A model generated the notes under the pieces. It searched no databases, was not told the origin of the DNA, and saw nothing but the letters and a program-made list of their open reading frames with translations. A stretch of 64,000 nt of DNA from Flavihumibacter petaseus NBRC 106054 (GTDB taxonomy: Bacteria; Bacteroidota; Bacteroidia; Chitinophagales; Chitinophagaceae): assembly GCF_000974785.1 (NCBI RefSeq), contig NZ_BBWV01000001.1, forward strand, positions 1,116,001-1,180,000, given 5' to 3'. Below, in pieces: positions 1 to 64,000 of this stretch. How positions within the stretch are numbered: position 1 is the first letter of the stretch; each line of letters begins with the position of its first letter. A program made the position numbers and the translations under genes.

Positions 1-1
1 T

Positions 2-1114
2 TATCATTTTGAAAGTTCCATTACCAACATCAGTGTTGGTATTGCAGAACGGTTTTCAGATGCCCTGATAACCGGAACTTTCTTTTTTGTATACGACTAT
101 CTTCAAAAGCACTATGGAATTTTTACCATAAAGCCCACCATAGTCACCGGCATTGTTTTGTTGCTGCTGACGGATTTTGTGTGGTATTGGTACCACCGCT
201 TCGCGCATGAGATTAACCTGTTCTGGGCAGCTCATGTTGTACATCACCAGAGCGAAGATTTCAATTACACAGTATCTGCCCGCATTACACTTTTTCAGTC
301 GGTGATCCGGACCGGCTTCTGGTGCATCCTTCCGGTTATTGGCTTCCCGGCGTCTATGATCACTGCCGTATTAATCGTACATGGTTTGTATCCCTTCTTC
401 ATTCATACCCAACTCTGGGGAAAATGGGGTATACTGGAATACATTCTGGTAACGCCCTCGCACCACAGGGTTCATCATGCCTCTAACCCGGAATACCTGG
501 ACAAAAACTACGGCGACATCTTTATTATCTGGGATAAACTGTTCGGAACCTTCCAGGCGGAAGACGGCAGACCGATTGTATACGGACTCACCAAGCCTTT
601 GCGGTCAAACAGTTTTCTGTGGCAACACTTCCACTACGTTATCGAACTGGTGATTGCCATGAAGCGGCAGCCAACCTTTGCTGGTAAAGTCAGGTTGCTA
701 TTCGGGCGCCCGGATGAAGTTGGTGACGCACCCAGGGTGATTGCTGAAAAGTACTTTGGGATCCGCAGATCTACCATGGCAGCCAACAGGGGATTAAGTC
801 ACTACGTGATTGCCCAGGTGGGAACATTGCTGGTACTACTTTTTGCTTTCCTGCTGTTTGCAGATCACATTGACTGGCCATTCCAGATCTTATTCACCCT
901 CTTCCTGTTGCTTACCCTCATCAACTGCGGCGCCATTCTCGAACAACGAACATGGGTTTTTTCGCTGGAATATGCGAGAATGATTTTGCTTTGCAGTGCA
1001 TATCTTCTTTACGAACCGGACCTGTTCATGCTGTTTCCGCTGCTGGCCCTGGTGACGGTTACCATCATCTATTACCGGCCATTAAAAAAACTTTACCTGG
1101 CTTGGGTATATTAA
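2..1114 (+). CDS. Fatty acid hydroxylase / alkylglycerol monooxygenase-like membrane protein (5' partial)
   Basis: The frame is open from base 2, so the true start lies before the window; about 370 residues are visible. Family: membrane di-iron fatty acid hydroxylase/sterol desaturase. The histidine clusters are HRFAHE (about residue 65), HVVHHQSED (about 78-86) and SHHRVHH (about 153-159). Spacing and wording resemble alkylglycerol monooxygenase (TMEM195/AGMO), which cleaves ether lipids using O2. At least six hydrophobic segments are visible, including several in the last 120 residues after the catalytic part, as in AGMO homologues. Its stop codon overlaps the stop of the convergent DoxX gene by a few bases (TTA/TAA). 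The substrate is inferred from family resemblance only; it could be another lipid hydroxylase. Confidence 0.85.
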   Translation, partial: YHFESSITNISVGIAERFSDALITGTFFFVYDYLQKHYGIFTIKPTIVTGIVLLLLTDFVWYWYHRFAHEINLFWAAHVVHHQSEDFNYTVSARITLFQSVIRTGFWCILPVIGFPASMITAVLIVHGLYPFFIHTQLWGKWGILEYILVTPSHHRVHHASNPEYLDKNYGDIFIIWDKLFGTFQAEDGRPIVYGLTKPLRSNSFLWQHFHYVIELVIAMKRQPTFAGKVRLLFGRPDEVGDAPRVIAEKYFGIRRSTMAANRGLSHYVIAQVGTLLVLLFAFLLFADHIDWPFQILFTLFLLLTLINCGAILEQRTWVFSLEYARMILLCSAYLLYEPDLFMLFPLLALVTVTIIYYRPLKKLYLAWVY

Positions 1115-1545
1115 CGCCGATGTTGTACTTGATGATCCAGTGACCATTTCCCGCCTCCCTCAATGAACAGGAAAATACTTCCCAGCAGCATGGCCCAATC
1201 GGTCCGGCTGTCGTGTAAGACTTGCCAGAAGCCGGCCTTTACAAAAATTGCCTGTTTCGTAGTCACCATTGCTACAATCATAATCAACGTCAGCGGGATA
1301 GCCGCCATTCGGGTAAAGCATCCCAGTAATACCATCAGGCCGCAAATGAGCTCAGTAACACCCACTAAAGGACCGAATATTTCCGGCAGCGAGAGACCAA
1401 TATCACGAAACCGGCCGCTTCCCAGTTTTTCCGGAAACAAAAATTTCTGAATGCCTTCGGAAAGGAAAACGGCACCCACCATTAACCTGACCAGGATAGT
1501 GGATGCCGCACCGTCTGTTCTAAGAATCGCGTGAAGCGTACTCAT
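1111..1545 (-). CDS. DoxX family membrane protein
   Basis: A 144-residue protein with four predicted membrane segments and the DoxX-type opening (LVRLMVGAVFLSEGIQKF, followed by a G-R-F pattern). Length fits the DoxX/DoxD-like family, small membrane proteins linked to quinone or redox chemistry in some relatives. The ATG at 1545 is chosen because it lies one base after the upstream sulfatase stop (TAA T ATG), suggesting coupled translation; an ORF extending further upstream would overlap the sulfatase. It is the last gene of the sulfatase operon. The role in that operon is not shown by the sequence; serving the redox chemistry of the nearby di-iron hydroxylase is only a guess. Confidence 0.85.
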   Translation of the reverse strand: MSTLHAILRTDGAASTILVRLMVGAVFLSEGIQKFLFPEKLGSGRFRDIGLSLPEIFGPLVGVTELICGLMVLLGCFTRMAAIPLTLIMIVAMVTTKQAIFVKAGFWQVLHDSRTDWAMLLGSIFLFIEGGGKWSLDHQVQHRR

Positions 1546-1546
1546 A

Positions 1547-3091
1547 TTAAATCGGAAAATAAAAATCCAGTGCTGCAACTTCAGGAATGCGTTCACTGCG
1601 CAAAGCCGGCCAGCGTGGCGCCTGCAATTGCTTTTCCCATTCAGCGAGCGCTTTCTTCAATTCCGCAACGCGGGAAGCCTGACCAGTTGAAAGATCATTG
1701 GTCTCGCTCAGATCGTCGGCAATATTGAAAAGAAGAGATTTCCCGCTCCGCTCGTTGATATACAGTTTCCAGTCTCCTTTCCTTACAGCTTTGGAATAAC
1801 CGTTTCTCCAGAAAAGTGTTTCATGAGGTCTGCCGCTATTATGGCCATTAAGATACGGGCGGAGATCCACGCCATCAAAGGCTTTGTCCTTCGGCAGCGA
1901 AATCCCTGCCAACGCCACCGCAGTGCCGAATATGTCGAGGTTGCTCACCGGCAGTTCATAGACCTTACCAGCCGGAATTTGTCCGGGTAATCTGAAAATC
2001 AGGGGCACACGAATACCGCCTTCAAAATCACTAAGCTTACCCGCACGCAGCGGCGTATTTTTCATTTGTCCGGTGTAGGACGCACCTCCGTTGTCGCTGC
2101 CAAAAACGACGAGTGTATTTTTATCAAGTCCTTCTTCTTTCAGCTTGTTGAGGATCCTGCCCACCGCATCATCGAGGGAAAGCAACATCGCCAGGTAAAT
2201 TCGTTCTGTTGTATCTGCCACACCCCGTACCCGCTCAAAATCAGCCTGTTTGGCCTGGAACGGATCATGTACCGCTGTGAATGGCAAATAGAGGAAGAAT
2301 GGCTCTTTTTTGTGCTGATCGATGAAATCTATGGCTTCTTCGCCAATGCGGTCGGTGAGGTATCCTTTCTCGTCAACAACTTCGCCCGATCCCCCCTTTT
2401 TACCCCGCACGATATTGATAGAAGCACTGCGTTCGTTGGTCCGGGCAAGATTCGTGTGGAAGTAATATGATTTTGTCAGGATACCCGGATCACTCACGCC
2501 GGCATAGATCGTTCCCCATGTCAGCGTGCCGTAATAGTAATCGAACCCCCGCTCCCACGGTCTTAATCCGACTGCTTCCCCTGCATGCCACTTTCCGATG
2601 GCAGCGGTGGCATAACCTGCATCATGAAAATACTGCCCGATCAGGGTTTCTGTCAGCGGGATTCCTTTCGGAATGCTTTTATATCCGTTGGTATCAGCCG
2701 CTTCAGCTCTCACTGCACGGGCAACTGCATCACTGGCAATCTTTGCCTTAAGTTCAGGATCATTTAACGCGGTCGCTTTCTCTTCCGGTACCAGGAACTC
2801 AGCACCAAACCTTTGCTGGTAGCGTCCTGTCAGCAGCCCCATGCGGGATGGCGAACAGATTGGCGCTGTCGCATAAGCCTGGGTAAAGCGGGTGCCCTGA
2901 GCTGCCAGCGCATCAAGGTTGGGCGTGGTGATTTTTTTGTTTCCATAGGCACTGAGTTGATTCCAGCCGAGATCATCGGCATAGATCACGATAACATTCG
3001 GCTTTTGCGGCTGGCCGTTCTGTGCAGTCGCGTTAAGTGCAGCAAAAAGGCTGATGGCCAATGCAATTCCTGCAACTGATTTCTTATTCAT
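1547..3091 (-). CDS. Secreted type S1 sulfatase (third sulfatase of operon)
   Basis: A 514-residue protein starting at the ATG at 3091 (MNKKSVAG..., then a hydrophobic signal peptide ending near ALNATAQ). A longer ORF exists upstream but reads out of frame through the hydroxylase gene and lacks sense. Formylglycine motif CSPSR at Cys79, with TGR a few residues later; metal-binding Asp39-Asp40 in YADDLGW; late DNGG metal motif. The Cys-type motif requires oxidation to formylglycine by a maturation enzyme, which is not in the window. Start overlaps the hydroxylase stop by 8 bases (ATGAATAA). Hydrolyses a sulfate ester in the periplasm or outside; the substrate is unknown. Confidence 0.93.
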   Translation of the reverse strand: MNKKSVAGIALAISLFAALNATAQNGQPQKPNVIVIYADDLGWNQLSAYGNKKITTPNLDALAAQGTRFTQAYATAPICSPSRMGLLTGRYQQRFGAEFLVPEEKATALNDPELKAKIASDAVARAVRAEAADTNGYKSIPKGIPLTETLIGQYFHDAGYATAAIGKWHAGEAVGLRPWERGFDYYYGTLTWGTIYAGVSDPGILTKSYYFHTNLARTNERSASINIVRGKKGGSGEVVDEKGYLTDRIGEEAIDFIDQHKKEPFFLYLPFTAVHDPFQAKQADFERVRGVADTTERIYLAMLLSLDDAVGRILNKLKEEGLDKNTLVVFGSDNGGASYTGQMKNTPLRAGKLSDFEGGIRVPLIFRLPGQIPAGKVYELPVSNLDIFGTAVALAGISLPKDKAFDGVDLRPYLNGHNSGRPHETLFWRNGYSKAVRKGDWKLYINERSGKSLLFNIADDLSETNDLSTGQASRVAELKKALAEWEKQLQAPRWPALRSERIPEVAALDFYFPI

Positions 3092-4169
3092 GAGCGGGTT
3101 GTATGGTAGTAAGTAAAGGTTGATGATCATGTTGCGGAACTGCAATGTGGTCAGCCACTTCCGGGCCGTTGGCGGCCAGTTCGCTGCCTTCTTTCTTCGA
3201 TTTAAAGATGGGCCACAGGAACTGTGCGTACCACTCTTCCTGCCGGTAGTGTTTGATGCCATATCCGGAAGGGTACTGCCGGGTAATGATCCCGGTTCCA
3301 AACAGAATATCCCAGATGAAAAACATATTGCCGAAGTTTCCCTTATAATTACCCACGCCGTCGTCAGCAGTATCTGCATGGTGGGCGTGATGCGTGGCTG
3401 GCGTGCTGATCAGCCTTTCCATTACCCACCCGATGGGTTTCAACCAATTGATGGTATAAAAAGGTTTATCCCATTTGATACTGGAGTGCGCCGCGGTGGT
3501 GATGAGCGACTTGACACCCGTCACAAACAGGGCGGCATAACCGAGTCCCAGGTAGGTGAGCGTCGTTGTGAGATAGATCTGGGAAAAGAATATGGTGTAG
3601 ATCACATTCTGGCGGCTGGCCATCGCCATCCCCATATAAGGGGCCGAATGATGGGTCCAGTGAAATCGCCACAGGAATGGCACCTGGTGATGCAGCCGGT
3701 GATACCAGTACTGGGTAAGGTCGTCTGCCACAGCAATAATGAGGAAAGCCCACCAGAAGGGCACCCAGGAAAAAATATCTTTTCCGCCCGGGAGCACCAA
3801 CGGCAGCAGTTTCAAACCGAAATACGCAATAAAAGGCCGGATGACCAGCTTCGGCGCAATGAAGCAGACTACATCCAGGATTTTTTCATTGCGGTTCCAG
3901 CGGCTGTCGTACAGCCCATAGGCGAATTCAACAACGCCAACTACGATCATGATCAGCGGCAGCCCCCAGGTTGACAGGTTTTTGAATACCGCAGATAACA
4001 CGCCGGGCAGGGCGGACGGAAGTTTTTCTAAGGGCTGTACATCCAGCCATGGCTGCTTTCCGGTCAGTTGAAAGCTGAGCAACATCAGTAACACAGGTGT
4101 AGCGTACAGCAGCATGCTGACTGAAGCGTCCCGAAAGATCTTTTTTGAAACAGCTTGTTCGATTTTCAT
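3084..4169 (-). CDS. Sterol desaturase / fatty acid hydroxylase family protein
   Basis: A 361-residue membrane protein with the three His clusters of the di-iron hydroxylase superfamily: HRLHHQ (about residue 157), HWTHHSAP (about 170) and HHAHHADT (about 262). Five or so hydrophobic segments, two before the first cluster. The C-terminal 50 residues are soluble and His-rich near the end (VPQHDHQP). Placed between two sulfatases in one transcription unit; its last 8 bases overlap the next sulfatase start. Family members hydroxylate or desaturate sterols, carotenoids or fatty acyl chains. Its presence in a SusCD/sulfatase operon suggests a lipid or steroid-like substrate rather than a glycan, which is inference. 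Confidence 0.88.
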   Translation of the reverse strand: MKIEQAVSKKIFRDASVSMLLYATPVLLMLLSFQLTGKQPWLDVQPLEKLPSALPGVLSAVFKNLSTWGLPLIMIVVGVVEFAYGLYDSRWNRNEKILDVVCFIAPKLVIRPFIAYFGLKLLPLVLPGGKDIFSWVPFWWAFLIIAVADDLTQYWYHRLHHQVPFLWRFHWTHHSAPYMGMAMASRQNVIYTIFFSQIYLTTTLTYLGLGYAALFVTGVKSLITTAAHSSIKWDKPFYTINWLKPIGWVMERLISTPATHHAHHADTADDGVGNYKGNFGNMFFIWDILFGTGIITRQYPSGYGIKHYRQEEWYAQFLWPIFKSKKEGSELAANGPEVADHIAVPQHDHQPLLTTIQPAHE

Positions 4170-4196
4170 CTCCGATGATTTTTTTGATGCAGGTAA

Positions 4197-4313
4197 TTAA
4201 TGCAGCTGCTGAAGCAGCCAAAGGCCAAATCCTATGATGAGCGCAGGAACCAGGAACACAATTATTCCCACGACGATTTTCCTGATCAGCAACCAGATAT
4301 CCTGGATGGTCAT
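4197..4313 (-). CDS. 38-residue single-span membrane peptide
   Basis: A short frame from ATG at 4313 to TAA at 4197-4199. It opens MTIQDIWLLIRKIVVG, continues with a strongly hydrophobic span (about residues 8-34), and ends LLQQLH. It fits exactly between the long arylsulfatase stop (gap of 3 bases) and the hydroxylase (gap of 27 bases), the packing expected of a real operon member. No recognised family. No strong Shine-Dalgarno sequence is visible, which is normal in Bacteroidota. Possible roles are a small subunit or stabiliser of the neighbouring membrane hydroxylase. Not sure: it could be a chance ORF, but hydrophobic pattern and spacing favour a gene. Confidence 0.6.
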   Translation of the reverse strand: MTIQDIWLLIRKIVVGIIVFLVPALIIGFGLWLLQQLH

Positions 4314-4316
4314 AAC

Positions 4317-6638
4317 TTAATAATTGATGGTTACAGTATGAAGTTTTCCGGTGAAAGCAAATGGCGCCCGGTAGACCGGTACTACAGACGATGCATTATC
4401 CCTTCCTACATCCAGCCCTTCATCATAAGGCATGATATAGGCATCCGCTTTCGTAATGGGCCGCTCTGCCACCTTCTGATCATTAATGAATAACGCTTCT
4501 GTTCCCGCAGGGTCTGTCAGGTTTTTTGCATTGTTATACATGAGCACAAACCGCAGCTTCGACCGGCCGGAAGGGATCGGCACATCCGATTTCAGGTAAT
4601 CGATCTTTCCATTCTTGTTGTGTGCTGCCTCCAGCTTTCCGTTCTGAACATAAAAACTGAAACCATTAAACCTGCCTCCCAACGCCAGCAATGCACCCGA
4701 TAAGGCCTGACTGCCTGATTCCACATCAGCTTCTATACTGAAGGAATGCAATAGCAACAATGGCGCAGCGCGGGCAGGTAACTGCGTCAGGCCGGGATAC
4801 AACACGGCCTGGCGGCGAAGATCAAATGGCCCTTTGGTCAACTGGAAATAGGCGCGCAGTGAGGTATCTCCCAATAGTGGATATACATTATATTTCGCAG
4901 CTTCAAGGTCAAACAGGGCGACCAGCTCGTTCAGCTTAGCAGGCTCTTTGGCAGCCAGATCAACCTGCTCGTTAAAATCTTTTGTCAGGTTAAACAGGCT
5001 CCACCGGTCATGTTCAAACGGAGTTCCCTGAACATGATAAACAGCAGCTTTCCAGCCATCCTTGTATATGGCACGTCCCCCACCGATCTCGTAATACTGA
5101 ACATGATGACGGTCAGGCGCGTCTGGTTGCTTAATGGTATAAGCCACGCTGATACCTTCCAGGCTGTCCTGCTGATAGCCCTTGATCTGTTGCGGTACTT
5201 TCAGGGCCGCAAGATCAATTACAGTTGGGGTGACACTGTTGATATGGGAATACTGCCGCCGAATACCGCGTTCCCGTATCCCATCAGGATAGAAGATGAT
5301 CAACGGGTTACGGGTGCCACCTTCGCTGTTCGCGTCCTGCTTAAGATACCGGAAAGGTGTATTGGCAGCCTGTGCCCATCCTTCCGGATAGTTTGCACCT
5401 GCCCTGGATGTGCCGATATCATCATACTGTTTTTCAATATCCCTGATACGCTCCTGGTAATCTTCTGTAAAAAGAGACTTGTCAATATACTCATTGATGC
5501 TGTTGGCATGACCGGTCAGACCTCCCTCCTTGCTCGCACCGTTATCTCCGATGATCAGCACAACTATGGTGTTGTTCAGCTGACCGATCTCTTTCAGGTA
5601 GCTGATGACCCTGCCTACTTCAAAGTCTGTCTGTGAAAGAAATCCGGCGTATGCTTCAAAGAATCTTGTAAAAATTTTCTTTTCCGTTGCGGTGAGTGAA
5701 TCCCATGCTTTGACCCCTGGATTCGGTGGTGGCAAGGTGACGTTGGCGGGTACTATTCCCAATTTCTTCTGCCGTTCAAGCACTGCGCTACGGTACCAAT
5801 CCCATCCCTTGTCAAACCTGCCTTTGTATTTGTCGATCCACTCCTGTTCTACCTGGTGCGGCCCATGGGTTGCGCCAGGTGTGAAATACAACAGGAATGG
5901 TTTATCAGGTGCCGCAGATTTCTGGCCGGCAATATATTCGATGGCCTTGTCAGCCAGTACCGTGGTCAGTTGTTTGCCCTGAAGATCAGGTTCTATCTTG
6001 TTGTTGTTCTCCCACAACATCGGCGTGTATTCATCTGTTTCCCCGGCCAGGAAGCCGTAAAAACGCTCAAAGCCACGGCCGGTGGGCCAGCGGTTGAAGG
6101 GACCGGCAGGTGTAATATCCGGTGTTGGTGTAATGTGCCATTTACCAACTGCAAAAGTGTTGTAGCCATTCTCCAGCGCTATCTCTGCAATAGTTGCCTT
6201 TTCGAATGGCATATATCCGTTATGACCAGGATAGTCAACTGCAGCATCAATCACCGTAGCTACATTTACCGAATGGTGGTTTCGGCCTGTCAGCAAACTC
6301 GCCCTTGATGGTGAACAGATGGCTGTCGTATGAAAGTTTGTAAAGCGAAGGCCATTGTCTGCCAGGCTGTCAAATACAGGTGTTTCAATCAGACCACCGA
6401 AAGCACTGCTTGCTCCAAAGCCGACATCATCGAGCATGATATAGAGAATATTCGGTGCTTTTTTCGGAGCAAGAGGATTAAATACGGTTCGTCCGGGAAC
6501 AGAAGTGGTAAGTGTTTTACCTGCTTTTCCTGAAAATGCAGGCCTCGGACTGTATTGCGCTGCCACCTGTTGAACGAGAATTACAGCCGGCAATAGCCAT
6601 ACAGCATTAAAGGAAAGCCTTAACGGATTCGGGTTCAT
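4317..6638 (-). CDS. Long arylsulfatase (AtsA/PAS-like)
   Basis: A 773-residue sulfatase with a signal peptide (about 1-28, ending QQVAAQ). Metal-binding Asp70-Asp71 (LDDVGFG), formylglycine motif CSPSR at Cys108 followed by LLTGRNHH, and GDNGAS around residue 370. It belongs to the long arylsulfatase type (about 750-800 residues, as in bacterial AtsA-like enzymes) with a C-terminal beta-rich part of about 150 residues containing FNGFSFYVQNGKL and a final TVTINY strand. The ATG at 6638 overlaps the upstream sulfatase stop as ATGA, so translation is coupled. Enzymes of this type often act on small aryl or alkyl sulfates; the substrate here is unknown. Confidence 0.93.
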   Translation of the reverse strand: MNPNPLRLSFNAVWLLPAVILVQQVAAQYSPRPAFSGKAGKTLTTSVPGRTVFNPLAPKKAPNILYIMLDDVGFGASSAFGGLIETPVFDSLADNGLRFTNFHTTAICSPSRASLLTGRNHHSVNVATVIDAAVDYPGHNGYMPFEKATIAEIALENGYNTFAVGKWHITPTPDITPAGPFNRWPTGRGFERFYGFLAGETDEYTPMLWENNNKIEPDLQGKQLTTVLADKAIEYIAGQKSAAPDKPFLLYFTPGATHGPHQVEQEWIDKYKGRFDKGWDWYRSAVLERQKKLGIVPANVTLPPPNPGVKAWDSLTATEKKIFTRFFEAYAGFLSQTDFEVGRVISYLKEIGQLNNTIVVLIIGDNGASKEGGLTGHANSINEYIDKSLFTEDYQERIRDIEKQYDDIGTSRAGANYPEGWAQAANTPFRYLKQDANSEGGTRNPLIIFYPDGIRERGIRRQYSHINSVTPTVIDLAALKVPQQIKGYQQDSLEGISVAYTIKQPDAPDRHHVQYYEIGGGRAIYKDGWKAAVYHVQGTPFEHDRWSLFNLTKDFNEQVDLAAKEPAKLNELVALFDLEAAKYNVYPLLGDTSLRAYFQLTKGPFDLRRQAVLYPGLTQLPARAAPLLLLHSFSIEADVESGSQALSGALLALGGRFNGFSFYVQNGKLEAAHNKNGKIDYLKSDVPIPSGRSKLRFVLMYNNAKNLTDPAGTEALFINDQKVAERPITKADAYIMPYDEGLDVGRDNASSVVPVYRAPFAFTGKLHTVTINY

Positions 6639-8056
6639 TGTGCTGTTCGTTGTTTTATCAGTTTTTTGAATGCATCGTCAATCGGTCCGGCGGAAACCTT
6701 GTTCAATTCTGAAGGTGCCGGCTTTACCAGTTCGAATTGAAGTTGATATAGCGAACGGAATTCATCGATGAGAGCAGCATGCGCTGACGCCTGATTATAT
6801 TGTTCCCCCGGATCTTCTTCCAGGTTAAACAACTGTGGCGGATCATGTGGCTGCGGCGCCTGGGGTGCATATCCCGGATGGGTGGTGAAGTGCGCTTTCC
6901 AGGGTCCTTTCCGGATAGCATACAGGCGGTCGTTATCGTAATAGTAAACGATATCACGAACAGCTTTTCGCTTACCGGCAAATACTTCACCCTGGTCAAA
7001 GCCATCCAATGGTAGTTTGGACTCCGGCTGTAAGCCTGCCCAATGTATCAGGGTAGGAAAGAGGTCCATGCTGGTGACAATGGCGGGATTGACTGTATTG
7101 GCAGGTATCACGCCCGGCCACCAAGTAATGGCAGGCACCCGCATACCACCTTCATAGGTGGAACCCTTTCCTTCAGCAAGTAGTCCTGCTGTACCACCCG
7201 CTTCGTGCTGGGTAAGCCATGGCCCGTTATCACTGAGGAAGATGACAAAAGTATTCCTGTCAAGTCCCGTTTCTTTTAATGTCTGGAGTATCCGCCCCAC
7301 ACTCCAGTCCAGTTCAGTGACCACATCGCCGTAACTGCCGCGGGTACTTTTTCCGGAAAACCCTGAGGAAGCATATAAAGGCACGTGGGGTGCATTGTTG
7401 GGATAGTACAGGAAAAAAGGCTTGTCTTTATTTCGCTTAATAAATGCAATGGATTCCTCCGTATACCTTTTGGTCAGTTGTGTCTGATCAGGATTCTCTT
7501 CGATCACGGTGGTATTGCGGAACAACGGCAACGGCGGATAAGGTATGCCGGCTTTATTATCCGGTACCATGTCATTCGAATAAGGAATCCCGAAATACTC
7601 ATCAAATCCGCGGTTGGTGGGCAGATAGGCCGGCAAATGGCCAAGGTGCCACTTGCCGACGATACCTGTCCTGTATCCCTTTGTACGCAATGCTGCCGCA
7701 ATAGTTGTTTCTCCTTCGGGTAACCCGCTGGTGGAATGTGGAAAGAAAACTGCCATACTACCGGTGATGCCTAACCTTACCGGCAATCGACCGGTTAACA
7801 ATGCCCCCCTGCTGGGAGAACAAACATTTGCGGCCACATAGAACTGCGTAAATCGTGAACCTTCCCTTGCCATCTGGTCCAGCGCCGGGGTCTGAATTGT
7901 CGGATGCCCATAGCAACCCAGGTCTCCATAGCCAAGATCGTCAGCCAGGATTATAATAAAATTCGGCGGCCGTTTTCCGGATCCCTGCGCAAGCAGTTGC
8001 TGCACAGGAATCGCAGCCATGATCAGCCACATGCAGATTCTAAATTTCTTTTTCAT
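6635..8056 (-). CDS. Secreted type S1 sulfatase (first sulfatase of operon)
   Basis: A 473-residue sulfatase. The start is placed at ATG 8056 (MKKKFRICMW) because a clear signal peptide follows (to about QQLLAQ) and the codon lies one base after the SusD stop; an in-frame extension reads through the SusD gene. Asp39-Asp40 (LADDLGYGD), CSPSRGALLTGR with Cys79, GKWHLGH (substrate or sulfate-binding Lys/His), and SDNGPW late in the chain are visible. Resembles arylsulfatase A / N-acetylgalactosamine-6-sulfatase-like enzymes. Third gene of the SusC operon; the stop is fused to the next start. Confidence 0.93.
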   Translation of the reverse strand: MKKKFRICMWLIMAAIPVQQLLAQGSGKRPPNFIIILADDLGYGDLGCYGHPTIQTPALDQMAREGSRFTQFYVAANVCSPSRGALLTGRLPVRLGITGSMAVFFPHSTSGLPEGETTIAAALRTKGYRTGIVGKWHLGHLPAYLPTNRGFDEYFGIPYSNDMVPDNKAGIPYPPLPLFRNTTVIEENPDQTQLTKRYTEESIAFIKRNKDKPFFLYYPNNAPHVPLYASSGFSGKSTRGSYGDVVTELDWSVGRILQTLKETGLDRNTFVIFLSDNGPWLTQHEAGGTAGLLAEGKGSTYEGGMRVPAITWWPGVIPANTVNPAIVTSMDLFPTLIHWAGLQPESKLPLDGFDQGEVFAGKRKAVRDIVYYYDNDRLYAIRKGPWKAHFTTHPGYAPQAPQPHDPPQLFNLEEDPGEQYNQASAHAALIDEFRSLYQLQFELVKPAPSELNKVSAGPIDDAFKKLIKQRTAQ

Positions 8057-8057
8057 A

Positions 8058-9545
8058 CTAATTTTTATCCCACCACAGTGCCGGCGACTGGTAAGTTGAT
8101 CCTGCAGGTGTATTGACATTAAGTGATTGTTCGCTTTGCGGATACGGAATCCGCCGCGGAATCTTTCCTTCAGGGTTTGCACTGCTGGTGGCATTCTGTG
8201 CCAGCGGAATCGCAGGATAGCCCGTGCGGCGATAATCTACCCATACTTCCGGCTGCAGGAAAAGCGCTATATATTTCTGGGTGATGATCGTTTTGAGATC
8301 CTGCTGGAAATCGCCGGTGAGGTTTGCCTTGGCCTGGATGTAGTCAGCCTGCTTCTGTAATGTGGCGTAGGGATCGGTAGTACTGCTGATCACTTTGGTA
8401 AAGGAAGCACGTACAGCATCCTGCAACGCAGCTTCAGCAAGCGGATCATCTTTATCAACGATCAGCCTGGCTTCCGCCTCAATGAATTTTGCTTCAGAAA
8501 AGCTTAGCAATACTACCGGAGCGGTGGGTACGCCATAATAGGAACCGATCAGCGAAAATGCTCCTGAAACACCCGGCGCGCTTCCCTTATAGGTCGTTGA
8601 ACCCGCCGGATACGGCGTAGCAAAATACGCACGGCGCGGGTCGACAAACTGACTTTCAGGAGTGGTGTTGGGGTCTGTCACTTCATTTCCGTTCAAAAGG
8701 TTAACAAAGGAAGCACCCAGGCCAATCCAACCCGGACGGGTAGTGTTTTGCTGATAATAGGGATTGGCATTGGTGGCAGACACACCGAAAACCACCTGCG
8801 CATCCCCCAGCAGGTTTTTAATACCGCGATAATTGCCGCCATCATACAGGTAGGACAACGCTGTGGCTGCTGCTGTGGGATCTTTCTTGCTCAGGTGCAA
8901 TGCCAGCCTTGCTTTCAGGGTATACGCAGTGGCGATCCAATTAGCGGTATTCCCCTTGAAGATCACGTCATCACCCGAAGGCAACGCACCAAGATTATCA
9001 CTGGCGGGTCTCGACAGGTCTGCGATCGCCAGGTCAAGTTGTTGTTGCAGGTCGGCATAGATGGCTTCCTGGTTTTCAAAAACAGGATTCACTTCAGCAT
9101 TCCCTCCCAAAGAATGGCTATAGGGAATATCGCCGAAGATGTCTGTCAGGGTGGAAAAGGCATAAGCAGTTAATACCCTGGCAATGCCCCCATAATAGGG
9201 TAATTGTTTTTCTGCAGCGGTCAGCTGCACGATCTTCAGCTCATCCAGCACACCGGTATAGTACCCACCCCAGGTAGTGTTGAAGTAGGAGGGGTTAGTG
9301 GTATAATTGTCAAAAGATGCCGCGTCTCCGTTGGCACCCGAAACCTGTTGAATATAAATATTGGTGATCAGTCCCGCATTGACGCCCGCATTGAATCCAA
9401 GCGACACCTCCGCACCCGTCAACACCGCACTGATACTGGTTTCTGTACTTGCGTTGGGATTAATATTGGTTTTCTGCAGGTCGCAGGACTGTAAAGACAA
9501 AAGGATCCCCAATCCTGCTGCTGCAATTGCTATTCTGTTGTTCAT
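8058..9545 (-). CDS. SusD/RagB-family outer-membrane lipoprotein
   Basis: A 495-residue lipoprotein with signal peptide and lipobox LQSC (Cys21). The NINPNAST opening, GGIARVLTAYAFSTLTDIFGDIPYS helical repeat region and C-terminal PRRIPYPQSEQSLN match the SusD-like-2 (SusD/RagB) family. It sits 18 bases downstream of SusC on the same strand, the standard order of a SusCD pair: the lipoprotein lid over the TonB-dependent channel. Binds the imported substrate at the cell surface. The adjacent genes point to sulfated compounds. Confidence 0.95.
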   Translation of the reverse strand: MNNRIAIAAAGLGILLSLQSCDLQKTNINPNASTETSISAVLTGAEVSLGFNAGVNAGLITNIYIQQVSGANGDAASFDNYTTNPSYFNTTWGGYYTGVLDELKIVQLTAAEKQLPYYGGIARVLTAYAFSTLTDIFGDIPYSHSLGGNAEVNPVFENQEAIYADLQQQLDLAIADLSRPASDNLGALPSGDDVIFKGNTANWIATAYTLKARLALHLSKKDPTAAATALSYLYDGGNYRGIKNLLGDAQVVFGVSATNANPYYQQNTTRPGWIGLGASFVNLLNGNEVTDPNTTPESQFVDPRRAYFATPYPAGSTTYKGSAPGVSGAFSLIGSYYGVPTAPVVLLSFSEAKFIEAEARLIVDKDDPLAEAALQDAVRASFTKVISSTTDPYATLQKQADYIQAKANLTGDFQQDLKTIITQKYIALFLQPEVWVDYRRTGYPAIPLAQNATSSANPEGKIPRRIPYPQSEQSLNVNTPAGSTYQSPALWWDKN

Positions 9546-9563
9546 AAAAATCTTTTGAAGTGA

Positions 9564-12500
9564 TTAGAAAGTGACATTGAGGGCAACGCCGAGACTGTGT
9601 GTATTCGGTGTAGTCCAGAAATCAATTCCCGAATAGTTCACCTGCCCGTTTCTTGTTCCGAGATCAGGATCGCTGCCGGTGTAGTTGGTAGACAACAGGA
9701 AGTTCCGCGCTGTCAGGGTTACACTTGCTGCCGAGATCTTAGCAGGCTTCAGCCACTGTTGCGGCAGCGCATAGCTGAGGTTAACATCCTTTAGTTTGAT
9801 CCAGTAAATGTCATGCTCGATATACAATCCCTGGATGTTGAAAGTCTTCCTGTACCACGCCTGGTTGAGTATTGCCGGTATGGTATTGACATCTCCTTTG
9901 GAACTGGTTACGCCATCAAATACTGTTGTGCTTCCCCGTTCCGCTGTCGAGGCATCAACGCCGTTATACACCATCTGGAGCCGCGGTGCATTGAATATGT
10001 CGAATCCAAATCTGCCATCCAGCAGGAAAGAAAAAGTGAATGCGCCATATCGAAATTCGTTGCGCAGGCCAAGGTTGAAATCAGGATTCGGATCTCCGAT
10101 TTTGGTGAAACTTGTATTGACGACGGGGTAGCCGTAGTTGGCACTGCTGGAATTGTCATCAATGATCACCTGTCCTTTTTCATTCCGCGCCACATCTATA
10201 CCGTAAAAAACGCCATAGGGCTGACCCACCTGTCCTCTTGCTTCCATCCAGATTCCTCCAAGGCTCACGCTGTTCAGGTTATCTGCAATCGATACCACCT
10301 CACTGATATTGCGGGAAAACAATGCAGTGGCATTCCAGGAAAAATTCTTGCGGCGGATGATGCTCTGCTGCAGTGTTATCTCAAATCCCCTGTTGATGAT
10401 ATTACCGGCATTGATGATTGAGCTGTAGGCGCCGGTGGAACTCGGCAGCGATACAGGAATGATCTGGTCACGGCTGCTGTTGTGGTAATACACCACATCC
10501 AGGTTGGTCAGGTTATTGAAAAAGTTCAATTCAGTGCCCAGTTCCCAGGTGGTGATCTTCTCAGGTTTCAGATTGGGGTTCCCGATAGTGGTACCCATGC
10601 TCAGGCCCTGCTGCCCGTTGAACGGGAAGCTGATGCTGCTCTGTATCCAGCCTGTAGCAGTTGTCGGGGTATAGTAGGTTTCAAGGCTGTAGGGATCAGC
10701 GTCATTTCCCACCTGCGCATAGGTAGCCCTGATCTTCCCAAACCCAAGTGGTCCCCAGTTGTTGCTGAACGCATCGGTGAACACAAAGCTGGTGGATACT
10801 GAAGGGTAAAAAAAGGAGTTTTGTCCCTTGGCAAGGGTTGACGTCCATTCGTTCCGACCGGTTAATTCGAGATACAGCCATTTTTTGTAATCCAGTTTTA
10901 CATCGGCATAACCGGCAACCAGTTTACGGTTGATGGTCTGGTTAATGGTCTGGGTAGAAGAGGCATTTGAGATGTTGAAATTACCGGGGATGGTTAGACC
11001 ATCTCCCCGGGTATTCACCTGGTTCTTCGCTGAGCTGTAATAGTTGTATCCCAATACCGCTGTCAGGCGCAGGTCTTTGCTGAGTGATTGCTGACCGGTA
11101 AGAAGCACATCAAGGTTATTGTCGCGGCGCGAATAATTGATATCGTTAATTGTACCTGTTGCCACTCCGGAAGTTCCGCGGCTGAAAGCTCCCTTACGCA
11201 CATCAGTATAGCTGTCCAGACCATACCGCGCGGTTGCCCTTAGCCAGTCCGTTAGCTCATAGTTAGCTTCAACGGTAGTAATGAATCGGTTTACCTTATC
11301 AGTCTGCGGATTCATATTGAGCGACCAGTAGGGATTATCCCAGCCAATTCCGCCGGCATACGCTCTCGAAGCGCCCCATGGCTTGGCAGCGGTTGGAGGA
11401 AGCTTATAGGCATCCTCATGACTCCAGGCGTCGCTATAGCCGTTGGTGATATCGAAATTGGGCGGCGTATTCATCAACCCGCGCACCACGTTGGTATTGA
11501 AGCCACCCATCAGCGCCCGGTTATTGGCACCGTCACTGATATAGTTGATGCCGCCGGAAAGCTTCAACTTCTCACTCACACTGAAATCACCATTGAAACG
11601 CAACGTATGGCGGTAAAAGTCAGTGGTCGGAATAATGCCTTTCTGCTTAAGGTTCCCGTAGGAGAAATAATATCCCGCGTTACCGGTATTGCCATAAAGG
11701 CTGATATTATGATCCTGCGTGGTGCCATCCACAAAAAAGTTATCGATATTATTATACCGGTTCACGGGAATACCGTTAGATAATGGATTGGATTTGCCAA
11801 CGATCACCCCATTATTATCATAGGCAGAGGGTTGATTTGAATACGTAAGTGTATCCAGCAACGCACCCCAGTTCTCATCGGATCCGGTTACGCCGGGCAG
11901 AACATAAGCACCATTAATACCATTTGAAAAGATTGTCTGGCGGGGTTGCAGCCTTCTGTTCACACGATCTACCGTAAAGGAGCCGCTATATTGTACCACC
12001 ACGTTGCGGCTGGTAAGCGTGTTTCCCCTTTTGGTGCTGATCACTACGGCACCATTCGATGCCCTGATCCCGTACAATGCCGCCGCGGCTGGTCCTTTCA
12101 GCACCGTCATGCTGGCAATATCTGCTGCATTGATGTCAATAGCCCTGTTGGATGGGGTAGCCAGCGAATTGGCATTGGTAATGTTGGGTAAAAGATCCTG
12201 GATAGAATTATCAATGGGTACACCATCAAGAATAAACAAAGGAGCGTTGTTCCCCAGCAGGGAACTGTTGCCCCTGATCCTTATAGAGGAGGCTCCGCCG
12301 GGTGACCCTCCTGCATTATTAATCTGCACCCCTGCTGCCTTGCCGCTCAGTGCTGCTACAATATTTGCTTCACGGGATTTGGTCAGCACATCCCCCTTCA
12401 CCTGCGTGGCACTATAACCCAGGGAACGCGCAGCACTTTTCAATCCCACCGCAGTTACCACCACTTCAGACATCTGCTCTGATGATTCCTGAAGACCTAT

Positions 12501-12797
12501 CTCTACTGTTGACTGACTAACGGTAACCTCCAGGGTCTGGTAACTCACATAGCTGACCTGAAGTATATAGGGAAATTTCTGCCCGGTTACAAAATGAAAA
12601 TTTCCATCATTGTCGGTTGCCACCTCATGCGTAGTGCCCTTGATATGCACCACTGCGCCACCTAATGGTAACTTTGTTTTCGCATCCACAATTTTACCGG
12701 AGAGCGTAGAATTAATCAGCGGTTGGGGAGTGTCCTGTGCGAAGATCAGAAGAGGCAGCAAAAATCCTGATAACCACGCTACAACGTGTTTTTTCAT
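9564..12797 (-). CDS. SusC/RagA-family TonB-linked outer-membrane protein
   Basis: A 1077-residue protein. Signal peptide about 1-21 (ending LIFAQ); carboxypeptidase-regulatory-like domain about 28-105; SusC-specific linker (SEVVVTAVGLK); plug domain about 115-235 with FILDGVPIDNS; then a 22-strand barrel ending in an aromatic strand (VALNVTF). The first gene of an eight-gene unit with SusD, three sulfatases, a membrane peptide, a di-iron hydroxylase and DoxX. Imports the substrate across the outer membrane powered by TonB. No N-terminal signalling (STN) domain is visible, so it does not look like an anti-sigma-coupled receptor. Confidence 0.96.
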   Translation of the reverse strand: MKKHVVAWLSGFLLPLLIFAQDTPQPLINSTLSGKIVDAKTKLPLGGAVVHIKGTTHEVATDNDGNFHFVTGQKFPYILQVSYVSYQTLEVTVSQSTVEIGLQESSEQMSEVVVTAVGLKSAARSLGYSATQVKGDVLTKSREANIVAALSGKAAGVQINNAGGSPGGASSIRIRGNSSLLGNNAPLFILDGVPIDNSIQDLLPNITNANSLATPSNRAIDINAADIASMTVLKGPAAAALYGIRASNGAVVISTKRGNTLTSRNVVVQYSGSFTVDRVNRRLQPRQTIFSNGINGAYVLPGVTGSDENWGALLDTLTYSNQPSAYDNNGVIVGKSNPLSNGIPVNRYNNIDNFFVDGTTQDHNISLYGNTGNAGYYFSYGNLKQKGIIPTTDFYRHTLRFNGDFSVSEKLKLSGGINYISDGANNRALMGGFNTNVVRGLMNTPPNFDITNGYSDAWSHEDAYKLPPTAAKPWGASRAYAGGIGWDNPYWSLNMNPQTDKVNRFITTVEANYELTDWLRATARYGLDSYTDVRKGAFSRGTSGVATGTINDINYSRRDNNLDVLLTGQQSLSKDLRLTAVLGYNYYSSAKNQVNTRGDGLTIPGNFNISNASSTQTINQTINRKLVAGYADVKLDYKKWLYLELTGRNEWTSTLAKGQNSFFYPSVSTSFVFTDAFSNNWGPLGFGKIRATYAQVGNDADPYSLETYYTPTTATGWIQSSISFPFNGQQGLSMGTTIGNPNLKPEKITTWELGTELNFFNNLTNLDVVYYHNSSRDQIIPVSLPSSTGAYSSIINAGNIINRGFEITLQQSIIRRKNFSWNATALFSRNISEVVSIADNLNSVSLGGIWMEARGQVGQPYGVFYGIDVARNEKGQVIIDDNSSSANYGYPVVNTSFTKIGDPNPDFNLGLRNEFRYGAFTFSFLLDGRFGFDIFNAPRLQMVYNGVDASTAERGSTTVFDGVTSSKGDVNTIPAILNQAWYRKTFNIQGLYIEHDIYWIKLKDVNLSYALPQQWLKPAKISAASVTLTARNFLLSTNYTGSDPDLGTRNGQVNYSGIDFWTTPNTHSLGVALNVTF

Positions 12798-12852
12798 TAC
12801 TTTCGTTTTGGTTTAAGAATAATAGAACCACTACAATGGTTTTGTTAACACC

Positions 12853-12889
12853 TGCCAGGACTGCTACAACAGTTCCTGGCATTTTTTTT
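12853..12889 (+). terminator. Hairpin with T-run inside the susC leader, oriented +
   Basis: Arms TGCCAGGA (12853-12860) and TCCTGGCA (12874-12881), with an inner CTG/CAG extension, followed by eight T on the + strand. As an intrinsic terminator it would act on + strand transcripts, yet no + strand gene precedes it. In the minus-strand susC message it would be a stem in the 5' leader without a T-run. Confidence 0.4.
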
Positions 12890-13098
12890 CATATAAATGC
12901 AGGTGCATCCCTTCCTAAAAAGGGTACACAGTTTCACAATGTTTTAATTAAGGAAAATAATTGGCCGGCAGGCAATCAACAGCAACATAAACAACAGCAA
13001 CCTTTGGCGAAACACCTTTGACCAACAGGTTGAATCAGCTTTTTCATCGATTGTACAGTTTGGTATGGTAAAAACGCATTAGAATAGCGTATCTAACA

Positions 13099-13128
13099 CA
13101 AAAATATATAATTTATTTAGTCTACCAA
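13099..13128 (-). promoter_or_regulatory. Bacteroidota-type promoter of the susC/sulfatase operon
   Basis: On the minus strand, TTG (13128-13126), 19 bases, then TATTTTTG (13106-13099), an exact fit to TTG-N19-TAnnTTTG. The predicted start near 13093 leaves a leader of about 295 bases before the susC ATG. The gene-free stretch 12798-13183 holds this promoter and the hairpin at 12853; nothing else recognised. Confidence 0.55.
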
Positions 13129-13183
13129 TTTTATAGGGATTTATTTTTAAGAATTTCCTTTCCCCCTGAAAATTCCCCCCTTT

Positions 13184-14968
13184 TCAGGAGGCATCGTACA
13201 GATCCTCATGTGATGCAAGGATATCGCGGTATTTGCGGAACAGCTTTGTCTTTGATACAAATCCCATGAATTTCCCTTCGTCATCAAGAACGGGCAGGTA
13301 CCAACTTTGCGTCATATCAAATTTCCCCATCACGATGTGCATGCTTTCATTAAGACTGATTGTAGCAGGTGGCTTCTTCATCACTGTCCGCAACGGCACT
13401 TTTTCAAGGTGTGCTTGCTGAAACAACCTTTGCTTGATATCATTCAACTCAATGATACCGGCAAAACGGTGATGCTTATCAATAATCGCGAAGATGCTCT
13501 TCTCACTTTGCTTGATCACCTCGAGTAATTCTTTCAGACTTTTGTCAGACTCCAGTATAGGATAGTCATCCCTGAGGATCTCAGTGAGCGTGATGGCGGT
13601 AAGTATATTGCGCTCCTTTTTGTGGGTGAAGATGAGACCCTCCTCGGCGAGCCTTTTGGTTTCCATGGAATGGCTCTCTTTTATCCTGGCAATAAAAAAC
13701 GAGGTGGAAGACACAATCATCAGCGGAATAAAAAGTTCATACCCACTGGTGATTTCAGCAATCAGGAAGATAGCAGTCAAAGGGCAATACATGACCCCGC
13801 TCAGCACACCTGCCATTCCCACCAGGCTGAAATTTCCGACAGGGATCCGCATCCAGGAAATCAGGTTCAATAACCTGGAGAACGTATAACCCAGGAAGGC
13901 ACCTACAAACAGGGAGGGGGCAAAATTCCCACCGTTCCCTCCGCCTCCAATCGTAACTCCGGCTGCTATTGGCTTAAGCAGCACTATGAATAATGAAAAC
14001 AGGATCAGGCCCCATTCCGGAGTCACGAGTGAAAAAATCCCGGTATTGTCCGGGAAACTGTTGAAATCCCCGTTCGCGATCAGTTTTACACTCTCGTAGC
14101 CTTCGCCGAATAATGGCGGAAACACGAAAACAAAAACCGCCAATAATACACCGCTCAGCAAAGCCCGCGTCAATCCCGGCATTTTCAGTGAGTGAATCCT
14201 GTGTTCTGTCCGCTTGAAAGCGGAAGCATAATACCGGGAAACCATTCCACACAGCAATCCCAGCAATATATAATAGGGAACGTTATGATAATTAAATGTC
14301 TGCTTCAGGGTGAAATTAAACAGCGTGGCTTCACTAAGCAGAATTTTGGAGCAGAGTACGCCAATTACCGAAGAGATGATCAGGGGAATAAAATAGCTCA
14401 CAATAGTCTCCGCAAGCAACACTTCAACAGCAAAGATCACTCCCGCGATCGGAGCATTGAAAACTGCGGAAATGCCCGCCGCTGCACCACAGGCAATGAG
14501 TAATGTCCGTTCCTGGTAATTCACTTCACTGATGCGTGATATGTTGGAGCCTACTGCCGACCCGGTGGCGACAATCGGTGCTTCCAACCCTGCCGAACCG
14601 CCTAATCCGACGGTAATGGAACTCGTAACAATGTGTACGTATGTATGGCGAAATGGAATATAGGAGCCACCACGCGCAATAGCCTTAAGGACCATAGCAA
14701 TCCCCTTTTCAAATGTGCCGCCCAACAGATACCTGACAAGCAGTACCGTAGCAATCAGGCCGATAGCAGGGAAGAACAGGTAGAGGAACCAATTCGGCTG
14801 AAACTGGCGGATCCAGTGCTGCAGGTAATGAACAAGCATTTTAAGCAGTACCGCAACTATACCGGAGGCAAAACCCACCAGCGTTGCAAAAAACATGATG
14901 AGCTGAATACGGGTTAACCGGGATCGCAGATAATTGATGACTTGCTGGTAATATTTCCTGATGCGCAT
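13184..14968 (-). CDS. ClC-family chloride channel/transporter with CBS pair
   Basis: About 594 residues from the ATG at 14968 (MRIRKYYQQV); an in-frame extension to 15034 reads through the terminator region and is less likely. ClC signatures: GGSAGLEAP (selectivity filter plus gating Glu), GISAVFNAPIAG, and GGNFAPSLF (GxFxP motif). About ten or more membrane helices to residue 430, then a soluble tail of about 165 residues with two CBS domains. In place of the usual G(K/R)EGP the motif reads GLEAP, retaining the glutamate. Moves chloride or another anion across the inner membrane, either as channel or H+ antiporter; the sequence does not decide. Confidence 0.93.
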   Translation of the reverse strand: MRIRKYYQQVINYLRSRLTRIQLIMFFATLVGFASGIVAVLLKMLVHYLQHWIRQFQPNWFLYLFFPAIGLIATVLLVRYLLGGTFEKGIAMVLKAIARGGSYIPFRHTYVHIVTSSITVGLGGSAGLEAPIVATGSAVGSNISRISEVNYQERTLLIACGAAAGISAVFNAPIAGVIFAVEVLLAETIVSYFIPLIISSVIGVLCSKILLSEATLFNFTLKQTFNYHNVPYYILLGLLCGMVSRYYASAFKRTEHRIHSLKMPGLTRALLSGVLLAVFVFVFPPLFGEGYESVKLIANGDFNSFPDNTGIFSLVTPEWGLILFSLFIVLLKPIAAGVTIGGGGNGGNFAPSLFVGAFLGYTFSRLLNLISWMRIPVGNFSLVGMAGVLSGVMYCPLTAIFLIAEITSGYELFIPLMIVSSTSFFIARIKESHSMETKRLAEEGLIFTHKKERNILTAITLTEILRDDYPILESDKSLKELLEVIKQSEKSIFAIIDKHHRFAGIIELNDIKQRLFQQAHLEKVPLRTVMKKPPATISLNESMHIVMGKFDMTQSWYLPVLDDEGKFMGFVSKTKLFRKYRDILASHEDLYDAS

Positions 14969-15018
14969 GATTGACAGCAAAAATACTGACCGGCAGGCTC
15001 TCCGTGCCATCGTTTGTA

Positions 15019-15044
15019 TAAAAAAGCCGGGCAATCGCCCGGCT
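15019..15044 (-). terminator. Intrinsic terminator after the KGG protein gene
   Basis: Stem AGCCGGGC / GCCCGGCT (15025-15032 and 15037-15044) with a 4-base loop, followed on the minus strand by a run of T. It lies 14 bases past the KGG gene stop, closing the fasciclin-DUF892-KGG unit. Confidence 0.75.
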
Positions 15045-15057
15045 ATGAGTGCATCAT

Positions 15058-15840
15058 TTATCGTCCGCCATGAGAGGCCCGGCCTCCCATCGCTGCAATC
15101 CTGCTCCGTTGCGAGGGGCTCATTGCAGCAAAACCTCTTCTGGAATTACCGCTGCCGGAGCCCCTTCCTCCCCGGCCCGAACCACTGCTGCTTCCTGACC
15201 GACCACTGCTTCCGGAATTTTTACCCCGGGAAGCAAATCTTCCATCTTCATCACGATATTGTCCGCCACGGTTGCTGCCACGGCTGCCCTGCCGATCAGC
15301 GGAAGCATAACGCCCTTGCTGATCACGGTATGGGTTATTTCCGCCCTGGTTACCGCGTCGGTCATAATCCCCTCTCCCGTATTCCCTGCCGTAATCCCTC
15401 CTTTCCCCATAGTCGTTTCGGCCATAGCCTTCGCGACCATAGTTTTCCCTGCCGTAATCACTACTTCCGTAGTTCCTCCTGCCATAATTGTCTCCATAGT
15501 TACTCCTTCCGTAGTCACTCCTGTCGTAATCGTTCCGCTCGTTACCACGTCCGGAATACCCGCGGTCGTAATCCTGGCTGCCATAATGTTGTTGTCCGCC
15601 GTATTCGCCACGATCATCATCCTCATCATCATAATCGTCGCTATTGTCATACTCGTTCGCCACATCATAATCGTCATCATCATCATAATCATCGTGGTCG
15701 TCATAGCGACTATATTGTTCCTCCTGGTAACGACCCTCGTTCCTGCCCTGGTGAGATGCATATCCTCCCTGTTGCGCAACGCGCCTTCGTTCTTGCGGGT
15801 CCATCGCGGCAAAACCCCTTCGCCCTGATCTCATTGCCAT
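15058..15840 (-). CDS. KGG-type stress protein with long disordered RGY/acidic middle
   Basis: A 260-residue protein. A KGG-like stress motif stands at each end: RRGFAAMDPQERRRVAQQGG near residue 7, and RRGFAAMSPSQRSRIAAMGG near residue 234, each followed by ASH(Q/G)GR. Between them lie an Asp/Tyr-rich acidic stretch (about 40-80) and a repetitive Y-G-R/D-Y-G region (about 80-200), then Gly/Ser/Arg-rich sequence. No catalytic domain. Proteins with this motif (GsiB, Con-10 and YciG types) are general stress proteins; this one is long and strongly disordered, and could phase-separate or bind nucleic acid (inference). Last gene of a probable unit with DUF892 and fasciclin genes. Hydrophobic ORFs in other frames here are artefacts of the repeats. 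Confidence 0.85.
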   Translation of the reverse strand: MAMRSGRRGFAAMDPQERRRVAQQGGYASHQGRNEGRYQEEQYSRYDDHDDYDDDDDYDVANEYDNSDDYDDEDDDRGEYGGQQHYGSQDYDRGYSGRGNERNDYDRSDYGRSNYGDNYGRRNYGSSDYGRENYGREGYGRNDYGERRDYGREYGRGDYDRRGNQGGNNPYRDQQGRYASADRQGSRGSNRGGQYRDEDGRFASRGKNSGSSGRSGSSSGSGRGGRGSGSGNSRRGFAAMSPSQRSRIAAMGGRASHGGR

Positions 15841-15869
15841 AACATTAGATTTTTAAGTTTAAGTAATAT

Positions 15870-16427
15870 TTATTGTTCTGCCTCAGCTTCCCAATTGATA
15901 CCCCCTTCGGCAATCTCTGAAAGTGCTTCATCGGTTTCCTTTTCTTCCTGGAGCGTTTTCTCCAGCAGCGCCGCAGCATCTTCCATGCCCATGGTCCGGG
16001 CCAGTGTCACCAGGCCGCCATAAGTTGCGATCTCATAGTGTTCAACTTTCTGAGCCGCCATAATGATACCAACGTCACGAGTCATGCTGCCATCTTCTGT
16101 TTCTTCAACAATGGAATCACCTTCTTTCACAAGGCCTTCCATGGCATCGCATTTTTTCGCCTGTGCACTTTTACCGAACATCTCAAAAACCTGTTCAAGC
16201 CGGCTTACATGCTCTTCCGTTTGCGCCAGATGGTTCTCAATAGCTGTTTGCAATTCCGGTGTTGTTGCTGCTTTCATCATCTTCGGCAGAGCCTTCGTCA
16301 GATGCTTTTCCGCCCAGTAAATATCCTTCAGTGAATCGTGAAAATACTTTTCAAGCTGACCATTTCCGGCAGCGCTACCCGAAGTACCCGAAGTCTTCTT
16401 CTTCGGAGCCTGTTTTGTGTTTGCCAT
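15870..16427 (-). CDS. DUF892 (YciE/YciF-like) ferritin-fold stress protein
   Basis: A 185-residue protein. The N-terminal 20 residues are Lys/Ser-rich; then the DUF892 helical bundle begins with LEKYFHDSLKDIYWAEKHL. Acidic residues that bind metal in this ferritin-like fold are seen in DIYWAEKHL, HLAQTEEHVSRLE, KVEHYEIATYG and LEKTLQEEKETDEAL. Length matches the family. It lies 29 bases before the KGG protein and 38 bases after the fasciclin gene. YciF-type proteins are induced by osmotic, desiccation and general stress, consistent with its KGG neighbour. Confidence 0.92.
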   Translation of the reverse strand: MANTKQAPKKKTSGTSGSAAGNGQLEKYFHDSLKDIYWAEKHLTKALPKMMKAATTPELQTAIENHLAQTEEHVSRLEQVFEMFGKSAQAKKCDAMEGLVKEGDSIVEETEDGSMTRDVGIIMAAQKVEHYEIATYGGLVTLARTMGMEDAAALLEKTLQEEKETDEALSEIAEGGINWEAEAEQ

Positions 16428-16465
16428 GTTATATGTTTTTTAGTGTTTGAAAAAAGGCTGAATGT

Positions 16466-17416
16466 TTAGTAGATCACCCTGTCGACCGTTTGAATGACAC
16501 CGTTTGTGGTGGTGGTGTTATAGGTGGTGCCGGCAGTTGTGGTAATCACATTACTGTAAGGATTGGCACTTCCTGTCAGTTGTACCCCTGTCGGACTACC
16601 GGAGAAAGTTAATGTTGATCCGTCCATCAGGGTCGGTGAAGTACCTGCGGTGATGAAATCACTGTTGTAGTATGGCGTAGCCAGTATATGATGCTTCAAC
16701 AGCGTTTTCAGAGAATCAGGATCAAATGAACTGATCGCCGCTGCATCCAGACCCGCTGCTTCAAATGCTGCATTGGTCGGAGCAAAGACTGTATACCGGC
16801 CATTATTGTTCAGCGAATCAACAAATCCTGCCCTCACAACGGCTGCATTGAATAACCGGTAAGCAGTGTCGCTGGAATAAAGACCACTAATCGAACCTGT
16901 CGGGGATGATAACAAGGTATTGATCGGGTGTAATATCCCGTTTGAGGCTGCTATATCACTTCCGGAAACGGAAATGCCATTTACAAATCTGCCATTGGCA
17001 TTATTTGAAAAATATATGCGCCGGCCATTCAGCGTCGACATAGTGTCTGAGGGAAAACTGTTGAGCGACACGCTCCTGTTTACAGTGTGGTACTGCAGGA
17101 TATTATTCAATGTTGCAGCACTCATAGTATCAATACCAGCCTGGTCGATACCGGCTGCACGGAATGCAGCATTCGTCGGGGCAAAGAACGTGAAACTGCC
17201 CGTCTGGTTAAGCTGATCTGCATAGGTGCCCCGGGCAATTGCGCTGTTCAGCAACGAATAACTGGTATCATTAACAATGGTCTCATTTATTGTGCTGGTT
17301 ACCGGAGGATTCGGATTCATATTGTCATCGTCATCGTCACTGCAGGCACTCACCACAAATGCTCCGCTGATCATCAGCGCAGCTATCCATCTCACGGGGA
17401 AAAACTTGTTTGTCAT
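16466..17416 (-). CDS. Two-domain fasciclin (FAS1) lipoprotein
   Basis: A 316-residue lipoprotein: signal peptide with lipobox VSAC (Cys25), a short acidic linker (DDDDD), then two FAS1 domains (about 45-170 and 175-316). Each has the FAS1 pattern of YTVFAPTNAAF/FTFFAPTNAAF followed by a LLKHHIL/ILQYHTV helix. FAS1 proteins mediate adhesion or surface structure. First of three tightly spaced minus-strand genes. The 198 bases upstream (17417-17614) show no clear promoter consensus. Confidence 0.93.
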   Translation of the reverse strand: MTNKFFPVRWIAALMISGAFVVSACSDDDDDNMNPNPPVTSTINETIVNDTSYSLLNSAIARGTYADQLNQTGSFTFFAPTNAAFRAAGIDQAGIDTMSAATLNNILQYHTVNRSVSLNSFPSDTMSTLNGRRIYFSNNANGRFVNGISVSGSDIAASNGILHPINTLLSSPTGSISGLYSSDTAYRLFNAAVVRAGFVDSLNNNGRYTVFAPTNAAFEAAGLDAAAISSFDPDSLKTLLKHHILATPYYNSDFITAGTSPTLMDGSTLTFSGSPTGVQLTGSANPYSNVITTTAGTTYNTTTTNGVIQTVDRVIY

Positions 17417-17614
17417 AATCTCCTGTTTCGGAGCGCTTATTCAATAATGGTTCCCCGAGATGAAATGCGGCAAGGGCACTGTTTCCTCCTGAAAATTTGT
17501 GGACTTTTTACGCGAATTGTAGAAGCGGTGGCAAATTGCACCACGTTATCAAAAGAGCCAATGCGATAACCCCCTGTTAACACTGTTTCAGTTTATCTAC
17601 ATTGTTTATAGCAC

Positions 17615-20600
17615 TCATTCTTTGACCTTCCGGTAGTTGTCCTCCCTGTTCCAGTCAAATAACAGGTGATATGGATCGATTGCTGCCCTCGCCGGGCGGA
17701 TGGGCACTGTAACCGTTATTTCCTGTTCACCGGTCCGGATCAGGTGTTGCTTCAGGTAAATCGGTGTGCCTGGCCCATCGCCAAATGCAGTCACCGGAAA
17801 AATACCGAGTTCTATCCACTCTTGCATGGGAATTTCCTTTCCCCTTCCTGTACTGTCCTCCTCCTGCTTGCCCGCATTGATCCGGAGCGTGACCTGCCAG
17901 AGGCTGGAATCCACCTGTTTAACGGAGACCTGCTTCAACGACAAATCCCAGAATGTATTGGTTTTGAAAAGATCACGGAGCAGATATTGTGTCGAATCCG
18001 GTGTAACCTTTTCCAGTTCACGGTAAAGACTCAATGATGTAGCTGGTCTGCCATATCCGGATGGATGCTCTTTTATGAGATGTTTTAGTGCACTGTCCAC
18101 CCTCGGGCGACCAATGTATTCCCCCAACGCATGTAAAGCAAATGGCCCCCTTCGGTACATCGTATAGGGATCAAATCCCTGGAGCAGTGGTACAGAAGGT
18201 CGGACCGGAATTACAGGATAAGGTTGCCGCATGAATTTCATCAACCGTTTCAAATGCGCGTCACCATAAGTCGCTTCCACAGCCCCCATGGAAGCATACC
18301 AGGCAAGGCTTTCCGTGAGAATCCCCGAGCCTTCGGCAAGAACCATCGACAACTGGCCACCCCACCACTGATGACCTGCTTCATGGGCCACAATTGCGAA
18401 TACAAGATCCAGTTCTTCAGGATCATCCGATGGATGGAAAAGTGAAAAGTTCTCCTGGTAATCGATGGTGGTCAGCTCAGCGTGAAGGCTCATTCCCGTT
18501 CCGGGGCGCTCAACGATCCTGATCGTGTTATGTGGATAAGGTCCGTAATGCCTGCTGTTGAAATCCATGGAAGCTTCCACACTATGTATGATGCGATCCA
18601 GGTTAACAGCATGCCCTGGATGATAATACAGCTGGATCGTGACAGCTTGTCCGAATCCGGGAGCAGGCTTCCACACCGTTTCTTTCAGCGCATACCGCGC
18701 AGATGATATGGCATATTCATTCCGCATCGGGGCATTTGTTGCATAATGGAAATAATTGCGACCGTTGGCCGACCAGCGTTTCTGGAGTGCGCCTGGTGCA
18801 ACAGCGATCTGATCAGCATCCGTTGATACGGTGGCTTCAAAGCTTATAACCCCATCATCAACGCTGTCATTCCGGGCATCCAGTGCATATACCGGCGGAA
18901 GCAGCGGGTGCTGCGGAAGGCCATGGGTGCGGCGCTCTGAAGCATTAATGATCTCCCGGTGTGCATCATAGCCTACCACGGGGAGATAGTCTACGTTTTT
19001 CAGATGCGTACCGTTTTCCGCAATAGCTTCATCAATCCCGCTATTGCTGAATCCATTCCGGTGGAGTTTAACGAGGAATTCCAGTTGAACTGATTCTCCC
19101 GGTTGTAAAGCTTGTTGTAAATGAAAAACACGTTGCCCAAGGTCTTCAGCGCCGGGTATCAGTTGCGCCTGGCGATCCAGGGAAATGGGTCCCGTTTCGC
19201 CTCCCGGCAGCGTAGTCACGAGGATAGTATCTATTGAAACAGCAGTGCGGTTGATGAGCTGGTAACGACCATGAATATCGGCGACGCCTTTTTTCGGATA
19301 CAGGTCAGCGGTAATGGACACTCGCGCAAGGCTCACCTGTTGCATTTCTTCAAATCGTTTGTATGCTTTTTCATAATCAGCATTCCGTCGCAATCCAGCC
19401 TGGGCGCCATGGTAATCATGCAGGATATTGGTGTTGTAAAAGACAAATCCTCCTGCGGTCAGCATCACTACTGATCCCGTAACGGCCACGGTCTTTGTCG
19501 CCCGGGTTAACCTGCCGCGGGCCATCGCCATCCTTTCCCGCAGAGAACCTGTTGCACCACGCACCCAGAACAACCGCACCACTACAGCCAATAATACCGC
19601 CCAGGCCGCCCAGTATAACTTGAACCACGCCCAGGGCGTTATCGTGTTTCCGAAACCCCGCATATCGGTATAAGACCATTGAGGGCCCGTACCATACAGC
19701 AACAGGTGGTGGTGAATGCCCAAAGGCGAAGCAAAACAGATCAGCGCATATACCAGGAAACACACCAGGTGGGCGATGTATTTCTGGTTCACCAGCACCT
19801 GGATCACGAAAACCAGCGTAGCGAACAACAGGTATTCCGGCAGCTGGAGGCCAAACAGGACTTTACAATAGAGTGTAGGTTCGAACTGATCATACCCCAT
19901 GCGTAACTGAACGAGTACTCCTGCCAGCAGTAGTGCCCCCATCCACATGGCGAGGAAAAATGCGAGTGCCGTAAATTTCCCCAGAAAGAGAGACCATTCC
20001 GGTACGGATGAAGTATCAGTCATCTCGTTTACCCCTGCTTCTCTTTCCCGCCAGATCAATTCGCCTGCATAGATGACCGTCACCAGCGGAATAAAGATCC
20101 ACTGCGTAAATGGTTCGCCCAGTGGCGCAGTGAGAAACGTGAGCACCTGCACTGTTCGTGGCAGCAGAGGCACCGTCATATTGATCATATTCTCCGGCAT
20201 ACCGATCAGCAACAATACAACAGTTGCGCCCAGTACGAAAACGCCGCCGCGCCGCCGCAACAACAGCCATAACGAATTGCCGGCAATATGCAGGGTTTGG
20301 GTGATCCAGGCGGGAAAGCCGAAGTTCCGGCGAACCTGCGGAACGTTAAGGGTGGCGCGATGCGCTATTGCATCCTGTATCATTTCAGGCTTCGTTTTCC
20401 GGAAAGGGTTTAACCATCCGAACCAGCCCCGTACAACCGGGTGCGTTAACCGGAATCGTAAAAAAGTGAACAGCAGAACCAGTATTGCAATAGCCATCCA
20501 CAGTACCCGGTTCCATAAAAACGGCCCTTCGAGGCGGAGCATCCGCGTATTCTTCTGGTATGGCGTCCAGCTGGTGGTGCTTTCGCTGACTACCGTGATC

Positions 20601-21241
20601 ACGCCAACAGGATCGGTCAGTTTGGCCCAATCCGGACGACGGAGAAAAAATATCAGCGCGAGGCTAACCACATAAGCCATAAAAAACAGCAGGAAACTGC
20701 CGAGATAAGCGGTGATGGTTTTGCGGCTGAGCGCCGAGAAGGAAAACTGAATGGCTGTTGCCACAAATGCATTGGGCATGGTAATAAAGGCAAATGCGCG
20801 GAGATAAGCCCCAGGCCGGAAAGGCCCGATGGCCACAGGATCCACGCCTGGCGCATATACCGCAATCAGTATGCCCGCAGGAACAGCGAGCAGTATGATC
20901 AGGTTGATGCACAAAGCAGCAAGGAACCTGCCGCCAAGGTATTGCTGCTTGCTGATGGGTGTTGTAAACAACAGCGGGTGAATGCCAGACTGAATGTCAC
21001 GGCCGGTAGCTTCACCGGCCACAACGCCTGCCGCGAGGATCCAGACGAGTGTTCCGAACACACTCACAAAAGAGATTACAAATGGGGCGTTGACATAAAA
21101 ATCATCATACAGGGCATCTGCCAGAAAATTCTCACGCGTGAGCAGGAAAACAAGAAAGCTGATGACGAGCGGGTAGAGCCAGGTATGCCAGCGCGCCACC
21201 TGGTACCGGAATTCGAAACGGAAAATTTCCCGGAAGGTCAT
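17615..21241 (-). CDS. ABC transporter permease fused to M1-family aminopeptidase
   Basis: A 1208-residue protein. The N-terminal half (about 1-600) holds a dozen hydrophobic helices like ABC-2-type permeases, including VAGEATGRDIQSGIHPLLFTTP near residue 75. The C-terminal half (about 640-1208) is a periplasm-facing M1 metallopeptidase: HEAGHQWWGG (zinc HExxH near residue 950) and a downstream TESLAWY carrying the third zinc ligand. The start overlaps the ATP-binding partner's stop as ATGA. This gene arrangement is known in Bacteroidota as 'ABC transporter permease/M1 family aminopeptidase'. The cargo or peptide substrate is not known; it might export and trim peptides. Confidence 0.92.
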   Translation of the reverse strand: MTFREIFRFEFRYQVARWHTWLYPLVISFLVFLLTRENFLADALYDDFYVNAPFVISFVSVFGTLVWILAAGVVAGEATGRDIQSGIHPLLFTTPISKQQYLGGRFLAALCINLIILLAVPAGILIAVYAPGVDPVAIGPFRPGAYLRAFAFITMPNAFVATAIQFSFSALSRKTITAYLGSFLLFFMAYVVSLALIFFLRRPDWAKLTDPVGVITVVSESTTSWTPYQKNTRMLRLEGPFLWNRVLWMAIAILVLLFTFLRFRLTHPVVRGWFGWLNPFRKTKPEMIQDAIAHRATLNVPQVRRNFGFPAWITQTLHIAGNSLWLLLRRRGGVFVLGATVVLLLIGMPENMINMTVPLLPRTVQVLTFLTAPLGEPFTQWIFIPLVTVIYAGELIWREREAGVNEMTDTSSVPEWSLFLGKFTALAFFLAMWMGALLLAGVLVQLRMGYDQFEPTLYCKVLFGLQLPEYLLFATLVFVIQVLVNQKYIAHLVCFLVYALICFASPLGIHHHLLLYGTGPQWSYTDMRGFGNTITPWAWFKLYWAAWAVLLAVVVRLFWVRGATGSLRERMAMARGRLTRATKTVAVTGSVVMLTAGGFVFYNTNILHDYHGAQAGLRRNADYEKAYKRFEEMQQVSLARVSITADLYPKKGVADIHGRYQLINRTAVSIDTILVTTLPGGETGPISLDRQAQLIPGAEDLGQRVFHLQQALQPGESVQLEFLVKLHRNGFSNSGIDEAIAENGTHLKNVDYLPVVGYDAHREIINASERRTHGLPQHPLLPPVYALDARNDSVDDGVISFEATVSTDADQIAVAPGALQKRWSANGRNYFHYATNAPMRNEYAISSARYALKETVWKPAPGFGQAVTIQLYYHPGHAVNLDRIIHSVEASMDFNSRHYGPYPHNTIRIVERPGTGMSLHAELTTIDYQENFSLFHPSDDPEELDLVFAIVAHEAGHQWWGGQLSMVLAEGSGILTESLAWYASMGAVEATYGDAHLKRLMKFMRQPYPVIPVRPSVPLLQGFDPYTMYRRGPFALHALGEYIGRPRVDSALKHLIKEHPSGYGRPATSLSLYRELEKVTPDSTQYLLRDLFKTNTFWDLSLKQVSVKQVDSSLWQVTLRINAGKQEEDSTGRGKEIPMQEWIELGIFPVTAFGDGPGTPIYLKQHLIRTGEQEITVTVPIRPARAAIDPYHLLFDWNREDNYRKVKE

Positions 21242-22149
21242 GGCAGCACCTCCTTTTTCAGACCGCTGGTAACGGGCTGATAGTGCCCGGCCATTACACT
21301 GAAATAAACATCCTTCAGGTCAGGTTGAACCGGCTCAAAGCCCCCGCCGGGATCGGTTTCGCTGTACACATGAACGACGGTGCGGCCACCCAGCAGCTTG
21401 GTGGAGATCACCTGGTAACGTTGCTCCAGTGCAGGCAGCCTTTCTTTACGGACGATATTGCGCCATACAGACCCGTGCATTGCACTGATCGCCTGCTGCG
21501 GCTCTGTTTCCAGGAGGATTTGTCCCCGGTTAATCACTGCCATCCTTGTACACAGTTCACTCACATCTTCCACGATATGGGTCGACAAAATGACGACACT
21601 ATATTCCCCGAGTTCGCTGAGAAGATTAAGAAACCGCACTCTTTCAGCAGGATCAAGGCCTGCTGTCGGCTCATCCACTACCAGCAGCCGGGGGTTACCC
21701 AGCAGGGCCACAGCAACACCAAATCGCTGGCGCATCCCGCCGGAAAAGCTGCCCAGCTGCAGTTTGCGGACGTCCCAGAGATTGGTCTGCCGCAGCAGTG
21801 ACCCGACAATCTCTTTGCGGGCAGTACTGTTCGTAATTCCTTTTAGAATGGCGAAATGGTTGAGCATGTCCGCAGCGCTCGATTTCGGATAAAGACCGAA
21901 TTCCTGGGGCAGGTAGCCAAGGGTTTTGCGGACTTCATCTTTCTGGCGGAGCACATCCAGGTGACCCAGTTGCACCGACCCCGAATCCGGTTCCTGTAGT
22001 GTGGCAAGAATGCGCATCAGGGTTGACTTTCCGGCACCATTTGGGCCAAGCAGGCCATACATGCCGCCGGGTATGTTGAGCGATACATCCTTTAATGCCT
22101 GCACACCGTTGGCGTAGGTTTTGGACAGGTTGGTTATGGTCAGTTCCAT
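21238..22149 (-). CDS. ABC transporter ATP-binding protein
   Basis: About 303 residues from ATG 22149 (MELTITNLSKTYANG); the ORF extends 16 codons further but through an operator palindrome. Walker A GPNGAGKST, signature SFSGGMRQRF, Walker B LLVVDEPTAGLDP, H-loop STHIVEDV. Belongs to ABC-2 type exporters' ATPases with a C-terminal regulatory part of about 80 residues. Translationally coupled to the permease/peptidase fusion gene, so the two form one transporter. Confidence 0.95.
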   Translation of the reverse strand: MELTITNLSKTYANGVQALKDVSLNIPGGMYGLLGPNGAGKSTLMRILATLQEPDSGSVQLGHLDVLRQKDEVRKTLGYLPQEFGLYPKSSAADMLNHFAILKGITNSTARKEIVGSLLRQTNLWDVRKLQLGSFSGGMRQRFGVAVALLGNPRLLVVDEPTAGLDPAERVRFLNLLSELGEYSVVILSTHIVEDVSELCTRMAVINRGQILLETEPQQAISAMHGSVWRNIVRKERLPALEQRYQVISTKLLGGRTVVHVYSETDPGGGFEPVQPDLKDVYFSVMAGHYQPVTSGLKKEVLP

Positions 22150-22183
22150 AGTGCTGGAAGTCTGGTTTACTAATTTATAAAGC

Positions 22184-22200
22184 GCTTTGCAATTCAAAGC
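22184..22200. promoter_or_regulatory. Palindromic operator, downstream copy
   Basis: GCTTTGCAATTCAAAGC: 6-base arms (GCTTTG/CAAAGC) round a CAATT core. Lies in the predicted leader of the ATP-binding protein gene; a near-identical copy lies 47 bases further upstream. Typical of a homodimeric repressor; the regulator is not identified in the window. Confidence 0.55.
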
Positions 22201-22230
22201 ACACAGTCAAAAAACAAGTGCCTTAAAAGC

Positions 22231-22247
22231 ACTTTGCAATTCAAAGC
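22231..22247. promoter_or_regulatory. Palindromic operator, overlapping the -7 box
   Basis: ACTTTGCAATTCAAAGC, sharing 16 of 17 positions with the copy at 22184. Its right arm is part of the -7 element TAGCTTTG of the promoter at 22242-22273, so a bound protein should block transcription. Confidence 0.6.
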
Positions 22248-22273
22248 TAACAAAGCCTTTCCGGATCTGCAAA
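22242..22273 (-). promoter_or_regulatory. Promoter of the ABC/M1 operon
   Basis: Minus strand TTTG (22273-22270), 20 bases, TAGCTTTG (22249-22242): an exact match to the Bacteroidota consensus. Predicted start near 22235, leader about 85 bases holding the second palindrome. Confidence 0.6.
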
Positions 22274-22290
22274 CATCAGGACATTAAAAT

Positions 22291-23175
22291 TCAGAACTCC
22301 GGTTTGCTGTCGTGCCGGCTGGAGAGATAGATCAGGTACAGGCCGGCGACAATAATGAGCATACCCGCAATCGCGCTTACCCACTCCCTGCGCGACTTTT
22401 TTTCATGGTTGAGGAAAACACCCCCCAGCACCGATACAATCGTTGCCGCCTGGCTTACGGGATAGGCAACAGCAAGGCCGATCTTTGCAGTAGACAACAA
22501 CAACGAGAGGTTACCCCCTGCCCAGACGAGCCCGGTAAAAATGTTCCTTCCCGCCGCGGCACCCTTTGGAAGCCGCCGGAATACCAGCGACGCAATCAGC
22601 AGCACGCCTGCGATCTGGCCCATTGATTGCGGTAGCAGGCTCTCCCACCCGCCGATCCGGTAGTATTTCAGGAGCCCGGCATAGGCTGTAAAGCCCAGGG
22701 AAGAAATCAGGTTGGCCATAAGGCCCTTTCGCCAGGCAAGCTGCTGACCGGCCTGTTGTTGTTTATAGGAAGTAAGTGCGGTGCCGCCAATGATCAGTAT
22801 CAGTGCAGTGATCCCATAGCCTTTGCTGGCAGCAGTCGCCCAGTCACCCAGGATCATTCCCAACACGGAAGTACCGATGATCTGGCCCGCACAGGAGATG
22901 GGAATTGACAGGGAAACACCCAGGTGGTGCATCCCGATGAATTGTCCCACCGACCCGATTGCCCAGCAAAGGCCTGAAATTGCCCCGATAACGAAGATCT
23001 GCGACGTTAGTGCCGGTCGGAGCAGAAGGAAGGCACTGAGGGCAAAAATAAAGCCGCCAAGGGCTATTCCCATCGCCTGATCGATGGCGGTGCCCCCCAT
23101 TTTGGTAGCAATTACGGGAACGATGCCGAAGGAGAGGATGGGAATACAGGCAATGAGCCAGTCGGTTACAGCCAT
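22291..23175 (-). CDS. GRP-family sugar transporter (GlcU/RbsU-like)
   Basis: A 294-residue protein with about ten hydrophobic helices and no signal peptide cleavage site. The opening (ACIPILSFGIVPVIATKMGG), the internal GQFIGMHHLGVSLSIPISCAGQ region and the C-terminal VSQAATIVSVLGGVFLNHEKK match the glucose/ribose uptake (GRP) branch of the drug/metabolite transporter superfamily. It ends in a short charged tail. Imports a sugar through the inner membrane, substrate not determined. Separated from the ABC operon promoter by only 18 bases, same strand; no terminator seen. Confidence 0.85.
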   Translation of the reverse strand: MAVTDWLIACIPILSFGIVPVIATKMGGTAIDQAMGIALGGFIFALSAFLLLRPALTSQIFVIGAISGLCWAIGSVGQFIGMHHLGVSLSIPISCAGQIIGTSVLGMILGDWATAASKGYGITALILIIGGTALTSYKQQQAGQQLAWRKGLMANLISSLGFTAYAGLLKYYRIGGWESLLPQSMGQIAGVLLIASLVFRRLPKGAAAGRNIFTGLVWAGGNLSLLLSTAKIGLAVAYPVSQAATIVSVLGGVFLNHEKKSRREWVSAIAGMLIIVAGLYLIYLSSRHDSKPEF

Positions 23176-23254
23176 ATTTGATGCCCGGGGTTATTGAAAT
23201 GAATCTACAGAATTAATACGCAATGCACCTGTTATGCACGTTTTTATTTTGTGG

Positions 23255-23285
23255 TTTGATTCAAACGTTTTGTTGTATAATATTG
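23255..23285 (+). promoter_or_regulatory. Candidate promoter of the H1-like/SWIB gene
   Basis: TTTG (23255-23258), 19 bases, TAATATTG (23278-23285): one mismatch to TAnnTTTG. It would give a leader of about 20 bases. Confidence 0.35.
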
Positions 23286-23312
23286 TTTCTTCATCCTACA
23301 ATTGCTACACTA

Positions 23313-23786
23313 ATGGCAACATCCAAAAAAAAGCCCGTCGCTAAGAAAGCGGCACCCAAAAAAGCAGCTAAAAAAGCAGCTCCCAAAAAAGCAGTAAAAA
23401 AAGCAGCTCCTGCTAAGGCAGCTCCTAAAAAAGCAGCCCCCAAAAAAGCAGCTCCTAAAAAAGCAGTGAAGGCAGCAGCTCCTAAGAAAGCAGCGCCAAA
23501 GAAAGCAGCAAAGCCCGCTAAAAAAGCGAGCACCAGAAAACCAAACGCTGCATTCATGGCTCCCCTGACGCCATCAGCTGCACTGGCTGGCGTAATCGGT
23601 GCAAAAGCATTGCCCCGCACGGAGGCAGTGAAAAAAATCTGGGAATACGTGAAGAAACACAACCTTCAGGATCCCAAGAACAAAAGGCAGATCCTTGCAG
23701 ATGCACAACTGAAGCCGGTATTCGGTGGAAAGGACAGCATCTCCATGTTCGACCTGGCCAAACTGCTGGGAAGCCACCTGTCTTAA
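23313..23786 (+). CDS. Histone H1-like Lys/Ala-rich tail fused to SWIB domain
   Basis: A 157-residue protein from ATG 23313; the ORF upstream has a hydrophobic leader in untranscribed or leader DNA and is rejected. Residues 1-75 are repeats of the type KKAAPKKA, as in histone H1/HctA-like DNA-binding proteins. Residues about 80-157 form a SWIB/MDM2-like domain (ALPRTEAVKKIWEYVKKHNL, DPKNKRQILAD, ISMFDLAKLL). Such proteins occur in Bacteroidota and Chlamydiae and probably bind or compact DNA. Codon repetition in the tail makes the DNA itself repetitive. Confidence 0.9.
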   Translation: MATSKKKPVAKKAAPKKAAKKAAPKKAVKKAAPAKAAPKKAAPKKAAPKKAVKAAAPKKAAPKKAAKPAKKASTRKPNAAFMAPLTPSAALAGVIGAKALPRTEAVKKIWEYVKKHNLQDPKNKRQILADAQLKPVFGGKDSISMFDLAKLLGSHLS

Positions 23787-23800
23787 GCCAACGTATTACA

Positions 23801-23839
23801 CCATTGGGGGGCGACGTAAGCCAGTCCGCCCTCCAATGG
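23801..23839 (+). terminator. Long hairpin after the H1-like/SWIB gene
   Basis: 13-base arms CCATTGGGGGGCG and CGCCCTCCAATGG with one G-T pair and a 13-base loop, 14 bases past the stop. No clear T-run follows, so termination is likely but not certain. Confidence 0.45.
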
Positions 23840-23884
23840 CTTCGTTGCACCCGGTAGTTCACCGGATTAATTAACTATTGCCAT

Positions 23885-23904
23885 GAAAGGTGAAATCACC
23901 TTTC
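23885..23904. terminator. Compact palindrome between convergent genes
   Basis: Perfect 9-base arms GAAAGGTGA / TCACCTTTC with two central bases, between the SWIB gene and the end of the MacB-like gene. Could stop minus-strand transcripts, but lacks a T-run. Confidence 0.3.
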
Positions 23905-23918
23905 CGGGATTTTATGCC

Positions 23919-26339
23919 TTAATCGGCACGAAGACTGTTTACCGGATTCGCCAACGCAGCTTTCAATCCCTGGAAGCCCACTGTCAGTATAGCGATAGCA
24001 AAAGCAAACAATCCGGCCTGCAGGAAAACCCACCACCGGATCTCCACCCGGTAGGCAAAATTCTCCAGCCAGCGATGCATGGCATACCAGGCCAGCGGAA
24101 ATGCTATGACCGAAGCCATCAGTACCAACAGGGCAAATTCTCTTGACAGCAGCATCACTACCCCGGCAATGTCAGCACCCATCACTTTCCTGATACCGAT
24201 CTCACGGGTACGCTGTTCAGCCGCGTAGGTGGCCAGGCCAAGCAGTCCCAACGCAGCAATGAAGATGGCAAGTATGGAAAAAATCATGAAAAGTTTTCCG
24301 GTACGCTGTTCAGCATGATAAGTCTTTTCGAAATCGGCATCCATAAAAGTATATTGAAAGGGCTGGCCCTGCGCCATTGATTTCCACTTCTCTTCAATCT
24401 GCCTGAGCGCCCCCGCGATATCTGTTGTTTTCAGCCGCACGGCAATCCTTCCCCTGTTTTCCGACCATTGCATGGCGAGCGGTTGCACCCGGGTATGCAT
24501 GGAACTGAAATTGAAATCACGCACCACGCCAATCACATGAAACGGGGTTCGTTTACCCTCATTTCCCCAGGGACGATAGATCATTTCTTTCAGCGGCTCC
24601 TTAAACCCATAGAGTTTTACAGCCGCTTCATTGAGGATCACGGCAAATGAATCTGTTGGAAAGTCCACTGAAAAATTCCTGCCGGAAACCATTTCCATTC
24701 CCAAAGTGGGAATATACCGGTCATCGACATAAAAATTAGTGGTGATCACCGCTCTTGCTGCATCAAAACTGGCATCCCTGAACCATGCGCTTTCATCGAA
24801 CCCCACCGCAGTCGGCATATCTGCGCTGCTACTGACACCTTCAATGCCGGCCAGCTTGCGCACCGATTCTGTGAAAGCCTTTGTATTGTCTCCCAACGGG
24901 CCGGTGTTCTGAAGGATCAGAACCTGGTCACGGTTGTAGCCTATCTTCCTGTTACGGATAAACTCCAGCTGCTGGTAGATCACCAATGTGCCAATGATCA
25001 GCACAATTGAAATGCAGAACTGCAACACCACCAGGCTGTTCCGGAAATAACTGCGCTTGAATCCCGCATTGAGCTTTCCTTTCAACACCAGTATCGGTTT
25101 GAATGCGCTCAGGTAAAATGCCGGGTAAGAACCCGCCAGGCAGCCTACCAAAAAAACAAGGAGCAACAGGAACGGAATCAACCAGGTACCGGACAGTGAC
25201 CGCAGCAGCATCGTTTTCCCGGATAACTGGTTGAACAGGGGCAACAACAGCAACGCCAGCCCGATCGCCAGTACCAGCGAAAGAAAACTCAACAGCAACG
25301 ACTCCGTAAGAAACTGCAGAACAAGTTGTCGCCGCAACGAACCCAGCACTTTTTTTATGCCCACCTCTTTAGCGCGGTTCGCCGAACGGGCGGTAGACAG
25401 GTTCATGAAATTGATACAGGCAACCAACAGAATAAATACTGCTACTACTGAAAATATGGTGACATAGGACCTGTTGCCATTGGCTTCAAATTCAAATGAC
25501 AGGTCAGAGTCGAGGTGAATATCTGTAAGCCTCATCAGCGGGTATTTGAAATAGTTTCCCTGCTGTGCAAGGTCACTGAGAGAAGCCTTCAGTTCATCGG
25601 CGATCTGCTTACCGACATATTTATTGACAACGGTATTCACATAACCCTGCAGCTGCGGCTGACTTACCCCTTCCTTCGCGATTACATAAGTATGAATATT
25701 ATTGCTCAGCCAGTATTCCGCGTTACCCCGCCAGGTATCGGTCAGCGGGCGGATAAACCGAAAATGGAAATGAGACTGACGTGGAATGTCTCTAAATACA
25801 CCGGTGATCTTGCAATTGGTGGTATTATCGACATAAAGCGTTTTTCCCACCACATCTGTATGACCAAAATACTTCCTCGCAGTAGTTTCATCAATTACGA
25901 TGGAATGCGGCTCCTCTAACGCGTTCTCCGGATTTCCGGCAAGCAGCGGTACAGTAAACACTTTGAAAAAAGTGGAGTCCGCATATACTGCTTCGTGATC
26001 CTGGATATTTTCATTTCCCTTTTTTACAAGGATATCACCCTGGTAGTTCAGTCGTGTCATTGCTTCGATCTGCGGATACTCCCGCACCAGGGCTGCGCCC
26101 AAAGGTTCCGGCGTAACCGCCGCCCTGAATTGCGTGTTGTTGAAATAGATATCCGCATCAACGCGGTACGTCCGCGCAGCTTTCTGGTTATACCTGTCAT
26201 AACCCCACTCATCCACCACATACAACACAATGAGGAGACAAACCGCGAGGCCAGTCGACAGGCCAATAATATTCAACGCCGAAAACCCTTTGTTTTTCCA
26301 GAGATTTCTCAAGGCAATTTTCCAGTAACTCCTGAACAT
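23919..26339 (-). CDS. MacB/FtsX-like ABC transporter permease
   Basis: An 806-residue protein opening MFRSYWKIALRNLWKNKGFSALNIIG, the usual start of Bacteroidota FtsX-like permeases. Two copies of periplasmic MacB core domain plus FtsX membrane bundle are visible: first core about 45-280, helices about 290-420; second core about 440-670, helices about 680-790 with TRIGIRKVMGA-like EQRTREIGIRKVMG. No ATPase gene adjoins. Family roles are lipoprotein, peptide or antibiotic transport or mechanotransmission. The region 26340-26585 upstream holds only the promoter of the divergent blaI-like gene; no promoter for this gene was recognised. Confidence 0.92.
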   Translation of the reverse strand: MFRSYWKIALRNLWKNKGFSALNIIGLSTGLAVCLLIVLYVVDEWGYDRYNQKAARTYRVDADIYFNNTQFRAAVTPEPLGAALVREYPQIEAMTRLNYQGDILVKKGNENIQDHEAVYADSTFFKVFTVPLLAGNPENALEEPHSIVIDETTARKYFGHTDVVGKTLYVDNTTNCKITGVFRDIPRQSHFHFRFIRPLTDTWRGNAEYWLSNNIHTYVIAKEGVSQPQLQGYVNTVVNKYVGKQIADELKASLSDLAQQGNYFKYPLMRLTDIHLDSDLSFEFEANGNRSYVTIFSVVAVFILLVACINFMNLSTARSANRAKEVGIKKVLGSLRRQLVLQFLTESLLLSFLSLVLAIGLALLLLPLFNQLSGKTMLLRSLSGTWLIPFLLLLVFLVGCLAGSYPAFYLSAFKPILVLKGKLNAGFKRSYFRNSLVVLQFCISIVLIIGTLVIYQQLEFIRNRKIGYNRDQVLILQNTGPLGDNTKAFTESVRKLAGIEGVSSSADMPTAVGFDESAWFRDASFDAARAVITTNFYVDDRYIPTLGMEMVSGRNFSVDFPTDSFAVILNEAAVKLYGFKEPLKEMIYRPWGNEGKRTPFHVIGVVRDFNFSSMHTRVQPLAMQWSENRGRIAVRLKTTDIAGALRQIEEKWKSMAQGQPFQYTFMDADFEKTYHAEQRTGKLFMIFSILAIFIAALGLLGLATYAAEQRTREIGIRKVMGADIAGVVMLLSREFALLVLMASVIAFPLAWYAMHRWLENFAYRVEIRWWVFLQAGLFAFAIAILTVGFQGLKAALANPVNSLRAD

Positions 26340-26527
26340 AGCGGGCTGTTTTAATCAATTGAATCCGCTAGACGATTGGATAGGTGCCTGTGTTACAAAA
26401 CCTCCCAAATAATATTTCAAATTTTTAACTATGTTATCTGGTTATCACTAACACATTCATTATCTGAATATTACATCTCTGCTAAATCCCGTTCCTTCCG
26501 GCAAAAAAGGAATTAACAAAATAATTA

Positions 26528-26539
26528 CTAACCAATTAG
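26528..26539. promoter_or_regulatory. BlaI-type operator, upstream copy
   Basis: CTAACCAATTAG, near-palindrome of the CTAATnnATTAG kind, directly upstream of the -33 element of the blaI-like promoter. Its centre is 20 bases (two helical turns) from the second copy. Confidence 0.55.
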
Positions 26540-26570
26540 TTGGACTCCTAATCAATTAGTAGTAGCATTG
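26540..26570 (+). promoter_or_regulatory. Promoter of the BlaI/M56 pair
   Basis: TTG (26540-26542), 20 bases, TAGCATTG (26563-26570), one mismatch to consensus. Spacer and upstream edge carry the two palindromes, so the BlaI-like product probably represses its own operon. Confidence 0.5.
26548..26559. promoter_or_regulatory. BlaI-type operator, copy in promoter spacer
   Basis: CTAATCAATTAG, palindromic as CTAAT-CA-ATTAG, located between the -33 and -7 elements. Confidence 0.6.
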
Positions 26571-26585
26571 TGGAAAGAACAGCAA

Positions 26586-26948
26586 ATGACAAAACTGGCG
26601 AAAAGGGAAGAACAGATCATGCAGGTGTTCTGGGACCTGCAGAAAGCATTCATCAAAGAAATCATTCCGCACCTGCCCGAACCTAAACCACATTACAACA
26701 GCGTCGCTACAATGGTGAAAATCCTGGAAGACAAAGGTTTCCTGGGTCATGATTCCGTGGGCAATGTATTCCAGTACTATCCCCTGATCCAACGGGAAGA
26801 TTACCAGCAACATGCCATGAAAGACATCGTCAGCCAGTATTTTGATAATTCCTATCCCCGCATGCTGGCCTTTTTCGCCAAACAGCAGAATCTGAGCGAA
26901 GCTGACCTGAAAGAGATCATCAACATGATAAAAACCAAAAAGCAATGA
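26586..26948 (+). CDS. BlaI/MecI/CopY-family transcriptional repressor
   Basis: A 120-residue protein from ATG 26586 (MTKLAKREEQIMQVFW), preceded by GGAAAG at a suitable distance; a TTG six codons earlier overlaps the promoter and is rejected. Winged helix about 1-75 with SVATMVKILEDKGFL (recognition part) and HDSVGNVFQYYPLI (wing), then a helical dimerisation tail. Family members are dimeric repressors released by cleavage when a partner M56 membrane peptidase senses a signal. The stop overlaps the partner's start (ATGA). Confidence 0.95.
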   Translation: MTKLAKREEQIMQVFWDLQKAFIKEIIPHLPEPKPHYNSVATMVKILEDKGFLGHDSVGNVFQYYPLIQREDYQQHAMKDIVSQYFDNSYPRMLAFFAKQQNLSEADLKEIINMIKTKKQ

Positions 26949-29146
26949 CCAGTTACCTGCTCAGCGTAGCCCTGATCATCACCGGTTGTCTTGCCTTTTA
27001 CAAGCTGTTGCTGCAAAAGGAAACATTTTTCCGGATCAACAGGTTGGTATTGATGGCCTGCCTCCTGATCGCCTTTACCCTGCCGCTGGTGCCGGTACCG
27101 CAACAGCTGTCGTTCCGGAGAGCTGAAACTACAACATCAACTGCTCCATTGCGGCAGCAACTGCCGGTTCCCATTGCAACAGAAACAAATCAAAAGGACA
27201 AAGAAGTCGTCACTTTACCAGCTACCCAAAAAGCAGACGAGCCAGTCATTTCCCCCGTACAGGTATTGAAATGGCTCATGATCATCTACTGGTTTGGCGT
27301 GGCAGCATTTGGGCTCAATTTCCTCATCCAAATAATTGCCCTTGTATTCCGGGCATACCGCAACCCTGCAATCATCGATGGGAAATTCAGGATTGTCGAA
27401 GTGACAGGTGACAAACCACCCTGTTCTTTTGGTTACAATATTTTTATTAACCCCGCTCAATACGACTGGGATACGTACAACCAGATCCTGCAGCATGAAA
27501 AAGTTCATGCCCGGCAAAAACATACTGTTGACCTGATCGCGGCAGAACTTGTTCTGGTTTTCCAGTGGTTCAACCCGTTTGCCTGGATCTACCGGAAAGA
27601 AATTGAAAGCAACCTTGAATACCTCACTGACAATGTATTGATCTGCGATGAAGCAGTGGAACCATCTGGCTACCAGATCAGCCTGTTAAAAGTCAGCACA
27701 CCACAACTTCCCCTGAATATTACCTGCAATTACAACCAATCCTTACTTAAAAAAAGAATTGCCATGATGAATGCGAAACAATCCAACTTTCATACGACCT
27801 GGAAATACCTCTTCCTGCTTCCTGTTTTCGTGATCTTTGCCAGCCTGCTGAATAAACCTGTTGCCCATACGCTGCAGCAGGGCAATACCAACAACATCAC
27901 GCAAAAAGCAACAGCACCAGCTGCTACCAGGGAACCCGCCACCGAAGGCTACTGGTTTGCCACCATCAAAGGTGACAATGTCAATATTCAGTTCAGGGAA
28001 GAGGAAGACGAGCACAATTCCTATAATGGCTCAACCTTCAAACTCAGCGAACTTTCCACCCTTCCAAAAGGCACTACCGGCACCTTCACGCTAAAGAGAG
28101 AAGCCGGCACGATGGAGTTCACAGGCAAATTCGAAGGCAACCAGGGCATGGGGAAATACAAATTTGTGGCGGACAAGTCTTATGGAGCAGACATGAACAA
28201 AGACCTGTCTGAAACACTTTCGGAGCGCGACCTGATGGTCTTCTATTTCATCGATATCAAACGATCCTATGTGAAGATGCTGAAACAGGAAGGCTATAAA
28301 GATCTCAGCAAAGACAATATCATTCCGCTCGCTGCCCTGAAGATCGACGCGGACTATATCCGTTCCATAAAAGAAAGCGGATTGAAAGGACTCGATCTCC
28401 AGGAAATGATCCCCTTCAAATCACTCGGCATCGATAAAAAATATATCCAGGAGATCCGCAATGCCGGGTATAAAGACATCACGCCGGATCAGCTGATCGC
28501 CTTCAAATCACAGGGAATAGATGGCAGTTACATTACCAAACTGGATAAGGCCAAAGGCAATAATGGCAGCACTTCCGGCAGCAGGGATCCTGATGACCTG
28601 GTTGCCTACAAATCACTTCAGATCGACGACAGCTATGTTGCTGAACTCGGCAAAGCCGGACTGACCGATATTCCCCATTCCGACCTGATTGCCCTGAAGA
28701 GTGTCGGTGTAACCCCTGAATTTGTCAAAAGCGTTACTGCACTGGGATATAAGAATATCAAATCATCAGAACTGATTCCGCTTAAATCTCTGAACATCAC
28801 ACCGGAGTATATTAAAGGCTTCCAGGCGCTGGGTTATAAACAGATTGATCTGGACGACCTGATACCAATGAAGTCGCTTGGTATAACACCCGAGTATGTG
28901 AAGTCCTTCCAGGCACTTGGATACAAAGACATTGATCCCTCTGACCTGATACCCGTTAAATCTCAAAATATCACTCCTGAATTTATCAAAGGTTTTGAAG
29001 ACGCGGGGTTCAAAGACATCCGCCTCCAGGAGTTCGTTAGCTTAAAAGCGGTTGGTGTAACGCCTGAATACATCAGGCAGATGAAAGAAAAAGGATTCAA
29101 TTACTCAGATGTCACCAAATACATCACGTTGAAGTCGCTGGATTAA
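26945..29146 (+). CDS. BlaR1-like M56 metallopeptidase with 29-residue repeat tail
   Basis: A 733-residue protein. N-terminal membrane helices (about 4-20, 33-52, 95-125), zinc motif HEKVH (184-188) with a following E in the WIYRKEIESNLEYLTDN segment, and another membrane helix about 280-300 (FLLPVFVIFASLL). After a beta-rich part (about 335-430) comes a tail of about nine repeats of 29 residues (consensus LIPLKSLGITPEYIKxFxxLGYKxIDxxD), running to the end. In BlaR1/MecR1 the extracellular part is a penicillin sensor; here it is replaced by helical repeats, so the signal is unknown and need not be a beta-lactam. Cleaves or inactivates the BlaI-like repressor, by analogy. Confidence 0.92.
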   Translation: MTSYLLSVALIITGCLAFYKLLLQKETFFRINRLVLMACLLIAFTLPLVPVPQQLSFRRAETTTSTAPLRQQLPVPIATETNQKDKEVVTLPATQKADEPVISPVQVLKWLMIIYWFGVAAFGLNFLIQIIALVFRAYRNPAIIDGKFRIVEVTGDKPPCSFGYNIFINPAQYDWDTYNQILQHEKVHARQKHTVDLIAAELVLVFQWFNPFAWIYRKEIESNLEYLTDNVLICDEAVEPSGYQISLLKVSTPQLPLNITCNYNQSLLKKRIAMMNAKQSNFHTTWKYLFLLPVFVIFASLLNKPVAHTLQQGNTNNITQKATAPAATREPATEGYWFATIKGDNVNIQFREEEDEHNSYNGSTFKLSELSTLPKGTTGTFTLKREAGTMEFTGKFEGNQGMGKYKFVADKSYGADMNKDLSETLSERDLMVFYFIDIKRSYVKMLKQEGYKDLSKDNIIPLAALKIDADYIRSIKESGLKGLDLQEMIPFKSLGIDKKYIQEIRNAGYKDITPDQLIAFKSQGIDGSYITKLDKAKGNNGSTSGSRDPDDLVAYKSLQIDDSYVAELGKAGLTDIPHSDLIALKSVGVTPEFVKSVTALGYKNIKSSELIPLKSLNITPEYIKGFQALGYKQIDLDDLIPMKSLGITPEYVKSFQALGYKDIDPSDLIPVKSQNITPEFIKGFEDAGFKDIRLQEFVSLKAVGVTPEYIRQMKEKGFNYSDVTKYITLKSLD

Positions 29147-29170
29147 TAGTGTTTTCTGAAAGACTGATCA

Positions 29171-29197
29171 AAGGGCTGGTTCTCCAGCCCTTTTTTT
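29171..29197 (+). terminator. Intrinsic terminator of the BlaI/M56 pair
   Basis: AAGGGCTGG / CCAGCCCTT arms with loop TTCT, then a run of T, 25 bases after the stop. Confidence 0.82.
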
Positions 29198-29283
29198 CGC
29201 ATCAGCCCTCCTGATTGTCAGATTTGCCCCCCCGGCGTTAACCGTTCCTGTCTCACCTTTAGGGAAACCAACCCGGAAGTAAT

Positions 29284-29781
29284 ATGCCACTGGAAAAAGA
29301 AAAATTAAAGCAGGCACTGACGGCAGCCTTTGATGATTTTATCAGCACATTAGAATCGTTTCCTGAAGACCGTATCAACAAGGTGCCCTTTCCAGGAAGC
29401 TGGACACCGGCACAAGTCGCCGTGCATATCACCAAAGCGACGCGCGGCGTGCCCGATCATCAGACAAAACCTTCCGATCGTGAAGTTGACGCCATGCTCC
29501 CTAAAATCCGCCCCTGGTGGGAAGATCTGAACCAGAAATTCAAGGCACCGGAGCCATTGCTGCCGGATGACGGGCACCATGAAAAATCAGCGCTGCTCGC
29601 CGCACTGAAAGCTGCACGCGAAACCGATCTGACTATAATTAAAGGAAAAGACCTTTCGGAGATCTGTATGGACTTTCCCCTGCCAACAATAGGGTTTCTC
29701 ACCCGGTATGAATGGCTGTGGTTTATCCAGATGCATTTAAAACGACATCTTTTCCAGCTGGAAAATATGCTGCACATATAG
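29284..29781 (+). CDS. DinB-family protein
   Basis: A 165-residue helical protein with the DinB/DUF664 fold: LTAAFDDFISTLESFPEDRIN, SWTPAQVAVHITKATRG (first metal His in AVHITK), and WLWFIQMHLKRHLFQLENM (HxxxH, two further His ligands). The family contains metal-dependent thiol-S-transferase-like proteins, some induced by DNA damage; function here unknown. Monocistronic, between two terminator or convergent boundaries. Confidence 0.88.
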   Translation: MPLEKEKLKQALTAAFDDFISTLESFPEDRINKVPFPGSWTPAQVAVHITKATRGVPDHQTKPSDREVDAMLPKIRPWWEDLNQKFKAPEPLLPDDGHHEKSALLAALKAARETDLTIIKGKDLSEICMDFPLPTIGFLTRYEWLWFIQMHLKRHLFQLENMLHI

Positions 29782-29788
29782 TACTCCC

Positions 29789-30157
29789 TTATGCCGCGCC
29801 GCGAAGGATCTTTTCCATTTTCCTTCCCTTCGCCAGCTCATCCACCAGTTTGTCAAGGTACCGCGCTTTTTGCGTTAAGGGATTTTCTATGTCCTCAACC
29901 CGATACCCGCAGATCACCCCGGTGATCTGGTTCGCGTTCGGATGTAATTTGGCCTGTTTAAAAAACTCTTCAAATGTCACTTTATCATCGATCAGTTTCC
30001 GGAGCTTTCTATCATCAAACCCTGTAAGCCATTCAATAACCTGGTGGAGTTCCTCTTTGGTGCGCCCCTTTTTTTCCACTTTTGCAACATAATGCGGGTA
30101 AACGGAGCCAAAGACCATTTTCGCTATGCGCTCATCATGTGTTGCGGAAGTATTCAT
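29789..30157 (-). CDS. DUF2200 domain protein
   Basis: A 122-residue protein matching the DUF2200 pattern through its whole length: HDERIAKMVFGSVYPHYVAK, KGRTKEELHQVIEWLTGF, LIDDKVTFEEFF, and VEDIENPLTQKARYLDKLVDELAKG. Basic and probably cytoplasmic; no known activity. Its stop lies 7 bases from the convergent DinB stop. Confidence 0.9.
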   Translation of the reverse strand: MNTSATHDERIAKMVFGSVYPHYVAKVEKKGRTKEELHQVIEWLTGFDDRKLRKLIDDKVTFEEFFKQAKLHPNANQITGVICGYRVEDIENPLTQKARYLDKLVDELAKGRKMEKILRGAA

Positions 30158-30190
30158 ATCGGAAGTTTAATGATTTTCTTCATTTAGCCT

Positions 30191-30760
30191 ATGGAAGATA
30201 CTTTTTCTCCTTCATCACCGATCAACATATATTTGCTCGCCAATAACCTTGCCTATGTATCTGAAATGGACGCTTTCAACACCGCTTTTTTCATTTGCAG
30301 GCTCACCATTTTTTTTCTTGCGATTAAATTAGTACGAAAAAGTCACGGTTTGCTGAACGCAACGATACTGGCAATCGGATTCGCGTCTTTGTTTTTTTCC
30401 AATATTACGAGTAGTAAGCAGGCTGAATTTTTCGATATGACAGGCAGGATTTTGCCATTCAACGGACCTCAGAACGGACAAACCAGGTCAGCATCAACCG
30501 TTCTTGAAAATACTGTCCCGTTTTCCATTAACCTGCACACCAGTTACTGTGATTCTGCCGACCATAAGATACCTGTCGCTGGCAATATCAGCGTAAATGG
30601 TTTTCTTTCCGGTTTCTCCTGGGAAACCAACCGCATGCGGATGGTGCCCGATGCAGCAATGCACTGGAGTTATACCATTGATGGAACGCTCAACTGGAAG
30701 TTAATGGGTTTCACTGTTTACCGGGAAGAGAAGCGGTTTGAAGGATCGCTAAACTATTGA
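30191..30760 (+). CDS. Unrecognised protein with one membrane span
   Basis: A 189-residue frame from ATG 30191; an internal Met at residue 27 (MDAFNTAFF) just before a hydrophobic segment (about 30-60) is an alternative start. The remainder is soluble with beta-like composition and two Cys-poor loops; one Cys in SYCDSADHK. No family recognised. Its end overlaps the convergent type IX secreted protein gene by 7 bases. Codon use looks like coding DNA, but with no homology evidence it could be a chance frame. Confidence 0.4.
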   Translation: MEDTFSPSSPINIYLLANNLAYVSEMDAFNTAFFICRLTIFFLAIKLVRKSHGLLNATILAIGFASLFFSNITSSKQAEFFDMTGRILPFNGPQNGQTRSASTVLENTVPFSINLHTSYCDSADHKIPVAGNISVNGFLSGFSWETNRMRMVPDAAMHWSYTIDGTLNWKLMGFTVYREEKRFEGSLNY

Positions 30761-33447
30761 AGCAATACCTTCCAGGTCCATACCTTCCCTTTTTGATAGA
30801 CGGAAACATAGTGGATGCCCGGTGTAAATCGTTCAATTTTTAATGGGACCGACTGCGGCAGATCCGGAATATCCCGTGTGAAGCTGGTCTGGTGAACAGG
30901 CCTGCCAAGGTTATCTGTTACCATGATGTCAAACCGGCCGGTAAGCATTCCATTGATCAGCAGGTTTGACTGGCCATGATTAGGATTGGGTGCAACCGTC
31001 ATAGTTAATTCTGTTTCTGCTGCACCACCTATGCCGCCGGGCTGGTTCGTTGAAATCTTCGTAACCACAGTATTGGTTACTACAGGTTCGTTGAAATCGA
31101 AATAGATAGATGCCGTATTACGGATCGCACTTCCCGCCATTATATCCTGTTTTGGTTTTACGCGATAAGCAATATAACCATGGCTCAGTGGTTCATTACG
31201 GTTGCTGTCGGGAAGGTTGATCCCGTCAAATACCCATTCCAGTTTGTTACCACCCTTAACCGACAGGCGGTAACGGTGACTTGCCTGGATCATCTGAAGG
31301 GAACTCCAATCAAGATTGTTATCCAGCGTATCGGCAACACGAACGGTAAATGCCGTATCTGTCCCCGTATTCTGGAATCGAACCAGGTAGTTGATATAGG
31401 CGCCTTCAGCTACAGCTGTACGTTTCATATTACCGCCAAAATTGTCCTGCTTGTCATTTGGGTCGAAAGAGCCGGTTATGATCTGGTCTAGCTTTACGGT
31501 ATTATCTGAAGGTGTAAGATCACTCTCTATTGGGAGTATGGCGGCGGTAAGTTTCAAAGTATCCCTGATATGTAAAGATGCTGGCACCTGAAATGTTAGC
31601 GAAATTTCAAGTTTTTGATTGGGTACTAAATTGTTGAAGTAAAAGGCAATCGTGTCTCCATCGATCGAATGCGGAATTGGATCAGCTGAAGAAAAACTGA
31701 TCCTGCTGTCTTTGACAAACCGGATCATGCCCTGCGTAATAGAATCAGTTCCATTGTTCTGTCCTAGGATCGTGTATCTGGCCGGAAAGCCTACCCTGGC
31801 GGTGAAGGGAATGATACTAATTCCAAGATCTCTCTGACCTGGTTTCGGCTTTACAGCAAAATCTACCGTATCGATTTCATAGAAACCATGGAAAACTTTA
31901 ATTTTTTCATTAGGTTGTACTTCGTAATACTTGTGGTAAGGGTTAACGCTGGTACGGTGACCTCCTGAGTCTGTTTCAAGATAGAATTTTCCATCTACAG
32001 GCTGCGTAGTCGTGACAGTCGCTTCGTTTTGAATTTTAACAACTGCCTCGTCAAACCCTTTTTCGCTGTTATCGCGGATGCCATTCCCATTGATATCAAG
32101 AAATACGGTTCCGGTTACCGCGTTTACGGGACCGAGCTTCACCAAAATTGCATCATAGTCCCCACCCGTATATAACCTTTCTTCCGTCCCAACGACGATA
32201 GCGCCATCGCCGTCAGGTATTATGTCACGGCCAACAGTCTGGCCTCCGGTCGCCGACTTAATTATTTTTTGCCATTGTATATTACCAGCAGTATCAGTTT
32301 TAAGCGCCCGCAGGTGATTCGCATACATCGCAATTTGTGGCCTGTGCATGCCCGTGATGAGAACAGAGAGTGAGTCCTCTGAATATTTCATCGATAACAA
32401 CCTGATATCCGGACCAAGATCCCCCGGGAGGTTAGCAAATTGTCTCGACCAAAGACGATCCCCATTTTTGTCCACCCTGAGCAAAGTGGGTTTCATACTA
32501 TTTTTGACCACACTGTCTTTCTCAACAACAAAATCCCCCAGTACATAAAAACCTTCATCTTTAGTCGGAAGTATACTGGTAAATACATGATCCCAACTCG
32601 CATTGCTGCCTTGAATGTGCTTACTACTGATTTTGTTACCCCTCTGATCAATCGTAAAAATAATGTTGGTAACAGGTTCATAAACTGTACTCGCAAAATC
32701 TCCGTCACTGGACCGCGTTGAGGCAAGCAAATAGATATTGCCATTTCTTCCCAACCTGAGGTCATAAGGGGTAGCTTCGAGCCGCGCACCATAATACAAT
32801 TTCCATTCTATTTTCGTTCCGGTACTATTCAACTTTACTACAAATACAGTTTTTTCGGCCGGTTTGCCACTCATATCTCCATCGGTAGATCTACTCGTCC
32901 CGGAAATAATAAAACCATGATCAGTTGTTTCTACAACCTGACTCGCCCAATCTCCATTTGTCCCCCCTATGCATCGCTGCCATTGAATATTCCCGATCGC
33001 GTCAGTTTTAACCACCCAACAATCTCCAGTACCGTGGTTACCCGACACATCAAAATCGTTGGAATTTGCGCAACCAACAAACACATACCCATGGTCACTG
33101 CATTGAATGGCCATCGTCAACCAATCTGCTTTCGATCCGCCATAAGTCTTCTTCCATTCGAGTTTCCCTCTGGAATTGTACTTAAACAGCCAGGGTGCAC
33201 CCGTGCTTTTGTTGTCAGGATTATAGGGATCAACAGGTTTTGGAACAGCGTCACCATCGGTGGAACTGGAGGTGACACCAACTAAAAAACCTCTGTCATG
33301 GGTCCTCGTAATACTTTTGGCTTCATCGAACCGGCTTCCGCCCCAATTCTGCCGCCATTGAATGCCGTCGATGGATTGAGCAAAACATACTGAATGAACT
33401 GCGATTGTCAATAATGCAGAAAAAAGAATGTTGAGTGAACGTTTCAT
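30754..33447 (-). CDS. Type IX secreted protein with propeller-like repeats and DUF7619-like domain
   Basis: An 897-residue protein with signal peptide (about 1-23, ending VCFAQ). Residues about 25-440 hold repeats such as TRTHDRGFLVGVTSSSTDGD, CSDHGYVFVGCANSND and TTDHGFIISGTSRSTDGD, typical of beta-propeller-like repeat proteins. An SdrD B-like module (about 440-490, FLDINGNGIRDNSEKG), then a CARDB/DUF11-like part and a DUF7619-like domain (about 660-790, SFDPNDKQDNFGG). The end (APNPNHGQSNLLING ... GKVWTWKVLLQ) is a type IX secretion sorting domain. Secreted or surface-attached; role unknown. Confidence 0.9.
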   Translation of the reverse strand: MKRSLNILFSALLTIAVHSVCFAQSIDGIQWRQNWGGSRFDEAKSITRTHDRGFLVGVTSSSTDGDAVPKPVDPYNPDNKSTGAPWLFKYNSRGKLEWKKTYGGSKADWLTMAIQCSDHGYVFVGCANSNDFDVSGNHGTGDCWVVKTDAIGNIQWQRCIGGTNGDWASQVVETTDHGFIISGTSRSTDGDMSGKPAEKTVFVVKLNSTGTKIEWKLYYGARLEATPYDLRLGRNGNIYLLASTRSSDGDFASTVYEPVTNIIFTIDQRGNKISSKHIQGSNASWDHVFTSILPTKDEGFYVLGDFVVEKDSVVKNSMKPTLLRVDKNGDRLWSRQFANLPGDLGPDIRLLSMKYSEDSLSVLITGMHRPQIAMYANHLRALKTDTAGNIQWQKIIKSATGGQTVGRDIIPDGDGAIVVGTEERLYTGGDYDAILVKLGPVNAVTGTVFLDINGNGIRDNSEKGFDEAVVKIQNEATVTTTQPVDGKFYLETDSGGHRTSVNPYHKYYEVQPNEKIKVFHGFYEIDTVDFAVKPKPGQRDLGISIIPFTARVGFPARYTILGQNNGTDSITQGMIRFVKDSRISFSSADPIPHSIDGDTIAFYFNNLVPNQKLEISLTFQVPASLHIRDTLKLTAAILPIESDLTPSDNTVKLDQIITGSFDPNDKQDNFGGNMKRTAVAEGAYINYLVRFQNTGTDTAFTVRVADTLDNNLDWSSLQMIQASHRYRLSVKGGNKLEWVFDGINLPDSNRNEPLSHGYIAYRVKPKQDIMAGSAIRNTASIYFDFNEPVVTNTVVTKISTNQPGGIGGAAETELTMTVAPNPNHGQSNLLINGMLTGRFDIMVTDNLGRPVHQTSFTRDIPDLPQSVPLKIERFTPGIHYVSVYQKGKVWTWKVLLQ

Positions 33448-33520
33448 GGAAAGGTTGATAGTACGTCTAAAATATCGTTTTAGATTTGAAAATCAAAGCG
33501 ATAATAACATTGTAATGCCT

Positions 33521-35125
33521 CTAAGGCTGCTTGGCCAGACCCAGAGGAGAAAAAAGCAGGTACAACAATATAGCCCCGAGTATCAACAATACCGCGTACA
33601 GGTGTCGCGACTTCCAGGGAGTGACGTCAAGCGGGGCAGACAACCTGCGTTCATAGGGAATATCCAGCGGCTTCCATTTCCCGATCGCCAGCATCAGTAC
33701 AATTGTCAGCACAAACAATATCGCCAGCACATGCAGGAAGTGCAACGGCACCGGCAGAAAGAATTGTGTAATGCCATAGGTAACGATGAAAAACAACAAC
33801 CCCGCTTTCGCCGCAACCGGCGGCACTCGTCTTGTTACAAATCCAACAAATATGATCGTGAATATCGGAATGCTGAACAGGCCACCAACCTTCTGAACAT
33901 AAGTATAAAAGCCACCTTTGGCAAAGATGATCATCGGCGCGATCAGCATGGCCACCAGGCAGACAAACACTTCAAATCTTTTGGCACTGGCTACCAGTGC
34001 TGCCTGGCTCGCCAACTGTTTCCTCCGCTTCAGGCGCGGCTGATAAATATTCAGCATAAATAACGTACTAGCACTGTTCAGCCCCGCATTGAAAGTGGTC
34101 AGCGCAGCCCCGAACAACAATGCAGCCATATACCCTGTATACACCGGCGGAGAAACATCTCCCACCAGTCGGGGGAATACCTCAGCACTGTTCCCAAGGT
34201 TATTATATAAGTGAACTGCAAGCACTCCTGGGACATTGATCAGCAACGGGCACAACAACTTTCCTGCACAGGCCAGCGCAATTCCTTTCTGGCAGGTAGC
34301 CAGATCCCGGGAACCCAGTACCTGCTGCACAATGTATTGCTCAGTTCCCCAGTAATAAAGGTTCACCAATAACATCCCGGTAAATAATGTACCAAAGGGG
34401 ATGGCATCCTGCGCAGAACCGATACTATTGAAATGTTCGGTGTGATTGTTCAGCACTGTCTGCAGTCCCGTCTGCCAGCTGCCACCGCCAATATGCTTCA
34501 CCGCCAGCCACGGCAACAGCAAGCCGCCGGTAAACATGCCGAAGCCAATTGCAGTATCCGAGACAGTGATCGCTTTCATCCCGCCCAGCAGACTGTATAA
34601 CCCGCCAAGCCCACCCATGATCCATACCAGGATCCAGATGCTTGTCCAGTAATCAATTTGAAGATGTTCGGAAAAATGGAACAGGCCGTTGAACCCCACT
34701 GCACCTCCATACAACACGGCAGGCAGCAGGTTCACCATATAATTGATCAGGAAGATCAGGGAAACAATGAGTTTTGTCTGCCGGTCATAACGCATCTCCA
34801 GGTAATCCGGTGTAGTGGCAATCCCGGAGCGGAGGTAGATGGGCATGATGAATTCTGACACGAGCAGCATCGCAAATACCGCCGTAACGCCCCAGCCCAT
34901 CACGCTCATGTTATTGGTATAACTGAGTTCATTCTCTCCGATAAAAGTGGAAGCATTGATATTCGCAAAGAGCAATCCGCTGCCGACCGCAATGAACCCT
35001 AATTTACGGTTGGCAAAGAACAACCCGGATAACGTATTTAGTTGTTCTTTTTTCGTCCTCAGCCATGACACCAGGGCCACAATCCCCGTCAATACCAGGA
35101 AGGTCAGCAAAGCAGTCGCGTTCAT
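33521..35125 (-). CDS. Sodium/solute symporter (SSS family)
   Basis: A 534-residue inner-membrane protein with about 14 hydrophobic helices. SSS signatures: GLFFANRKLGFIAVGSGLLFANINASTFIGE near the start and a central GGLGGLYSLLGGMKAITVSDTAIG. Similar to SGLT-type sugar symporters (PF00474). Last gene of the second SusCD operon (gap 8 bases from the glycosidase), so it probably imports the sugar released by the two glycosidases. Confidence 0.93.
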   Translation of the reverse strand: MNATALLTFLVLTGIVALVSWLRTKKEQLNTLSGLFFANRKLGFIAVGSGLLFANINASTFIGENELSYTNNMSVMGWGVTAVFAMLLVSEFIMPIYLRSGIATTPDYLEMRYDRQTKLIVSLIFLINYMVNLLPAVLYGGAVGFNGLFHFSEHLQIDYWTSIWILVWIMGGLGGLYSLLGGMKAITVSDTAIGFGMFTGGLLLPWLAVKHIGGGSWQTGLQTVLNNHTEHFNSIGSAQDAIPFGTLFTGMLLVNLYYWGTEQYIVQQVLGSRDLATCQKGIALACAGKLLCPLLINVPGVLAVHLYNNLGNSAEVFPRLVGDVSPPVYTGYMAALLFGAALTTFNAGLNSASTLFMLNIYQPRLKRRKQLASQAALVASAKRFEVFVCLVAMLIAPMIIFAKGGFYTYVQKVGGLFSIPIFTIIFVGFVTRRVPPVAAKAGLLFFIVTYGITQFFLPVPLHFLHVLAILFVLTIVLMLAIGKWKPLDIPYERRLSAPLDVTPWKSRHLYAVLLILGAILLYLLFSPLGLAKQP

Positions 35126-35133
35126 GCGCTAAT

Positions 35134-37107
35134 CTACTGAATAAGGATCGAAAGCGGTTTCCGGCCATCCCACTGGTAAGTGCGTGCGGGCTTTCCTGCC
35201 ACTTTCACTGTCACTGAAGTTGCCGTCTTCATTCTTTTCACCATTACATCCACGATTGTGTTACAAATGCTGATGCGTTTCAGTGACATTTCATTCCATC
35301 CAACCGGAAGGTGCGGCGACAACCGGAATTCCCTGAATCCAACAGGATCAAGTCCGAAGAGCCCTTCTGTCAATACGCGCGCATACAAGCCGCTTTCAGC
35401 GGAAAGATGCCGCTGATCCCCTTCAGGCCAGGCCTCGATCGCATACGGTACGTGCTCCCCCAGCAATCTCCGCGAAGAATAATAAGCGAGATAACGGAGA
35501 CAGGTATCCGTAGCACCTGCTTTCAGCAGCCCGCGGAAGGCATATAAGGTTGACCTGTCCCAGAATGTTTTGGAACCCGATTCAGTTAACATGCCATTCC
35601 TTGTCCACAGCCGGTCACTCAGCAATGCCTTGATGGTCTGGTCCCGCCGCTGGTCAAAATTCATCACCAGCGGTAACGCGATCCATGACCGCAGCTTGTC
35701 ATTGCCATCATAATAACGATACGTTTGAAACCCTTCCACAGTGGCACCGAAATACTTTTCAATGGAAGTCTTGAGGGTTGCGGCAGTAGCTTTCCAGTTC
35801 AGCGCGGTGGCCTCCTTACCCAGCGCCTGTGCCAGCCTTGCACCATACTGCAGGGAAGCATAAGTAAGGATATTGGTGGAGAGATTCACTTCGCCGGTAG
35901 GAAACCTTCCTTCCAGTTCATCGGAAGTGGAAGCAATTACACCATCTGTTGTTTTCTTCCGGAGCAGGTATTCATTACACCAGTTCACCAGCGGCCAGAG
36001 TTGCTGCGCCAGGACGGTATCTGCGCGGGTGACAGCAAAAAATGCAGCGCCATAGCCGATCATCGCCTGGTCTCCCCTGTCCCCTGCCCCGTTCCAGTAG
36101 CTGTCTCCCTCTGCTATAATAGAACTGGGTATCGGTTCAAAGGCGGGGTTCATCCAGGAGGCAAATAACCGGAAGCTGTTGATCGCAGACGCAATACCTG
36201 CATCATACCCGAGATACCCGAAAAATGGATTGACATACTCCGCCTGGTCATTGGCCCAGATGGCCGCATAGTATTCCCCACCGCCCGGTGCGTGCAACAG
36301 TCCCGCCTTGGTATCAAAGATGCTTTCTGCCGCCCTGATTTTGGCGAAGGCAAACATACGGTTGATGGTATCATTCGGCGTCGTCAGCACGAGATCGTCT
36401 TTTATGCCTTCGAGGAAAGCCGACCGCTTGCTGAATTCAAATGCCGCCGCATAATAATACGGTGACTCAGTAGCTTTCCTTCCCGAAATGACCAGCCAGC
36501 AATCCCTGGTTTCTCCCGGGGCGAGGGTAAAATTTCCACCGTTGTACATTTTCTGGTTCAGCACATACGCGCCGTATACGCCCTTTTCAGCAGGAGTAAT
36601 GCTGTCGCGGTTGATCTCAGGAATATAGACATCAGCGTCCCGGGTAGTCCGGTTTGAGATCCTGCACCATTCCAGGCAGGCGGCTTTGTCGGCCGACGGG
36701 TAGATCTTACGGTTCAGCACCATGCCACCAGAATGACTGGTCACAGAAAGATACCCGTTGATGTACAGGGAATCCACCTGATCCTGCCAGGGTTGCCCGT
36801 CCACCAATAACTGATCTGTCAGGTTACCCGTGAACCGCCTGATCAATGAACCTCTGGTATCATTGGGAATGGTCCGCAACATGGGGAACACCAGCTTTTT
36901 CTCCAGCACTAATGCACCCTTTTCATTAACGCCATATCGCAGGATCGCCGACAGTTGTCTTCCGCTCATTTCAATATGATCCGAATGTACCTGTGCTTTC
37001 GCTGGTTTCCAGCTGATACCGCCATCCTTCGCAAATTGCCAGATGGGCTTCTGCGCAAACACGGAGCAACCTGCCAGCACCAATGCCAGTATTAAAATAT
37101 GCCTCAT
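35134..37107 (-). CDS. Six-hairpin (alpha/alpha)6 glycosidase, secreted
   Basis: A 657-residue enzyme with a signal peptide (about 1-18, ending SVFAQ). A beta-sandwich N-terminal part (about 20-245) is followed by an (alpha/alpha)6 barrel (about 250-600) with GGGEYYAAIWANDQAEYVNPFF, RGDQAMIGYGAAFF and EGRFPTGEVNLSTN. The Trp-Ala-Asn-Asp and Glu-rich loops are where acid/base residues lie in related glycosidases, but exact residues are not assigned. A C-terminal beta cap ends the chain. It may act on alpha-linked oligosaccharides; no exact family can be named. In an operon with SusCD, a second such enzyme and a symporter. Confidence 0.85.
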   Translation of the reverse strand: MRHILILALVLAGCSVFAQKPIWQFAKDGGISWKPAKAQVHSDHIEMSGRQLSAILRYGVNEKGALVLEKKLVFPMLRTIPNDTRGSLIRRFTGNLTDQLLVDGQPWQDQVDSLYINGYLSVTSHSGGMVLNRKIYPSADKAACLEWCRISNRTTRDADVYIPEINRDSITPAEKGVYGAYVLNQKMYNGGNFTLAPGETRDCWLVISGRKATESPYYYAAAFEFSKRSAFLEGIKDDLVLTTPNDTINRMFAFAKIRAAESIFDTKAGLLHAPGGGEYYAAIWANDQAEYVNPFFGYLGYDAGIASAINSFRLFASWMNPAFEPIPSSIIAEGDSYWNGAGDRGDQAMIGYGAAFFAVTRADTVLAQQLWPLVNWCNEYLLRKKTTDGVIASTSDELEGRFPTGEVNLSTNILTYASLQYGARLAQALGKEATALNWKATAATLKTSIEKYFGATVEGFQTYRYYDGNDKLRSWIALPLVMNFDQRRDQTIKALLSDRLWTRNGMLTESGSKTFWDRSTLYAFRGLLKAGATDTCLRYLAYYSSRRLLGEHVPYAIEAWPEGDQRHLSAESGLYARVLTEGLFGLDPVGFREFRLSPHLPVGWNEMSLKRISICNTIVDVMVKRMKTATSVTVKVAGKPARTYQWDGRKPLSILIQ

Positions 37108-37121
37108 TTGGTTGATTTAAA

Positions 37122-38132
37122 CTATAGTGTACTTCGTTTAGCGAGAACGGTGGGCACCGTAATGCGGATGGTTTCACGGTTCAGCACAGCCATGGCTGCC
37201 TGTCTACCCATCTGTCCGAAATCAGCCGAATAAGTAGTGATTCCGACAAATTCCTTGGCAGGTTCATCATTGTGGGACAGTAGCCCCACATCCTTTCCTG
37301 CTTTATATTTTTTGGCTTTGCATTCCTTCAGGATTTCCCACATGGCAAAGTTGTCCAGCGTAAAATAAACCTTCCCTTTTTCGATGGTTCCCGGAATATA
37401 TTCCCGAACCACCTTTCCCTTAACCTTGAATTTTTTCCGGAATGCCTGGAAGGAAGCAACGATCTCCTTCGGGTCAAGTGAATCGGGTGAGTGAAAAAAT
37501 ATGAACTCATCAAATTTCTTGATCTCCTCCGCGAGTTCGGAAAAAGCATGATAGGATGCCTTTTCGAATTCCTGGGTGATATGATTGAACACGCCGCTGA
37601 TGGGCTCAAACCTGTCCACCATCAGGAACTTGTTCCGGGGAATGGATTCCAGCAATTCTTTGGAACGAGGGTGGGGAATCGGCGCCACCACATACATACC
37701 GAACTGGCCCCTGATGCGCTGCAGGATCGTATCAAAGATGTCGATATTACCGTGATGGAAAAACACCTGCAACTCCACCTGCTTCCCCAGCACATTCCTG
37801 AAATTCCGGTAAAACTGTTCCTCGAAACTGTCGAGGTTATACATAATCAGGGCACATTTCAGCAACTGTTCTGTACTGCCATTGGCCACATAATACCCAA
37901 GCCTGTTCTTGGAAGCAATGATCCCCCTGCCCACCAGTTCACGGTATCCTTTCATGATCGTTTCCCGGGAAAAATGCAGCTCCCGGATCATTGTGTTGAC
38001 AGATGGAAGCGCATCCTCCTTCGCCAGCACACCGTCGTTGATGGCATTGATCACCCCCTGCACCAGCCGGTCATGCTTGGAATAAGCGGATACCTGCTTT
38101 AACTCATTAATCTTATCATACAGATCTGCCAT
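37122..38132 (-). CDS. GntR-family regulator with LacI-like sensor domain
   Basis: A 336-residue protein: winged-helix DNA-binding domain (about 15-85, LPSVNTMIRELHFSRETIMKGYRELVGRGIIASKNRLGYYVA) and a periplasmic-binding-protein-like effector domain (about 95-336, GMYVVAPIPHPRS, DRFEPISGVFNHI, DVGLLSHNDEPAKEFVGITTYSADFGQMGRQAA) as in LacI/AraR. Encoded within the operon between two glycosidase genes, 9 and 14 bases from its neighbours. Probably senses the sugar released by the operon and controls it; no clear operator was identified near the susC promoter. Confidence 0.93.
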   Translation of the reverse strand: MADLYDKINELKQVSAYSKHDRLVQGVINAINDGVLAKEDALPSVNTMIRELHFSRETIMKGYRELVGRGIIASKNRLGYYVANGSTEQLLKCALIMYNLDSFEEQFYRNFRNVLGKQVELQVFFHHGNIDIFDTILQRIRGQFGMYVVAPIPHPRSKELLESIPRNKFLMVDRFEPISGVFNHITQEFEKASYHAFSELAEEIKKFDEFIFFHSPDSLDPKEIVASFQAFRKKFKVKGKVVREYIPGTIEKGKVYFTLDNFAMWEILKECKAKKYKAGKDVGLLSHNDEPAKEFVGITTYSADFGQMGRQAAMAVLNRETIRITVPTVLAKRSTL

Positions 38133-38141
38133 GAAACTTTT

Positions 38142-39557
38142 TTAGTCGGTCAACGATGCGGTGATCCCTTTACCGGGGCGCAGTGTAACGTCAATATAAG
38201 AAATAATATTACCCAATTTACCTTGCTGCTGCGTCGCCTTAATGCGCTTTTTACCGACGCGGATATAATCATGCCGCCCTGCAAAGCCCGCCCGCCAATG
38301 CATGGCCCGCCCACCTTTCATCAGGAGCGTACTGCTCTTTCCATCCTGCTGCAGCGTGAGTTTACCGCCGAGTACGGGCACTTCTCCAATAGTGCTCGGA
38401 ACGCCATCCTGCCCACGGTAAACAGTACTTATCCGTCCGTATCGGCTGTCCGCATCAACACCCATCAGTCCGCGTACAAATGCATCCACTACCCCATAGG
38501 ACACTTCAGGATACTCTCTCCTTTTGGTAGCCGGGTCTGACAGTTGCAGCAGGTATTCATAAGCTTTCTTTTCATAGCCATTCTGGTACAGCCAGGCCGG
38601 CAGATACGATGTCGTTTCCACATTCCATTCCTTACCCACCAGTTGCTCTACCGTCGCACGCAGTCTTGCGCTGTCGGTCAGTGCATCAAACCATAGCAAA
38701 AAAACCTCGCCCTCTCCCTTCCCATATGCTCCCTGTCGGGTCAGGTAAGTATTGTATGACTGGCTGTTTTTGTCCCACCAGTTTTTATCGATCTCTTCCC
38801 GGTAAGCTGTTGCCAGCGCACCATAACGGGTATCGCCGGTAATATCAGCACCTGTCTGAAAACCCCGCGAAAGTGCTGCTACCAGGTCCACCCCCATATT
38901 CAGCCCGGGAACATTTTCAGTATAAGAGCCTAGTCCCCGGCAGGTATGAAAATTATCTGTACTGTCAAAAGGCACCGGTGCATTGAGATAAGCAGGCCGG
39001 CTATGCAGGTCACCGGGCTGCAGTTTCCAACGGTCCACATAATCATGCAGACTTCGCTGCAGAAAATTATTGAACACCGGCCCGCTGATATAGGAGCTGT
39101 CCCCGGTCCACAGGTACAACCGCCAGCAGGCATAAATGACATCGAAATTGGCATTCAGGTTATACCAGAAGGCCTTGTCGTTCCTGTAATCTTCCGGTGC
39201 GGGCACCCCCTGGTTATTGATCTCCCAGAAGGAACACCAATCCTTTTCTTCAGAAATGCCCTGCAGGAAGCGGGAGAACATGTTACTGTTCTCCCTGCTC
39301 ATTCCCAACAGTTCTGCTGCAATGCACTGGTGTGACACATCCCGCATGCAAAAGGCATTTCTCGACGGCAACGCTGCTTCATACCACGGCCCCACCCCAT
39401 CCTTTGGGTTGCCGCGATAAGACAATGCCATCGCTTTCACATTGTCAAATGCCCGTTGCAGCAATGTGTCACCGGAGGAAAACTGAACTCCTCCCTGGGC
39501 CGATACCACCGTCCGGATCAGCACCAGTAATGTAACCAACCAAATTCTTACCATCAT
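38142..39557 (-). CDS. Second six-hairpin glycosidase, secreted
   Basis: A 471-residue protein with a signal peptide (about 1-20, ending VVSAQ). Almost the whole chain is an (alpha/alpha)6 barrel: PWYEAALPSRNAFCMRDVSHQ, then NANFDVIYACWRLYLWTGD, and GKGEGEVFLLWFDALTD, followed by a short beta domain. The arrangement resembles alpha-L-rhamnosidase- or glucanotransferase-like six-hairpin enzymes, without a confident family call. Tightly packed between SusD (7 bases) and the GntR gene (9 bases). Probably trims the oligosaccharide bound by SusCD. Confidence 0.82.
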   Translation of the reverse strand: MMVRIWLVTLLVLIRTVVSAQGGVQFSSGDTLLQRAFDNVKAMALSYRGNPKDGVGPWYEAALPSRNAFCMRDVSHQCIAAELLGMSRENSNMFSRFLQGISEEKDWCSFWEINNQGVPAPEDYRNDKAFWYNLNANFDVIYACWRLYLWTGDSSYISGPVFNNFLQRSLHDYVDRWKLQPGDLHSRPAYLNAPVPFDSTDNFHTCRGLGSYTENVPGLNMGVDLVAALSRGFQTGADITGDTRYGALATAYREEIDKNWWDKNSQSYNTYLTRQGAYGKGEGEVFLLWFDALTDSARLRATVEQLVGKEWNVETTSYLPAWLYQNGYEKKAYEYLLQLSDPATKRREYPEVSYGVVDAFVRGLMGVDADSRYGRISTVYRGQDGVPSTIGEVPVLGGKLTLQQDGKSSTLLMKGGRAMHWRAGFAGRHDYIRVGKKRIKATQQQGKLGNIISYIDVTLRPGKGITASLTD

Positions 39558-39564
39558 ACTCGAA

Positions 39565-41241
39565 TCAATTATACCCCGGGTTCTGCGGCAACCCGGTCCT
39601 TTCTATTTCTGTTCTGGGAATCGGCAACAGGTAGTTGCTGACATCAAAATAACGTTGTTCCAGGGTTTTGTACTCATAAGTTTTAGCGCCGTTGGAACTG
39701 CGGGTAATGATCACCTGCCGCGCAGGGAGATTATCGGTGGTCTCTGCAATTTTCCAGCGCCGCACATCATAGTAGCGATGCCCTTCAAAACAAAGCTCCA
39801 CCTGCCTTTCACTCCTGATCCTGTTTTCCAGTGCCACGCCAGATTCCGTGAGCGGCGTAGTGATACCTGCCCTTTCCCTTACTTTATCGAGGTACTCCCG
39901 CGCTACAGCCTCATGCCCCAGGTTAAATTCCGCTTCTGCATAATTGAGGTAGATCTCACTCAGCCTCGACAAGATCCAGAACTTGTTGGTCTGGGTAGTC
40001 AGGTTGAAGTCAAAGGTCGTATCCATATACTTCCGCAGGCTATACCTGGTTTCGCTGTTGTTCCAGGTATCAATACCCTGGGGTGAATCCATTCCGCCTT
40101 CATAGAACTCAGCTTCTGTTCCGGTAGGATTCGTAGCATTGATGCGATAAGTAAAGTACGCCGGGTTACCAAGAGGCCGCCCATCGTGAACAATATCAGC
40201 ATAAAAACGGGGATCCCGGTTGAGATAGGGCTTTTGCGGATCGTATCCTGATGTTGCATCCGTAATCGCCTTTCCATCAGCCATGCCAAAGGCATCCACC
40301 AGGTTCTGCGTCGGTGCAAAGGCAGCCCATCCATGATATCCGCTGGGATAACACATCATTTCAATGCCGCAGAAGGCATCCCAGTTATATTGTTTGTTTG
40401 ACAAACGCATGCCGATCAGCTCTTCGTTGAACGTGGTAAAAATATCAGCATAGTTGCCACGGTAGAGCGAGAACTGGTTCAGGTCAATCACTGCCTTCGC
40501 AGCTGCAGCAGCAGCAGTCCATTTCGATTGATCATTACCGGTATTCCACTGCGCACTGGCAGCATACAGCAGCAGCCGAGATTTGATCGCCAGTGCCAGC
40601 GGTGCGGTTGCCTTGCCCGTTGTAGAAGAATTGGTCGACAATGGCAACAGTTCCGCTGCCTTGTCGAGCTCGCTCACTACAAAGGATACTGTTTCCTCGT
40701 AGGTACTGCGGGTTGCATTGAATTCGGAGTTGAGGTTAAATGGCTCCGTGATGATCGGAACGCCGCCATAATCATTCACCAGCTGGAAATACGCATAAGC
40801 CCGAAGAAACAGCACTTCCCCTTTCAGCCTGTTCCGGTAATTCTCATCCCCGGGTATCTCATCCACTTTGGAAAGGAAAAGGTTTGCATTCTGGATCTGG
40901 TAATAGTTTTTAGCCCAGATATCGAAGTCTCCGGTATTATCCGGAGACAGGATCCCCTTGTTGATCACGCTGCGTACACCGGCGTAATCAAACTTATTGA
41001 ACCCTTCATCCGCCGCACAGGAAAGCAGGTAGCTGCGGTTGATGGATTTGCCCCAATCATAGGTGGTGGTGGGCAGTACGTTATAGATATTGTTCACAAA
41101 TGCCTCTGCGAGTTTCAGATCCGACCAGACGGACTGATCGGTATAGGAATCGAGCGGCGCCTTATCCAGCACTTTGTTGCAGGACAGTGAAAACAGGCTG
41201 CAGGTAGCAAGGGCAATCCTGAATATATTGGCAGGTTTCAT
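39565..41241 (-). CDS. SusD/RagB-family lipoprotein (second locus)
   Basis: About 558 residues from ATG 41241 (MKPANIFRIAL); lipobox SLSC with Cys21. RagB/SusD features: DKAPLDSYTDQSVWSDLKLAEAFVNNIYNVLP, EVLFLRAYAYFQLVNDYGGVPII, and the C-terminal ENRIRSERQVELCFEGHRYYDVRRWKIAE. The partner SusC ends 29 bases upstream. Binds the substrate at the surface over the SusC channel. Confidence 0.96.
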   Translation of the reverse strand: MKPANIFRIALATCSLFSLSCNKVLDKAPLDSYTDQSVWSDLKLAEAFVNNIYNVLPTTTYDWGKSINRSYLLSCAADEGFNKFDYAGVRSVINKGILSPDNTGDFDIWAKNYYQIQNANLFLSKVDEIPGDENYRNRLKGEVLFLRAYAYFQLVNDYGGVPIITEPFNLNSEFNATRSTYEETVSFVVSELDKAAELLPLSTNSSTTGKATAPLALAIKSRLLLYAASAQWNTGNDQSKWTAAAAAAKAVIDLNQFSLYRGNYADIFTTFNEELIGMRLSNKQYNWDAFCGIEMMCYPSGYHGWAAFAPTQNLVDAFGMADGKAITDATSGYDPQKPYLNRDPRFYADIVHDGRPLGNPAYFTYRINATNPTGTEAEFYEGGMDSPQGIDTWNNSETRYSLRKYMDTTFDFNLTTQTNKFWILSRLSEIYLNYAEAEFNLGHEAVAREYLDKVRERAGITTPLTESGVALENRIRSERQVELCFEGHRYYDVRRWKIAETTDNLPARQVIITRSSNGAKTYEYKTLEQRYFDVSNYLLPIPRTEIERTGLPQNPGYN

Positions 41242-41270
41242 AATCGTCAATTGGTTGTGAATAAATTGGT

Positions 41271-44200
41271 TTACAGTCCCACGTTAATGCCGAAGCGGAA
41301 CATCCTTGTCTGCGGATAATTCACACCGGTGATATTATTGGTTTCGGGGTCAACACCGTACTGCTTCATCTTGTCAAACGACAAGAGATTGAATCCGCTG
41401 ACATAAACCCTCAGGTTATTGAGTCCCGCACGGGAGTACACCTTTGCCGGCACCGAATAGGACAGCTCAACTGATTTCAGGCGCAGGAAAGCTGCATTTC
41501 TCAACCAGAAATCCGCATAAATACTGTTATAGGTATCGTTTGAATTGAATGCCCTCGGATACTGTGCATCCGGCGTCTGTTCTGTCCACCGGCCATCGTA
41601 CAACCATTGCGGCGGAGCGATCAGCGATCCCTGCATCTGAGACAGGATCATTTGTTTGGCCATCGCCTGACCAGAGAAAAGCATGTTCAGTGCAAAACCT
41701 TTATAGGCACCGGCCAGTGTCAGGCCATACACCAGTTTGGGTGTGGCGGATTCATATTTCCGCACCCGGTCATTGCTGGTAATTACACCATTGCCATCAA
41801 TGTCTTTGATATGCAAGTCACCTGGTGTGGCGCCGGGCAGGTGAACGGATTCATCCACTTCCTTCTGCGTATGATAGATGCCATTGGTTTCATACACCAG
41901 CCAGGAATCAATGGGATAGCCCTCAGATTTCTGCCATTCCGGAACATTGGCTGCCTCATCACGGAACAACACTTTGCTCTTGGCATAGGTCATATTACCG
42001 CCGATGCTGTAACTGAACGCACCAGCCCTGTTGTTGTAAACCAGGGAGAGGTCTACCCCGCGGTTAAGCGACTTACCGATATTCTCTGCCGGAAGCGACA
42101 TACCGGTGTACAGGGGAATGGAAGCGCTCCGCTGTGCGAGGATATCCTCCCGCAGGTACCGGAAATAGTCGATGCTGAAATTGAGCTTGTTGTTGAGGAA
42201 GGTCGCATCCAGGCCTATGTTCCTGGTATCCTGTGTTTCCCAGGTAATATTGGTATTGGGGGTGCTGGACAGGTTAATGGAACTGGCGAGTGCGTAATCA
42301 TCGCCAAAATAGGTATAGTAGTTCTTGTTGGTAACCAGCTGGTACCGGGTAAGGAAGAGATACTGTGCAACAGCATCACTACCCATTTTGCCCCATGAAC
42401 CACGCAGCTTCAGCTGGTTGATGAACCGGATATTGTCGCGGAAAAATTTCTCTTCAGAAATGCGCCAGCCTGCTGATACAGCGGGAAACATCCCCCAGCG
42501 GTTTTCTTCCGGGAAATTGAAGGATCCGTTGTAACGGAAGGAGACTTCAGCCATGTATTTGTTCGCATAGTTATAGGCAAGCCTGCCCAGTACACTGGCG
42601 CGGCCGTCCTGTGCAGCTGCTCCTGTTGCCAGCTGTCCCTCAGCACTGCCGGTAAAGATCTGGTCAATCTGCTCACTCAGCAGGTTCTTTCTGAAAGCAT
42701 AGGTCTGCGAATAATTGGAATTCGTCTGCTCATACCCCACAAACGCGTTAAAGTTGTGCTGGCCGAATTGCCGGTCATACGCCATCTTAATGAAATAGGT
42801 ACTGGCAGTAGTAAAGCGCTCGTCCTGCGTGATGCTGGTCTGCGCCGTTGAGGACTTCTGGTTACTGTAAGTATCGGTGGTCTTATTGTAGGAGTACGCG
42901 TCCCAGGGTTTGGTGAAGATCTTCTCGGTGCGGTAGTTCACATCGTAGGAAGCATAGCCGCTAACGGAAAGCCCCTGCGTGATGAAAGGCAGCTGCCATT
43001 CAAATCCCGCCTGGGGATTGAGGATGTAGTTCCTTGGCTTATCGTATCCGGGCGCATCGGTAACCAGGATGACCGGGTTCCGGCCATTGGCAACACCCGC
43101 ACTGAGTGAACCGTTGGGCCAGTACACCGGTACAAAGGGGTAAAGCGAACGGGTCTCATGCAGGATGCTGTTCACACCGTAAGTGGGATAATTCCTGGTT
43201 TCATTCCTGAAAGCGATATCAAGATTGACTTTCAGGTTTTTGGAGATCCGTGCATCGATGTTTGACCGGATATTGAACTGTTTGTAATGCTCAATACTGT
43301 TTCTGAAGTTGCTGGACTGATCCAGGTACTGCCCGCTGAAATAGTAGCGGACATTTTCATTTCCACCATTTACAGAAAGTGAGTGTGCGGTTTGCGGAGC
43401 ACTTTTGCGGAACACTTCATTGTACCAGTCGGTGCTGGTATAATTGGGATCGTTGCCCGCCTTATACTTTTCTATTTCTTCAGTTGCATAAGTATTCGGA
43501 TTGATCTCGTTGTAATAGGTCATGTACTGCCAGGCGTTAACGGTTTCCGGCAGCCGTGTCAGCTGCTGGATGCCATAGGAACCATCATACTGAATGGTAG
43601 CCTTTCCACTTTTTCCTCTTTTAGTAGTAACCAGGATGACCCCATTGGCAGAACGCACGCCGTAAATAGCCGCCGATGCATCCTTAAGCACGGTAATGTT
43701 TTCAATGTCGGAGGGATTGATCCGGCTGAAGTCACGGTCAGGAATTCCATCCACCACGATCAACGGAGCAGTACCACCGCCAAAGGAGTTAAAGCCCCTG
43801 ATCAGCAATGTAGAGGCGTCATCACCCGGTCTCCCGGAACGGTTGTTGGCGATTACACCCGGTACCCGGCCGGCAATGGCATTCGACACGTTGGCGGAAG
43901 AACTCTGCACCAGGTCAGTGCCTTTCACCGAAGCCACGGCGCCGGTAAGGGTGGCCTTTTTCTGTGACCCGTAACCCACTACCACTACTTCATTCATGGA
44001 GCGGGCTTCGGGACTGATAACAAGGTTCATCGGCTGTGTGCCATCCGCTTTCACTTCAAGGGGGGAGAATCCTGTGAAGCTGATGAGCAGCGCCGCTTTG
44101 GACGCAACGGTGATGGAGAACTGGCCATCCGCGCCTGAGGAAACCGTGTTGGTTGTTCCTTTTTCCTGGATGGTGGCACCGGCAACCGGTTCGCCTTTGT

Positions 44201-44318
44201 CGTTTCTGATGATCCCTTTTACGGGGCCGGAGCGGGACTGTGCCCAGCCGGCCATGGGGAGGAAGCAGGTGAGGACAGCCATGAGGCTGACAAGCAGCAA
44301 GCAGTAGTGCTTTCTCAT
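41271..44318 (-). CDS. SusC/RagA-family TonB-linked outer-membrane protein (second locus)
   Basis: About 1015 residues from ATG 44318 (MRKHYCLLLV); the first in-frame codon 11 residues earlier lies before the signal peptide. Signal peptide to about residue 27 (MAGWAQ); carboxypeptidase-regulatory-like domain about 35-105; linker SMNEVVVVGYGSQKKATLTG; plug about 115-230 with LIVVDGIPDRD; barrel to the end (FRFGINVGL). First gene of a six-gene polysaccharide-utilisation-type operon. A start near 44381 is predicted from the promoter upstream. Confidence 0.96.
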   Translation of the reverse strand: MRKHYCLLLVSLMAVLTCFLPMAGWAQSRSGPVKGIIRNDKGEPVAGATIQEKGTTNTVSSGADGQFSITVASKAALLISFTGFSPLEVKADGTQPMNLVISPEARSMNEVVVVGYGSQKKATLTGAVASVKGTDLVQSSSANVSNAIAGRVPGVIANNRSGRPGDDASTLLIRGFNSFGGGTAPLIVVDGIPDRDFSRINPSDIENITVLKDASAAIYGVRSANGVILVTTKRGKSGKATIQYDGSYGIQQLTRLPETVNAWQYMTYYNEINPNTYATEEIEKYKAGNDPNYTSTDWYNEVFRKSAPQTAHSLSVNGGNENVRYYFSGQYLDQSSNFRNSIEHYKQFNIRSNIDARISKNLKVNLDIAFRNETRNYPTYGVNSILHETRSLYPFVPVYWPNGSLSAGVANGRNPVILVTDAPGYDKPRNYILNPQAGFEWQLPFITQGLSVSGYASYDVNYRTEKIFTKPWDAYSYNKTTDTYSNQKSSTAQTSITQDERFTTASTYFIKMAYDRQFGQHNFNAFVGYEQTNSNYSQTYAFRKNLLSEQIDQIFTGSAEGQLATGAAAQDGRASVLGRLAYNYANKYMAEVSFRYNGSFNFPEENRWGMFPAVSAGWRISEEKFFRDNIRFINQLKLRGSWGKMGSDAVAQYLFLTRYQLVTNKNYYTYFGDDYALASSINLSSTPNTNITWETQDTRNIGLDATFLNNKLNFSIDYFRYLREDILAQRSASIPLYTGMSLPAENIGKSLNRGVDLSLVYNNRAGAFSYSIGGNMTYAKSKVLFRDEAANVPEWQKSEGYPIDSWLVYETNGIYHTQKEVDESVHLPGATPGDLHIKDIDGNGVITSNDRVRKYESATPKLVYGLTLAGAYKGFALNMLFSGQAMAKQMILSQMQGSLIAPPQWLYDGRWTEQTPDAQYPRAFNSNDTYNSIYADFWLRNAAFLRLKSVELSYSVPAKVYSRAGLNNLRVYVSGFNLLSFDKMKQYGVDPETNNITGVNYPQTRMFRFGINVGL

Positions 44319-44387
44319 AAAATGGTCTTGGTTTTTTAAATGGTTAGGCAATCTCTTTGACTAGTCTATTCTGGTCTGTTCTACTTT

Positions 44388-44414
44388 CAAATATAGCAAT
44401 ATTCTTTACTTCAA
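44388..44414 (-). promoter_or_regulatory. Candidate promoter of the second SusCD operon
   Basis: Minus-strand TTG (44414-44412), 16 bases, TATATTTG (44395-44388). The -7 box is an exact match; the spacer is shorter than the usual 19-21. Leader about 60 bases. Confidence 0.4.
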
Positions 44415-44518
44415 AAAGAAATTTTGGATTCCTGATAAGTTTACCCGGCGTCGCGCAGAAGAGGGATGAACATCGAACAGTTCCCCTTTTTAGCTGTTAG
44501 AAGTGGAAAGCACACAGT

Positions 44519-44737
44519 ATGAGTCAGGCATTTGTGAAGGAAGAAGATGCCCAATGGCTGAGCGATCTGCAGCCAACTTTAACCGCGCTGATCTACTACC
44601 TCACGCGGGAAAACAATAGCATCAGGGTGTATGAAATGAAGGCAACCACCCGAAAGGATGGCAAGACCCTGCATCATATGAGTAACGGCCTGCCCTATTT
44701 TGTAAATGACGACAGGCAATGGGAAATAGATTGGTAA
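44519..44737 (+). CDS. Small conserved protein of unknown function (MSQAFVKEE family)
   Basis: A 72-residue soluble protein opening MSQAFVKEEDAQWLSDLQPTL and ending with Trp-rich WEIDW. No signal peptide or membrane segment. I know small Bacteroidota proteins with this opening but no function. A truncated relative starts at 56162 with the same first nine residues, showing a second, decayed locus. A hairpin terminator follows at 44751. Probably a monocistronic gene. Confidence 0.7.
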   Translation: MSQAFVKEEDAQWLSDLQPTLTALIYYLTRENNSIRVYEMKATTRKDGKTLHHMSNGLPYFVNDDRQWEIDW

Positions 44738-44750
44738 ACTGTTACCACAA

Positions 44751-44790
44751 AAAGCCGGACATTTCAGTTGCTTGAAATACCCGGCTTTGT
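44751..44790 (+). terminator. Hairpin terminator after the small protein gene
   Basis: Outer arms AAAGCCGG / CCGGCTTT enclose inner arms ATTTCA / TGAAAT; a GTTT tail follows. It begins 13 bases after the stop codon. Confidence 0.55.
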
Positions 44791-45033
44791 TTACAATCAC
44801 GGTCATCACCAATTTCGCGGAACAAGCAATTTTCAATCATCCGGTTACCTCTTTAAATGGTGGATAACTTGTGCTTGCACCACTGCCCATTTTTTTTTAA
44901 CTTAAAGGAAGATTTGGCAATAACACACTCCATCAACGGAGCAACCAACAATATAGCCAGCCCGGCAATCCGGACAAGGTAAGATCTTGATGAAGAGAAC
45001 TGTTTCATGGACGATCGGATAAGGCTTTGATGA

Positions 45034-45058
45034 AGGCGCCCCAACGGGCGCCTTTTTT
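45034..45058 (+). terminator. Strong intrinsic terminator with no assigned gene
   Basis: AGGCGCCC / GGGCGCCT arms, CAAC loop, then TTTTTT on the + strand. Confidence 0.7.
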
Positions 45059-45176
45059 ATTGCTATTCAACTCCTTGCTGAGCGGTCGCCGGCATCGATC
45101 CGTTTAACCAATGCCTGTTTACAGCAAACTATTGCCGGTTTGCATCAATTCGCCCCGGAGTAATTCAGCTTGAAGG

Positions 45177-45184
45177 TAGGTTTG
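45177..45184 (+). promoter_or_regulatory. Candidate -7 box of the barrel receptor gene
   Basis: TAGGTTTG, exact TAnnTTTG, 16 bases before the ATG at 45201, so the mRNA leader would be only a few bases. No -33 TTG at the right distance was found. Confidence 0.25.
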
Positions 45185-45200
45185 CTCCAAATTTCAGTTC

Positions 45201-47768
45201 ATGTCCACGCACTTATCAAAATGGCTACTCACTTTATTGCTGCTCACCGCATTCATAACCCTCAAGGCTCAACCCCCTGCAGGTTTTCCTGGTGGTGCAG
45301 GCATGAATGCCCCGGCAAGCGGCCACCTTACCGGAAAACTGGTTGATTCCGCCGGAAAAGCCATCAATGGTGCATCCGCAATCATTCTTCAAATCCATTA
45401 TGACAGCACTACGAAAAAACAGAAGGAAGTATTGTTAAAAGGCGTTGCTACCAAAAGTAATGGCGCATTTGAGTTTGACGAACTACCCATTGGAAAACCA
45501 TTGGTGATCACCTTCTCCAACACGGGTTATAAACCGGTCCGCCAACAGGTAACACTTACACCTCCAAATACTGAAAAAGATCTGGGTGAAATAAAAATGG
45601 AGCAGGAACAGGAATACCTGAGTACAGTAGTAGTAACTGCGTCCTCCAAAGCCCTGAAGCTGGATCTCGATAAAAAGGTCTTCAACGTCGATAAAAACCT
45701 GGTGAGTTCCGGAGGAACCGCCCAGGATGTGATGAAAAATGTACCGGGTATAAACGTGGACATAGACGGAAATGTAACCCTCAGGAATAGTACGCCCGTG
45801 CTCTATATCGATGGAAGGCCTACTACGCTGACACTGGATCAAATACCAGCCGATGCGATAGAAAGTGTTGAAATTATCACCAATCCATCTGCAAAATATG
45901 ACGCGTCGGGTGGCGGCGCAGGGATCCTGAACGTTGTCTTAAAAAAGAACCGGAAAACAGGATATAATGGGAATATCAGGGCAGGAATTGATAAAAGAGG
46001 GGGAATCAATGGTGGCGGAGATCTCAATATCCGGCAAGGAAAATTCAACATTACCAGCAGTGCCATGGTCAATCAAATGAAAGCCCGCACCACCGGAACC
46101 ACGGTCCGGAATAACCTGACAACCGATCCGCTTACCACCATCAGCCAGTATAGCCACACCCGGGAAAATGGGACTTTCCTGTTTGGAAAACTCGGTTTCG
46201 ACTACTTCCTTTCCGACAAAACCACCCTATCACTATCCGGCGTAAGGGTCCATGGAGAAATGAAACCTTCCGAAGTGCTTGATACCTATACCGACAGTCT
46301 TTTCACCAATGGTATTGTCAGCACTTACAGTCAGCGCAACACCAGCAGTATGCGCGAATTCAATGGTGGCGGTTTAGTATTTGGTATGAAACAGACTTTT
46401 AAAAAACCAGGAGAGGAATGGACATTCGATGCCAATTATTTCAGCGGTAAAATGGAAAGCAGTGCCAATTACGCTACCGACTATTACAATAGTGCTAAGG
46501 AGATCTACAATACCTACCTGCAAAAAGCTACCGGATACGGAAACGATCAAAACCTGGTCCTCCAGACGGACTATACACGACCTTTTGGCAAATCCGTCAA
46601 ACTGGAAACGGGATTGCGTGCTGCTTTGCGCAAAAGAGAAAACAACAATCAGAATTTCACCTATAACCCTGCAACCGGTCAATATGAAAACGTTGTCAGC
46701 GCTTCAACCTACTACGCCAATACTGACAATGTATATGCTGCCTATGCTACGGTAAGCGGCAACATCAAAAACTTTGGTTACAAAATCGGACTGCGGGCAG
46801 AAAGCTCCGAATACAATGGTGAATTAAAAACCACCGGTGAAAAATTCAGCAACAAGTATCCGGTAAGCCTGTTCCCCTCGCTTTTCCTGAGCCAGAAACT
46901 GTCTGACAACCAGGAATTACAATTCAGCATTACCCGCCGGATAAACCGTCCCAACTTCTTTAACCTGATACCGTATACTGATTACTCCGACAGTTTAAAC
47001 ATCACACGGGGTAACCCCGGCCTTAAACCTGAATTCACCACTTCCTTTGAGTTGTCTTACCTGAAAACCTTTAACAACAATCACTCCCTGCTGGCATCGG
47101 TCTATTATAAAAACACTACTGATCTGATCACCCGCTATATTGATACAGCATACAACCCGGTGTCGGGCAAGCAGGATCTGATCAACACCTTTATCAATGC
47201 CAACTCAGCCTACACAACAGGTCTCGAACTTACCTCAACCAATACCATTAACAAGTGGCTGGATATGAGTACCAATATCAACATCTACAATTCAAAAATT
47301 GAAACAGGCGATAAAACCACCTCACAACCAGCCCTCTGGAGTTGGTTTGGTAAGTATAATGCCAATGTAAAATTCCTGAAAACATTCACCGCACAGCTGA
47401 GTGCCACATATCAGAGCAAAACAAACCTGCCGGTAAATACCAATTCCGGAATGGGTGGCCCCCCTATGATGCAAACCATGAGTGCCTCCCAGGGATATAT
47501 CAGTGCCAACTGGGGGATGGACCTGGCCGTGAAAAAGACATTCCTAAAGAACAATGCCGCTTCCGTTACCCTGAGCGTCAGCGATATTTTCAGGACCCGG
47601 ATCAACAAACAATACTCAGAAAGTGATTACTTTACACAACAATACAACCGGTTACGCGATCCGCAGATGGTAAGGCTTTCCTTTAATTACCGCTTCGGGA
47701 AAATGGATGCCAGTCTCTTCAAGCGCCTTAGCAAAGGCACTGGTGAAAACGCCGGCAGTAGTTATTAA
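45201..47768 (+). CDS. Outer-membrane beta-barrel receptor-like protein (OMP_b-brl_3 type)
   Basis: An 855-residue protein with signal peptide (about 1-23, ending TLKA), a carboxypeptidase-regulatory-like domain (about 40-130, LTGKLVDSAGKAINGA), a plug (about 140-240, TVVVTASSKALKLDLDKKVF, PVLYIDGRPTTL, DASGGGAGILNVVLKKN) and a barrel with TRRINRPNFFNLIPY, typical of outer-membrane beta-barrel family proteins rather than SusC. No SusD partner. It precedes a LytS/LytTR two-component pair on the same strand (27 and overlapping bases), suggesting the pair controls this receptor or shares its signal. Likely takes up or senses a small ligand. Confidence 0.92.
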   Translation: MSTHLSKWLLTLLLLTAFITLKAQPPAGFPGGAGMNAPASGHLTGKLVDSAGKAINGASAIILQIHYDSTTKKQKEVLLKGVATKSNGAFEFDELPIGKPLVITFSNTGYKPVRQQVTLTPPNTEKDLGEIKMEQEQEYLSTVVVTASSKALKLDLDKKVFNVDKNLVSSGGTAQDVMKNVPGINVDIDGNVTLRNSTPVLYIDGRPTTLTLDQIPADAIESVEIITNPSAKYDASGGGAGILNVVLKKNRKTGYNGNIRAGIDKRGGINGGGDLNIRQGKFNITSSAMVNQMKARTTGTTVRNNLTTDPLTTISQYSHTRENGTFLFGKLGFDYFLSDKTTLSLSGVRVHGEMKPSEVLDTYTDSLFTNGIVSTYSQRNTSSMREFNGGGLVFGMKQTFKKPGEEWTFDANYFSGKMESSANYATDYYNSAKEIYNTYLQKATGYGNDQNLVLQTDYTRPFGKSVKLETGLRAALRKRENNNQNFTYNPATGQYENVVSASTYYANTDNVYAAYATVSGNIKNFGYKIGLRAESSEYNGELKTTGEKFSNKYPVSLFPSLFLSQKLSDNQELQFSITRRINRPNFFNLIPYTDYSDSLNITRGNPGLKPEFTTSFELSYLKTFNNNHSLLASVYYKNTTDLITRYIDTAYNPVSGKQDLINTFINANSAYTTGLELTSTNTINKWLDMSTNINIYNSKIETGDKTTSQPALWSWFGKYNANVKFLKTFTAQLSATYQSKTNLPVNTNSGMGGPPMMQTMSASQGYISANWGMDLAVKKTFLKNNAASVTLSVSDIFRTRINKQYSESDYFTQQYNRLRDPQMVRLSFNYRFGKMDASLFKRLSKGTGENAGSSY

Positions 47769-47794
47769 CCTGTTCAACAATCCCTTCGTCAGCT

Positions 47795-48841
47795 ATGCCT
47801 AAGGCCTGGTATCAATTAAAGTGGGTGCAGGTTTGTTTCCACTTCATTTTCTGGATCATCATATTTTCACTTCCTTATTTGTTGCGGCAGGTATATGGAA
47901 AAAACAATGATCCGGAAAACAATGGTTTCTTTTACCTGGGAAATCTTACCGGACTATTATGGACCGGTACTTTTTACCTGAATGCCTACCTGCTTTTCCC
48001 CTTGCTGATACAACGTAAAAAATATGCCTGGTATGGCATTATCGTACTGGCGCTGTACATGTTCATCATCTGGGTGCACGGCATCCTGTTTGTTCACCTG
48101 GTACCCAACCACCAGTTCTATTTCTTATTGGGTGCGGCTTTTAATGCACCTGCGTATTTCCTGGCAATTGCCAGCAGTACGATATTCCAGCTGATCAGGG
48201 AAAAAATAGAAAGCAATAAACGGGAACAGGAGAAGAACGAAGAGAACCTGAAAACCGAACTCTCTTTTCTGCGCTCACAAATCAGTCCGCATTTCATTTT
48301 TAATGTGCTCAACAATATAGTGGCACTGGCCAGGTTAAAAAGCGACCAGCTGGAACCTACGGTTATCAAACTATCCTCCCTGATGCAGTATATGCTTTAC
48401 GAGACCAATGAAGAACGAGTATTGCTCAAAACCGAAACAGAATATCTTAAAAGCTATATAGACCTGCAGCAGCAGCGTTTTGGAAATAAGGTGACCATCC
48501 ATGCACAGATCAACGCAGCAGATAGTTTCCACGAAATAGAACCCATGCTGCTGATTCCCTTTGTAGAAAACGCTTTCAAGCACGGTGTGGTTTTTATGGA
48601 CAACCCCGAAATCAATATCCAGTTAACCACCAAAGACAACAGGCTGTATTTTACCGTACGCAATAAATTTAACCCCCGGCAGCAGGAAGTAAAAGATAAA
48701 GCATCCGGCATCGGGCTCGCCAACGTTAAAAGGCGATTGAATTTGTTGTACAAGGACCAACACACCATTAGGATCAACACAATCCAGGAACTTAACAACG
48801 AGTATTGGTTCGAAGTATCTTTACAACTAAACCTGCACTAA
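47795..48841 (+). CDS. LytS-type membrane sensor histidine kinase
   Basis: A 348-residue protein: four membrane helices in the first 130 residues (about 12-32, 50-70, 78-100, 108-130), coiled-coil (about 133-155, KIESNKREQEKNEENLK), phosphoacceptor region FLRSQISPHFIFNVLNN with His166, and an ATPase part with ENAFKHGV and the DKASGIGLANVKRRL glycine box. No sensory soluble domain; the signal may come through the membrane part. Stop and next start overlap as TAATG, so it is translated with its regulator. Confidence 0.95.
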   Translation: MPKAWYQLKWVQVCFHFIFWIIIFSLPYLLRQVYGKNNDPENNGFFYLGNLTGLLWTGTFYLNAYLLFPLLIQRKKYAWYGIIVLALYMFIIWVHGILFVHLVPNHQFYFLLGAAFNAPAYFLAIASSTIFQLIREKIESNKREQEKNEENLKTELSFLRSQISPHFIFNVLNNIVALARLKSDQLEPTVIKLSSLMQYMLYETNEERVLLKTETEYLKSYIDLQQQRFGNKVTIHAQINAADSFHEIEPMLLIPFVENAFKHGVVFMDNPEINIQLTTKDNRLYFTVRNKFNPRQQEVKDKASGIGLANVKRRLNLLYKDQHTIRINTIQELNNEYWFEVSLQLNLH

Positions 48842-49542
48842 TGTTAAGGTGTATTGCTGTTGATGATGAACCTTTGGCGCTGGCACTGTTACAGGATAAT
48901 ATCAGCAAGTTACCCTACCTGCAATTGGTCGCAAGCTGTGCCAACGCGCTGGAAGCAATAAAAGTAATGCAGGAGCAGCCGGTTGACCTGATGTTTATTG
49001 ACATTCAAATGCCCGGACTTACCGGCCTGCAGTTGATAGAAACAATGGTTCACAAACCAATGGTGATCCTGATTACCGCCTACAAGCAATACGCCCTGGA
49101 AAGCTATAACCTGGATGTGGTGGATTACCTGGTAAAACCGGTTCCGCTCGAACGCTTTATAGCGGCCTGCAATAAAGCTTATGAATTATACCGTTTAAGA
49201 AACAGCAGTGCGGCTGACAAAAAGCCCGCTACTTATTTTTTCGTCAATGTAGATTACAGCCTGCTCAAGATCTCTTTTGCCGATGTAATCTGGGTAGAAG
49301 GATTACGGGACTATATCAAGATCCACCTCAAAAGTCCGCAGAAACCTGTGGTGGTAAGAATGAGTATGCGCTCCATTGAAGACGAACTCCCACCATCAGA
49401 TTTTATCCGCATTCACAAATCATATCTGGTCGCCATAGAAAGCATTACGGCCATCAAAAAATCGAGTGTATTTATGGGCGATATTGAACTGCCTGTCGGC
49501 GACACCTACCGCGATGCCATTGAAGCGATTACCCGCAGGTGA
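48841..49542 (+). CDS. LytTR response regulator
   Basis: A 233-residue protein from ATG 48841 (an upstream in-frame start lies inside the kinase). Receiver domain about 1-120 with acidic pocket DDE (8-10), phosphoacceptor Asp54 (FIDIQMPG), and Lys in YLVKPVP; LytTR DNA-binding domain about 140-233 (VIWVEGLRDYIKIHL, IRIHKSYLVAI). Pairs with the kinase immediately upstream. Target genes are not shown, but the adjacent barrel receptor is the likely one. Confidence 0.95.
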   Translation: MLRCIAVDDEPLALALLQDNISKLPYLQLVASCANALEAIKVMQEQPVDLMFIDIQMPGLTGLQLIETMVHKPMVILITAYKQYALESYNLDVVDYLVKPVPLERFIAACNKAYELYRLRNSSAADKKPATYFFVNVDYSLLKISFADVIWVEGLRDYIKIHLKSPQKPVVVRMSMRSIEDELPPSDFIRIHKSYLVAIESITAIKKSSVFMGDIELPVGDTYRDAIEAITRR

Positions 49543-49701
49543 TCAGCAAGACGGCCGGCCGTTCCATTTTGACACTGGGGTGATACTCAAAATGACCGGG
49601 CTAAGCCAGTAACCTTGTTGCATACCAGCAAACACTTGCACTAACAATGATTTTGAATTAATTTAGGCCACCGCCTCGCTAACAGTGACGGAAAACCGCT
49701 T

Positions 49702-52700
49702 ATGCCCCTGACCTTACCCTTGAAAAAGTGCATCATTTCATTTATCCTGTTATTTAGCGTCTTTTTTTCCAGCGCTCAAATGCGCCAGGTATTCCTGGAC
49801 AATACTGCACCTGAAAATGAGATTAGAAAGATCAGCTTTTACTCCGCCAGGGAGGGCTATGTGGCCTTCCGTGACTGGATAGGCTTTACCACAGACAGCG
49901 GTCACACTTTTACAAAAAAACCAATCACCCTGTCAAATGTTAACATTAGTGGGTATTCCGTAAACCTCACCTTCGGATTCGGAATTTCCGGCGTAAAAGC
50001 ATTTGACAAGAACACCTTGCTGGCATGGGGCCATTATGGGCTCGTCCCTGCCATTCTTAGTTCAACAGACGGCGGCAACAATTTTAAACTGGTTTTTCAT
50101 TCGCAATTTGACCAGATGCAACTCAGGACAGGAGTCACCGACATGATTTTCCCGGAAAATAACAGTGTGGGTTATGCGATAGATGCCGACAGGATCCTGA
50201 AAACAACAGACCGGGGGTTAAACTGGTCAATCGTAAAAACTGAAGCGGATAGCTATTTCGATTTTCTTGAAGCTCCCGACAACAACAACGTCTTTGCGGG
50301 CAGTCGCGACTATAAGGCCAACAAACTGGTCAGAACAGCAGACGGTGGCAGCAGCTGGCAGCAAGTGACCTATCCTGTCGCTGGTGGCAAAATGCAATAT
50401 GCCTGTTTCCTGAATCCCTCCACAGGCTGGATGAGCATTCGTGATGACCGTTACGCTTATTTCTATGCCACCACCAATGGCGGAAGCAGCTGGACCTTAT
50501 TGAATGACCGCGAGGCTACTCCTTTTGCAACCAGCCGGATGCGATTTACTGATGCCAATACCGGGTATGCGTTCTCCGGACAAAATACTGTATTCAAAAC
50601 AACTGACGGGGGCATTACCTGGGAACCCCTGCCACGAGACAATGCCTTCGCCTATCTTGGCTATTCACACAACGACCTTCATTTTCTTAACAACAATCAG
50701 TTTTGGGCAGGTGGAGGCCACGGGCTGCTCGAACTCAGTACCAACAGCGGAGGTACACCTCTGGCAAAGTCCTATTTCAAAATTGATACTGCCGGTCTGT
50801 CGGCAACAGGAATCGTTAACCTGAAAAACTACTCCCGAAGCAGCTATACCTTTAAATGGCTGGTGAACGAAAAATCATCCGGAACTTCCTATCATTCTTC
50901 CTATACACCGGATTTTACCGATCTGACCGATACCATAAAGCTGATTGTAACGAATGGCAGCAGTTCAGATACTACTGTAAAGTATGTACAGTTTTATCCG
51001 CAGGTTATTGTTTCCGCCTTCAGCCCGTCGTCAGGCAAAACCGGTGCACCGGTAACCATTACTGGCAAAAATTTCGATAACGTTACTGCTGTTACGTTTG
51101 GCGGCGAGCGTGCAGGCTTTTCCGTACTGTCGCCAACAACCATTCTTGCAACGGTTGGCCAGGGAGCATCAGGGAAAGTGACTGTATATACCCGGACCGG
51201 TTCCGGATCACTGGCCGGGTTCACCTACCTGCCGCCACCTGCAATCAGCGCTTTTTCACCCTTGTCGGCAACAGCAGGAACAGCGATTACCATTACCGGA
51301 ACAAATTTCAACGATGTTACCACAGTCACCATTGGCAATGTTCCGGCAACATTTACAGTCGTCTCCTCCACCACAATCAACGCAATAGCGCCGTCTTCCG
51401 GATCGGGTGATGTTACCGTCGTCACTACAGGCGGAAGCGCTTCTCAGGCTGGATTTGTTTCCATCCCCACTATCGTTTCCTTTACACCGATCAAAGGAAC
51501 CGAAGGAACCATTATGACCATAACGGGAACATCATTTACCGGTACTACATCAGTCAGCATTGGAAATAAACCGGCGCTTTCTTTTACTGTCCAGTCCTCA
51601 ACTACCATAACTGCAATAGTTGGTGCAGAGGCGACAGGGAGCGTTAAGGTGACCTCCCCCGGGGGCAATTCCATATTACCGGGGTTCACCTGGTATCCTA
51701 ATCCGGTAATCAGTTCCTTTTCACCAATGTCCGGTCCGGTTGGAACTTCCATTACCATTCTGGGCTCGAACTTCCACGCCACACCATCTCAAAACGTTGT
51801 TTACTTCGGTTCCATACGGGCAACCATTACCAGTGGCACAACTACCTCACTAACGGTCAAAGTTCCGGTTGGAGCAAGTTTCGAACCCATCAATGTACTC
51901 AGCAACAACCTGCGTGCCTGTTCCGCTACGCCGTTCCTGGTTACCTTTCCAAATGGGGGAAGCATCACTGGCAATTCCTTTGCCGACTCTGCTGTGGTCA
52001 ATACTTCCCCGGACTATTATCCCCAAAAATTACAGGTGGGAGATGTAGATGGCGATGGCAAACTGGACCTGGTGGTATCCGCGTATGGAAACCTTATCAC
52101 GGACAATGGCATTTTCATTTATCGCAATACTGGTACGGCTACCACTGTAAGTTTCGGAAAACCATTGTTCCTCCCCCTGGAAGCACCGGATGCTATTTCC
52201 CTGGGTGATTTGGATGGCGACGGCAAACCTGAGCTGGCAGCAACCAATGACACCACTATTAATATTTACCGGAACCTGTCCACAACAGGCAATCTGGCGA
52301 TGGCCCCGCCAACCATGTTACCTTCAGCAAACGGGCTAAGCGGTATAATCATGGGTGATGTTGACGGTGATGGTAAACCAGATATTGCAACCTGTTATTT
52401 CCACCAATATGGCACTTCGATCTATCGGAATACCAGTGAACCGGGAAACATTTTATTTGCCACCCCGATGGAAATAGCTGCACCAGGAGGGAGAAATATA
52501 TTACTGACTGATCTGACCGGCGACAACAAACCCGAACTTGTAGTACCTCAGGCAACAGACACAAAGCTTTATGTAGTCACCAACAAGTCTGTTAAGGGCC
52601 AGGTTAAATTTGATACTCCGGTTACTTACGCGGGATACACACTTTCTTATGCTGCTGCCGCTGATATGGATGGCGATGGACGCACAGACATCGTTATGGG

Positions 52701-55700
52701 TGACTATTGGGCATCCCGGATGGTTGTGCGCCGGAATATGGGAGCCGGTGTTTTGGCTGATCCGGTTCAATTTGACGCCACCTCGAGCCCTTCAGGTATT
52801 GCACTTGCAGATCTCGACGGCGATGGAAAACCTGATATTGCGACGGGACTTTGGAACGCCAACCGTGGTGTTTTCAAAAACCTGAGTGAGCCCGGCGACA
52901 TCAGCCTGGCAACTAAACTGAACTACGGTAACCCAACAAATCCCGGAGAACACATGATTGCTATCGGAGATTTCAATGAAGATGGCAAAAGCGACATCGT
53001 TGACTGCTCCGGGGGCAACCAATCAATATCCATTCACTTCAATAGCACAAAGGCCGAACCTTTTGTGCAGTCCTTTACTCCTGCAATTGGTAAAAAGGGA
53101 ACTTCAGTTACCATAACTGGTTATAATTTTTCAGGAGTCAATTCGGTTAAATTTGGCGGCGTTTCAGCTGCTTCATTCGTAGTGAATTCATCCACCAGCA
53201 TCACCGCTATTGTTGACAATGGCAGCTCGGGAGAAGTAGCAGTTACCAGCAGCCTGGGTACCGCGGTAAAAGCCGGATTTTCTTTCGGGTTACCACCGGT
53301 AATTTCGTCCTTCACACCGCTATCTGCCAGTACCGGTACAAGCGTTACGATTTCCGGAACAGGGTTCAGCACAACCGCTGCTGATAATATTGTGAACTTC
53401 GGTGGGGTGAAAGCAATCGTAACCGCTGCTTCATCAACATCACTGACAGTTACTGTTCCTGCCGGCGCCTCATACCAACCAATAACCGTAACCTGCAATA
53501 ATCTCATCGCTTACTCATCGGATTGGTTCAGCCCATCTTTCCCCGGTGGCACCACTACCATTACCGCGGCATCCTTTGCAGCTCCTGTAACAGGAATCGG
53601 CGGTTCCGGGTCTTTCTGCGATCTGGATGGCGATGGCAAACTTGATCTGATGATTGCCAACAATAACGATCTTGTCCTTGAGAGAAACCAAAGCTCTCCT
53701 GGTTTCATCAGTTTTGACCAAATGCAGGTTATCCCGGCCGGACTACCAAGAGCAAATCCGGTAGCGGGCGATCTCGATGGCGATGGCCGTCCTGATATCA
53801 TTGGCATCAGTCATGACGGACACAGTTTCGTTGTATTCCGGAACACAAGTAACATTGGCAACATCACTGTAGAAAAAACGATCACTCAAAAGACGGGCGT
53901 TGACAGATCAGACCCAATGGACGGACTCATCCTTGACATCGATCAAGATGGCAAACCCGAGGTTATCGTGGTGAACTATAGTGCGCGAACCCTGTCAGTT
54001 TTCCGTAACCTCAGTACACCCGGCAATATAATGCTGGACAACCGCATTGATTTTGGCTTTTCATACTATCCCACCGGCGTTACCGCCAGGGATGTTGATG
54101 GCGATGGCAAACCAGATATCCTGGTTTCCTCAATTTCAGAAGGTAGCGAAGGAGTGGCAGTATTCCGCAACACCAGTGTTCCGGGCGCCATCAGGTTTGC
54201 CAACAAAGTTGATTATCCGGCGAATGAATGGCCCTCTGGCATCGCTGGTGCCGATTTTGACGGCGACGGGAAAACAGACATTGCCGTTACCAACTTTTCT
54301 TCCAACGACATTTCTATCATCCCCAACAACAGTTCATCCGGCAATATTAATTTCGCTCCCCGCCTGAATTTTCCCACCGGTAAGGGTCCCTGGAATTTTA
54401 CTGCGGGTGACCTTAATGGTGATGGTAAACCAGACCTGGCTACTGCAAACCTATACACCCAAAACATTTCCGTGCTTTGCAACAACAGTACTGCCGGTTC
54501 AATCTCCATGCTTCCCGGGGTAGATCTGCCCATCGGGAGGGATCCAGACAACATTGTCATTGCTGATGTGGATAACGATGGTCGTCCTGATATTGTAACA
54601 GGAGGTGCGGGAATAACTGTTTTCCTCCGTAATATTATTGGAACCGGCATTCCGGTCAGCGTGTGCCCGGGTGCGGATACCAGCATCATTTCCGATATTA
54701 CGGGCACCAGTTACCAATGGCAGCAGAACGACGGAAATGGCTTTGTTGATATCGCAAACGACAGCCATTTTTCAGGATCTTCAACAGCCAGCCTGCACCT
54801 GAAAAACATACCAAAAGCATGGAGCAGTTACCAATACAGGTGTGTTGTCAATGCCATGCAAAACAGCACCGTTTATGTATTGGATATCTCCAGAAACGCA
54901 GTAACGCCTTTCGCCTTTATTTCGACAACAGCAAAAGATATTTGCGCAGGTACTGCTGTTACCTTTAGAGCTGTTTCAGACAACGGGGGAACAAATCCTT
55001 CCTGGCAATGGCAGGTTAACGGAGTCAACACCGGTAGTGATACAAGCATTTTTACAACAACTGCGTTAACCAATAACGCACAAGTCAGGGTTATCATGAC
55101 CAGCAATGCGATATGTGCTGCGCCGGTGATGGACACGAGCAACACCATTGCAATGGTTGTGAATGCAACGGTTGCACCCACTGTTAGTATCGCCTATTCA
55201 CCATCACCAATCTGTACAGGTGCACCGGTAACCTTTACCGCTTCTCCGTCAACTGTCACCGGAACCGAGTCGTACCAATGGAAGAAAAATAACCTTGCGG
55301 TTGGCGGCAATTATGCTACCTACACTGATAATTCGCTTCAAACCGGTGACCTGATCCAGGTGGTCATGAATACGTTATCAACCTGTCTGCCCGGCACACC
55401 GATACTGAGCAATACTATTACTATTGCCCTGGATGCGTCTCCGGTGCCTGCGGTTAACATCACAGGCAGCACAGATGTGGTGGCAGGCAGCACTGTCGTA
55501 GTCACCGCCAATCCGATTAATTGCCAGGGATCGTCCACCTATCAATGGCAAGACAGCACGAAGTCACATGGTTGGCAAAATATCGCCTTTGCAACTACGG
55601 CTGCATGGAACTACCAGCCAATGCAACAGGGTGATAAGCTGCGCATGCTCCTTTCCTGTACATCACCCTGCGGGACGACTTTCATCACAGAAAGCAATGT

Positions 55701-55983
55701 GTTGGTATTTAACCTGCTTTCACTGCAGGCCGGATCTGGCATGATTGCTCCCAATCCTGTTACAAACGGCATGCTGGTAATTGACAGCCTGAATACTCTT
55801 GACGGCTGGCAGACCCTGGACATATTCGACCTGGGCGGAACGCTGCAATTCCACATGAATTTACCACCAGTTTACCCGTCGCGCATCTCTATCCCAATTA
55901 GTAGTTTGCCGCGGGGTAATTATATTGCGCTATTAAGGCGCAACAATGGCCTGCCGTTACGTTTGCGCTTTATTAAACTATAA
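49702..55983 (+). CDS. 2093-residue type IX secreted adhesin-like protein with TIG and FG-GAP repeats
   Basis: Signal peptide about 1-25 (ending FFSSAQ). Order: BNR/YCF48-like propeller repeats (about 60-350: LSSTDGGNNF, KTTDRGLNWS, RTADGGSSWQ, ATTNGGSSWT, KTTDGGITWE), four IPT/TIG domains (about 430-740), FG-GAP/VCBS repeats with DxDxDG calcium motifs (GDVDGDGKLDL, GDLDGDGKPEL; about 760-1110), two more TIG domains (about 1110-1290), more FG-GAP repeats (about 1300-1640), Ig-like modules (about 1660-1990), and a C-terminal type IX sorting domain (APNPVTNGMLVID ... LRLRFIKL). Probably a surface protein binding a ligand through its propellers. Codon repetition makes nearby reading frames look open. 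Single-gene unit, ended by the hairpin at 56041. Confidence 0.93.
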   Translation: MPLTLPLKKCIISFILLFSVFFSSAQMRQVFLDNTAPENEIRKISFYSAREGYVAFRDWIGFTTDSGHTFTKKPITLSNVNISGYSVNLTFGFGISGVKAFDKNTLLAWGHYGLVPAILSSTDGGNNFKLVFHSQFDQMQLRTGVTDMIFPENNSVGYAIDADRILKTTDRGLNWSIVKTEADSYFDFLEAPDNNNVFAGSRDYKANKLVRTADGGSSWQQVTYPVAGGKMQYACFLNPSTGWMSIRDDRYAYFYATTNGGSSWTLLNDREATPFATSRMRFTDANTGYAFSGQNTVFKTTDGGITWEPLPRDNAFAYLGYSHNDLHFLNNNQFWAGGGHGLLELSTNSGGTPLAKSYFKIDTAGLSATGIVNLKNYSRSSYTFKWLVNEKSSGTSYHSSYTPDFTDLTDTIKLIVTNGSSSDTTVKYVQFYPQVIVSAFSPSSGKTGAPVTITGKNFDNVTAVTFGGERAGFSVLSPTTILATVGQGASGKVTVYTRTGSGSLAGFTYLPPPAISAFSPLSATAGTAITITGTNFNDVTTVTIGNVPATFTVVSSTTINAIAPSSGSGDVTVVTTGGSASQAGFVSIPTIVSFTPIKGTEGTIMTITGTSFTGTTSVSIGNKPALSFTVQSSTTITAIVGAEATGSVKVTSPGGNSILPGFTWYPNPVISSFSPMSGPVGTSITILGSNFHATPSQNVVYFGSIRATITSGTTTSLTVKVPVGASFEPINVLSNNLRACSATPFLVTFPNGGSITGNSFADSAVVNTSPDYYPQKLQVGDVDGDGKLDLVVSAYGNLITDNGIFIYRNTGTATTVSFGKPLFLPLEAPDAISLGDLDGDGKPELAATNDTTINIYRNLSTTGNLAMAPPTMLPSANGLSGIIMGDVDGDGKPDIATCYFHQYGTSIYRNTSEPGNILFATPMEIAAPGGRNILLTDLTGDNKPELVVPQATDTKLYVVTNKSVKGQVKFDTPVTYAGYTLSYAAAADMDGDGRTDIVMGDYWASRMVVRRNMGAGVLADPVQFDATSSPSGIALADLDGDGKPDIATGLWNANRGVFKNLSEPGDISLATKLNYGNPTNPGEHMIAIGDFNEDGKSDIVDCSGGNQSISIHFNSTKAEPFVQSFTPAIGKKGTSVTITGYNFSGVNSVKFGGVSAASFVVNSSTSITAIVDNGSSGEVAVTSSLGTAVKAGFSFGLPPVISSFTPLSASTGTSVTISGTGFSTTAADNIVNFGGVKAIVTAASSTSLTVTVPAGASYQPITVTCNNLIAYSSDWFSPSFPGGTTTITAASFAAPVTGIGGSGSFCDLDGDGKLDLMIANNNDLVLERNQSSPGFISFDQMQVIPAGLPRANPVAGDLDGDGRPDIIGISHDGHSFVVFRNTSNIGNITVEKTITQKTGVDRSDPMDGLILDIDQDGKPEVIVVNYSARTLSVFRNLSTPGNIMLDNRIDFGFSYYPTGVTARDVDGDGKPDILVSSISEGSEGVAVFRNTSVPGAIRFANKVDYPANEWPSGIAGADFDGDGKTDIAVTNFSSNDISIIPNNSSSGNINFAPRLNFPTGKGPWNFTAGDLNGDGKPDLATANLYTQNISVLCNNSTAGSISMLPGVDLPIGRDPDNIVIADVDNDGRPDIVTGGAGITVFLRNIIGTGIPVSVCPGADTSIISDITGTSYQWQQNDGNGFVDIANDSHFSGSSTASLHLKNIPKAWSSYQYRCVVNAMQNSTVYVLDISRNAVTPFAFISTTAKDICAGTAVTFRAVSDNGGTNPSWQWQVNGVNTGSDTSIFTTTALTNNAQVRVIMTSNAICAAPVMDTSNTIAMVVNATVAPTVSIAYSPSPICTGAPVTFTASPSTVTGTESYQWKKNNLAVGGNYATYTDNSLQTGDLIQVVMNTLSTCLPGTPILSNTITIALDASPVPAVNITGSTDVVAGSTVVVTANPINCQGSSTYQWQDSTKSHGWQNIAFATTAAWNYQPMQQGDKLRMLLSCTSPCGTTFITESNVLVFNLLSLQAGSGMIAPNPVTNGMLVIDSLNTLDGWQTLDIFDLGGTLQFHMNLPPVYPSRISIPISSLPRGNYIALLRRNNGLPLRLRFIKL

Positions 55984-56040
55984 ACAGGTATATATCTGAA
56001 TAACCCGGCCGGGTAAATGCAGCGGCCGGATGTTTTCCCT

Positions 56041-56069
56041 GAAAATGGACCGGTTGCCGGTCCATTTTC
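56041..56069 (+). terminator. Hairpin terminator after the giant adhesin gene
   Basis: 13-base arms GAAAATGGACCGG / CCGGTCCATTTTC with a TTG loop, 58 bases after the stop. A smaller palindrome ACCCGGCCGGGT precedes it at 56003. T-rich sequence on the right is short. Confidence 0.55.
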
Positions 56070-56161
56070 GCTTTATGGAAAAGCCAAAGTGCAGACACAC
56101 TTTGTTATATCCGGAAAGAAACATTTCGTGCACCAGGTTGTTATCCTACGAAAGATGTGTT

Positions 56162-56233
56162 ATGAGCCAGGCATTTGTAAAAGAAGAAGGGTATCAATCA
56201 TTGCTTGCGAATAATACTTCTCCTTCAAAATGA
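56162..56233 (+). pseudogene. Truncated copy of the 44519 small protein gene
   Basis: ATG at 56162 encodes MSQAFVKEEGYQSLLANNT and ends at a TGA after 23 codons. The first nine residues are identical to the 72-residue protein at 44519, then similarity stops. It marks the left edge of the A+T-rich island. The stretch 56234-56354 shows nothing recognisable. Confidence 0.5.
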
Positions 56234-56354
56234 AAGGATAAATCTCAAGAAAAGGGGCGAAAGTATTAAACACGATTGATAAATATTTTGAGACCCAACC
56301 TTCTCTCACTGGACACAGGTGATCTTACTAATCTACAAGTACTTACTTTACTTC

Positions 56355-56873
56355 CTACTCTTTTAATCCAACGTTCATTTGTTCAATTGTCTTTATCGCA
56401 ACCCTTATTTCAGAAAACAATGGATAATCATCGTCACAACATTCCAAAAAAGCTCTTAGCTTATTTACCCCGTATTCGCGATCACCAAAATAAATTGGCT
56501 TCTTTATTGCAACTATTGCATAATAAGCATCAACAAAAGACATATCGCGCTTAAGAATTAGAAGGTCGACAAATAATTGAAAGTGTTCGGCACAATCGAA
56601 TTGAGAACACGCATAAATAAGCGTACTTACAAACTTTGTATGAATGTTCTTTTTTATAGCAGTAACCATGTATTCCTCGCTACCGCTGTGATTTGCTTCA
56701 ATAAACTTTAATGCAATTATATCGCGAAGTCCGGAAGAGTTTGTCGCAATTAATACTTCGCCGAGTTGTTTCAGTTGAATTGCATCAAAATACTTTCCAT
56801 TAAATTCCTTCAAATACGAATGAAATTGATTTAATTCCGTCTCGTCAGACGGAAAATAAATTTCCCTGATAGA
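56355..56873 (-). pseudogene. Degenerate gene for an unknown helical protein
   Basis: The frame is open from 56873 to a stop at 56355, but no ATG, GTG or TTG stands in the first 20 codons (first possible TTG at 56813), so the start was probably lost. The protein part looks like a helical repeat: EVLIATNSSGLRDIIALKFIEA, STLIYACSQFDCAEHFQLFVDLL, FVDAYYAIVAIKKPIYFGD, ECCDDDYPLFSEIRVAIKTIEQ. It resembles immunity-type helical proteins in composition only. No family recognised. Confidence 0.4.
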
Positions 56874-56893
56874 TTAAAAAGCTAAGATTGGCA

Positions 56894-57066
56894 TTAAATT
56901 GGCAGAAGGATGTAAGCGCCCTCGCCGCTTTTTATAGACAAATTTTGAAAAGTCCTTGCACCCTGTTCGAAAGTACGATTTAATGATTCGTTAAATAAAT
57001 TTGCGAAAATATTTGTTGTATTCTGCATCGCATCCCATAGAGAAATTCCGTTAATGTTAACAGTTG
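56894..57066 (-). pseudogene. C-terminal remnant cut by the IS element
   Basis: About 57 in-frame residues (TVNINGISLWDAMQNTTNIF ... GEGAYILLPI) end at a stop at 56894; upstream the frame runs directly into the IS end at 57067. On the far side of the IS the same frame is stopped after a few codons, so the rest of the gene is missing. Its neighbour at 56355 follows 20 bases later, a toxin-immunity-like order, but neither has a recognised domain. Confidence 0.4.
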
Positions 57067-57091
57067 TGAAAACTCCCCTCAATTAGTAGCG
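57067..57091. repeat. IS inverted repeat, right end of element
   Basis: Begins TGAAAACTCCCC and ends GTAGCG; pairs with 58274-58299 with about five mismatches and one gap. Overlaps the transposase stop. Confidence 0.75.
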
Positions 57092-57978
57092 TTTAAAACT
57101 AGGGATTTCCATTCAATTTCACCATCACGCTGGAATGTTGGAAATGAATCGGTTTGTTGATGCTTTTGCAAAAAAGCTACCGGTGGTTGATAGTTCAGGG
57201 ATTGATGTGGCCGTTGATTGTTATAAATCCACATCCAGGAATGGGCCATCATCTGTGCTTCCTTCAGCCGTGTAAATACATATGCATCCAATACTTCTTC
57301 CCTGAAGCTGCGATTGAATCTTTCCATGAACCCGCTCTGGTGGGGCTTTCCTTTTTCTATGAACTTAATATCAATATTTCTTTGGAACGCCCATTGGGCA
57401 AGGGCGTCTGCAATAAATTCGGGGCCATTATCAACCCTGATTTTGGTGGGTTGCCCTCTCCAGGCAATCAGTTGGTCCAATTCCCGTATTACCCGTTTGC
57501 TGGTAAGACTGGTGTCCATGGTGATTGCCAGGGCTTCCCGGTTGTAGTCATCGATAATGTTAAATGACCGAAAGGAAACGCCGTTGTTCAGAGCATCGTG
57601 CATTAAGTCCATGGACCAGGTGATATTTGGATAAATAGGCTGCAATAATGGCTCCATGATCCTTGCCGGTAACCTTTTCTTGCGCTTTCTGCGTAGGTTC
57701 AAGCCCATCTCTGTATAGATCCGGTACACCCGCTTATGGTTCCATAGAAAGTTCAGGTTCCGCAAACGATGATGCATCATCCAGAATCCCCAACGATATT
57801 GATAGCGGCTAATTCTGCAGCTGATCGCGTACTTCCTGATGCTTGTTTGGCTTGGGTTTGTAGTAAAATACTGAGGGTTGTATGCTGAACAACACAGAGG
57901 CCTGCCGCAGACTTAACTTGTGCTCCAGATGAGCAAAGTCTACCAGCTCTCGCTTTTCAGCAGGCCCTAGAGCTTTTT
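57079..57978 (-). pseudogene. IS3 transposase orfB, frameshifted
   Basis: The C-terminal part (57079-57780, continuing back to about 57816) has WSMDLMHDAL, RVDNGPEF and QSGFMERFNRSFREE, the D, D and E of the integrase core, with tail QRPHQSLNYQPPVAFL. The N-terminal part (about 57978-57809) starts in a -1 frame after the orfA slip site and ends at a TAG at 57809. Reading RISRYQYRWGFWMMHH requires a frame change around 57817, so one base was gained or two lost in a CTGCAG context. Inactive unless another frameshift is used or the base is a sequencing error. Confidence 0.8.
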
Positions 57979-58233
57979 TTCAACAACGTCCTTTAAAACG
58001 GTTATTTGAAGCGTCTGTTCGGCTACGATTCTTTTGTACTGGGCAAGTTCCGCTTCCAACTCCTTGAGCTTTTTAAGCTGATTCACTTCAAGGCCAGAAT
58101 ATTTGGTCTTCCAGTTATAAAATGTAGCCTGGTTAATGCCATGTTCCCGACAGATGTCAGCTACAGTTCTACCTGTTTCCTGTTGCTTTAGAATCCCGAT
58201 GATCTGGGATTCTGTAAACTTTGGCTTTTTCAT
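57967..58233 (-). CDS. IS3 transposase orfA (HTH)
   Basis: An 88-residue protein from ATG 58233 (MKKPKFTESQIIGIL), with the IS3-type HTH (VADICREHGINQATFYNWKTKY) and a leucine-zipper-like tail (LKKLKELEAELAQYKRIVAE). At its 3' end an A7G run (57980-57973) is a plausible -1 slip site leading into orfB, which begins in the -1 frame. Confidence 0.88.
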   Translation of the reverse strand: MKKPKFTESQIIGILKQQETGRTVADICREHGINQATFYNWKTKYSGLEVNQLKKLKELEAELAQYKRIVAEQTLQITVLKDVVEKKL

Positions 58234-58273
58234 TTTTCCGACTTTAAAACTACAATTGTTTTCTATTAACAAT

Positions 58274-58299
58274 CGCTACGATTTAAAGGGAAGCTTTCA
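58274..58299. repeat. IS inverted repeat, left end of element
   Basis: Minus-strand reading begins TGAAAGCTTCCC and contains GTAGCG; the partner is at 57067-57091. Confidence 0.75.
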
Positions 58300-58395
58300 A
58301 TTTGGCAGAAACAGCTTAGTTCTGCGACATGTCAAATATCGTTTATGCATTATGCCCGTCCTTATCGAATAAATAACAAAAGCAGATTTCAAAAT

Positions 58396-58426
58396 AAAAT
58401 AAAAATTCCCCTCTTATAGTGGGAAT
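58396..58426 (-). terminator. Terminator of the small membrane protein gene
   Basis: ATTCCC / GGGAAT arms with a 10-base loop, followed on the minus strand by TTTTTATTTT. Lies about 140 bases past the 58563 gene; between them 58427-58562 shows no gene. Confidence 0.5.
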
Positions 58427-58562
58427 GATCTAATTAGTCTCGTGACAACATACATAAACTCAACTCCATAGCGAATGAAACCATCGCTATACTAAACCAG
58501 TCAAGGTACCTATAACGAAATCGCCACGGTTAAGCAAATCGCAAGCAAGGTCTCTACTATTC

Positions 58563-58784
58563 CTATTTCAATTCCGGTTGTTTCAACACATTATAAGCGA
58601 CTAGACCAAGAATAGGTACTGCCAGTAAGATAAACAACCAAATCAGCTTGTAAAAAAAACTCTTATTCGGCATAGAAAGCAAAGTGACTATTTCTTTAAA
58701 CAGATAAATCCAATAAGTAACATACAACACAACAAATAGCCACTCAATTCCAGTAGGTCGACTAATTAAAAGGAATTCGGTCAT
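58563..58784 (-). CDS. Small two-helix membrane protein (PLDc_N-like)
   Basis: A 73-residue protein with two membrane helices (about 14-34 and 46-66) and the pattern SFFYKLIWLFILLAVPILGLVAY, which resembles the phospholipase D nuclease N-terminal-like (PLDc_N) module of small Bacteroidota proteins. No nuclease domain. Function unknown; possibly an immunity-type or membrane regulatory protein. Isolated, with its own terminator. Confidence 0.7.
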   Translation of the reverse strand: MTEFLLISRPTGIEWLFVVLYVTYWIYLFKEIVTLLSMPNKSFFYKLIWLFILLAVPILGLVAYNVLKQPELK

Positions 58785-58901
58785 ATACTATTACAAGTTT
58801 TATGAATAATAAATTAAGCAGCCAAAAATTCAATTCCCTTATCGAATTCATCATCAAATTCTCATCACAATCCAGCTCAAATATAATTATTTATACTGCA
58901 A

Positions 58902-58909
58902 TAATTTTG
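58902..58909 (+). promoter_or_regulatory. Candidate -7 box of the choline-kinase-like gene
   Basis: TAATTTTG, exact TAnnTTTG, 52 bases before the ATG at 58962. No -33 TTG at the expected distance. Confidence 0.25.
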
Positions 58910-58961
58910 CAGTTCTATTCCCGAATTTAGTTCCAATTCCTAAAACCAACCTTATCAACAA

Positions 58962-59837
58962 ATGACAGATCTGGACTTGATTATCATGTATTTAGCTGAT
59001 TCAAAAGTCGCCGCCGCTACCGAAATAGGCAAAATTGAATTAATCCAGCACGGAATGACAAATCGAAATTACAAATGCTCTTTAACAACCGGCAGTACAG
59101 TTATTGTTAGAATTCCAGGGAATGCCACCGAAATCCTGGTCAACAGAAATAACGAATTGAGAAACACCCAAATAATACAACAACTAAATATAACGGTTGA
59201 CCATCTATTCTTTGATAACAAATCCGGAATAAAAATTACACGCTACGTAGAGGACAATCGTTCCCACGTGTCAAAACAGGAACAACTAATTAACATCGCA
59301 CGCTTCATTAGAAGACTACATAGCTCCAATATAACATTCAAAAACAATTTTAAACCCTTCACTCTAATCAAGTTTTACCTAACGTCCATTTATGAAAAAT
59401 CTATAACAATAGAAAGCGACTTTGAAAGCATCACTAGTAAGTATTATGCCCACCGAATAAATTCTGAAATACTAAAATACACTAGCACCTGCGCCTGCCA
59501 TAACGACCTGGTGGGTGAAAATTTTATTGTATCCTCTAAAACTGACATATACCTTATTGACTGGGAGTATTCTGGCATGAACAATCCTATCTGGGATCTT
59601 GCATCATACTCACTGGAAAACTCCTTGAGTTATGAAGAAGAAAAGCTGTTTCTAGAAACTTACTATGAATTGACAGCACTTGACACCGCTGTATACCGTT
59701 CTCTAGAATACCTAAAAGCACTACAAGATCTGCTTTGGTATCTTTGGGCGGAATTAAAGACACAATATGGTCAGGATTGTAAACATTATGGATTGACGCG
59801 TTATAACAGAGCTAAACTAAAAATAAATAAACTTTGA
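58962..59837 (+). CDS. Choline/ethanolamine kinase-like phosphotransferase (LicA-like)
   Basis: A 291-residue kinase of the choline-kinase/APH fold. N-lobe with GMTNRNYKCSL (Gly-rich loop); catalytic CHNDLVGENFI with His180, Asp182 and Asn187; metal Asp200 in LIDWEYSG followed by MNNPIWDLASY. No signal peptide. Such enzymes phosphorylate choline, ethanolamine or a similar alcohol; the next gene looks like a cytidylyltransferase and the third like a LicD-type transferase, so a phosphocholine/phosphoethanolamine route is likely. Opposite strand to those genes, convergent with the second. Sequence is A+T-rich. Confidence 0.85.
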   Translation: MTDLDLIIMYLADSKVAAATEIGKIELIQHGMTNRNYKCSLTTGSTVIVRIPGNATEILVNRNNELRNTQIIQQLNITVDHLFFDNKSGIKITRYVEDNRSHVSKQEQLINIARFIRRLHSSNITFKNNFKPFTLIKFYLTSIYEKSITIESDFESITSKYYAHRINSEILKYTSTCACHNDLVGENFIVSSKTDIYLIDWEYSGMNNPIWDLASYSLENSLSYEEEKLFLETYYELTALDTAVYRSLEYLKALQDLLWYLWAELKTQYGQDCKHYGLTRYNRAKLKINKL

Positions 59838-59881
59838 GCATCCATAAGCCAATGGAACAAGCTAATGAAAATGATACTAAG

Positions 59882-60601
59882 TCAAACAACCCCACGAGCC
59901 ACATTCAACTCACTCAAACAATCGATTTCATGCCAGTCGTCAGAGCCAATCTCTTCTAACCTAATTTGAAGTCTATCGAGGTTATTAACGACCAACTGGT
60001 CCCAAAATAACCATCTTTTACTACTATTGTCATCAACCGCAATCTCTTCAATAACAGCATTCAAGGCTGCCTTAATAATCAACGCATCTCGAAAATTCCA
60101 AAAAGAAATACCTGACATTATATACGCTTTGGAACCGATATTCTCACTTTCCAAATTTGTATCCACTATAATTCCCTGAAGTACTTGATCAGTAGAAACA
60201 TCCAATACCCATTCTTTATGAAATCCTGATCTTAATCCAGAAAAATAAGCGGAGTGTTGTAGTCCAGCTTTTAAAATATTCCTATACAAATAAACATCCC
60301 CCTCAAGTACGTAGGAATCTCCAAAATACTCTGCTGCAACATAAAGAGAATAGATATTATTAAATTTGTTAAACTCAGTATTATTAATTAAACAAACACC
60401 ATACCTTCTCTCCAGATAATTGAACTGTTCTTTCAAATATCCGACTACCACATAAATCTCTTCGATTCCGATTTCTTTCAAGTAGCAAATCTGAGTTTCG
60501 ATAATTGGCAACGGACCTACCTTCAATAGGGGCTTAGGAGTCTCCTTAGTAAGGCTATCCATCCTACTTCCTAAGCCAGCTGCCAGAATAATTGCATTCA
60601 T
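59882..60601 (-). CDS. Nucleotidyltransferase, LicC-like CTP:phosphocholine cytidylyltransferase
   Basis: A 239-residue protein from ATG 60601 (MNAIILAAGLGSRM); a TTG two codons earlier is less likely. NTP-transferase signature LAAGLGSRMDSLTKETPKPLLKVG at the N-terminus, with the LGSR nucleotide loop and the later LEGDVYLYRN metal-binding Asp. Length and layout match LicC-type enzymes that make CDP-choline, or sugar-1-phosphate nucleotidyltransferases. Its neighbours favour the choline reading. The gene is convergent with the kinase; a candidate -7 box lies at 60650. Confidence 0.85.
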   Translation of the reverse strand: MNAIILAAGLGSRMDSLTKETPKPLLKVGPLPIIETQICYLKEIGIEEIYVVVGYLKEQFNYLERRYGVCLINNTEFNKFNNIYSLYVAAEYFGDSYVLEGDVYLYRNILKAGLQHSAYFSGLRSGFHKEWVLDVSTDQVLQGIIVDTNLESENIGSKAYIMSGISFWNFRDALIIKAALNAVIEEIAVDDNSSKRWLFWDQLVVNNLDRLQIRLEEIGSDDWHEIDCLSELNVARGVV

Positions 60602-60649
60602 ACGCAAGAATTTTGATTACCATACATTACTAGACCTATTCAGGCTAAA

Positions 60650-60657
60650 CAAAACTA
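60650..60657 (-). promoter_or_regulatory. Candidate -7 box before the LicC-like gene
   Basis: Minus strand TAGTTTTG, exact TAnnTTTG; no clear -33 element. It would let the cytidylyltransferase be transcribed apart from the upstream LicD-like gene. Confidence 0.25.
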
Positions 60658-60708
60658 AAACCAATTAAGAGACTCTTGAACATTCCAAACTTGAAAGGTC
60701 CGTTTCAA

Positions 60709-62361
60709 TTAGGATAATAATATTAGCTCGTCCCAATTCAATAGACTGGAATCCTCACTAAACAGTGACACCAGGCACAAGCCAAAACCAGTAAGACCAC
60801 AATTTAAACCAATCTCACCAAACCCTCCAATACTCTTATAAGGATCTAGCGCTAAAACCCCATTCCGATACAAGAGGTTGTTAATTACTGCATGCAACTT
60901 TTCATATTGCTGTGGAGAAATCTCAAGCACTCTACACAAACGGATACAGGATTGAATTCTGGGTATAACCACAGCTAAGTCTCCAACGCTATTGGAACAA
61001 TTGAAATCCAGGTCAAAAAATCGCTTTCTTACAATTTCCATCTGATCCTCCGCTACAGCCAACGAAAATGAATATAGTACTGGAAAGTCAAACTCAAGGT
61101 CATCTCTAATTAAGCAATCATTTACCTTACTCCTAATAAGACACTCAAACTGACCCAATTGCCATTCTAGCTCTGTCGAAAATATTTTCGACGATCTACA
61201 TTTAAATACAAACAATATCGCCCTTGCAACAAATAAACTACTTTCGCCTTTAAAGTCAGCGCACCCGGAAACCAATCCGGTAAAAACATCAGCTACTCTT
61301 TCGAGTAATAGCGACAAGTGATTTGATAAACAGTCATTCAATTTTGTAGTGATTTTCTCATCGAATGGTTGTTCGTCTAACGATCTATTTATTAGGTATG
61401 AATACGCGCCAATTAAATCAACGAAATCACTCCTGATATCAGAAACTTCTATAAATCGAATAATTACAGAATCATATTTGCTGAGCAACTCAATATCATC
61501 CATGCTAACAAATCCGTTGACACACAAATGATAGGTATAAACGGCATTTGGCACCAATTGAAATAAATTCTCATCAAGTGTTTCAAATAACAACTTACTA
61601 TTTCTTAATAGCAAAAAATTTGAGAAATTGAAATACGACGGCTCAGCAATCGACTCAGCATAGTAATATAAGAATACTATAGCAGGCGGACATCCATCAC
61701 TAACTGACGTATTCAACAAAGGCTTTGCCCTCGTAACAACTATCTCCGAGATAGATTTTAGAAAAACCCTAACATTCTCTTCAAAATTCGCAGGCCCCAA
61801 CATTGTCATATTAGCAATGGACTCGTTGCTAATTATCAAATCCTCAAATAGGATATTCCCTGGATCATTCCAGCAATTCCAATCTGGATTTGAAACCCTA
61901 TAACTCTCACCAAACAAAACTTCACAATAGTCAACACTTCGCTTCAATGCATTGACGGTCACGCCATCGAGAAATACCTTCTCTACTCCCTCCTCAAAAA
62001 TAGATGGTGCATAACCATAAAATCGAACGCGATTCAAAGATTCAGCAAAAACCGTTTCCACAACATAGCCCTTATACCTCGTCAAAAAAAATATATCCAC
62101 CTGGCAATCCAAAATGAGCGTAACCTCGCGAATTTCACCCTTGTATCGCCAAATCTTCACAACCGGTAAACTTTCGATAATCTTCTGTATCAACGATTCA
62201 TCAGCATCCAGAATACCAATATCAATGTCAGGATCATGAGAAATAAATTTAGCACCCCTCACAAACCCCAAGCATGTCCCGCCTATAACAAACCAATCCG
62301 GTACAATAGGATCCAACATTTCTCTAACCCTATTGACAGAACTTCTCAAAATACTATTCAT
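60709..62361 (-). CDS. LicD-like transferase with C-terminal LanC-like extension
   Basis: A 550-residue protein. Residues about 20-180 match the LicD/fukutin fold: GGTCLGFVRGAKFISHDPDIDIGI with Asp43, Asp45 and Asp47, the metal and nucleotide triad of phosphocholine transferases. Residues about 180-550 are helical. The very end, NCGLTGFGLCLVSLF and then LNWDELILLS, resembles the last helix and tail of Bacteroidota LanC-like proteins (the GLxGxG motif and the WDxxLLLS tail), but the classical zinc motif CHG and WC motif are absent. So it may combine phosphocholine transfer with a degenerate cyclase-like domain. It is larger than usual LicD proteins (about 270 residues). Confidence 0.75.
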   Translation of the reverse strand: MNSILRSSVNRVREMLDPIVPDWFVIGGTCLGFVRGAKFISHDPDIDIGILDADESLIQKIIESLPVVKIWRYKGEIREVTLILDCQVDIFFLTRYKGYVVETVFAESLNRVRFYGYAPSIFEEGVEKVFLDGVTVNALKRSVDYCEVLFGESYRVSNPDWNCWNDPGNILFEDLIISNESIANMTMLGPANFEENVRVFLKSISEIVVTRAKPLLNTSVSDGCPPAIVFLYYYAESIAEPSYFNFSNFLLLRNSKLLFETLDENLFQLVPNAVYTYHLCVNGFVSMDDIELLSKYDSVIIRFIEVSDIRSDFVDLIGAYSYLINRSLDEQPFDEKITTKLNDCLSNHLSLLLERVADVFTGLVSGCADFKGESSLFVARAILFVFKCRSSKIFSTELEWQLGQFECLIRSKVNDCLIRDDLEFDFPVLYSFSLAVAEDQMEIVRKRFFDLDFNCSNSVGDLAVVIPRIQSCIRLCRVLEISPQQYEKLHAVINNLLYRNGVLALDPYKSIGGFGEIGLNCGLTGFGLCLVSLFSEDSSLLNWDELILLS

Positions 62362-62484
62362 TCTTTATCACAATTATGATGCTTCCAGTGTAAAGACACC
62401 TATTCTCAAATCGGTTGTAAAATCAACTTGACGAATTCTATCACGTTACCCATATTATACCGGCAACTGTCCACCAACTTTCAA

Positions 62485-62724
62485 TCAAGAAACACCAGAC
62501 TTCACAAAACCACAAATAAAATACCCTTCTTCCTCATAATAATAACAATTTCGAGATCTACAATACCTAATAACTGCACCCAGTTGTTTCAGAAAGGCAA
62601 TGTAGATATATAGCGTTCGCTCAGAAATCGCAAGTTTTTTCGCCAACTGCTTTGGTGTACCAGTAGATTTTGTCCGAATCAAGAAATCCAATCTAACTAT
62701 CCTATGAATAACCTTTTGTGACAT
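62485..62724 (-). CDS. Small helix-turn-helix DNA-binding protein
   Basis: A 79-residue protein from ATG 62724 (MSQKVIHRIVRLDFLI); a longer frame to 62775 overlaps the glycosyltransferase gene. HTH: GTPKQLAKKLAISERTLYIYIAFLKQLG, then YYYEEEGYFICGFV. Similar small HTH proteins are found next to peptide natural-product and glycosyltransferase genes in Bacteroidota, an association recalled, not tested. It may regulate the island. The gap 62362-62484 holds no convincing short ORF. Confidence 0.75.
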   Translation of the reverse strand: MSQKVIHRIVRLDFLIRTKSTGTPKQLAKKLAISERTLYIYIAFLKQLGAVIRYCRSRNCYYYEEEGYFICGFVKSGVS

Positions 62725-62752
62725 ACGAGGAAATATGTTAGAAACCCTATAG

Positions 62753-64000
62753 TCATTTTTCAATAAGACGGTCAATCAACTGCAAATAAGAATCTCCCAT
62801 AAGCTGACTTGTGAACAAACTCCTAGCCCTAGTGATGCCCGTATCAGTAAGGCGTTTTGAAAGGTTACTATCCTTCAATAGCCGGTCAATACGTACAGTA
62901 ATCTCTACGGGCTTCAACGTACGCTCACCCTTGTCATCGTGAGAAACGGGTATCATCAAACAATCAATCCCGTCGTCAAACATCTCCTGCAAACCATCTA
63001 CAGCTGAAACGACTAATGGTATTGACCAAAACCGCATTTCAATAGCACTAAAACTGCACTGCTCCATTAAGGATGGCAATACACCAACATCTGCAATAGC
63101 ATACCATTTCTGCAGAAGTTCCCGAGAAATCTTATCAGTAAGAACAATTCGACTCCAAACTGGCTCAGCGCTCCGCAGCACTTCTCCCAAACTACCCATC
63201 CCAATCAATACCAATCTACTATCCGGCCAATCTTTCAAAAGAGACCTAAAAGCTTCAACAAGAAAAAAGACACCCTTATTAGCGACTACTCGACCCGAAA
63301 ACAATACAATCTTCTCCCTTTCACCAATCCCAAATTCCTTTCTGATTGCAATCTTATCATACTTTACAAATTCCGGTTCTGCAATTCCATTGTATACAAT
63401 ATTCAATTTTTCTTCATCAACCCCTAATACACCTTTAAAGAATTCCTTTGCACAATTCGTAACTGTAACTACACCATCTGCAGCCTCAACCATTGCAAGC
63501 TGGTACTCCGTCTTAAAAAATGCCTCTGGGCAAAAAGATACATTTCTGTCTTTCCATTCTTGTGCAAAAACCGAATCTTCTACCTTAATGCAATCTTTCC
63601 AAGACCATCCATGATGAACATAAACTACAGTGCATTTAAAGAAATCCTTTACCTGTTTCACCAGGCTCAATTCTGAAATAGAGTTAAACAAAAAAACCAA
63701 ATTCTCTTTCGTTGCCAGTATTGGATAAATTACTTGGAGAATTCTTTTCCCAAGGACAGTTGTAATGTTATCAACACTGGCAGAAAGGAATAAACCATTG
63801 CCTGGACATGGAATATGTACGTAGTGCAGCCGGTCATTGTCAAATCTCTTTACTTCAGGATATTTGCGGCATTCTGTAACAATAATCGTTACCTCAATGT
63901 CCTCCTGCCTGCCAAAAATCGCCAATAATTCATCAGTATGGGCCCCTAGTCCGAAAAATCCTTGCATTTGATCGCTACAGAACAAAACAATGTTCTTCAT
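62753..64000 (-). CDS. GT4-family glycosyltransferase
   Basis: A 415-residue enzyme whose ATG is the last three bases of the window (63998-64000), so the gene appears complete. GT-B fold: N-terminal Rossmann-like domain opening MKNIVLFCSDQMQGFFGLG, then VLFSGRVVANKGVFFLVEAFRSLL, and the nucleotide-sugar-binding segment PSLMEQCSFSAIEMRFW with Glu residues of the E(x7)E motif. Resembles glycosyltransferases of Bacteroidota peptide-modification clusters (those annotated as CFB rSAM/SPASM-associated), though this is not proven. The acceptor could be a glycan, lipid or peptide. Confidence 0.88.
   Translation of the reverse strand: MKNIVLFCSDQMQGFFGLGAHTDELLAIFGRQEDIEVTIIVTECRKYPEVKRFDNDRLHYVHIPCPGNGLFLSASVDNITTVLGKRILQVIYPILATKENLVFLFNSISELSLVKQVKDFFKCTVVYVHHGWSWKDCIKVEDSVFAQEWKDRNVSFCPEAFFKTEYQLAMVEAADGVVTVTNCAKEFFKGVLGVDEEKLNIVYNGIAEPEFVKYDKIAIRKEFGIGEREKIVLFSGRVVANKGVFFLVEAFRSLLKDWPDSRLVLIGMGSLGEVLRSAEPVWSRIVLTDKISRELLQKWYAIADVGVLPSLMEQCSFSAIEMRFWSIPLVVSAVDGLQEMFDDGIDCLMIPVSHDDKGERTLKPVEITVRIDRLLKDSNLSKRLTDTGITRARSLFTSQLMGDSYLQLIDRLIEK

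What the first reader, a model, noticed from the sequence alone, without database searches (positions are those of the whole stretch)
60709..62361. LicD-type phosphocholine transferase joined to a LanC-like tail
The N-terminal part carries the LicD/fukutin Asp triad (DPDIDIG) while the remaining 370 residues are unlike LicD and end in motifs reminiscent of Bacteroidota LanC-like proteins (GLTGFG, WDELILLS). Seen: both motif sets in one frame of 550 residues. Known: LicD moves phosphocholine onto glycans; LanC-like domains act on peptides. Inferred: the protein may put phosphocholine on a peptide or may use the helical domain to recognise its acceptor. I know of no described enzyme of this build.
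Basis: partly seen in the sequence, partly recalled or inferred. Interest (0 to 1): 0.75.

Follow-up and report, generated by a model that had tools for sequence, protein, structure and literature searches.

The report
LicD-like transferase with LanC-like tail
A Bacteroidia genome encodes one protein that joins an enzyme part predicted to attach phosphocholine to a ring-shaped part related to peptide-modifying proteins, in a gene cluster that seems to decorate a small secreted peptide.

The parts
60709..62361 (-). LicD-like / LanC-like fusion protein, 550 aa
   Evidence: ORF; domains
61867..62361 (-). N-terminal LicD/fukutin-type transferase domain, residues 1-165 (SHDPDIDIG 41-49; QVDIFFL 87-93)
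   Evidence: Foldseek FKRP 6kal prob 0.97 but E 0.093
60709..61866 (-). C-terminal LanC-like all-helical domain, residues 166-550 (toroid proper about 190-550), without zinc motifs
   Evidence: single-sequence model inconclusive
59882..60607 (-). LicC-like CTP:phosphocholine cytidylyltransferase, 241 aa
   Evidence: best PDB hit 1jyk, CTP:phosphocholine cytidylyltransferase, E 1.3e-46 over residues 2-233
58962..59837 (+). LicA-like choline kinase, 291 aa, convergent with the operon
   Evidence: best PDB hit 4r77 choline kinase E 5.7e-45; PF01633 E 1.8e-20
62485..62775 (-). small HTH_11 protein, 96 aa, between glycosyltransferase and fusion gene
   Evidence: PF08279 E 1.7e-7
62753..64000 (-). 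TIGR04157-like GT4 glycosyltransferase; 418 aa, runs 9 bases beyond the window (to 64009)
   Evidence: (TIGR04157 250.2 bits, E 3.6e-74; below the family cut-off of 400)

Best explanation
The protein is a phosphocholine transferase that carries its own acceptor-docking module. Proposed pathway: the LicA-like kinase makes phosphocholine and the LicC-like enzyme turns it into CDP-choline. The LicD-type domain then moves phosphocholine from CDP-choline to a hydroxyl of an acceptor. The LanC-like toroid, which lacks the zinc motifs and so should not form lanthionine, binds the acceptor. The likeliest acceptor is the cluster's secreted six-cysteine peptide after the TIGR04157-like glycosyltransferase has put a sugar on it, so phosphocholine would sit on the sugar rather than directly on the peptide. 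Shown by computation: the single frame, the two domain homologies, the LicA/LicC-like neighbours, the peptide cluster, and the recurrent fusion of LanC-like domains to glycan enzymes. Inferred: substrate, docking role, order of steps, export.
Confidence: 0.5

Rival explanations
1. The LicD-LanC protein puts phosphocholine directly on a Ser/Thr of the precursor peptide, with no sugar in between.
For: LanC-like domains are peptide enzymes in lanthipeptide systems (recalled); the peptide has many Thr/Ser.
Against: A glycosyltransferase is part of the same cluster, LicD enzymes are known to work on glycans (recalled), and the other LanC fusions scanned carry sugar or sulfate transferase domains.
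Confidence: 0.2
2. The enzyme decorates an ordinary cell-surface glycan (LPS or capsule) with phosphocholine and only happens to lie beside the peptide cluster; the LanC-like tail is a glycan-binding toroid.
For: Well-studied LicD enzymes act on surface glycans (recalled). Fernandez-Cantos et al. 2023 (PMC10352776, passages) suggested that Bacteroidales LanC-likes without zinc residues may resemble endoglucanases.
Confidence: 0.22
3. The donor is not CDP-choline but another CDP-alkanolamine or aminoalkyl phosphonate, so the added group is not phosphocholine.
For: In the split system L095 the nucleotidyltransferase is fused to an aminotransferase, which points to another donor there. The kinase also scores with guanitoxin kinase GntI, 141 bits, far below that family's cut-off of 357.
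Against: In the window the best solved relatives of both donor enzymes are choline enzymes.
Confidence: 0.15
4. The tail is an unrelated helical domain and the LanC likeness is chance or convergent.
For: No Pfam LanC hit, no PDB sequence hit, single-sequence model inconclusive, BLAST against the own LanC-like neighbour at best E 0.11.
Against: Three profiles, colinear segments, 0 of 500 shuffles as good for each profile, and adjacency of LicD and LanC-like genes in L095.
Confidence: 0.07

Closest known systems
LicD family phosphocholine transferases (PF04991) with LicA and LicC (lic pathway of Haemophilus and pneumococcus, recalled)
   Same: LicD-type Asp motif; LicA- and LicC-like neighbours whose best solved relatives are choline kinase and CTP:phosphocholine cytidylyltransferase.
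   Different: Pfam cut-off missed; 550 aa, where 149 of 150 LicD frames copied from the listing of a LicD-rich family have 251-377 aa; carries a LanC-like tail; sits beside a peptide cluster.
LanC lanthionine cyclases (NisC, MadC) and LanC-like domains of LanM/LanL
   Same: Colinear profile matches and toroid in the relatives-aided model.
   Different: No zinc motifs; no LanB among the 10 cluster ORFs scanned; fused to a LicD-type transferase.
LanC-like proteins without zinc residues in Bacteroidales RiPP clusters (Fernandez-Cantos et al. 2023, PMC10352776; outline, abstract and eight passages seen)
   Same: LanC-like proteins that lack the C-CH motif, near CAZymes, rSAM enzymes and double-glycine peptides.
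   Different: LicD and phosphocholine occur 0 times in its main text; the passages seen mention no LanC-transferase fusion and suggest endoglucanase-like proteins.
TIGR04157 glycosyltransferases and TIGR04149 rSAM-modified RiPPs
   Same: Own GT matches TIGR04157 along its length (E 3.6e-74); the L095 cluster with LicD and LanC-like half holds both families over their cut-offs.
   Different: Own GT is below the TIGR04157 cut-off (250 against 400 bits); own peptide has no NCBIfam or Pfam match and starts like a Sec signal peptide (by eye).
PntC-type nucleotidyltransferase-aminotransferase fusion (6pd1, listed)
   Same: Nucleotidyltransferase fused to an aminotransferase, as in L095:15527-17329.
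   Different: The window's LicC-like protein has no aminotransferase and is far closer to 1jyk.

Membership tests
LicD family (PF04991) | Pfam gathering score 22.6 bits | tested here: not met
   17.8 bits, E 0.0038; 19.8 bits in the genome search
LicD family (PF04991) | Conserved G-T-x-L-G-x-x-R ... D-x-D-x-D motif region | tested here: met
   GGTCLGFVR 27-35, SHDPDIDIG 41-49; local LicD profile 33.3 bits against best shuffle 6.6 of 500
LicD family (PF04991) | CDP-choline-making partners in the locus | tested here: met
   LicC-like E 1.3e-46 and LicA-like E 5.7e-45 to solved choline enzymes; a choline permease (LicB) was not looked for
LicD family (PF04991) | Phosphocholine transfer activity | not testable with these tools
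   needs an enzyme assay
LanC lanthionine cyclase (PF05147) | Zinc ligands Cys ... Cys-His (WCxG, CHGxxG; motif form recalled) | tested here: not met
   neither motif in the fusion; CHGxxG in 19 of 30 PF05147 frames of the own family
LanC lanthionine cyclase (PF05147) | Sequence relation to LanC-like proteins | tested here: met
   three local profiles above 500 of 500 shuffles; but no Pfam LANC_like hit
LanC lanthionine cyclase (PF05147) | (alpha/alpha) toroid fold | tested here: inconclusive
LanC lanthionine cyclase (PF05147) | LanB dehydratase in the cluster | tested here: not met
   none among the 10 cluster ORFs scanned; the rest of the genome was not searched for it
TIGR04157 glycosyltransferase (neighbour) | curated cut-off 400 bits | tested here: not met
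   250.2 bits over residues 5-408

The most novel reading that the evidence does not exclude
Bacteroidota run a class of decorated secreted peptides in which a zinc-less LanC-like toroid has become a docking module that tethers decorating enzymes (GT4, GT2, GT8, GT11, GT6+GT11, Glyco_transf_7C, sulfotransferase and, here, LicD) to one peptide. The window's branch would yield a phosphocholine-bearing (glyco)peptide, a kind of product that I did not meet in the searches (mostly listings).
Probability: 0.35. Interest if true: 0.87.

Novelty: new variant of a known kind. Interest (0 to 1): 0.66.

Why it matters
LanC-like proteins without the zinc site occur in Bacteroidota peptide clusters without a known job; published mining noted them and suggested endoglucanase-like proteins (PMC10352776, passages). 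The window fusion, its split counterpart and the LanC-like fusions to other glycan enzymes give one testable idea: the toroid holds the acceptor peptide for the attached transferase. If right, it would explain an orphan group of proteins, give a handle on a hidden class of decorated peptides in Bacteroidota, and place phosphocholine, a group read by host immune proteins (recalled), on a secreted peptide.

Tried and rejected
Lanthionine cyclase activity: rejected for lack of zinc motifs. LicD with a commonly occurring tail: not seen. The listing was cut; of 150 frames copied from it (251-524 aa) one exceeds 400 aa, and the 340 aa after its first start codon hold no LanC match. In the own bacterial family LicD was found in 1 of 98 genomes, the own. 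Anti-phage defence: no PADLOC match for four cluster proteins. Phage origin: two PHROGs matches at E 0.18; in viral contigs 2 stretches matched a pattern and neither encoded a relative. BLAST of the fusion against its LanC-like neighbour: best E 0.11. hhalign of the tail alone against the LanC-like alignment: probability 74.6, E 2.6e-5, one comparison. Single-sequence fold of the tail: importin-like repeats first in Foldseek and no LanC among the 50 rows shown; MadC second in the VIA look. In the first LicD profile one row (L151) was a wrong frame; I removed it, and dropped 5 of the other 32 rows that lacked the Asp motif. The LanC profiles: 'lan' holds 21 proteins from the family search (9 of 30 picks left out, 8 for length and the own gene, which came in from L002), the own LanC-like neighbour and L010's; 'gtlan' (23) and 'gthalf' (32) hold cluster LanC-likes of 160-410 aa after removal of duplicates (55 of 61). 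The window fusion and the 12 other fusions were in none of them. My label 'GT2-type' by eye for the gene beside the GT in L075-L077 and L095 was wrong: Pfam says Glyco_transf_7C. Literature: searches were listings, some cut; one paper holds both 'LicD' and 'lanthionine synthetase' (PMC12754561, a Lactobacillus study, not read). Only PMC10352776 (outline, abstract, eight passages) and PMC7268733 (12 passages) were opened.

Full report
Observation. The 550-aa frame at 60709-62361 is uninterrupted and on the minus strand. It lies in a 2.3-Mb contig of a 5.7-Mb genome held as 99.74% complete.

N-terminal domain. Pfam gives LicD at E 0.0038 for residues 23-64, under its cut-off. In 395 genomes of the phylum the only other matches (2 genomes, E 0.001-0.005) are plain LicD-like proteins of about 200 aa beside a nucleotidyltransferase-like frame. 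A profile of 27 LicD-like proteins from fetched loci scores the domain 33.3 bits (E 1.1e-9); the best of 500 shuffles has 6.6. Foldseek lists FKRP, a fukutin-related enzyme, with probability 0.97 but E 0.093. So LicD/fukutin-type is well supported for about residues 22-61, while the rest of the domain is divergent.

Neighbourhood. Downstream on the same strand is a LicC-like protein (best solved relative 1jyk, CTP:phosphocholine cytidylyltransferase, E 1.3e-46). Convergent to it is a choline kinase-like protein (4r77, E 5.7e-45). Upstream on the minus strand and beyond the window edge (window coordinate = L002 coordinate + 56000) are an HTH gene, the TIGR04157-like GT (to 64009), a LanC-like protein (64093-65178, Pfam LANC_like E 2.9e-6, over cut-off), a protein with a weak AhpC-TSA match (65266-65895, E 0.0014, below cut-off), a six-bladed propeller (65892-67082, DUF5128 E 9.8e-22) and a 94-aa peptide with six cysteines and a signal-like start (67155-67439; no family match). 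Divergent HlyD, AcrB-type and outer-membrane efflux genes follow. The stretch from 58 kb on has G+C 0.35-0.39, against 0.44-0.51 at 45-56 kb, with transposase and integrase-core frames at 57079-58272; LicD is found in no other of the 98 family genomes searched. This suits lateral gain.

Relatives. As a fusion the protein was found only in its own genome among 196 relatives, 395 of the phylum and 156 of the order (overlapping draws). These are tblastn searches with one sequence, of the same kind, did not see the LicD of L095, so distant relatives could be missed. A scan of the genome-contig collection with the GT alignment gave 47 loci. The nearest, a Chitinophagaceae MAG (L075), has the same peptide (43 of 52 residues compared), a propeller, a TIGR04157-like GT (251 bits) and efflux-like genes, with a Glyco_transf_7C gene before the GT. 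Pedobacter sp. Hv1 and Chitinophaga hostae have a LanC-like gene, a Glyco_transf_7C gene and the GT. None of these three shows a LicD-profile match in the fetched stretch, a match to the fusion in the genome or a LicC-like match in the genome. The own cluster has LicD-LanC and LicC where they have the Glyco_transf_7C gene, though not at the same place.

Split version and other fusions. In a Bacteroides MAG (L095) a nucleotidyltransferase-aminotransferase gene, a clear LicD (E 1.2e-31), a half-length LanC-like gene (overlapping it in my ORF picks) and a Glyco_transf_7C gene follow one another. The same stretch holds a TIGR04149 RiPP precursor (41.8 bits, cut-off 25), a TIGR04157 GT (546 bits, cut-off 400), two radical SAM genes, and a GT8 fused to a LanC-like half. 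Among the ORFs of the 63 neighbourhoods and the own one, the LicD profile finds L095 and the window fusion. Of 60 loci 48 hold a LanC-like domain in the fetched stretch, and 10 hold fusions of LanC-like domains to glycan enzymes, 12 proteins in all. Four are TIGR04157-type GTs. Pfam on the other eight: GT6+GT11+LanC (LANC_like E 1.7e-7, over cut-off), GT11+LanC and GT8+LanC (LANC_like E 0.004 and 0.006, below cut-off), and five GT2-containing proteins whose LanC part only the local profiles see, two of them with Glyco_transf_7C and one of these also with a sulfotransferase domain. Shuffled copies of 570 ORFs gave no match better than E 0.1.

Reading. The LanC-like module travels with, and is fused to, enzymes that put sugars, sulfate or phosphocholine on something, in clusters that where read in detail hold a small secreted peptide. 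The economical explanation is that the toroid, which cyclises peptides in its catalytic relatives, here only holds the peptide or glycopeptide for the attached transferase. In the window the attached activity is, by homology and partners, phosphocholine transfer. Known LicD enzymes act on sugars (recalled), so the sugar set by the TIGR04157-like GT is the likeliest acceptor. None of this is shown by experiment.

Known and new. Bacteroidales LanC-likes without zinc residues beside CAZymes have been reported (PMC10352776, abstract and passages). I met no report of LanC-like fusions to LicD or to glycosyltransferases in the searches, which cover open-access PubMed Central papers and were seen mostly as listings. 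The parts are known kinds; the join, and the docking idea that it suggests, are new as far as these searches reach.

Noticed in passing
L090:4569-6857; L096:4727-6361; L096:6386-9082; L095:8164-9510; L083:3509-5542: LanC-like domains fused to GT6+GT11, GT11, GT2+Glyco_transf_7C+sulfotransferase, GT8 and GT2+Glyco_transf_7C in Bacteroidota clusters.
   Followed up: partly
L095:15527-17329: Nucleotidyltransferase fused to a class I/II aminotransferase directly upstream of LicD: an unknown nucleotide-linked donor.
   Followed up: no
L002:11155-11439 (window 67155-67439) and L075:2077-2388: Six-cysteine signal-like peptides, 43 of 52 compared residues identical although the GTs beside them are 55% identical; both hold NFT and NCT triplets.
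   Followed up: partly
57079-58272: Transposase (HTH_Tnp_1) and integrase-core frames, IS3-like by layout, at the border between the G+C-richer chromosome and the low-G+C cluster.
   Followed up: partly
49702-55983: 2093-aa protein of FG-GAP and IPT/TIG repeats with a signal-like start, probably exported.
   Followed up: partly
L002:17519-17749 and window 62485-62775: Two small HTH_11 proteins, alike by eye, flank the peptide/efflux cluster.
   Followed up: no
L059:5140-6510: A stretch that reads as N in one fetched genome between two half-length LanC-like/GT units; left alone.
   Followed up: no
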